Translations under genes and position numbers: made by a program | Part shown: piece after piece, positions 1 through 32,066 of the stretch | Numbering within the stretch: the stretch's first letter is position 1 | Layout: every line of letters starts with the position of its first letter | Assembly: GCA_902812435.1 (NCBI GenBank) | Contig: CADDZA010000012.1 | Span: 1 to 32,066, forward strand | DNA length: 32,066 nucleotides | Reading direction: 5' to 3' | From: Clostridia bacterium | Lineage (GTDB): Bacteria; Bacillota; DSM-12270; Thermacetogeniales; Thermacetogeniaceae | The notes under the pieces: model-generated | The model's input: only the letters and a program-made list of their open reading frames with translations | What the model was told of the DNA's origin: nothing | Database searches by the model: none

Positions 1-5
1 GAGTA

Positions 6-58
6 ACTTCCAATATCTCGTTCTTACGTAGTTTTACGCACCCAAAGATATTGGAGGT
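6..58 (+). promoter_or_regulatory. 5' leader hairpin that can mask a ribosome binding site upstream of rnj
   Basis: Bases 6-18 can pair with bases 46-58. The core ccaatatct (10-18) is a perfect inverted repeat of agatattgg (46-54), and pairing extends through the AGGAGGT-type ribosome binding site with one G-U pair, giving a 13-bp stem. A small apical hairpin (27-30 with 35-38) can form in the loop. The pairing is directly visible; that it blocks translation from the ATG at 67 is inference. Whether the transcript includes base 6 cannot be judged, because the promoter lies outside the window. Confidence 0.6.
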
Positions 59-147
59 GAAACCAAATGATGTGGCTAGAAATATGCTTTAGCCGCAAGC
101 AAGTGGAGTTTCCGAGAAACTACTTTATTTATGCTCGGGGTGAATTT

Positions 148-1812
148 ATGAAAGAAGGCAATACACTTACAATAATTCCGCTGGGGGGCCTCGGCGAGAT
201 TGGAAAAAATATTATGGTCTTGAAGTATAACAAAGACATTATTGTCATCGACGGCGGCCTCATGTTCCCGGAAGATGAAATGCTTGGGATCGACCTGGTG
301 ATCCCGGATATCTCATACCTGATTGAAAACCGGGATCATATTCGTGGTTTTGTTCTAACTCACGGTCACGAGGATCACATTGGGTCGATGCCATATATTT
401 TAAAAGAGATCTCGGCGCCTGTGTACGGCACCAAATTGACTCTCGGTTTATTAGACGCAAAGCTAAAAGAGAGCAATTTCGACCAGAAGGTGAAAACCAG
501 ATGCGTACGACCTGGCGATTCAATCCAGTTGGGAGCTTTTCAGATCCAGTTTATTCGGGTCAGCCACAGCATCGCCGATTCCGTTGCCCTGGGAATCAAA
601 ACACCTGTAGGAACGATTGTCCATACGGGAGATTTTAAACTGGATCAGACACCTGTGGACAATGAAAAGATTGATTATCATAAGTTTGCAGAATTGGGAA
701 AACAGGGTGTTCTGGTGCTGCTTTCAGACAGCACTAATGCGGAAAGACCAGGCTATACCTTATCGGAACGGGTTGTCGGTGAAACCTTTAACGAAACCTT
801 CCGTAAAGCAAAGGAAAGGATTATTATTGCAAGCTTTGCATCAAACATTCACCGAATTCAGCAAGCGATCACCACAGCCAGTAAATACGGGAGAAAGGTC
901 GCGGTCGCGGGCAGGAGCATGATCAACGTTGTGAACATTGCCAGGGAACTGGGTTATCTCGAGATCCCCCCAGATACCTTGGTTGATCTAGACGAGATTC
1001 AGTTTCTACCCAAACGGGAGGTAGTTATCCTGACTACGGGAAGCCAGGGCGAGCCGATGTCCGCTCTTACCAGGATGGCAATGTGCGACCACAAACAGGT
1101 GGAGATCATGCCGGGCGACACGGTGATCATCTCTGCCAGTCCGATTCCGGGAAATGAAAAAATGGTGCACCGCACGATTGATAATCTCTTACGGCAGGGG
1201 GCGGAGGTGATTTACGAGTCTTTCTCCGGTGTACACGTATCAGGCCACGCCAGCCAGGAAGAACTCAAACTAATGTTAAACCTGGTGAGACCTAAATTTT
1301 TCATCCCAGTACACGGAGAATACCGCCACCTCATCAAACATGCCCAGCTTGCCAGGGAGGTTGGAATTCCACCGACAAATATTTTTGTAGTTGAGAACGG
1401 CCAGGTTCTGGAATTTACTCCCGACAGGGGTGCTATTACTGGAAGGGTTACGGCAGGAAATGTCCTGGTCGACGGCTTGGGTGTCGGAGACGTTGGAAAC
1501 ATTGTTCTTCGCGACCGCAAACAGCTTTCGCGAGACGGGATATTTATCGTTTTTGTCACCATTGATAAGGATGATGGTACGGTTGTAGCCGGTCCGGACA
1601 TTGTTTCAAGAGGCTTTGTATACGTCCGCGAGTCCGAGGAACTGCTTGAAGAAGCAAAAGAGCGGGTACGCGAGGTCCTCAAGCAGTGCGAATTACAGCA
1701 GACCACGGAATGGGCGGCAATCAAATCTTACGTGAGGGAGGCTGTCGGAAAGTTCCTGTACGAAAGGACCAGAAGAAGACCGATGATACTTCCGATCATC
1801 ATAGAAGTGTAA
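148..1812 (+). CDS. rnj: Ribonuclease J
   Basis: Metallo-beta-lactamase/beta-CASP ribonuclease with 5'-3' exo- and endonuclease activity in Gram-positive mRNA decay and rRNA maturation, acting in the cytoplasm. The zinc motif HGHEDH is at about residues 72-77, followed by HTGDFKLD, the beta-CASP signature around SFASNIHRIQQ and the C-terminal motif GHAS...PVHGEYRH. The length of 554 residues fits the family. The start at 148 is preferred because it gives the usual short N-terminus (MKEGNTLTIIPLGGLGEIGKN) and has a GGGGTG site. An in-frame ATG at 67 with a stronger but hairpin-masked ribosome binding site would add 27 residues without resemblance to the family. It is followed by a shared terminator. 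Confidence 0.96.
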   Translation: MKEGNTLTIIPLGGLGEIGKNIMVLKYNKDIIVIDGGLMFPEDEMLGIDLVIPDISYLIENRDHIRGFVLTHGHEDHIGSMPYILKEISAPVYGTKLTLGLLDAKLKESNFDQKVKTRCVRPGDSIQLGAFQIQFIRVSHSIADSVALGIKTPVGTIVHTGDFKLDQTPVDNEKIDYHKFAELGKQGVLVLLSDSTNAERPGYTLSERVVGETFNETFRKAKERIIIASFASNIHRIQQAITTASKYGRKVAVAGRSMINVVNIARELGYLEIPPDTLVDLDEIQFLPKREVVILTTGSQGEPMSALTRMAMCDHKQVEIMPGDTVIISASPIPGNEKMVHRTIDNLLRQGAEVIYESFSGVHVSGHASQEELKLMLNLVRPKFFIPVHGEYRHLIKHAQLAREVGIPPTNIFVVENGQVLEFTPDRGAITGRVTAGNVLVDGLGVGDVGNIVLRDRKQLSRDGIFIVFVTIDKDDGTVVAGPDIVSRGFVYVRESEELLEEAKERVREVLKQCELQQTTEWAAIKSYVREAVGKFLYERTRRRPMILPIIIEV

Positions 1813-1817
1813 TTACT

Positions 1818-1851
1818 ATCGGCTCCATCTAGGAACGAGCCGATTTTATTA
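1818..1851. terminator. Bidirectional intrinsic terminator between rnj and the GGDEF/HD-GYP gene
   Basis: A perfect 8-bp stem, atcggctc (1818-1825) with gagccgat (1837-1844), is followed by a T-rich stretch on the plus strand. It lies only a few bases past both convergent stop codons, so it probably serves both transcripts. Confidence 0.75.
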
Positions 1852-1853
1852 TT

Positions 1854-3545
1854 TTAGTAAATCGTTTTCTTATACACGTTTTTGACGGTGGATAGGAATA
1901 GATCCACGAGGTTAGGATCGTAGAGAGTGCCAGCGTTTTTCTTTATTTCTATCGAGGCCTCATCAAAACTCAAGGCCTTTCTGTAGGGGCGTTCAGACGT
2001 CATGGCATCGAAGCTATCCGCAAGGCGCACTATCCGAGCCAGGATGGGTATATCGTCCCCCTTTAACCCGTCGGGGTAGCCGGAGCCGTCGTAGTTTTCG
2101 TGGTGAGACCGGATAATAGACACTATATCCTTAAAGGATACTACCGCCTGGATCATCTCGCTTCCCAATACGGTGTGGTTCCGCATAATATCCCATTCCT
2201 TCTTTTTTAAACTACCTTCTTTTGTTAAAACCATCGTTTCTATTTCGAGCTTCCCGATGTCGTGCAAAAAGGCTCCATACCTGAGAAACTCTTTGGTATC
2301 TTCGTCAATACCCATCTTTTCCGCCATCGCCATAGCGTATGACATCACTCTTTCGGAATGGCCGTAGGTGTACCGGTCCTTGGCGTTGATCAGGGTGATG
2401 AACGTTTGCAGGTAAGCAAAGGCATCCGAAACCTTTAAGCTGCTGATCTCGCTTAACACGGATTGATACAGGCGGGGCATCCCCTTGCTGTACTTCCTCC
2501 TGAACAGGTCGTCTTCCGCAGCTCTGATGAGCGGCAGTGCCTCGGTCCCGTCTTCCGGATAACCAGCCACGCCTTCAGATATGCTGAACGGTTTATATGT
2601 AGCAATGCCTTTTATTTTGAAGAAATCGATGACCCGTGCTTCTATCTCTTTTCGAATATCCTTCGTAAACTCCATTACTGCTTTCTTGTCTTTTCCCGGA
2701 AATACGAGCATGAATTCATCGTTACCATACCTGGCGGCAGCATATAACCCCTCATTGCTCCTGTTTAAAAGCAAATGTCCAATCAGGTTTAACAGTTCAT
2801 CCCCGTACTGGTAGCCGTAAACCGTGTTGTAATATTTGAGTTGGTCTATATCCAGTAAAACAACGGAGAGGGGGGTATTTTCGCTGGCCGCCTTATGTAG
2901 GGAAGCAATTAGCTTTTCCTGTATATAGCGGTGGTTGTGCAAACCCGTAAGCTGGTCGTAATCGGCAAGCTTGAGCAGCTCCTGCTGGGTGTTTCTTTCA
3001 ACCTCCATCAGACCACCGACAAGCCATGCCAGAAGGATGGTAACACTGGCCATGATCACGTTTGATTGAAAGACGCCCGGTGACATAGTAGAGAAAATAC
3101 CATAATCCATAAGAAAGAGCAGGGCACTGGCTGCGACGGCCACGCCAGCGCCCACAAACTTTCCGAAGGCCGTTGCCGCGATGATCACCGGGATCACGAT
3201 CAGCACCTTGGCCCCGCTAAAGTCCCTGCTGTACCAGAGGAAAGCAAATGTCAGCGGAAAAATAACAACAAGAAGAAATAGTTCATCTTTCTTGGAACGG
3301 TTGTTAAATAATTTTGGAATAAGGTTTCGCGCTATGTAAAAAATTATACCCAAGCAAAAAACTGTAGATAACAAGATTAATCCCGCAGGTAAATATAGTC
3401 CGAATTCTACGTTGTAGAAACTAAACACGATCATTAAAAAAATTAGGATGCAAACAATATGGGTAACCAGGATGTATTCGGATATATCTGCAATTCTTTT
3501 CTCTTCCCAGCGGCGCATCTCCTGTTCTCCCCAAGATGGTGTCAT
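1854..3545 (-). CDS. Membrane GGDEF/HD-GYP cyclic-di-GMP protein
   Basis: A 563-residue protein with about six N-terminal membrane segments (residues 25-178), a GGDEF-type domain (about 190-350) and a C-terminal HD-GYP phosphodiesterase domain (about 385-550). The HD-GYP part looks intact: HDIGK at 428-432, HH at 481-482 and DGSGYP at 486-491. The cyclase signature is degenerate: GNDEF at 274-278 in place of GGDEF, with no RxxD inhibitory site in front. It is therefore more likely a c-di-GMP hydrolase with a regulatory or inactive GGDEF domain; this is inference. Its ATG lies 4 nt after the agrD stop, with a GAGGA site inside agrD, so it is the last gene of the agr operon. A second possible start (residue 10) also has a GGAG site. 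Confidence 0.9.
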   Translation of the reverse strand: MTPSWGEQEMRRWEEKRIADISEYILVTHIVCILIFLMIVFSFYNVEFGLYLPAGLILLSTVFCLGIIFYIARNLIPKLFNNRSKKDELFLLVVIFPLTFAFLWYSRDFSGAKVLIVIPVIIAATAFGKFVGAGVAVAASALLFLMDYGIFSTMSPGVFQSNVIMASVTILLAWLVGGLMEVERNTQQELLKLADYDQLTGLHNHRYIQEKLIASLHKAASENTPLSVVLLDIDQLKYYNTVYGYQYGDELLNLIGHLLLNRSNEGLYAAARYGNDEFMLVFPGKDKKAVMEFTKDIRKEIEARVIDFFKIKGIATYKPFSISEGVAGYPEDGTEALPLIRAAEDDLFRRKYSKGMPRLYQSVLSEISSLKVSDAFAYLQTFITLINAKDRYTYGHSERVMSYAMAMAEKMGIDEDTKEFLRYGAFLHDIGKLEIETMVLTKEGSLKKKEWDIMRNHTVLGSEMIQAVVSFKDIVSIIRSHHENYDGSGYPDGLKGDDIPILARIVRLADSFDAMTSERPYRKALSFDEASIEIKKNAGTLYDPNLVDLFLSTVKNVYKKTIY

Positions 3546-3548
3546 AAC

Positions 3549-3680
3549 TTACTTCCTCAAGGCAGCGGGCACTTCGGGCTGATAAAGAAGAGACCAACAT
3601 GTCGGTTTAACGCTTGTGTAGGCTACAAATGCGAGGACGCTGAAAACAAATGGTAATAAACTATTGAAGAGACGCTTCAC
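3549..3680 (-). CDS. agrD: AgrD-like cyclic autoinducer pro-peptide
   Basis: A 43-residue ORF with a GTG start at 3680 and a good AAGGAGG site about 9 nt upstream, inside the end of agrB (20-nt overlap). It has the AgrD layout: a short basic start (MKRLF), a hydrophobic amphipathic helix to about residue 22, a core ending CWSLL (C28-L32), then YQPEVPAALRK with the conserved PEVP tail motif. By analogy with the staphylococcal precursor, where a five-residue ring starting at Cys precedes two residues and then PEVP, AgrB would cleave after L32 and close a Cys28-Leu32 thiolactone. Position directly after agrB supports the call. Ring size and the processed N-terminus are inference. Confidence 0.9.
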   Translation of the reverse strand: MKRLFNSLLPFVFSVLAFVAYTSVKPTCWSLLYQPEVPAALRK

Positions 3681-4314
3681 TCTGTTCTCCCTCCTTTTCC
3701 AAAATATTGTCTAGCATAGTAGCAAACCAGTGCCCCGCTTTGGTCAAGGTAAAGGCCTGCCACCAAACTCCCAGGCTTGCGGATAATACTATAGCTGCAA
3801 ATGAATCCTTATTTATAATCAACAGATACTGTACAGCTGTAATCAAACACACAGAGGCCAGTGACAAATTATGCAATTTTTTTCTGTGTACTGCAAAAGT
3901 GATCGGCTTCGCCGGAGAATCAACCGGCGCCAGGCGCCAGACGATAATCAATGAAATAATAAACCCCAGCATTACTGTTAAAAGTAGTCCGGAAGAGGTT
4001 AGCAAAGGAGACGTTATTAAGGCTATTTTTCCCAATAAAGGAGCAATGACCGCTCCGAGTATAGTACATGTTAAAGGTGTTCTGCTGTGGGCGCCACCGG
4101 AGAAAAGGCGTAAAAATGCTGATGTCAAGGTGGCTACTAGGGTTGTCCAGAAGCAACCTAGAAGTAATGCGATAATAAGGATGCTGATGTAGCCAGTGAA
4201 GGAATATAACAGAAATTGAAGGCCAAACAGGGCTATTTCTTCTTCTTCCTGGCTTAAGTTAAGCCTATCCTTTAAATAGGCCGCAATTGGTCGGGTGATA
4301 TTTAAACTCAACAA
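3661..4314 (-). CDS. agrB: AgrB-type membrane cysteine peptidase
   Basis: A 217-residue polytopic membrane protein of the accessory gene regulator B family, which trims the AgrD C-terminus and forms the thiolactone peptide. It shows the hallmark SGGAHS stretch with His76 and Cys83 spaced as in the catalytic pair of AgrB, and the APVDSPAKPI segment typical of the family. The start is a TTG at 4314 (a second TTG follows), overlapping the upstream gene by 7 nt. It is followed by agrD, which begins inside its 3' end. No AgrA or intact AgrC kinase lies in the window, so the receptor is either the upstream membrane protein, the downstream GGDEF/HD-GYP protein or something elsewhere. Confidence 0.92.
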   Translation of the reverse strand: MLSLNITRPIAAYLKDRLNLSQEEEEIALFGLQFLLYSFTGYISILIIALLLGCFWTTLVATLTSAFLRLFSGGAHSRTPLTCTILGAVIAPLLGKIALITSPLLTSSGLLLTVMLGFIISLIIVWRLAPVDSPAKPITFAVHRKKLHNLSLASVCLITAVQYLLIINKDSFAAIVLSASLGVWWQAFTLTKAGHWFATMLDNILEKEGEQSEASLQ

Positions 4315-4784
4315 TTAGTAATTAAACCCCTTCTGTGGTTATAGTAATTTTTCACCAAAGCCAACAATAGCAAGATTATTTCGTACGGGAGGGCAAAAGC
4401 TGCCCTTAAAAAAGGGTTGAAAAAAACAGTTTCGTATGATAGACCTGTGATATTTAAAAGTGGCTTTATATAAAGCACTTCTGCTATTGCTAAAATAGCA
4501 TAGCATACCACTATAGCTAAAAAAATTCTGCTTAATTTTGCTTTGGTAAAAAAACACGTAAAAATGGCTAAAGAAATGATTAAAATTACCGAATGCATCC
4601 CAAAAGCTATAGGTAAAAGGCGAACCAGGTTGGTAAATGTGAGAAGTAAAGCGACCCAAAGCACTCTTCGATCCCACAATCGGAAATTTATAAGGCTAAA
4701 AACCGCCATTGTTACTGCTACACTTTCGGGAAAATCTTGCAGCAGCAAAGCATACAAAATGTCGGGGAATGTTTCGTGAACCAT
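4308..4784 (-). CDS. Integral membrane protein resembling a sensor-kinase receptor domain without the kinase
   Basis: A 158-residue protein made almost wholly of about five hydrophobic segments, with short charged loops and a basic tail (NYYNHRRG). It begins with ATG at 4784 behind a TAAGGAGG site and is the first gene of the agr operon, overlapping agrB. Its composition and layout recall the N-terminal sensor part of AgrC-like or Spo0B-type kinases of clostridia, but it ends where the dimerisation and ATPase domains would begin. No catalytic motif is visible. The receptor role is inference from neighbours; a role as an AgrB partner or membrane scaffold is also possible. Confidence 0.75.
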   Translation of the reverse strand: MVHETFPDILYALLLQDFPESVAVTMAVFSLINFRLWDRRVLWVALLLTFTNLVRLLPIAFGMHSVILIISLAIFTCFFTKAKLSRIFLAIVVCYAILAIAEVLYIKPLLNITGLSYETVFFNPFLRAAFALPYEIILLLLALVKNYYNHRRGLITNC

Positions 4785-4903
4785 CAGTGGTGCCTCCTTA
4801 AGTGCAATATACTTTCATTCGGCATAAATCTAAGATTTCCTTCTCTTACAAATCAAGACCAAAGTAGGAATCATATGAGACTTTAATCCATATTTTGTTC
4901 TTT

Positions 4904-4932
4904 TTTCTACAAAATCGTACATGTCTTGTCAA
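4904..4932 (-). promoter_or_regulatory. Probable sigma-A promoter of the agr operon
   Basis: Reading the minus strand, TTGACA (4932-4927), a 17-nt spacer and TAGAAA (4909-4904) lie about 120 bp upstream of the first operon ATG. The -35 box is perfect and the -10 box matches 4 of 6 bases. The intervening leader is AT-rich; no clear operator was seen in it. Confidence 0.55.
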
Positions 4933-5009
4933 AAAGTATTTATTTTATCTCAATTATGTTTAGAATAGTCATAGAGAGATCTAATTACTCCAAAACATGG
5001 GAGGAGACA

Positions 5010-5543
5010 ATGGAAACAAGGATCAACAACTCAGTTCTTCAACTGGTTGAGGGCGACATTACGGAACTTGCAACGGATGCCATTGTCAATGCCGCCAACT
5101 CCTATTTGAAACACGGGGGAGGGGTTGCGGGAGCAATCGTCAGAAAAGGTGGAAGGGTGATCCAGGAGGAATCGGATAGGATCGGTTACTGTCCTGTTGG
5201 ACAAGCGGTAATCACCGGTGCAGGAAATCTAAAGGCAAGATACGTGATTCACGCCGTTGGTCCGAGAATGGGGGAGGGGGACGAGGACGAAAAATTAAAA
5301 AATGCCACTATAAACAGCCTGAAACTGGCTGACGAAAAAGAACTCAAGAGCATAGCCTTTCCGGCCATCAGTTCCGGGATCTTTGGTTTTCCTATCGACC
5401 GCTGCGCTAAAATAATGCTGACAACGGCAATCAATTATCTTCGCAGTGAAACAGGGCTGGAAAGGGTTATTTTCTGTCTTTACGGAAACGAGGCTTATAA
5501 CGTTTTCCTGGAAGAATTCAGACGTCAAACCGGACAAAAATGA
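5010..5543 (+). CDS. Macrodomain protein, probable O-acetyl-ADP-ribose deacetylase
   Basis: A 177-residue single macrodomain. The ligand-binding signature NAANSYLKHGGGVAGAI is at about residues 27-43, after VEGDIT with Asp16, and the diphosphate loop PAISSGIFGFP is present. Bacterial relatives remove acetyl groups from O-acetyl-ADP-ribose or hydrolyse ADP-ribose esters. The ATG at 5010 is chosen because it follows GGGAGGAG at the right distance; a longer in-frame reading from a TTG at 4926 has no ribosome binding site and no family resemblance. It is transcribed alone, divergent from the agr operon and convergent with ylzJ. No partner ADP-ribosyltransferase or sirtuin gene is in view. A weak TAGAAT -10-like box at 4961-4966 lacks a convincing -35. 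Confidence 0.9.
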   Translation: METRINNSVLQLVEGDITELATDAIVNAANSYLKHGGGVAGAIVRKGGRVIQEESDRIGYCPVGQAVITGAGNLKARYVIHAVGPRMGEGDEDEKLKNATINSLKLADEKELKSIAFPAISSGIFGFPIDRCAKIMLTTAINYLRSETGLERVIFCLYGNEAYNVFLEEFRRQTGQK

Positions 5544-5566
5544 AAGGCTCCCTGTATAACCAGGTG

Positions 5567-5589
5567 AAGCACCGCCGTAACCGGTGCTT
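5567..5589. terminator. Hairpin between the convergent macrodomain gene and ylzJ
   Basis: A perfect 8-bp stem, aagcaccg (5567-5574) with cggtgctt (5582-5589), and a 7-nt loop. The following plus-strand bases (atatttat) are AT-rich without a clean T run, so it is a weak terminator candidate. Confidence 0.45.
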
Positions 5590-5593
5590 ATAT

Positions 5594-5812
5594 TTATCCA
5601 TTGAATAAGGGAATTTCTCTACCGGGTTGGAACTCCGGTTTCAGGTAAACGTATGGATCAGTGCTTCTGACCTGAACGATTTTACCCATTCCCTTGTCGC
5701 CGGGTTCCACCAGGAAACTGATTCCGCAGTACTGCACTTCCCGGTAAGCCGGAACAGCATCATTGTCTGATGCCATGACAGTTTCAAGCGGCATTGGAGT
5801 GTATAAAATCAT
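5594..5812 (-). CDS. ylzJ: YlzJ-like protein
   Basis: A 72-residue protein of the YlzJ family, recognised from its N-terminus ([14 protein letters not shown]), the central [16 protein letters not shown] segment and the tail P.F.PG.EIP. Function is unknown. In bacilli the gene sits directly after tepA and before spoIIIE; here it also follows tepA, with a 4-nt stop/start overlap (5812/5809), which strongly supports the call. There is no signal peptide or membrane segment. Confidence 0.85.
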
Positions 5813-6564
5813 CTGTTCCTTCCTTTCTTATTTTGTTCTTTCTGTTTATCAATCAATTCCTGTACTTTTTCGACCGCTGCGCTGAGCCCCCCTACGGCGT
5901 TGATGAGACCGACATCAACGGCCTCATTTCCGAGCAGGACCGTACCGATGTCACGGGCAAGTTCACCTGTCCTGAACATCAACTGCCTGAATTTTTCCTC
6001 TGTGATGTGAGAATGTTTCGTCACGAAATGGATTACCCGGTCCTGCATCTTTTCAAGGTATTCCCATGTTTGTGGTACCCCGATCACAAGCCCTGACAGC
6101 CTTATAGGGTGGATTGTCATGGTGGCTGTCTCTGCAATAAAGGAGTATTGTGCGCTTACCGCAACAGGAACACCGATGGAGTGACCGCCACCCAAAACAA
6201 GAGAAACCGTCGGCTTGGACATGCTCACAATCATTTCTGCGATGGCAAGTCCGGCCTCCACATCCCCCCCTACAGTGTTCAGTATCACTAAAAGTCCCTC
6301 TATATCCGGGTTTTGCTCCACCGCCACCAACTGGGGAATGATGTGCTCATACTTCGTGGTTTTGTTTTGCGGGGGGAGCACCAGGTGTCCCTCTATCTGC
6401 CCCACGATCGGCAGACAATGAATATTTGATTTGGTTTCCGGTATATCTGTCTGACCGTATTCTTTAATGGTATCGATCTTCTTTACCCCTTGTCTTCTTT
6501 TCCGGTTTCCAGTCTTCTGAGGATTTGTCGTATCTGGGAACTCCTGTTCTTGATCGAACGGCAT
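5809..6564 (-). CDS. tepA: ClpP-like serine protease TepA (translocation-enhancing protein)
   Basis: A 251-residue ClpP-fold protease of the TepA family. The probable nucleophile is Ser129 in [10 protein letters not shown] and the catalytic His is His152 in [24 protein letters not shown] is the oxyanion-side glycine motif. In Bacillus subtilis TepA has been linked to protein translocation. The first about 45 residues are polar, without a signal peptide. The ATG at 6564 is preferred because AGAGGGG precedes it by 8 nt; a TTG at 6639 would add 25 residues without a ribosome binding site. It forms an operon with ylzJ and is divergent from ftsK, unlike the co-directional order common in related genomes. 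Confidence 0.92.
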
Positions 6565-6652
6565 AAAGCATTCCCCTCTTAAAAATAGTTTCCTGGGTTT
6601 ATTATGTTCTCTCAAGGCTAAATAATTCGTTTTCCTCAAAGCGGGGAAGTGT

Positions 6653-6658
6653 TATAAT
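6653..6658 (+). promoter_or_regulatory. ftsK: -10 box of the ftsK promoter
   Basis: A perfect TATAAT lies 30 bp before the ftsK ATG and would place transcription start near 6665, leaving a short leader with one GAGGGGTGA site. No good -35 box is seen at 16-18 bp spacing, so the promoter may be weak or activator-dependent. Confidence 0.5.
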
Positions 6659-6688
6659 TTGGGAGGAATGGAGCTGAGGGGTGAAACG

Positions 6689-8899
6689 ATGGCACCAAGG
6701 GTTAAAAAGGTTACCGCCAAAAATGAGAGTTTAAAATGCGAAATAACAGGTATGTTATTGCTGGCTCTGGCAGCCTTCGTCTTTATCAGTTTATTCACCC
6801 AAACCGGAATTGTCGGCAGGGCTTTTGTGCGAGTCGTGACCCTGGTCTTAGGAACCCGGGGAATTTACGCCGCCATAATTACGCTCGTTTATTTTGGGGT
6901 GATCTTATGCTGGAACCGTAAACCCCCCTCACTGAACAGGCGAGATGCCGGGGTGTTTTTGCTGCTTTTTGTAATTGTTACAATGCTTCACTTTCTAATT
7001 ATCCCTTCTTACAACATGCCCAGGAATGAGATTATCGGTTTTTTATGGAGGGCCGGGCTAAAAGGAGCAGGGGGAGGCATTGCGGGCGCTGTGTTAAGCA
7101 TGTCTGCAATTTACCTGTTTGCCCCCATCGGTACTCTTGTTCTGTTGATCACTTTATGTGTTATTGATCTTGTAATGCTGACAGGTATCCCGATACGTAA
7201 AATATTCAAGTATATCGGCACCGGATGCATAAAGGCCGGTTTCTATATAAAAACGAAACTGACGGATTTCCTCTTTATCGAGGAAGAAATCGAGCCAGAA
7301 CAAGACACAAAAAGAAACATTAGCAGGAAGGAGACATCCTCTGTTCCCGTCATTATTAATTACAACACAGAGACTGAAACGAGTGACAGCGAAGAAAGCA
7401 AGCCACAACCCGTTCAAACAGATCCATTGGAGAAAGAACAGGATCCGCCAAAAGGTTCTTCTGATACACCGCAGAGCTACAGTTTGCCTCCACTATCCCT
7501 GCTAACACGTCCCTTAAAAGTCAGAAGCAGCCGCCTGAATAAAGAGATCATAGAAAATGTGCGCATTCTTGAGGAGACCTTGGAGAGTTTCGGTGTGAAG
7601 GTATCCGTCAGCCAGGTTCACCTTGGCCCCGCAATTACAAGGTACGAAATCCAGCCGGCTCCCGGCATTAAAGTCAGTAAGATCGTCCGCCTTGCAGACG
7701 ACATCGCCCTGAGCCTGGCGGCCCCCGATGTTCGGATTGAAGCACCTATTCCCGGCAAGGCGGCTCTTGGAATTGAAGTGCCGAATAAGGAAGTGGCTAT
7801 CGTCTACCTAAGGGATATTTTGGAAAGCAACGAATTCCAAGAAGCGGCATCGAAGCTTACCGTAGCTTTAGGAAAAGACATAGCCGGAAATCCGATCATT
7901 ACTGATTTAATGAAAATGCCGCACCTTTTACTTGCAGGAGCTACCGGTTCTGGTAAAAGCGTGTGTTTAAACACGATCATCTGTAGTATTCTATTCAAGG
8001 CTACTCCTAACGAAGTCAAGTTCTTGATGATCGACCCAAAAATGGTTGAGTTGATAACTTATAATGGTATACCGCATTTAATCGCTCCTGTGGTGACTGA
8101 TCCCAAGAAGGCGGCATCGGCTTTAAAGTGGGTCGTGAACGAGATGGAAAATCGCTATGAATTGTTCGCTTCCCTGGGTGTGCGTGATATCACCCGTTAC
8201 AACTCTCAGCTGTGTTCCGGAGATCAGAAGAATTACCGACCTCTTCCTTTTATTGTCGTAGTTATAGACGAACTGGCCGACCTCATGATGATTGCTCCTG
8301 TTGAAGTAGAAGACGCCATCTGCCGGCTAGCACAGATGGCGCGTGCAGCAGGAATTCATCTGGTTGTTGCAACTCAACGGCCTTCGGTTGACGTGATCAC
8401 AGGCGTCATCAAAGCGAATATCCCTTCTAGAATCGCTTTTGCAGTTTCGTCCCAGACCGATTCCCGTACCATCCTCGACTTAAATGGAGCGGAGAAACTG
8501 CTTGGTAAAGGAGATATGCTCTTTCTCCCGGTAGGAGCAATCAAACCGATCAGGATACAGGGTGCCCTGGTTACTGAGAGCGAAGTCGAGGACATTGTTG
8601 CCTATATCGTCAAACAGGGCACACCATTATACATCTCTGAGTTTTCCGTAGAAGAAGAGGCCACACCGCAGCAGGATGATTTCGGCGATCCACTCTTTCG
8701 TGATGCAGCAAGGCTGGTGATGGAGGTGGGACACGCCTCAGTTTCCCTAATCCAACGCCGTTTCCGCGTAGGTTATTCCAGAGCAGCAAGGATTATGGAT
8801 ATTCTTGAGGAAAAGGGTGTTGTGGGCCCCTATGAGGGGGCTAAACCCAGGGGAGTATTAATGACTCCTGAACAATTTAACAGATACTATGGCAGGTAA
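6689..8899 (+). CDS. ftsK: DNA translocase FtsK/SpoIIIE
   Basis: A 736-residue membrane-anchored hexameric motor that pumps chromosomal DNA through the division or sporulation septum. It has about four N-terminal membrane segments (to residue 170), a charged linker rich in E, P and S (about 190-275), then the motor: Walker A GATGSGKS at about 417-424, Walker [12 protein letters not shown], and [11 protein letters not shown]. The C-terminal winged-helix gamma domain ([18 protein letters not shown]) reads KOPS/SRS-type sequences. The ATG at 6689 is chosen for its GAGGGGTGA site and the -10 box just upstream. Whether it serves as vegetative FtsK or sporulation SpoIIIE cannot be told from sequence; being the only copy here, it may do both. 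Confidence 0.96.
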
Positions 8900-8983
8900 T
8901 TAAGCAGGATTTTATTATGATCAAAACGAACAATACTTTACGCCTTAAACTTTGTTAATGTTAAGTACAGGAAATATTCGGGC

Positions 8984-9130
8984 ATGAACAACATTACGAA
9001 AAGAGAAAAAGAAATCCTGGCCTACTTGAAAAAAGATCCCATGATCTCCCAGGACAAACTGGCAGCAAGAATGAATATCTCCCGCTCTGCTGCGGCTGTT
9101 CACATCTCAAATCTGATGAAGAAAGGATAA
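8984..9130 (+). CDS. Small orphan helix-turn-helix protein, possibly a truncated gene remnant
   Basis: A 48-residue ORF: ITKREKEILAYLKKDPMISQ, then a HTH (DKLAARMNISRSAAAVHISN) ending LMKKG before a TAA. This closely matches the N-terminal HTH found in front of PfkB-type (pseudouridine) kinases, where the text usually continues with GYILGRGY. Here it stops at exactly that point and no kinase follows in any frame. It is therefore either a remnant of a longer gene or a stand-alone mini DNA-binding protein. The ribosome binding site (AGGA, about 11 nt away) is weak. It sits between ftsK and rodZ, in a 294-bp gap otherwise without a gene. Confidence 0.5.
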   Translation: MNNITKREKEILAYLKKDPMISQDKLAARMNISRSAAAVHISNLMKKG

Positions 9131-9193
9131 TTATTATAACGAACCTTTAAATGAAGCCTGTTGTTCCATTGTTGAGTTCTTGGAGGAGCTATC

Positions 9194-9913
9194 ATGAGTA
9201 TTGGAGAAATCCTAAGGGAAGCGAGGGAAAAGAGGGGGCTCTCTTTATCCGACGTTGAAAATGAAACAAAAATCAGGTCAAAATACCTGGCCGCTTTAGA
9301 GTCGGAAGATTTTAAGGAGATACCGGGTGAGGCCTATGTTTTGGGATTCCTGCGTAACTATGCCCGCTTCCTCAATCTTGACTCAGACCAGATTGTCAAT
9401 AGCTATAAATCCCAAACAAAAACGAACGATACTGTAATTTCCCCACCATACCAAGTGGAATCAAAACCGTCACCAGAAACGGATGAAAGGTTGTTGTCCG
9501 GTGCGCCATCGAAAGGAAAGGGCTTGGGCTTCATACTTGCGGTGGTCGTAGTAGCGGGGTTAATAATATTAACCATTGTTATCGGCTTTTTAAGGGGAAA
9601 TACCTCCCGTACACCGGCTCCGGCCAATCCGTTGCAGAACCGTGCGGCTGATATGGAAACCGCACAACCCCAATTTATCAAAGTTGAACTCATTGCAACA
9701 GAAAAATGCTGGGTTCGGGTTACAGGAGATGGTGTGGAAAAGTTTGCCGGAATGCTTTACCCGGGAATGACCCAAAAGTATCAGGCAAAAGATTCTATTA
9801 CCTTAAGACTCGGCAATGCCGGGGGGATACAGGTCATATACAACGGTAAGAAGTTGCCTCCATTGGGTCAACATGGCGAAGTTGTCGATAAAGAATTCCG
9901 CAAATCTGGATAG
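9194..9913 (+). CDS. rodZ: RodZ-family helix-turn-helix membrane protein
   Basis: A 239-residue protein with a cytoplasmic HTH (residues about 3-70, starting SIGEILREAREKRGLSLSDV), a polar linker, one transmembrane helix (about 112-133, FILAVVVVAGLIILTIVIGF) and an outside DUF4115-type beta domain (about 155-235). RodZ proteins link MreB filaments to the envelope and affect cell shape. The ATG follows TTGGAGGAG at an ideal distance. It lies between ftsK and rimO, as ymfM does in related genomes, and probably shares a transcript with rimO (13-nt gap). The outside domain lacks any enzyme motif. Confidence 0.9.
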   Translation: MSIGEILREAREKRGLSLSDVENETKIRSKYLAALESEDFKEIPGEAYVLGFLRNYARFLNLDSDQIVNSYKSQTKTNDTVISPPYQVESKPSPETDERLLSGAPSKGKGLGFILAVVVVAGLIILTIVIGFLRGNTSRTPAPANPLQNRAADMETAQPQFIKVELIATEKCWVRVTGDGVEKFAGMLYPGMTQKYQAKDSITLRLGNAGGIQVIYNGKKLPPLGQHGEVVDKEFRKSG

Positions 9914-9926
9914 AAAGGTATACAGC

Positions 9927-11231
9927 ATGAAGCTTGTTGGTATGGTCAGTTTAGGCTGCCCTAAAAACCTTGTTGATAGCGAAAACGTCCTGGGTCTCTT
10001 AGCATCAAAGGGATACGTCATAACATCCTCCCTTGAGGAAGCTGAAATTATCATCATTAATACCTGTGGCTTTATTAGACCGGCTGTTCAGGAGGCGCTT
10101 GATGAGATCTTACAGTGCGTCGAGCTGAAAAAGAATGGTAAATGCCGGCACCTTATTGTGATGGGTTGTTTAACGCAGCGCTACGGCGTTGCTGAATTAA
10201 CAGAAAAAATCCCTGAAGTCGACCTGTGGTTAGGAGTCAATACCCCCCATAAAGTGCTTGACTACCTTTATAAAGCCTATCATCAAGAAAAAATAGGCAA
10301 AGCGCCTGATGATTCCCCAAGGCTTTTGACTACTCCACCGTTTACAGCCTACCTTAAAATAGCAGAGGGGTGTTCCCATTCCTGTGCCTACTGTCTTATA
10401 CCGAGTTTGAGAGGGCGCCTCAAAAGCAGGCCGCTTGGCGAGATCTGGCACGAGGCCTCCACACTGGTTGCTAACGGTGTGAAAGAGCTTGTACTGGTAG
10501 CACAGGATACCGGAGCCTATGGGAAAGACCTTTCGGGCAACCCTTCCCTTGCGGTTGTCTTGAAAGAGTTGGCCAGGATTCCCGATCTGCAATGGATCAG
10601 GATACTTTATTTAAACCCATCATCTATTACTCCGGAATTGGTTGATACAATTCAGCACGAACCTAAAATCTGCCGTTACCTCGATATTCCTATGCAGCAC
10701 GCCAGCAGCAAAGTACTCAGGAAAATGGGGAGAAAAGGAGACGCTGGTGAATATCTTAAACTAATCGATTCCCTCCGGTCACGAATACCCGGTCTGGTGT
10801 TAAGAACGACACTGATGACGGGTTTTCCCGGAGAAGACGAACAGGCTTTTCAAGAACTCCTTGAATTCGTTAAAAAGGCCCAGTTCGATAGACTGGGAGT
10901 TTTCCCATACTATCACGAGGAAGGTACGCGGTCATACCGAGAAAAGGAAACTGTGTCATTCTTTGAGAAAAGGAGAAGGCGCAGGGAAATTTTGAAGCTG
11001 CAACGCTCGATCTCCCGAAGAAAAAATGAGGCAGCATTGGGAAAAAATCTCCGCGTTCTAATTGAAAAGAAGCTGGGTGAAAACGTGTATACCGGCAGGA
11101 GTTACAGGGAAGCTCCCGACATTGACCCCAAAATCATTGTTAGGGGTGAGGATCTTCGTCCCGGGAATTTTATGAACGTGACTATCAGGCAGGCATATAC
11201 CTTTGATCTGACAGGTACCATAGATCGTTAG
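9927..11231 (+). CDS. rimO: Ribosomal protein S12 methylthiotransferase RimO
   Basis: A 434-residue radical-SAM enzyme that methylthiolates an Asp of ribosomal protein S12. It has an N-terminal UPF0004 domain with cluster cysteines in SLGCPKN, NTCGF and VMGCL, the radical-SAM CxxxCxxC motif at Cys149/153/156 (EGCSHSCAYC) followed by the RimO-type LIPSLRGRLKSRP, and a C-terminal TRAM domain. The ATG at 9927 is chosen because MKLVGMVSLGCPKN is the family N-terminus; earlier in-frame codons overlap rodZ. The ribosome binding site GAAAGG is modest, consistent with coupling to rodZ translation. Confidence 0.95.
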   Translation: MKLVGMVSLGCPKNLVDSENVLGLLASKGYVITSSLEEAEIIIINTCGFIRPAVQEALDEILQCVELKKNGKCRHLIVMGCLTQRYGVAELTEKIPEVDLWLGVNTPHKVLDYLYKAYHQEKIGKAPDDSPRLLTTPPFTAYLKIAEGCSHSCAYCLIPSLRGRLKSRPLGEIWHEASTLVANGVKELVLVAQDTGAYGKDLSGNPSLAVVLKELARIPDLQWIRILYLNPSSITPELVDTIQHEPKICRYLDIPMQHASSKVLRKMGRKGDAGEYLKLIDSLRSRIPGLVLRTTLMTGFPGEDEQAFQELLEFVKKAQFDRLGVFPYYHEEGTRSYREKETVSFFEKRRRRREILKLQRSISRRKNEAALGKNLRVLIEKKLGENVYTGRSYREAPDIDPKIIVRGEDLRPGNFMNVTIRQAYTFDLTGTIDR

Positions 11232-11294
11232 GTCAAAAAAGCCCCCTTCTACTGTTGTTTCCAATGCTTTCATATCAGAAAGAGAGCCAAGCTG

Positions 11295-11303
11295 TGGTAT
11301 AAT
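11295..11303 (+). promoter_or_regulatory. Extended -10 promoter before the ORF185/FtsH-like unit
   Basis: TGG directly followed by TATAAT (11298-11303) forms an extended -10 element 27 bp before the ATG at 11330; no consensus -35 box is seen. It would start a short leader carrying GAAGGAGGGGG. Confidence 0.55.
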
Positions 11304-11329
11304 TTTGGGCATGGAGAAGGAGGGGGCGT

Positions 11330-11887
11330 ATGCCTGTGCGGCAACTAAATATCACCACGGTAGTAATTGCGCTGATCATCAGCCTGGGATTAATGCTGGG
11401 TGGTCAGTATTTATATGAGAAGTATTATGTAAAAGAAAGCGTTAAAGAAAAGATCGCTAGTGTTATTAAAGTCGATGAATTGAGAATCGCCAAACAAGAA
11501 CAACCTCCTACAGTATACATCCGGACATCGCAGATTGACGATCTCCAGACGGTTTACCAAAAAGTAGAAAAAATAGTTCGCCAAGAGTTGGGAACCGATT
11601 ATCGGGTTGTTTTCCTTGATCGGCGCACGCCCAAACTAACAGAGATTTACGAAAACAGCCAGTTTGCCATTCAAGAAGCAATTGCTACGGGCAGTTTTCA
11701 AAAAATGCATCAGGCGGTTCAAAATCTTGCAGAAGCGAATCACGTGGATTATCGGGTGACTGTTGATTCATTCAATATCTATCTCCAGTTGCGAGACGGG
11801 CAAGGTTATCTCTACGAAGTAATCCAGCGCTCGCCCCAGTTAGCGGATAATGAAAAGAACTACGGTCAGGGAGGTGGAGGAATTTGA
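11330..11887 (+). CDS. Single-pass membrane protein of unknown function, partner of the FtsH-like protease
   Basis: A 185-residue protein not recognised as a named family. It has one N-terminal membrane anchor (residues about 8-27, TTVVIALIISLGLMLGGQYL) and an outside domain of about 150 residues with predicted alpha/beta character (VYIRTSQIDDLQ, DYRVVFLDRR, VDYRVTVDSFNIYLQLRDG), ending in a glycine run. No enzyme motif is visible. The ATG follows a very strong GGAGGGGG site. Its stop overlaps the start of the FtsH-like gene by 4 nt and carries that gene's ribosome binding site, so the two are almost certainly co-translated. It may supply the extracytoplasmic domain that the protease lacks; this is inference. 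Confidence 0.85.
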   Translation: MPVRQLNITTVVIALIISLGLMLGGQYLYEKYYVKESVKEKIASVIKVDELRIAKQEQPPTVYIRTSQIDDLQTVYQKVEKIVRQELGTDYRVVFLDRRTPKLTEIYENSQFAIQEAIATGSFQKMHQAVQNLAEANHVDYRVTVDSFNIYLQLRDGQGYLYEVIQRSPQLADNEKNYGQGGGGI

Positions 11888-13374
11888 TTAAAGAAGTTTT
11901 CTTGGGAACATCCATAGCAGCGTTGATCTTTCTCGTGATACTCGGATATAATGTCCTGCCGCTTCTTTTAATGGGAGGTCTGGGTTTCTTCCTCTATATC
12001 CTGATCGATAAGAAAGGTCTGCCGGGAAGTTCTGCCAATTTTTCAGGATACGTTCAGCAGGTGAACTTCACTTTTGACGACGTTGGTGGACAGGCTTCTG
12101 CCAAACAGGAACTTAAGGAGGCCCTGGATTTTGTCTTGCATGCCAAGCAGATAGCGGAAATGGGAATCCGGCCTCTGAAAGGTATTCTGCTGACCGGACC
12201 ACCGGGGACCGGAAAAACCTTGCTGGCCAAGGCGGCTGCTGCGTATACCCATTCTTTGTTTTTAGCTACTTCGGGAAGCGAGTTCATTGAGGTTTACGCC
12301 GGTGTAGGGGCGCAGCGTGTGAGACAGCTTTTCAAGACGGCAAAGGAACGCGCTGTGCGTGAAAAAAAGAACGGTGCGATCATCTTTATTGATGAGATAG
12401 ACGTTTTAGGAAATCGTAGAGGAAGCAATACTGGACACCTTGAATACGACCAGACCTTAAACCAGTTACTCGTTGAAATGGACGGGCTGCGCAGTGATGA
12501 CCGGGTCAAAATTCTCGTTATCGGCGCAACTAACAGGGATGATATGCTGGATCCGGCGCTGCTTCGACCGGGGCGTTTCGATCGCCTGGTCCGTGTCGAT
12601 TTGCCCGATAAAGCCGGCCGGCACCAGATTCTCAAGCTGCACTGCCGAAACAAGCCTCTGGCTGATGACGTGGATCTCGAAAAGATTGCCCAGGAAACCT
12701 TCGGTTTCTCAGGTGCGCACCTTGAGAGCGTAACCAATGAAGCAGCTATTCTGGCATTAAGAGAAGAGTCACCTTATATCCATCAACGGCATTTTAAAGA
12801 AGCAGTTGACAAGGTGATGATGGGTGAGAAACTTGATCGCAAGCCAAGCAAAGATGAACTTTACCGGATTGCCGTGCATGAAACGGGACACGCCATTGTG
12901 AGCGAAGTACTGCGACCCGGTTCCGTTTCCCACATCACGGTTACCACGCGGGGGAAGGCCCTGGGATATATGCGTCAGATCCCTGAAGACGATCTCTATT
13001 TGTATACGAGGGATTACCTGGAAAAGCAAATTCAGGTGTTTCTTGCAGGAGCTGGAGCCGAGAACATCTTATTGGGCTCCCAAAGCACAGGTTCCTCAAG
13101 CGATTTTCAGCAGGCTGTACAATTGGCCAGGCAAATCGTCACGGCTGGACTTTCTCCTCTGGGAGTTATATGGGAAGAAGGGTTATCAAAGGACGTATTG
13201 CATGATACTATCCAAGAGATCATCCGCCAGCAGGAAAAAGCTGTTGAGGAGGTACTCATGGTCCACCTGGACGTTCTCCGAGAAGTTGCCCAGGTATTGC
13301 TGGAGGAGGAGTACATTGGAGGAAACGCCCTGCGCGTGCGCTTGGGCCAGGAGAACGAGCAGGTACTAAATTAA
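11884..13374 (+). CDS. FtsH-like AAA+ zinc metalloprotease (M41) without extracytoplasmic domain
   Basis: A 496-residue relative of FtsH. It opens with a tight membrane hairpin (about 5-22 and 25-42), then the AAA+ domain with Walker A GPPGTGKT at 105-112, Walker B IIFIDEID, and RPGRFDR with arginine fingers. An M41 protease domain follows with zinc motif HETGH at 332-336 and a probable third ligand Asp407 (GSSSDFQQA). Classical FtsH is 600-650 residues and has about 70 residues outside the membrane between its two helices; here that domain is missing. All catalytic residues are kept, so it should be active. The TTG start follows GGAGGTGGAGGAAT inside the partner gene. It is probably a specialised second FtsH; the main copy is not in this window. 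Confidence 0.9.
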   Translation: MIKEVFLGTSIAALIFLVILGYNVLPLLLMGGLGFFLYILIDKKGLPGSSANFSGYVQQVNFTFDDVGGQASAKQELKEALDFVLHAKQIAEMGIRPLKGILLTGPPGTGKTLLAKAAAAYTHSLFLATSGSEFIEVYAGVGAQRVRQLFKTAKERAVREKKNGAIIFIDEIDVLGNRRGSNTGHLEYDQTLNQLLVEMDGLRSDDRVKILVIGATNRDDMLDPALLRPGRFDRLVRVDLPDKAGRHQILKLHCRNKPLADDVDLEKIAQETFGFSGAHLESVTNEAAILALREESPYIHQRHFKEAVDKVMMGEKLDRKPSKDELYRIAVHETGHAIVSEVLRPGSVSHITVTTRGKALGYMRQIPEDDLYLYTRDYLEKQIQVFLAGAGAENILLGSQSTGSSSDFQQAVQLARQIVTAGLSPLGVIWEEGLSKDVLHDTIQEIIRQQEKAVEEVLMVHLDVLREVAQVLLEEEYIGGNALRVRLGQENEQVLN

Positions 13375-13397
13375 ACTGTTACAAGGACCGGATCATT

Positions 13398-14645
13398 ATG
13401 ACAAGGGTTGAGATTATTGCAACTGGAAACGAATTACTAAGGGGGGCTGTTGAGAACACCACAACCCCCTTTCTTGTCAATCAGGTGCTGAGTTGGGGCT
13501 ATGAAATCATCAGACTGACTACAGTACGTGACAAGCTGGAAGAGATTAAGGGTGCCATCTGCGACGCCCTGACGAGGGCGGACCTGATTATTGTGACAGG
13601 GGGGTTAGGGCCTACGCCGGATGACCTGACAAGGGATGCCATTGCCGAGTCAATTCAGATGCCTCTCGAATTTCGCAACGAACTCTGGGAAGAAATACAG
13701 TCCTTCTTTAAAAAGCGGGGGAGGGAAACACCTCCTTCCAATATCAACCAGGCCTATCTGCCTTACGGGGCCCTGGCAGTCCCGAATGCCCTGGGGACCG
13801 CCGCAGGTATAATTGTCACTCATAATTCCAAAATAATCGTCGCTCTGCCCGGCCCTCCTGAAGAGCTCCGGCAAATGTTCTTAAATGAGGTAAAGTCTTT
13901 CCTCCTGCGCAATTTCCCTCCGCAAATTACACATTTAACACGCTGCTTCAAGGTATGTGGTATTGGAGAAACAGTAGTATTGCAGAGATTAAAAGATGTT
14001 TTAGATGCAGCCCGGAACACCTCGGCAAAATTCAGCTATCTACCTCGCGGCGGTGAGGTCCATATTATTCTTCAGGTCGCTGCAAATGAACCGCAAACCT
14101 TTTCAGATCTAGAAGCAAGAATACGCCTTGCCCTCGGAGAGGACCTGTATGGAACAGATGAAGAAACACTTCCGGGCAAAGTTGGTGAACTTTTACGCAG
14201 CATTAATTTCACACTCGGTGTTGCCGAATCATGCACAGGGGGCCTCATCTTAAATTATCTCACCAATATTCCCGGGAGTTCCGACTATCTGCGTGGAGGA
14301 ATTGTTGCCTATCATAATGAAATAAAAAAAAGGCAGCTCGGTGTAAATCCGGAGACCCTGGCGGTGTTCAGCGAGGTGAGTCCTAATACTGCAATGGAAA
14401 TGGCTGCAGGTGTAAGAAGAGCTTTAGGCACCGACATTGGCCTTGCCACTACCGGATTCGCAGGGCCCGCTGGCGGACTTCCCGATGCTCCTGTCGGGAC
14501 CGTTTATGTAGGGCTGGCCACACCTCGGGAAACCTTTTTCTCAAAACTGTTTTATCCGGGGTTGGGCAGGATAACAATAAAATCAATGGCCGCAAAGGCG
14601 GCTTTGGATCTGCTGCGCCGCTATTTAATCAGGCTAAGGGGATGA
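13398..14645 (+). CDS. cinA: CinA-like competence/damage-inducible protein
   Basis: A 415-residue two-domain CinA. The N-terminal MoCF-like domain (RVEIIATGNELLRG, VTGGLGPTPDDLTRDA, PGPPEELRQMF), called COG1058, has ADP-ribose or NAD-derived pyrophosphatase activity in relatives. The C-terminal PncC-type nicotinamide-nucleotide amidase domain shows AESCTGG and TGFAGPAGG. Together they recycle pyridine nucleotides; in several Gram-positives cinA precedes recA and is expressed in competence. Here thpR and a separate recA promoter intervene. The ATG has only a weak AAGGA site about 11 nt away. Length is as usual for the family. Confidence 0.94.
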   Translation: MTRVEIIATGNELLRGAVENTTTPFLVNQVLSWGYEIIRLTTVRDKLEEIKGAICDALTRADLIIVTGGLGPTPDDLTRDAIAESIQMPLEFRNELWEEIQSFFKKRGRETPPSNINQAYLPYGALAVPNALGTAAGIIVTHNSKIIVALPGPPEELRQMFLNEVKSFLLRNFPPQITHLTRCFKVCGIGETVVLQRLKDVLDAARNTSAKFSYLPRGGEVHIILQVAANEPQTFSDLEARIRLALGEDLYGTDEETLPGKVGELLRSINFTLGVAESCTGGLILNYLTNIPGSSDYLRGGIVAYHNEIKKRQLGVNPETLAVFSEVSPNTAMEMAAGVRRALGTDIGLATTGFAGPAGGLPDAPVGTVYVGLATPRETFFSKLFYPGLGRITIKSMAAKAALDLLRRYLIRLRG

Positions 14646-14649
14646 TTGC

Positions 14650-15258
14650 TTGCTCGATTCCTTCGGTCAGAAAAAGACCCGTTCATTTCTTGCGATTCTT
14701 CTACCTGATGCTGTGAAAAAAACGATTCATCAGGTTACTTCTCCTTTTCGACTATTACCCTTGGATGTAAAATGGGTGGAAGAAAGGAATTATCACCTTA
14801 CGTTGAAATTTTTTGGCCCTATCACAGCAAATGAAATTCAGCGGCTGCACCATACTTTGAATCAGTTAACCACTCACGTAGAGCAGTTTATATTGAGCTA
14901 CGGGGGTTTCGGGGTATTTCCTAATCTTATGCGGCCACGGGTAGTTTGGCTGGGGCTGGACGGTGAAGTTGAGAGCCTAAATCGGCTTTACACAAAAATT
15001 GAGGAAAAGCTCTTCGCAGCGGGTTTTCCAAGAGAAGAAAAAAAGTTTCGGCCGCACCTTACCTTAGGCAGGTTTCGTTCCAATGTAAACATCGACCTGT
15101 TCATCAAATTTGTAAAAGAGAACCCGGTTCCCGATCACATTGGGAATTTTGATGTAGTCGAACTTCATCTCATGGAAAGCAAACTTACACCAGCCGGACC
15201 ACACTATACCTCTCTAGCGGCATACCCCCTCCGCAAAAAATCTCCCGCCAGGGAGTAA
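14650..15258 (+). CDS. thpR: RNA 2',3'-cyclic phosphodiesterase (2H family)
   Basis: A 202-residue 2H phosphoesterase. The two catalytic HxTL motifs are HLTLKFFG at His49 and HLTLGRF at His136, the expected arrangement for ThpR (formerly 2'-5' RNA ligase), which hydrolyses 2',3'-cyclic phosphate ends of RNA to 2'-phosphates. The start is TTG, with AAGGGG about 8 nt upstream inside the end of cinA (4-nt gap), so it is co-transcribed with cinA. The residues RSFLAILLPD near the start match the family's first beta strand. No membrane segment is seen. Confidence 0.92.
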   Translation: MLDSFGQKKTRSFLAILLPDAVKKTIHQVTSPFRLLPLDVKWVEERNYHLTLKFFGPITANEIQRLHHTLNQLTTHVEQFILSYGGFGVFPNLMRPRVVWLGLDGEVESLNRLYTKIEEKLFAAGFPREEKKFRPHLTLGRFRSNVNIDLFIKFVKENPVPDHIGNFDVVELHLMESKLTPAGPHYTSLAAYPLRKKSPARE

Positions 15259-15275
15259 TATAATGTCTTTGTCAA

Positions 15276-15304
15276 TTGACAAGCCTTACCATCTAACATA
15301 TAAT
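15276..15304 (+). promoter_or_regulatory. recA: Perfect consensus sigma-A promoter of recA
   Basis: TTGACA (15276-15281), exactly 17 nt, TATAAT (15299-15304). Both boxes match consensus at 6 of 6. Such a strong promoter needs a repressor to keep recA low, which fits the LexA box just downstream. Confidence 0.88.
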
Positions 15305-15315
15305 TAATGAGAAAC

Positions 15316-15329
15316 CGAACGCTTGTTTT
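15316..15329 (+). promoter_or_regulatory. LexA (DinR-type) operator at recA
   Basis: The 14-mer CGAACgcttGTTTt matches the Gram-positive SOS box CGAACRNRYGTTYG except at two positions. It lies about 11 bp past the -10 box, overlapping early transcribed bases, where bound LexA would block initiation or clearance. Confidence 0.75.
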
Positions 15330-15346
15330 GGGAGGGGAGACAAAAT

Positions 15347-16387
15347 ATGAGTGAAAAAGCCAAGGCCCTAGACCTGGCTATGTCACAAATTGAAAAGGCA
15401 TTTGGCAAGGGTTCTATTATGCGTTTGGGAGATACCCCTGCACGCCTGAATATTGAAGTAATTCCAACCGGAAGTCTGGCTCTAGATCTTGCACTTGGCG
15501 TCGGTGGGGTTCCCCGTGGCAGGGTAATTGAGATATTCGGACCGGAATCGTCCGGAAAGACCACTGTTGCCCTCCACATCACCGCAGAAGCTCAAAAAAC
15601 AGGTGGAATTGCCGCTTTTATTGATGCGGAACATGCCCTTGATCCCGTTTATGCCCAGAAACTGGGGGTTGATATTGATAACCTTTTAGTATCCCAGCCT
15701 GATACCGGCGAGCAGGCCCTGGAAATTGCCGAAACCCTGGTCAGAAGTGGTGCCCTGGATGTTGTGGTCATAGATTCGGTTGCTGCACTGGTGCCCCGTG
15801 CCGAACTGGAAGGGGAAATGGGGGACGCTCACGTAGGTTTGCAGGCTCGTCTTATGTCGCAAGCCTTGAGAAAGTTAACCGGGGCAATCAGTAAATCCCG
15901 GACAACAGCCGTTTTTATCAACCAGATCAGGGAGAAAGTCGGGGTGATGTTTGGCAATCCAGAGGTTACCCCTGGTGGAAGGGCGCTGAAATTTTATGCC
16001 TCTGTCAGAATGGAAGTCAAAAAAGTGGATGTCATCAAGCAGGGAACCGAAGTCGTCGGAAACCGGACAAGGGTGAAGGTAGTCAAGAATAAAGTCGCTC
16101 CTCCCTTCAAACAAGCTGAATTTGACATCATGTACGGACAGGGAATTTCCCGTGAAGGGGAACTGCTGGATTTAGGGCTTGATTTAGGTATAATTGCCAA
16201 GGCAGGGTCCTGGTTCGGCTACAATGACGAGCGTCTCGGCCAGGGACGGGAAAATGCAAAAGACTTCTTGAAGGAACATCAGGAAATTGCAGATGAAATA
16301 AGGCAAAGGATACGGGCCATGATAGGCAATCAGACCGTCCTTCCTAAAACAAGTGCTCCGGATGAAGCCAGCCAGGGAGACGAATAG
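15347..16387 (+). CDS. recA: Recombinase RecA
   Basis: A 346-residue RecA that forms filaments on single-stranded DNA, pairs homologous strands and stimulates LexA self-cleavage. Walker A GPESSGKT is at about 65-72, Walker [13 protein letters not shown], and the DNA-binding loops (L1 [11 protein letters not shown]2 near [17 protein letters not shown]) are all canonical. The ATG at 15347 follows GGGAGGGGAG. An earlier in-frame TTG at 15323 lies inside the LexA box and is rejected. No clear terminator directly follows; transcripts may run to the hairpin at 16562. Confidence 0.98.
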
Positions 16388-16418
16388 TATTGTATATTAT
16401 ATTTATGTTCGGTATTTC

Positions 16419-16447
16419 TTGACATGTTCTACAATGGATAATAAAAT
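16419..16447 (+). promoter_or_regulatory. rny: Sigma-A promoter of rny
   Basis: TTGACA (16419-16424), 17-nt spacer, TAAAAT (16442-16447): 6/6 and 5/6 matches. Transcription would start near 16454, about 165 nt before the likely rny start, giving a long leader. Confidence 0.75.
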
Positions 16448-16477
16448 TTAGAGCAGTAGGAACAATGAATAGAACTT

Positions 16478-16549
16478 CTACCACAGTTTACATAGATCAA
16501 TATAAATGATTGATTTTGCTCAATAATTGAATATTGTAAGATGTGGTGG
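16478..16549 (+). promoter_or_regulatory. Structured leader RNA of rny
   Basis: Bases 16478-16485 (ctaccaca) pair with 16542-16549 (tgtggtgg) over 8 bp including one G-U pair. Inside, caatat (16498-16503) pairs with atattg (16531-16536), and an inner imperfect stem follows. The whole forms a long hairpin just before the terminator-like hairpin at 16562. It does not match a riboswitch class that I recognise. Confidence 0.4.
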
Positions 16550-16561
16550 GGTTTCTATGGG

Positions 16562-16588
16562 CCGAGTTTCTACTCGGTTTTCTTTTTT
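16562..16588 (+). terminator. Terminator-like hairpin (possible attenuator) inside the rny leader
   Basis: The stem ccgag (16562-16566) with ctcgg (16573-16577), six-base loop, is followed by TTTTCTTTTTT. It lies downstream of the rny promoter but upstream of the likely start, so it could end recA read-through and also attenuate rny. No alternative pairing for the stem was found, so a switch is not shown. Confidence 0.6.
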
Positions 16589-16616
16589 GTGCCTGTCTAA
16601 TTCTTTAAAGAGGGAG

Positions 16617-18176
16617 GTGAATAGGATTAACCCAGTACCTGCTGTAATTATCGTGGTTCTCTCCGTAATTGCTCTCCTGTTAGGTCTATTGGGTGGATAT
16701 CTTTTGCGGAAATACCTGGCGGAAGCAAAAATCGCCTCAGCCGAGGAAGCAGCCAGGCGCATATTTGAGGAAGCCCAAAAAGAAGCCGAAGCCAAAAAAC
16801 GGGAAGCAATTCTTGAAGCAAAAGAAGAAATTCACGCGATGCGGAGCGAGGCCGAGCGAGAAAACCGCGAACGTCGTAATGAGATCCAACGTCTCGAACG
16901 GCGCCTGCTTCAAAAGGAAGAGACCTTGGATCGCAAACTGGAAAGCCTTGAGAAGCGGGAAGAAACTCTTCTCAAGAAAGATCAAGAACTTTCGCATTTA
17001 CGCGGCCAGCTTAATGAACTGATGGAGAAACAAGTAGCTGAATTAGAACGCATTTCAGGTTTGACTACAGAAGAAGCAAGAGAGTTATTATTAAATAATG
17101 TTCGAGAGGAAGTCAAACGTGAAGCGGCAATGATCATTAAAGAAGCGGAGGCCCAGGCACGTGAAACGGCTGAAAAAAAGGCACGCGAGATCGTTACAAC
17201 TGCAATCCAAAAGTGTGCTGCTGATATCGTCGCGGAGACAACGGTCTCGGTTGTACCTCTCCCCAATGATGAAATGAAAGGACGCATTATTGGCAGAGAG
17301 GGCAGAAACATCAGGACCCTAGAGACGCTAACGGGAGTTGATCTGATAATAGACGATACTCCCGAGGCCGTTATACTCTCAGGTTTTGATCCGATACGGC
17401 GGGAAACGGCGCGCATTGCGTTGGAAAAGCTGATTGCAGATGGCAGAATCCATCCAGCCCGCATTGAAGAAATGGTTGAGAAATCACAGAAGGAGATTGA
17501 GCAGCAAATTCGGGAAGAAGGGGAACAGGCAGCTTTCGAAGTTGGCGTTCCCAATTTACACCCTGAATTGATCAAGTTGTTGGGGAGATTAAAATTCCGT
17601 ACCAGCTACGGTCAGAATGTGTTGAAACACTCCCTTGAAGTGGCTTACCTCGCCGGAACAATGGCGGCAGAACTCGGAGCAGACGTTCAGCTAGCAAAAA
17701 GAGCGGGTTTGCTTCATGATATAGGGAAGGCGGTAGATCATGAAGTGGAGGGACCGCATGTAACCATAGGGGCGGAACTGGCACGCAAATACCGCGAAAA
17801 CCCTGAGGTGATACACTGCATCCTGGCTCATCACGGAGATCAGGAACCGGAAACCATAGAAGCAGTTCTTGTACAGGCAGCGGACGCCATATCTGCCGCG
17901 AGGCCGGGAGCCAGACGGGAGACCCTTGAGACATATCTCAGGAGACTCAAAAAATTGGAAGAAATAGCGGACTCTTTCGAAGGGGTTGAAAAATCATACG
18001 CCATCCAGGCAGGAAGAGAAATCAGGATAATGGTTAAGCCTGAGTTTGTGGACGACCTACAAGCCGCGCAGCTAGCCCATGATATTGTTAAAAAAATAGA
18101 GGAAGAATTGGAGTATCCCGGACAGATTAAAGTAGTCGTAATCAGGGAAACCAGAAATGTCGATTATGCTAAATAA
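16617..18176 (+). CDS. rny: Ribonuclease Y
   Basis: A membrane-anchored endoribonuclease that starts bulk mRNA decay in Gram-positives. It has an N-terminal membrane helix ([20 protein letters not shown]), a long charged coiled coil rich in E, K and R (to about residue 200), a KH domain ([15 protein letters not shown] from about 222) and an HD domain ([12 protein letters not shown] at about 365). Length of about 516-519 residues fits the family. The start is unusual: the strong GGGAGGTGA at 16612-16620 is ideally spaced for an ATT at 16626, whereas the nearest ordinary codon, GTG at 16617, sits inside that site. An ATG at 16557 would translate through the terminator hairpin. Coordinates use the GTG as the conservative choice. 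Confidence 0.95.
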
Positions 18177-18198
18177 TGATTAGAACCCGCAAGGGTTG

Positions 18199-18227
18199 TT
18201 GACAAATTTTATAACAAATTTTATAAA
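18199..18227 (+). promoter_or_regulatory. Strong promoter in the rny downstream region
   Basis: TTGACA (18199-18204), a 17-nt spacer and TATAAA (18222-18227) make a near-consensus sigma-A promoter. It starts about 50 bp before a strong terminator, so most transcripts would be short. Confidence 0.7.
18202..18225. repeat. Perfect tandem 12-bp repeat covering the promoter spacer
   Basis: acaaattttata occurs twice in a row (18202-18213 and 18214-18225), spanning the spacer and most of the -10 box. It may be an operator for a dimeric regulator or chance AT-rich duplication. Confidence 0.65.
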
Positions 18228-18233
18228 AGGAAG

Positions 18234-18310
18234 AAATTCATAGCTTTCAGGACGTTTTAAAATTATAAACCTTGATATTAAACAACCCTTCCCTGCGGGT
18301 TGTTTTTTTT
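18234..18310 (+). ncRNA. Candidate small RNA of about 75 nt (or attenuated leader of the next gene)
   Basis: A near-consensus promoter (18199-18227) and an intrinsic terminator (18279-18310) define a transcript of roughly 75 nt with no ORF of note and no ribosome binding site. The first 45 bases are AU-rich and little structured. Alternatively this is the leader of the gene at 18411, with read-through. The existence of the RNA is inferred from the signals only. Confidence 0.4.
18279..18310 (+). terminator. Strong intrinsic terminator after rny
   Basis: The stem acaaccc (18282-18288) with gggttgt (18297-18303), extended by A-T pairs, is followed by eight T. In rny transcripts the right side can instead pair with aacccgcaagggttgtt at 18184-18200, giving a much longer hairpin around the internal promoter. 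Confidence 0.85.
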
Positions 18311-18410
18311 GTGCTAGGAAAAGGAATTTTCAAAGAGCAGGACTTTGCTAATCACTGACGAAATTAAGGTAAGTATTGAAAAGTTTTAAATAACAGGGGA
18401 AGGGATATCT

Positions 18411-18929
18411 ATGTCGGTAATAAACAAGAATAAAGTCAGCAACTTTCCTCACATCGCAAACCTGCTCTCATCACTGCTTCTATGCTATCCAGAAATCGCG
18501 GCAATAAACCTCGAACCAAGGGCAAATGTTGTCAAATTCTCTTTTTATATCGATAATGTGGCAAAAAAGAAATTATTTAGTTTTAAGAAAAAAATAGAGC
18601 AATCTCTTCTCGCCTATTATAACCTTGAAAAAAAAGAAGTTGAGGTCTGCTCTTTTTCATTTCAGCCGCTGGATGTCTTTTCTATAATTGAATTCAAAAG
18701 AGACCTCTGGAATATCTCACAGAAAGAAATCGCCCTGGTTATCGCCTTGATGAGAGAAGAGTTTGGCTCTTCCCTTGTTACCGAAAAGGATGACGAACTT
18801 GTGATGGACGATTTGTCTTTACATGAAGAATTAATTGATTACATTCTGGAAAATGCTAAAAAAACAAGTACAAATATCAAGTTAGTTGCTCTGCGTGACG
18901 AAGGCAGAGTGTTGGTTTATAACAAATAG
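18411..18929 (+). CDS. Conserved-looking hypothetical protein between rny and ymdB
   Basis: A 172-residue soluble protein that I do not recognise. It is rich in Lys, Glu and hydrophobic residues, without membrane segment, signal peptide or cysteine motif (two cysteines only). The first half suggests an alpha/beta fold (INLEPRANVVKFSFYID), the middle is helical (KREL-like FKRDLWNISQKEIALVIALM), and the C-terminus ends in a strand (IKLVALRDEGRVLVYNK). The ATG follows GGGGAAGGG. It lies 30 bp upstream of ymdB and is probably co-transcribed with it. Codon use is more AT-rich than in its neighbours. No function is proposed. Confidence 0.8.
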   Translation: MSVINKNKVSNFPHIANLLSSLLLCYPEIAAINLEPRANVVKFSFYIDNVAKKKLFSFKKKIEQSLLAYYNLEKKEVEVCSFSFQPLDVFSIIEFKRDLWNISQKEIALVIALMREEFGSSLVTEKDDELVMDDLSLHEELIDYILENAKKTSTNIKLVALRDEGRVLVYNK

Positions 18930-18959
18930 GTTTGAATATTGTTTAGGAGGCAATTTTTA

Positions 18960-19739
18960 TTGCGGGTTCTATTTCTTGGAGACATTGTAGGCCGTCCGGG
19001 CCGGCGGGCCGTCAAAGAGCTTATCCCGTCACTTCAGAAGAAATACGATCCTGATCTCATCATTGCCAATGGGGAAAACGCTGCCGGAGGAAATGGAATT
19101 ACTGAAGAAATAGCTCAGGAACTGTATAGTGCAGGGATTGACGTGTTAACGATGGGGAACCACGTCTGGGATCGGAAGGAAGTATACGACTTTATTGATT
19201 TTGATAAAAGAATCGTCAGACCGGCAAATTACCCTCCAGGTACGCCTGGCCAGGGACATGTTGTTGTAACAACTAAGCAGAATGTCAAAGTAGGAATAGT
19301 TAACCTTTCCGGACGTGTTTTTTTACCCCCGCTTGATTGTCCCTTCCGGGTGATAGACAGTATTCTCGATTCATTAAAAACAAAAACCCCGGTGATTATC
19401 GTGGACTTTCATGCCGAGGCCACATCTGAAAAGGTCGCTTTTGGTTGGTATTTAGACGGCCGAGTTTCTGCCGTCATCGGTACCCACACTCATATCCAAA
19501 CCGCAGATGAAAGAATCCTGCCAAAGGGTACGGGTTTCATAACAGATGTTGGTATGACGGGACCTCGCGATTCTGTGCTCGGCGTTAAGGTGGAACAGGT
19601 CCTTACCAAGTTTCTCACACATCGTCCAACACGATTTGAGGTAGCAAACGGTCCTGTTGAACTTAATGCCCTGTTTCTTGAGATTGAACCGGAAAGCGGC
19701 TTAACGCAGGCGATTGAACGGGTCCAAGTTATAAAATGA
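18960..19739 (+). CDS. ymdB: YmdB-type metallophosphoesterase (TIGR00282 family)
   Basis: A 259-residue binuclear-metal phosphodiesterase. Metal motifs are LFLGDIVG near the start, IANGENAAGG, MGNHVWDR, IVDFHAEATSEK and GTHTHIQTAD. In Bacillus subtilis the YmdB homologue has cyclic-nucleotide phosphodiesterase activity, affects biofilm and sporulation decisions, and lies directly after rny; the same neighbourhood holds here with one gene between. The TTG at 18960 is chosen because TAGGAGG precedes it by 9 nt and MRVLFLGD is the family start; an earlier TTG at 18939 overlaps that site. Confidence 0.94.
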   Translation: MRVLFLGDIVGRPGRRAVKELIPSLQKKYDPDLIIANGENAAGGNGITEEIAQELYSAGIDVLTMGNHVWDRKEVYDFIDFDKRIVRPANYPPGTPGQGHVVVTTKQNVKVGIVNLSGRVFLPPLDCPFRVIDSILDSLKTKTPVIIVDFHAEATSEKVAFGWYLDGRVSAVIGTHTHIQTADERILPKGTGFITDVGMTGPRDSVLGVKVEQVLTKFLTHRPTRFEVANGPVELNALFLEIEPESGLTQAIERVQVIK

Positions 19740-19754
19740 CTTATACAATTAAAC

Positions 19755-19783
19755 TTGCATAATATTTATGTCAATGTTATGAT
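19755..19783 (+). promoter_or_regulatory. spoVS: Possible sigma-A-like promoter of spoVS
   Basis: TTGCAT (19755-19760), 17 nt, TATGAT (19778-19783). No clear sigma-H pattern was found, although spoVS is sigma-H-dependent in Bacillus subtilis. Confidence 0.45.
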
Positions 19784-19851
19784 AAATTTACGAAAATATA
19801 CACAATTAGAAGTCAAATCTCGAAGGGAAACCAAAAGGGGAGGTTGAGTTC

Positions 19852-20112
19852 GTGGAAGTCTTAAAGGTTTCAGCAAAGTCTAGCCCTAATTCTGTAGCCG
19901 GTGCTCTTGCTGGTGTCTTGAGAGAAAAGGGCTGCGCAGAACTTCAAGCAATTGGGGCAGGGGCTTTAAACCAAGCTGTGAAGGCTGTAGCAATTGCAAG
20001 AGGTTTCGTAGCACCCAGTGGTATCGATTTGATATGTATCCCCGCTTTTACAGACATAGTTATTGACGGTGAGGAAAGAACCGCGATCAAGTTAATTGTG
20101 GAGCCCAGGTAA
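19852..20112 (+). CDS. spoVS: Stage V sporulation protein S
   Basis: An 86-residue Alba-like protein with the highly conserved SpoVS sequence (MEVLKVSAKSSPNSVAGALA, then GAGALNQAVKAVAIARGFVAP and IPAFTDI). It affects septum formation and spore coat or core completion in sporulating Firmicutes; the molecular role is unclear. The start is GTG with AAGGGGAGG upstream. It is a single-gene unit between a promoter and a strong terminator. Its presence is good evidence for a spore-forming lineage. Confidence 0.97.
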   Translation: MEVLKVSAKSSPNSVAGALAGVLREKGCAELQAIGAGALNQAVKAVAIARGFVAPSGIDLICIPAFTDIVIDGEERTAIKLIVEPR

Positions 20113-20158
20113 ACATAAATTATAAATTAGAATAGTTATTCCGTAAAGATGTCTACAG

Positions 20159-20195
20159 CCTGTTTATTTCAAGTGAAATAAACAGGTTTTTATAT
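20159..20195 (+). terminator. Strong intrinsic terminator after spoVS
   Basis: A perfect 12-bp stem, cctgtttatttc (20159-20170) with gaaataaacagg (20175-20186), four-base loop, then TTTTTA. It ends just before the ribosome binding site of the dipeptidase gene. Confidence 0.92.
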
Positions 20196-20211
20196 TGGAA
20201 GGGGTTTTTTG

Positions 20212-21147
20212 ATGATTGTTGATATGCATTGCGACACTCTCTCCGTTGCCTTTCGGAACAAAAGGTCGCTAGCAATAGAAAGTCATGAGGGACACGCGGA
20301 CCTTCCCAGACTCAGAAAAGGCGGTGTCGGAATTCAATTTTTTGCTTTATTCGGCGTAGACCCAAACCCATCTAATGCTCTATTATTTACCCTGCAATTA
20401 TTGGATTATTTCTGGGAAGAATACCAGGAAAATCGTAAACTAATAGAACTAATTCTTTCACGTGGAGACATAGATCACTGCCTGGCAACCGGTAAAACAG
20501 GCGCTTTTCTGACGATCGAAGGAGGAGAGGCCTTAGGAGGTAGTATTCAGGTTTTGCGTAACCTCTACCGTTTGGGAATTCGAGGTCTTGGCCTGACGTG
20601 GAATTATCGCAACGAAATCGCCGACGGGGTTGGAGAAAGCCAAACAGGTGGGGGACTCACCAGGTTCGGGACAGAGGTAGTAAAAGAAATGAACAGGTTG
20701 GGCATGGTGATTGATGTTTCCCACATCTCCGAAAGGGGATTCTGGGACGTTCTTGAACTGAGCAACTGCCCCGTCATTGCTTCCCATTCCAATTGCCGCA
20801 GTGTATGGGATCACCCTCGCAACCTTTCGGATGAGCAGATCAAGGCCATTGCGCAAAAGGGAGGAATCATCGGACTCAACTTTATGCCGGATTTTTTGGG
20901 GCCTCAAGGGGCTGGATTGAATTCTTTGCTCAAGCACATAGATCACATCTGCAACCTGGTTGGCGATGATTATCTGGGATTCGGCTCCGATTTTGACGGA
21001 ATCAAGGCATCTATTCCCGAGGTTCCTGACGCAGCACATTATCCTGTAATAATTGAAGCCCTTCAAAAACATGGATTTGATGATGTTTCCATTTTTAAAA
21101 TTTGCAGTGAGAACTGCCTGCGCGTTTTAAAAGCTATACTAAAATAA
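20212..21147 (+). CDS. Membrane dipeptidase (M19 family)
   Basis: A 311-residue zinc dipeptidase of the renal dipeptidase family. Metal and active-site motifs appear in order: DMHCDTL at residues 4-10, TIEGGEAL, GLGLTWNYRNEIADG, DVSHISERGFW, ASHSNCRSVWDHPRN and GFGSDFDGI. Relatives cleave dipeptides, often with broad or D-residue tolerance. No signal peptide is present, so it should act in the cytoplasm. The ATG at 20212 follows GGAAGGGG; the adjacent TTG at 20209 is less well spaced. No promoter was seen between the spoVS terminator and the start, so expression may depend on terminator read-through. It is followed by the PHP gene after 26 bp. Confidence 0.95.
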   Translation: MIVDMHCDTLSVAFRNKRSLAIESHEGHADLPRLRKGGVGIQFFALFGVDPNPSNALLFTLQLLDYFWEEYQENRKLIELILSRGDIDHCLATGKTGAFLTIEGGEALGGSIQVLRNLYRLGIRGLGLTWNYRNEIADGVGESQTGGGLTRFGTEVVKEMNRLGMVIDVSHISERGFWDVLELSNCPVIASHSNCRSVWDHPRNLSDEQIKAIAQKGGIIGLNFMPDFLGPQGAGLNSLLKHIDHICNLVGDDYLGFGSDFDGIKASIPEVPDAAHYPVIIEALQKHGFDDVSIFKICSENCLRVLKAILK

Positions 21148-21173
21148 GAAATCGGAAGGAAGGTATGGATTGA

Positions 21174-22022
21174 TTGTCCGCGGACCTGCACATTCACAGT
21201 ACAGCTTCCGATGGAACCCTGACTCCTGCTCAAATTGTACGGCAGGCTAATGAAACGGGTCTCTCGGCCATAAGCCTTACGGACCATGATACAGTTGACG
21301 GCGTGCAACCCGCAATACAAGCTGCCTTAAAGACTGACCTGGAAGTAATCCCGGGAATCGAGTTGAACACCGATTTGGGAGATGTAGAAATACATATCCT
21401 TGGCTATTACCTGGAGAATCGATCGAAACAGCTGCAGAATGTGTTAAACGAACTCCGTCATGCCCGGGAAGACAGAGCCCAGACAATGATAAAAAAATTA
21501 TCCGCAATGGGTATCTTTTTATCCTTTGACAGGTTGCAAGAAATTGCCGGATTCGGAACCATCGGCAGACCTCACATCGCTCAGGCAATGATGGAGGCGG
21601 GTTATGTTTCTTCGATAAGAGAAGCCTTTGACAATTATCTTCGGTTTGGTAAACCCGCCTATGTTCCGCGCCACAAGTTAGATCCCTTCCGTGCCATAGA
21701 AATAGTCCAAAATGCGGCAGGGATTCCTGTGCTTGCCCACCCGGGCCTTATGAATAAAGACGAACTAATACCCGAGTTCGTAGAAAAGGGGATCCTGGGA
21801 ATTGAGGTTTACTACCCTCAGCACACGCCTGATATGATTGAAAAGTATTGTTTGGTGTGCGAAAAGTACGGCCTGATTAAGACAGGTGGGACGGACTGTC
21901 ATGGCCCGGGGATGGACTATCCTCCTCTTGGCACTGTAACGGTAACAGATGAAACAGTTGCTCACCTCAAGCGGGTGCACCGCAGGCTACAGCAAAATCA
22001 CCAGAAAAAGCAGGAATCCTAA
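21174..22022 (+). CDS. PHP-domain phosphoesterase (YciV/RNase AM-like)
   Basis: A 282-residue PHP-family metal-dependent phosphoesterase. Metal motifs are DLHIHSTASDGTL, LTDHDTVDG, PGIELN, HILGYY, VLAHPG and GTDCHGP. Closest named relatives are the YciV/TrpH group, which hydrolyse 3'-phosphoadenosine 5'-phosphate or short RNA 5' ends; which substrate applies cannot be read from sequence. The start is TTG at 21174, with GGAAGGAAGG upstream at a slightly long distance. It probably forms a transcript with the dipeptidase. Length matches the family. Confidence 0.9.
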   Translation: MSADLHIHSTASDGTLTPAQIVRQANETGLSAISLTDHDTVDGVQPAIQAALKTDLEVIPGIELNTDLGDVEIHILGYYLENRSKQLQNVLNELRHAREDRAQTMIKKLSAMGIFLSFDRLQEIAGFGTIGRPHIAQAMMEAGYVSSIREAFDNYLRFGKPAYVPRHKLDPFRAIEIVQNAAGIPVLAHPGLMNKDELIPEFVEKGILGIEVYYPQHTPDMIEKYCLVCEKYGLIKTGGTDCHGPGMDYPPLGTVTVTDETVAHLKRVHRRLQQNHQKKQES

Positions 22023-22075
22023 AGTTCATCAAGAAGATAATATTTATTCATGACAGTGCAGACAGGGAGGGTAAT

Positions 22076-22732
22076 ATGTTCAGGCTGGACAGGCTGGTTT
22101 TTCCGATCGTGCTGGGGGCACTTTTTTCCTTTGGATTAATGTTCCCGAAATTTTCTGAAGCTGCAATCTATGTTGTAAAAAGGGGCGACTCTTTGTGGGG
22201 AATTGCGGTTAAATATAAAACCTCAGTCGAAAAACTTCAGGAAATTAATCACATCCAGGGCACCCTTATTCATCCCGGGGATATCCTGCAAATTCCGGCT
22301 GCATCCACGCAACCGCAAGCGGTGAAAAAGCAGATTAATCCTGTTAGAACTGCCGGTTCCGCCCGGGGGGAGATTCAAGACGTTATCGCAACGGCCAGAC
22401 GCTTTATCGGCGTCCGCTACTGTTACGGAGGGGCAAGACCTGAGTCGGGATTTGACTGTTCAGGGTTCGTCCAGTATGTCTTTTCACTACACGGAATTAA
22501 AATGCCCCGGACGGCGAGTGAACAGGCCACCGTTGGAACCAGGGTTACAGATCCGGCACCCGGCGATCTTGTCTTTTTTGATACTCATCGCAACGGATCT
22601 ATTGAACACGTAGGAATATACGTGGGAAATAACGCATTTATTCATGCAAGCCAGAATAAAGGAATTACCATAACATCACTTTCGGACACGTGGTACAAGC
22701 AGCGTTATGCCTTTACGTGCCGTATCATATAA
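22076..22732 (+). CDS. Secreted LysM-NlpC/P60 peptidoglycan endopeptidase
   Basis: A 218-residue exported cell-wall hydrolase. A signal peptide (residues 1-30, hydrophobic core IVLGALFSFGLMF, end SEAA) is followed by one LysM domain (about 31-74, YVVKRGDSLWGIAVKYKTS) for glycan binding, a short linker and an NlpC/P60 domain (about 99-218). The catalytic triad Cys128 (DCSGF), His178 (EHVGIYVG) and His190 (FIHAS) is intact. Such enzymes cut stem-peptide bonds such as D-Glu-DAP and act in cell separation or spore germination. The ATG follows GGGAGGG. It lies 22 bp before the first MoxR gene. Confidence 0.95.
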   Translation: MFRLDRLVFPIVLGALFSFGLMFPKFSEAAIYVVKRGDSLWGIAVKYKTSVEKLQEINHIQGTLIHPGDILQIPAASTQPQAVKKQINPVRTAGSARGEIQDVIATARRFIGVRYCYGGARPESGFDCSGFVQYVFSLHGIKMPRTASEQATVGTRVTDPAPGDLVFFDTHRNGSIEHVGIYVGNNAFIHASQNKGITITSLSDTWYKQRYAFTCRII

Positions 22733-22753
22733 CCAGCGGGGGACGAAGGAAAC

Positions 22754-23656
22754 ATGGATCTTAGCAATTTAACCATAGAACAGCTACGTTTAAGTTTTGA
22801 AGAAGAGGGATATATAGCGGAGGACGAAATAGTTATACCGGTATACCTCGCCTTGCGTTTGGAAAAGCCGATCCTGATTACGGGCGCACCAGGGGTCGGT
22901 AAAACAGAAATAGCCAAGGTGCTGGCCCGCATCTTTAAGACTGATCTGATTAGGCTCCAGTGCTATGAAGGGCTTGATGAAAATAAGGCCTTATATGAAT
23001 GGAACTACCAGCGACAGCTGCTCAAGATACAACTCATAAAGGAAAGCACAAGCAGTGAATTAATCGAACAAAACCTTTTCTCCCCTGAATACCTGTTAGA
23101 AAGGCCTCTGTTGAAAGCGATTCAAGCCACCCGGAAAAACGTTCTCTTAATAGATGAGATTGACAAGACTGATGAGGAGTTTGAAGCCTTTCTTTTTGAA
23201 GTACTCTCCGATTTTCAGGTTTCAATTCCCGAATTGGGAACAATTTATGCCCGTCACATTCCCATCGTTGTTTTGACAAACAACGGGGAACGGGAACTTT
23301 CCGACGGGTTGAAAAGACGCTGCGTCTTTTTATATATTGACTTTCCCAGTATGGAGAAAGAAATAAGAATCATCAAAACCAAAGTCCCCCAGTTGGAAGA
23401 TCGCCTGGCAGAAGAAGTTGCAGGAGTCACGCACTATATGAGGCATCACATCGACCTCAAAAAGAAACCGTCGATCTCAGAAACCCTTGACTTTGCCAGC
23501 GCCCTGGTTTTAATGCGGGCGCAAAGGCTTGAACCCGAGCATGTCAGGCAAACACTCAACCTGTTGCTCAAAGATAAGGATGACATTGACATGTTCAATA
23601 AGGAAGTGGGACCAGCGGAATTGGTCGAGATTGTGCGCAGGCATTTGAAACGATAG
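22754..23656 (+). CDS. MoxR-type AAA+ ATPase, copy 1
   Basis: A 300-residue MoxR-family AAA+ ATPase. Walker A GAPGVGKT is at 44-51 and Walker B LLIDEID at 131-137, with sensor 1 in VVLTNNGERELSD and RRCVFLYIDFP. MoxR proteins act with VWA-domain partners as chaperones, for example in metal-cofactor insertion (CoxD/CoxE). The VWA partner follows directly (17-nt gap). It is clearly paralogous to the copy at 28800: both share LIRLQCYEGLDE and ALYEWNYQ, spaced identically. The client protein is unknown. Confidence 0.94.
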   Translation: MDLSNLTIEQLRLSFEEEGYIAEDEIVIPVYLALRLEKPILITGAPGVGKTEIAKVLARIFKTDLIRLQCYEGLDENKALYEWNYQRQLLKIQLIKESTSSELIEQNLFSPEYLLERPLLKAIQATRKNVLLIDEIDKTDEEFEAFLFEVLSDFQVSIPELGTIYARHIPIVVLTNNGERELSDGLKRRCVFLYIDFPSMEKEIRIIKTKVPQLEDRLAEEVAGVTHYMRHHIDLKKKPSISETLDFASALVLMRAQRLEPEHVRQTLNLLLKDKDDIDMFNKEVGPAELVEIVRRHLKR

Positions 23657-23673
23657 AAGGGACGGAGCATAAG

Positions 23674-25002
23674 TTGCAGAACAGATTCGAGTATAATTTC
23701 GCTCGTTTTGTTCACATCCTGCGCCACCTGGGAATCAAGGTCAGCACCGGGGAAACAATCACTGCCCTGAGAGCGTTGGAACTTGTCGACCTTTTGAATA
23801 AGGAACACGTTAAGGCTGCCCTGGCCGCCACCTTGATAAAAAATCCCGATGAACAGCCCATTTTTGCTCAAGCCTTTGAAAGCTTTTTTACCGTTCCTGA
23901 AGTTAAGCAGCAACAACGTGAGGAATGGGAGAAAAGAAAGGCCGAAGGGCTTCGCTTGATTGAAGAAGCCGAGCACGACCTGGTCTATGAGGGTGAAACC
24001 CTTGCCCTTACGGACGAGGAAAAGCTTTTCTATGCCCAGCTTCCGGAGGATGAGAAAAAAAGGATCAAGAAATATCTTGAATCAAGCAAGCTACCCGATG
24101 ACCGCTATCACTCGTTCAAACCGATGCTCGAATACCAGATACGCGGTACACTGCGTTACTGGAAGCAGCGGCTTGGGGAAGAGGACGATAACTACTACAT
24201 CCCCAGTTTAAAAGTTGACGACGAAGTCCTGGCGTCGATTATTCGGGAACTGGGTGAAGATGACAGCAATCTGCTTTATGAAGACATGAAAAAAATCCGA
24301 GAGCGGGACCTGCCGCATGTTACCAATATACTTAAATTGCTTTCGCGCAAACTCGCCACAAAGATTTCCCGGCGCTATCGAATGAGTAAAAAGGTGGTCA
24401 AAATCGATCTCCGCCGCAGCATCAAGGCCAACGTGAGATATGGGGGCATTATTTTTAAGCTCCATTATAAGCAAAAGAGGATTCAGAAACCGGATATCAT
24501 GCTCATCTGCGATGTTTCCGGCTCCATGGCGCGCTATGCGGCATTTGTGATCCAGTTTATTTACGGGTTAAGCTCCGTTGTAAAAAATATTGAGAGTTTT
24601 ATATTTGCAGAAGAACTGGAATATGTAACCCCGTACTTTATGAAAATTCGCCCATTTGAGGAGACCATGGTGGAACTGATGGGCAAAAGCAAGATCTGGG
24701 GAAAGGGCACGAATTTCAATAAGTCACTCAAAACATTGCGGGAAAGCTATCCCCTGCTACTCAATTCAAACACCGTCGTGATCATCCTCAGTGATACCAA
24801 AACCCTGGAGATTGATCAGGCGGCGCAGGAACTGTCAAAGTTGAAAAAATCCGTAAAAGACATCATCTGGCTCAACACCCTACCCTTTAATGAGTGGAAG
24901 GACCTGCAATCAGTAGCAGCCTTTCAGTGTCATTGCCAGATGTATGAATGCTACACCCTGGCACACCTTGAGAAGATTATTAGGAAACAATTCATTCATT
25001 AA
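23674..25002 (+). CDS. VWA-domain CoxE-family protein, copy 1
   Basis: A 442-residue protein with a helical, charged N-terminal half (coiled-coil-prone around 75-135) and a C-terminal von Willebrand A domain. The metal-ion-dependent adhesion site is complete: DVSGS at 280-284, Thr in GKGTNFNKS and Asp in LSDTKT. The start is TTG, with AAGGGACGGAG upstream. It pairs with the MoxR ATPase in front. CoxE helps activate Mo-Cu CO dehydrogenase in carboxydotrophs, but no such enzyme lies in this window. A conserved RYRMSKKVVKIDLRRSIK segment before the VWA domain is also present in copy 2. Confidence 0.92.
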   Translation: MQNRFEYNFARFVHILRHLGIKVSTGETITALRALELVDLLNKEHVKAALAATLIKNPDEQPIFAQAFESFFTVPEVKQQQREEWEKRKAEGLRLIEEAEHDLVYEGETLALTDEEKLFYAQLPEDEKKRIKKYLESSKLPDDRYHSFKPMLEYQIRGTLRYWKQRLGEEDDNYYIPSLKVDDEVLASIIRELGEDDSNLLYEDMKKIRERDLPHVTNILKLLSRKLATKISRRYRMSKKVVKIDLRRSIKANVRYGGIIFKLHYKQKRIQKPDIMLICDVSGSMARYAAFVIQFIYGLSSVVKNIESFIFAEELEYVTPYFMKIRPFEETMVELMGKSKIWGKGTNFNKSLKTLRESYPLLLNSNTVVIILSDTKTLEIDQAAQELSKLKKSVKDIIWLNTLPFNEWKDLQSVAAFQCHCQMYECYTLAHLEKIIRKQFIH

Positions 25003-25018
25003 GGGAGCATAAAATCCT

Positions 25019-25777
25019 GTGAAAGCCGATTACCATCTCAATTACGTTAAGCTGGCGCCTCTCTACGATGCCTTCATGGAAGGGATCGACTACGAGGGGT
25101 GGGTAAGCTATGTGGAAGAGATCATCGCTAAATTTGGCGGCAACGTCCATAAAGTTGCAGATCTCGCCTGTGGAACCGGGAATTCGACCTTTCCCTGGGC
25201 GTTGCGGGGCTACCGTAGCTGGGGCATTGACCTGTCGGCAGAAATGCTCAAAATTGCCCGTAAAAAAGCAGAGGAAAAACAATTAAAAATCGAATTTTTA
25301 TGCCAGGACCTGCGCCGGATGCATCTGGAAGAGCCTGTTAATCTGGCGGTATGTTTTCAAGACGGATTCAACTACCTCCTGGATCCGGGGGATCTCACGG
25401 AGGCCTTCCGGGCAGTTTACAGGAACCTCACAAAAGAAGGCTTTTTTATTTTTGATCTCAACTACCTCCCCCGGATTGTCCCCCAGGACAATGAGATTTC
25501 ATTTATAGAGGATGATTATTATTCCATGGTCTGGCGGGCCCGCTTTTTGGAAGAGGAACAGGTTTGGGAAATAGAAGTGAACGGGCAGATAAAAAACCTG
25601 CCTGTTGGCCAGAACACCTTTTATGAAAAACATAAGGAAAGGATTTATGAAACCGGTGAGGTATGGTCTCTGCTGACCGCCCAGAATTTTACGATACTAG
25701 GAACATACCAGGCTTTTACCTTTGACCCGCCCCATCATCAAACTCCCAAAATTGTCGTCGTTGCGCAAAAAGCATAG
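25019..25777 (+). CDS. SAM-dependent class I methyltransferase
   Basis: A 252-residue methyltransferase. Motif I is VADLACGTGNSTFP (about residues 43-56), followed by the acidic strand SWGIDLSAEMLKIARKKA, LEFLCQDLRRM-like motif II and a post-motif region FFIFDLN. The substrate cannot be assigned. The start is GTG at 25019, 16 bp after the VWA gene, with AAGGGAG rather far upstream. It continues the same transcript; any link to the MoxR-VWA pair is only positional. Family length is typical for YrrT/UbiE-like enzymes. Confidence 0.88.
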   Translation: MKADYHLNYVKLAPLYDAFMEGIDYEGWVSYVEEIIAKFGGNVHKVADLACGTGNSTFPWALRGYRSWGIDLSAEMLKIARKKAEEKQLKIEFLCQDLRRMHLEEPVNLAVCFQDGFNYLLDPGDLTEAFRAVYRNLTKEGFFIFDLNYLPRIVPQDNEISFIEDDYYSMVWRARFLEEEQVWEIEVNGQIKNLPVGQNTFYEKHKERIYETGEVWSLLTAQNFTILGTYQAFTFDPPHHQTPKIVVVAQKA

Positions 25778-25835
25778 AAACGAACATCCTGGTTCATTAT
25801 TTTTATCAAAATATTTAAGGAAAGGAAAAGAATAG

Positions 25836-26570
25836 ATGCAGCCGTTTCTTTGCGCCATTACATTCTTAACACGAATTCCAATTCCGGTAAAATGCAACTA
25901 CACTCCGGAAAATTTCGCGGGAAGCGTTTACTTTTTCCCCGTCATCGGCCTCATTCTCGGTGGAATTTTAGGTGGAAGCTGGTTTGGCTTAAAACAACTT
26001 TTTCCGCCAATAATAACTGGAGCGTTAATTCTTTTAATCCATATTCTCTTAACGGGAGGTCTTCACCTAGACGGATTGATGGATACATTGGACGGGTTAG
26101 GTGGAGGCAAGGATAAGGAACAGAGACTGGCCATTATGAAGGACAGCCGTGTAGGGGCATTTGGCGTGCAGGGGGCAATACTCAACTGCATCTTGAAATT
26201 CAGCGTTTATACCCAGTTGACTATACCCCTGCTGCCTTTACTGATCATAACGCCGATGATAGGAAGACAGGCATTGGTCTTGGTGCAAGTGTTCTTTCCT
26301 TATGCACGTTCCCAAGGACTCGGAAGCCTTTTTACCGTTTATGGTGATTATAAAAAGTTTGCCATTACAACGGCTATCACACTTTTAATCACGATTGTTT
26401 CGTTGAAAATAACGGGTGCCATATTGCTTCTTTTAAGCTACATCTTTGCTCCAGTTATCGGTGCACTGATCAGCCGTCTCTTGGACGGTTTGACAGGGGA
26501 CACTTATGGGGCCACCTGTGAACTCACAGAACTTTTTCTTCTTATGGTGGGTTTTCTGCTGCTGCGCTAA
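25836..26570 (+). CDS. cobS: Adenosylcobinamide-GDP ribazoletransferase
   Basis: A 244-residue multi-pass membrane enzyme that joins adenosylcobinamide-GDP with alpha-ribazole (or its phosphate) to make cobalamin. Family signatures are FLTRIPIP near the start, FFPVIGLILGG, the acidic motif GGLHLDGLMDTLDGLGGGKD (about residues 75-95) and IMKDSRVGAFG. At least five membrane segments are visible. The ATG follows AAGGAAAGG. It is followed after 30 bp by the alpha-ribazole phosphatase gene, the usual pairing. No other cobalamin genes lie in the window, and no B12 riboswitch is seen upstream. Confidence 0.95.
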   Translation: MQPFLCAITFLTRIPIPVKCNYTPENFAGSVYFFPVIGLILGGILGGSWFGLKQLFPPIITGALILLIHILLTGGLHLDGLMDTLDGLGGGKDKEQRLAIMKDSRVGAFGVQGAILNCILKFSVYTQLTIPLLPLLIITPMIGRQALVLVQVFFPYARSQGLGSLFTVYGDYKKFAITTAITLLITIVSLKITGAILLLLSYIFAPVIGALISRLLDGLTGDTYGATCELTELFLLMVGFLLLR

Positions 26571-26600
26571 AATCGAGCACAAGAGGGGGGATATCATCTT

Positions 26601-27212
26601 TTGACAAGATTATTTCTGGTGAGACATGGTCAAACTCTCTGGAACCATACTGCCCGGTACCAGGGGCATACTGATATTGAACTGAGCGAAACAGGGCGCA
26701 GACAGGCTAATGCTCTGGCTCAACGGCTCGCCAAAGAGACGATCCATGCGGTTTATGCAAGCGACCTTAAAAGGGCCCTGGAAACTGCAAAAATCCTGGC
26801 AGTGCCGCACAACCTGCCGGTTCAATCATTAACGGATTTGCGTGAGATAAACTTTGGGGTATGGGAAGGATTAACCTTTGATGAAATCAGAATGCGCTAT
26901 AAGGATCTGGCTGACAGGTGGCACGTGTCTCCTGCGACGGTCAAAATACCGGAGGGGGAAACATTTCAAGAAGTTAAGGAGAGGGCGTATAAAGTTATCC
27001 TGGAATTAGTTCAAAAGCACGATCCCGGAACAATTATCGTGGTCACCCACGGCGGAACCATCAGAACAATAGTCTGTGCCCTGCTTGGTCTTGACTTAAA
27101 TAATGCATTCCGCATTCGCCAGGATAATGGTGCTCTTAACATCATCGAGTTCTACGAAGATTATGGAATCCTCTGCCTGTTAAACGACACCACGCACATT
27201 GCAATTTCCTAA
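26601..27212 (+). CDS. cobC: Histidine phosphatase, probable alpha-ribazole phosphatase
   Basis: A 203-residue phosphoglycerate-mutase-like phosphatase. The catalytic LVRHGQT is at residues 6-12 (His9), with SDLKRALETA, REINFGVWEG and the second histidine in VVTHGGTIR. Alpha-ribazole phosphatase removes the 5'-phosphate during assembly of the cobalamin lower ligand. The family is broad, but position directly after cobS supports this specific call. The start is TTG, with GAGGGGGG about 11 nt upstream. It ends before the guaB promoter; no obvious terminator intervenes. Confidence 0.88.
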   Translation: MTRLFLVRHGQTLWNHTARYQGHTDIELSETGRRQANALAQRLAKETIHAVYASDLKRALETAKILAVPHNLPVQSLTDLREINFGVWEGLTFDEIRMRYKDLADRWHVSPATVKIPEGETFQEVKERAYKVILELVQKHDPGTIIVVTHGGTIRTIVCALLGLDLNNAFRIRQDNGALNIIEFYEDYGILCLLNDTTHIAIS

Positions 27213-27237
27213 AATGGACACATCAGGTGGTGGATTA

Positions 27238-27266
27238 TTGTCTCTTTCTGCTAATGATGATACAAT
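27238..27266 (+). promoter_or_regulatory. guaB: Sigma-A promoter of guaB
   Basis: TTGTCT (27238-27243), a 17-nt spacer and TACAAT (27261-27266), 43 bp before the start codon. No guanine riboswitch or PurR-box pair was recognised between promoter and gene. Confidence 0.7.
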
Positions 27267-27281
27267 GAAATTTAATATTGA

Positions 27282-28763
<1,482 letters not shown>

Positions 28764-28799
28764 ACTTTTTGCAAGAAACTCGGGGAGAGACTGCCGAAA

Positions 28800-29669
28800 A
28801 TGTTCGGTTCGGTTGAAGAGCTTCAGAAAAAACTGGCCGCTTGTGATTATATAACGGATCGTCACGTTGTGACTATTGTATATCTTGCTCTCAAACTTCA
28901 GAAGCCGTTACTGGTAGAAGGTCCGGCCGGTGTTGGCAAAACCGAACTCGCAAAGGTGCTGGCACAAGCCACCAATAGCCGGTTGATACGACTCCAGTGT
29001 TACGAAGGGCTTGATGAAGCCAAGGCTTTGTACGAATGGAATTACCAGAAGCAGCTACTGCGTCTTCACGTTGCCCAAACCCAGAGCAAGGACTGGGAAG
29101 AAGCCAAGCAGGATATATTCACTCCTGAATTCCTTTTAAGGCGCCCACTTCTTGAAGCCTTGTCGTCTGAGGAACCCGTCGTTTTATTAATTGATGAGGT
29201 AGACAAGAGTGACGAAGAATTCGAGAGCTTTCTGCTGGAAATCCTCTCCGATTATCAGGTAACCATACCTGAACTGGGAACAGTTAGGTCCAACCACATT
29301 CCGGTTGTTGTCCTTACCAGTAACAGTTCCCGGGAGTTTGGGGACGCCCTAAAAAGAAGATGCATTCATCTTTATCTCGACTATCCGACCTTCGAACGGG
29401 AACTCGATATCATTCACCTGAAGGTTCCCGGTATTAAAGATTGCCTGGCACAGCAAATTGTCAGTTTTGTACAGGTATTGAGAAAACAAAGACTTAAAAA
29501 AGCACCGAGTATTGCTGAAACCATTGACTGGGCAAGATCAATTATGACCCTGGGTAGCAAGGTGGTTGATGAGGAAATCGTCCAGGGTACCTTGAACATA
29601 TTATTAAAATACCAAAGCGATATTGACAAGATTTACAATAAAGTATCATCCCTTCTACCCAAAATGTAG
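28800..29669 (+). CDS. MoxR-type AAA+ ATPase, copy 2
   Basis: A 289-residue paralogue of the ATPase at 22754. Walker A GPAGVGKT is at 41-48, Walker B is VVLLIDEVDKSDEE, and the shared LIRLQCYEGLDE and ALYEWNYQ blocks are kept, with similarity along the whole chain. The ATG at 28800 has only a GGGGAG site about 12 nt away. It follows guaB after 36 bp without a terminator, so it may be transcribed from the guaB promoter. A VWA partner follows, as in copy 1. Confidence 0.93.
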   Translation: MFGSVEELQKKLAACDYITDRHVVTIVYLALKLQKPLLVEGPAGVGKTELAKVLAQATNSRLIRLQCYEGLDEAKALYEWNYQKQLLRLHVAQTQSKDWEEAKQDIFTPEFLLRRPLLEALSSEEPVVLLIDEVDKSDEEFESFLLEILSDYQVTIPELGTVRSNHIPVVVLTSNSSREFGDALKRRCIHLYLDYPTFERELDIIHLKVPGIKDCLAQQIVSFVQVLRKQRLKKAPSIAETIDWARSIMTLGSKVVDEEIVQGTLNILLKYQSDIDKIYNKVSSLLPKM

Positions 29670-29671
29670 CG

Positions 29672-29689
29672 ATAAAATAGCGATTTTAT
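29672..29689. repeat. Small hairpin between MoxR copy 2 and its VWA gene
   Basis: A perfect 7-bp inverted repeat, ataaaat (29672-29678) with attttat (29683-29689), and loop agcg, directly after the MoxR stop. With no T run it is not a terminator; it may be an RNA-processing or stability element. Confidence 0.4.
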
Positions 29690-29714
29690 AGGGAAACTTT
29701 TTATAGGGAAACTT
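29685..29714. repeat. Tandem 15-bp duplication of the ribosome-binding region
   Basis: tttatagggaaactt occurs twice in a row (29685-29699, 29700-29714), ending at the ATG of the VWA gene. Each copy carries an AGGG site; only the second is correctly spaced. Confidence 0.85.
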
Positions 29715-31115
29715 ATGGAAGAAAAAATTTTAGAATTTGGCCGGCTTTTGCGTAAAGGCGGTCTTAGTATTTCTTTTTCACAGATCGCCGACGCTCTACG
29801 CGCCACTGCCGAGGTAGGCTTTCAATTTAAAGACTTTTATCAGGCACTCGCTTGCACCATGATTTGTGAGAAGGCAGACAAGCCCCTGTTTGACAAAATG
29901 TTTCGCCTTTTTTTCTTGACCCTCCCGGTATCCCAGCATGATAGAAAGAACGGGGATGGTCAGTTGGTGAACACGGAAAACGCAGGCTATTTTATCGAAC
30001 TGGCCAGGTCTGCCGAAGGCATCGGCCAAGGCAGGGGTGGAGGGGCATCTCCGGCCCTATTGCTGGTAAAGGCGGTACGGGACGGAAATTATTCCTTGCT
30101 CAACCAACTCGCTCAATTAGCTTTTAAAAGCCTCGGCAATTCCAAACGCGAAGATCTGGCCAACCTAGAACAGCTAATCGTTCAGGCTAAAGTATCCATC
30201 GGTTGGTACGAAGCCGTAAACCGGCTGGAGCGCATCAGGGAAAAGGAAAAAGTCAATGAGATCACATATTCCAGATGGCTGGAATGCCTGAATTATTTGG
30301 AGGATCGCATAAAAGAACTCTTGGAAGAGTATTTCGTCATAACTTTTGGTCAGGATGCCCTGGAAGAAATAGCGTCTGCGGCCAACATCAGGGAAAAGGA
30401 ATTTTACCAGCTCAATAACATTGAAATCGATGAAATTCGGAAGCGAATCACAAAACTGGCGCGTAAGTTGGCCTCAAAGTATGCACGTCGCTATCGGAGG
30501 GCGAAACACGGCGAAATTGACATGAGAAGAACCGTAAGAAACGCCCTCAAGACGGGCGGAACACCGGTTTGCTTGAGGTATCGTAAAAAAAAGCTCAGCA
30601 AACCGGAAATCGTGCTCTTATGTGATGTATCGGGCTCGGTAGCGGTTTTCAGTGAGTTTATGCTGCAGTTGGTCTATACGATCCAAAACAGGTTCAGGTC
30701 AGTGCGGTCTTTTTTATTTGTTGACAGGATTGAAGAGGTGACGAATTACTTCCATAACAAAGACATCGAGGCCGCTCTGCAGGAGGCCTTTTCAAAAGCC
30801 CATTTTTCATATTCGGGCTTTTCAGATTATGGGAAAGTATTTACTATATTTGCTACCAAATACCTTAGCAGCATTTCACCTAAGAGTACTCTGATTATTC
30901 TCGGTGATGCAAGAAACAATTGGCGTTCTGACGAAAAGGATTTCTTAAAACAAATTTCTGAACACGTGAGAAAGGTTTTATGGTTCAATCCGCAGCCTCA
31001 AAGCACCTGGGATTCAGAGGACAGCATCATGAAGGTATATGCTCCTTACTGCAGACAGGTTTTTGAATGCCGCAACCTTGCACAATTGGAGGAAGTCATC
31101 GAAGCAATCCTTTGA
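29715..31115 (+). CDS. VWA-domain CoxE-family protein, copy 2
   Basis: A 466-residue paralogue of the VWA protein at 23674, with a longer and more diverged N-terminal half. The metal site opens with DVSGS at 304-308, but the Thr-bearing loop of copy 1 (GKGTNF) reads SGFSDYG here, so the usual Thr appears replaced; the later Asp is kept (LGDARN). The YRRAKHGEIDMRRTVRNALK segment before the domain matches copy 1. The ATG is set by the AGGG site in the duplicated leader. It is the partner of MoxR copy 2; the client is unknown. Confidence 0.92.
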   Translation: MEEKILEFGRLLRKGGLSISFSQIADALRATAEVGFQFKDFYQALACTMICEKADKPLFDKMFRLFFLTLPVSQHDRKNGDGQLVNTENAGYFIELARSAEGIGQGRGGGASPALLLVKAVRDGNYSLLNQLAQLAFKSLGNSKREDLANLEQLIVQAKVSIGWYEAVNRLERIREKEKVNEITYSRWLECLNYLEDRIKELLEEYFVITFGQDALEEIASAANIREKEFYQLNNIEIDEIRKRITKLARKLASKYARRYRRAKHGEIDMRRTVRNALKTGGTPVCLRYRKKKLSKPEIVLLCDVSGSVAVFSEFMLQLVYTIQNRFRSVRSFLFVDRIEEVTNYFHNKDIEAALQEAFSKAHFSYSGFSDYGKVFTIFATKYLSSISPKSTLIILGDARNNWRSDEKDFLKQISEHVRKVLWFNPQPQSTWDSEDSIMKVYAPYCRQVFECRNLAQLEEVIEAIL

Positions 31116-31141
31116 CAAAGGTACAAAACGAAATTACATTT

Positions 31142-31180
31142 CGCCGAACAATAGTCCGTCGAATTGGCGGTATTTTTTAT
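31142..31180 (+). terminator. Probable terminator after the second MoxR-VWA pair
   Basis: gccgaa (31143-31148) can pair with ttggc (31164-31168) with one bulge, followed by TATTTTTTATT. A separate 6-bp hairpin (31129-31134 with 31138-31143) lies just before it. The stem is weak but the T run is good. Confidence 0.45.
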
Positions 31181-31280
31181 TTGACAGCAGAGAAAATATA
31201 TGTTAATTTTATATTAAGTAATTGTTAAGCTTGGTTAAATAATATTAAAATTAATTAAATAACATTAAGCTTGTATTAAG
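31181..31280 (+). promoter_or_regulatory. mgtC upstream region with eight helically phased TTAA motifs
   Basis: TTAA occurs at 31203, 31214, 31225, 31235, 31245, 31255, 31265 and 31276, that is at steps of 11, 11, 10, 10, 10, 10 and 11 bp, several as TTAAG. Direct repeats at one helical turn are typical of sites for OmpR/PhoB-type response regulators such as PhoP. A TTGACA at 31181-31186 has no good -10 partner. The identity of the regulator is inference; intrinsic bending is an alternative. Confidence 0.6.
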
Positions 31281-31309
31281 TTTAGATAAATATTTTGGGA
31301 GGGGCCGAA

Positions 31310-31786
31310 ATGCTTTCATACACAGAGATAATTATTCGTATGTTTATTTCTCTCCTAGTCGGTTTGATCATCGGTTACGAACGGACAAGGCACCAGAAAC
31401 CCGCCGGTATCAGAACTTACTCCCTTGTATGTATTGGTTCAACCCTGTTCATGGTAGTTAGTGCTTATGGACTCCACACCAACCCAATCATTGAAGGCTT
31501 TCGCATGGATCCAGGACGGATTGCCGCACAGATTGTCACCGGCATCGGTTTTTTAGGTGCAGGCGTTATCTGGAAGGATAGGGGCACTGTCAGGGGATTG
31601 ACAACAGCGGCTAATTTATGGGTTACAGCTGGATTGGGCATGGCAATTGGCCTGGGGTTATATTTTTTGACTTTAGTAAGCGTTGTCTGTATCTTCCTCG
31701 CCTTGTACAGCTCTCCCATTCTCTGCCACCTGGGTCTTTTGAAATATCCTGAAGAGGTAACGGATAAAAGAATAGAAAATTTTTAA
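31310..31786 (+). CDS. MgtC/SapB-family membrane protein
   Basis: A 158-residue membrane protein of the MgtC/SapB family. It has the conserved N-terminal helix with IGYERTRHQKPAGIRTYSLV, then DPGRIAAQIVTGIGFLGAGVIWKD and VRGLTTAANLWVTAGLGMA, giving about four membrane segments. It lacks the C-terminal ACT-like domain of Salmonella MgtC. Family members are linked to low magnesium, acid or phosphate stress and ATP synthase control, but the biochemical role is not settled. The ATG at 31310 follows TTGGGAGGGG. It stands alone behind the phased TTAA region and ends before a large hairpin. Confidence 0.93.
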   Translation: MLSYTEIIIRMFISLLVGLIIGYERTRHQKPAGIRTYSLVCIGSTLFMVVSAYGLHTNPIIEGFRMDPGRIAAQIVTGIGFLGAGVIWKDRGTVRGLTTAANLWVTAGLGMAIGLGLYFLTLVSVVCIFLALYSSPILCHLGLLKYPEEVTDKRIENF

Positions 31787-31803
31787 TTTAAAAAAACAAT
31801 ACC

Positions 31804-31890
31804 GAAGGTCGCCTCACTTCTCTTCGCTGGTCAGGCTATTTAAGTAACGACCGATTACTTAACAGGAAGTGAGAGCGACCTTCTGTTTTT
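31804..31890 (+). terminator. Large composite hairpin and terminator after mgtC
   Basis: The outer stem pairs 31804-31820 with 31866-31883 over 17 bp with a single bulged A (31874). An inner perfect 8-bp hairpin pairs ttaagtaa (31840-31847) with ttacttaa (31855-31862). The right arm runs into TGTTTTTATT, so it can act as a terminator, though it is much longer than needed. Confidence 0.7.
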
Positions 31891-32066
31891 ATTATTACCG
31901 AGAACCACAGATAATATTCAAACAATAATAACTTAAAGTTAAACCGGAGTTCGACAGCCCATAGACAAACAGAAGGCCGCAAGCCGCATGGGACACGGAA
32001 TTCAGGGAATACGTTTTCAGAGGCGTGTTACTAGGCGTTTTGTTTGCCTGCGGGATTTATGGAGAA
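31891..32066 (+). other. Window-end region with a possible partial membrane-protein reading frame
   Basis: No complete gene. One frame from about 31968 to the edge is open and reads EYVFRGVLLGVLFACGIYGE at its end, a possible first membrane helix loosely like the start of OPT-type oligopeptide transporters. No convincing start codon or ribosome binding site lies between the last in-frame stop and that helix, so it may be a degenerate or mis-started gene. Continuation beyond the window is needed to decide. Confidence 0.2.

Follow-up and report, generated by a model that had tools for sequence, protein, structure and literature searches.

The four genes and their products

The window, by which we mean the whole 32,066-nt stretch of DNA that was analysed, was predicted from its sequence to carry four abutting or overlapping minus-strand genes for a receptor-like membrane protein (here REC), AgrB, AgrD and a c-di-GMP enzyme. 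All four are present, and their domains or homology match these labels (Table 1). REC and agrB overlap by 7 bases and agrB and agrD by 20, and the output gene has its first ATG, at 3545, 3 bases beyond agrD. In known agr systems, reading the peptide falls to a kinase and a regulator; neither an AgrC histidine kinase nor a LytTR-type AgrA was found among the genes of this operon, as the original prediction had held. For the single promoter that it also claimed there is no more than a candidate, TTGACA-17-TAGAAA, picked out by eye upstream of REC; a consensus scan of the upstream region found no promoter, and the spacing of the candidate differs in the sister species. A Macro-domain gene (window 4926-5543) diverges from the operon, and the upstream region is common to both.

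Table 1. The agr-type operon of the window: genes, input domain and candidate promoter
Feature	Position	Strand	Description
REC	4308..4784	minus	158-aa five-helix membrane protein; kinase-less AgrC-type sensor-domain homologue; proposed peptide receptor
AgrB	3661..4314	minus	217 aa; membrane peptidase, predicted peptide cyclisation and export
AgrD	3549..3680	minus	43-aa precursor; predicted ring CWSLL, then YQPEVP
TM-GGDEF-HD-GYP protein	1854..3545 (likely start 3518)	minus	Identified by Pfam, alignments and AlphaFold helices
Membrane input domain (TM)	2985..3515	minus	Common to histidine kinases of sister agr loci; from alignment, survey and trees
Candidate promoter TTGACA-17-TAGAAA	4904..4932	minus	Upstream of REC; by eye

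The AgrB product matches PF04647 (E = 8e-39) and has the features of the agr cysteine peptidase, including R69, H76 and C83, which are invariant in the alignment and which we take to correspond to the catalytic part of AgrB from S. aureus. Searching viral contigs with the AgrB of the window brought up no relatives. An Ammonifex MAG has the four-gene operon preceded by a second AgrB, which lies close to a separate GGDEF gene (L085:4946-5581). The AgrD product matches TIGR04223 above the curated cut-off (E = 1.5e-10) and combines a ring cysteine with the conserved C-terminal motif of AgrD precursors. Enzyme-type loci supplied 61 different AgrD sequences; 58 of them place a Cys exactly five residues ahead of [YH]QP, and in one Ser takes this place. 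In 18 close relatives, selected for having the Cys-[YH]QP register so that their fixed Cys and QP are partly a matter of construction, the ring residues after the Cys are variable (1.8-3.1 bits), in contrast to the invariant Cys and QP, the P that follows and the P and L on the flanks. A variable ring between fixed flanks has the look of a signal that has diversified while its processing sites were kept.

No match to REC was found in Pfam or NCBIfam. Profile comparison (phmmer/hhalign) relates it to the N-termini of fused AgrC-like Spo0B-type kinases with 99.6% probability (E = 1.5e-23), the comparison set being the fused kinases in agr loci of the phylum. REC is homologous to the AgrC-type membrane sensor domain of the agr family, which bears out its description as receptor-like. 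Its AlphaFold model, of high confidence (pLDDT 92.5), shows five long helices packed in a bundle. Compared by fold with solved structures, this model has no significant match, and the REC sequence likewise finds none among them, which counts against the mechanism that we propose below. Across the surveyed loci REC is kept beside agrB. Two loci contain REC-kinase pairs with no agrB or recognisable agrD nearby (L048:6041-7382 and L052:4142-5486), and these pairs possibly listen to a peptide produced elsewhere.

The output gene matches GGDEF (E = 2.4e-26) and HD_5 (E = 3e-36) in Pfam, and six N-terminal helices are present in the AlphaFold model of its product, in agreement with the predicted c-di-GMP enzyme with a six-helix membrane domain. 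The arrangement of the whole enzyme in this model is uncertain (pTM 0.50), which also counts against that mechanism. Since 66% of homologues have their aligned start at M10, and many homologues begin at a matching MRxWE, the more likely start is at 3518 (MRRWEEKR), nine residues inside the listed open reading frame, rather than at 3545. The HD-GYP motifs (HDIGK and HHExxDGxGYP) are intact in the window enzyme, as they are in almost every one of 76 homologues. The GG(D/E)EF motif is canonical in 55 of the 76 and reads GNDEF in the window enzyme, from which the product-inhibition site RxxD before the motif is also absent. Given GNDEF, c-di-GMP synthesis may be lost, a further point against the proposed mechanism; the GGDEF domain may retain activity, be weak or serve a regulatory role. 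With the HD-GYP motifs intact and the GGDEF motif altered, hydrolysis of c-di-GMP is the activity more safely predicted for this protein.

Distribution of the gene order

The association was surveyed in genomes of the phylum, both from AgrB and from the membrane input domain. A search of 399 genomes for PF04647 yielded 165 positives, and 80 AgrB neighbourhoods were taken down the score list without regard to their neighbours, with previously collected loci excluded, and annotated with custom-built profiles. A TM-GGDEF-HD-GYP gene lies directly downstream at 20 of these 80 agrB loci. The remaining loci carry a LytTR regulator of the classical type (22), a kinase only (21), a TM-kinase (2), an HD-GYP protein alone (1) or no recognised output (14).

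When an equal number of genomes of the phylum was searched with the TM domain alone, 81 places gave strong matches (E below about 2e-19), 48 of them within 6 kb of a listed AgrB; the neighbourhoods of the other 33 were inspected. Among these 33, every locus of the GGDEF-HD-GYP type for which upstream sequence exists has agrB and/or agrD upstream. In a pooled set that includes AgrB-seeded and REC-seeded loci, and of which the TM-seeded portion is the less biased, agrB and/or agrD lies directly upstream of all 71 TM-GGDEF-HD-GYP enzymes for which 1.5 kb or more of upstream sequence is available, and REC is also present at 68 of the 71; seven further enzymes lie near contig ends. Enzyme loci without a recognisable REC are L129, L251 and L253. 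Where upstream sequence exists, then, TM-GGDEF-HD-GYP is found only behind agrB/agrD, and the link of agr to this enzyme is a dedicated one. A chance origin of the neighbourhood was considered and rejected, the pairing being seen from both the AgrB side and the TM-domain side.

The original prediction would have failed had the gene order not been conserved in relatives. The order REC-agrB-agrD-TM-GGDEF-HD-GYP recurs across the 31 families of the phylum sampled in which the enzyme occurs, and in genomes of the window's own family it is kept with near-constant spacing. A scan of named genomes recovered the matching arrangement in Syntrophaceticus schinkii, a Thermacetogenium sp., Desulfofundulus and Desulfotomaculum copahuensis, with Fonticella tunisiensis and many Clostridium species as further carriers.

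Sensor, input domain and apparently exchangeable outputs

The TM domain is not confined to c-di-GMP enzymes: in sister loci it is also fused, in the same slot, to histidine kinases of PAS or GAF type. On a tree of 155 REC domains, the distinction between RECs with and without a TM partner requires 2 changes (shuffled mean 44.8, lowest 38, the shuffles ignoring relatedness, so that these figures indicate clustering and carry no probability), and that between c-di-GMP enzyme and TM-kinase requires 9. On the tree of the TM domain itself, well-supported branches force at least 10 switches of output. REC phylogeny tracks the TM domain and not the output, for which the simplest reading is that REC and TM work together and that the output is exchangeable. 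The pair thus has the appearance of a movable sensor whose outputs can be swapped, and at some loci both outputs occur together (L049, L137, L270 and L250). At another locus (L191:5027-7269), agrB, agrD and REC are followed by a two-helix HD-GYP protein in the slot of a two-helix kinase, apparently a second, independent route to a c-di-GMP output; the AgrD ring at this locus has Ser in place of Cys.

We propose that the operon is an agr-type quorum-sensing cassette whose output, c-di-GMP turnover, would be set directly by the peptide, a reading drawn from homology and gene neighbourhood to which we assign a probability of about 0.7. AgrB would cyclise AgrD to a thiolactone peptide whose ring of five residues is predicted to be CWSLL, and would export it. 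We infer that REC, as a detached AgrC-type sensor domain, would bind this peptide in the membrane, either alone or with the six-helix input domain of the enzyme, and that REC would touch the input domain and pass the signal through a long helix to the GGDEF and HD-GYP domains with no phosphorelay intervening. The signal would shift the balance between c-di-GMP synthesis and breakdown, an effect whose direction we likewise infer. A density-dependent response to secreted cyclic AgrD peptide is predicted.

Were the enzyme's own six-helix domain the peptide receptor, REC would be an accessory, for instance one that works with AgrB to process or export the peptide. Such a division of labour would suit the restriction of the TM domain with GGDEF-HD-GYP to agr loci, as well as the few loci in which no REC is recognised (L129, L251, L253). 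We consider it unlikely, because REC is homologous to an AgrC sensor domain that is fused to kinases, and because its occurrence beside kinases without a nearby agrB (L048, L052) is a poor fit to a role in processing. An operon-like layout would also be expected if the enzyme were merely co-transcribed with the agr genes, in which case quorum state would govern its amount and not its activity; transcriptional agr control of c-di-GMP genes has a precedent in C. difficile (PMC3754575). However, the specific membrane input domain, common to kinases in the same slot, and a REC phylogeny that tracks this domain argue for a signal at the protein level and leave the co-transcription account quite improbable.

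The genome of the window and known systems

The genome from which the window derives (G000) is 85% complete in 141 contigs, and targeted family searches of it found only one AgrB. Contig C119 (L034:718-3320) bears a REC-like gene, a Spo0B-type kinase and a LytTR response regulator that is split over two frames, as well as an AgrD-like gene; the interval from kinase to regulator contains no AgrB. Contig C107 (L242:29-2666) bears an AgrD-like gene and then a TM-kinase of 817 aa, whose homologues in sister genomes are TM-GAF-kinase-receiver proteins (L042/L043); the genes upstream are lost at the contig end. No AgrB was found at either locus, and both contigs are short. Cross-talk is possible, as is trans-processing of the C119 or C107 AgrD by the window AgrB, and through these kinases a parallel phosphorelay could read the window peptide or a related one. 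These AgrD-bearing kinase loci count against direct control of the enzyme by the peptide, since the window peptide could also feed kinases. That one of the two kinases, the REC-kinase-LytTR system of C119 or the TM-GAF-kinase of C107, is the true receiver and the enzyme a side branch would be in keeping with the presence of both loci and their AgrD-like genes, but we give this hardly any credence, because each locus has an AgrD of its own, the C119 regulator is interrupted in the assembly, and the four-gene set recurs in many genomes whatever kinase loci are seen there.

Six GGDEF genes were found in this genome, together with one YcgR-type PilZ gene located between FlhG-like and cheB genes. 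A c-di-GMP-I riboswitch (L208, contig C16) lies about 130 bases upstream of a gene for a TPR/Cu_amine_oxidN1 protein, probably a surface protein. The PilZ gene and the riboswitch give this genome readers of c-di-GMP, in favour of the proposed output, and these genes suggest a link to motility and surface properties. A reverse-transcriptase-like fragment, joined in frame to another C-terminal part, adjoins the riboswitch.

Beyond the window, we find it reasonably probable that a widespread class of agr systems uses REC and the membrane input domain as a peptide-sensing unit plugged into various outputs, including phosphorelay-free c-di-GMP turnover, and so provides Clostridia-type bacteria with a direct quorum circuit from peptide to second messenger. 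The kinase-less sensor domain and the c-di-GMP enzyme are paired in dozens of families, mostly of environmental anaerobes. If the proposal is correct, population density would be coupled to motility and attachment in one step, small membrane proteins beside agrB would gain a testable role, and REC with TM would offer a defined, portable two-protein peptide sensor.

Judged by its AgrB, AgrD and sensor domain, the window locus appears to be a member of the agr family that falls outside its classical two-component output. It has in common with the AgrBDCA systems of Staphylococcus and Clostridia an AgrB, an AgrC-type sensor domain and an AgrD with a conserved C-terminal recognition motif behind its Cys ring; it differs in lacking the AgrC kinase and AgrA, in having its sensor as a separate 158-aa protein and in having a membrane GGDEF/HD-GYP enzyme as output. 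Our search of the open-licence literature found no description of an agr operon carrying a GGDEF/HD-GYP gene. The agr locus of C. perfringens likewise has genes of unknown function upstream of agrB, the hypothetical genes CPE1563/CPE1562, which are co-transcribed with agrBD; in complementation, a plasmid carrying CPE1563/CPE1562 worked whereas agrBD alone did not, and the sections of that report drawn on here describe no GGDEF/HD-GYP gene (PMC2706048). In C. difficile, agr influences c-di-GMP through AgrA, by way of the transcript levels of genes elsewhere, and this transcriptional control of distant genes sets it apart from the window operon (PMC3754575).

Functional parallels also lie outside the agr family. 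MbaA is a GGDEF-EAL protein, and so is RpfR, which binds its signal through a cytoplasmic PAS domain. The NspS-MbaA system of Vibrio cholerae resembles the proposed one in that a separate ligand-binding protein governs a bifunctional membrane c-di-GMP enzyme, although its ligand is a polyamine and NspS is a periplasmic binding protein, a receptor unrelated to REC (PMC8967002, PMC5646818). RpfR, the BDSF receptor of Burkholderia and Cronobacter, is similar in connecting a quorum signal to a c-di-GMP enzyme without a phosphorelay, and differs in that the signal is a fatty acid and not a cyclic peptide (PMC6361424, PMC3703271). By analogy, the window system would work like NspS-MbaA and RpfR while being a member of neither.
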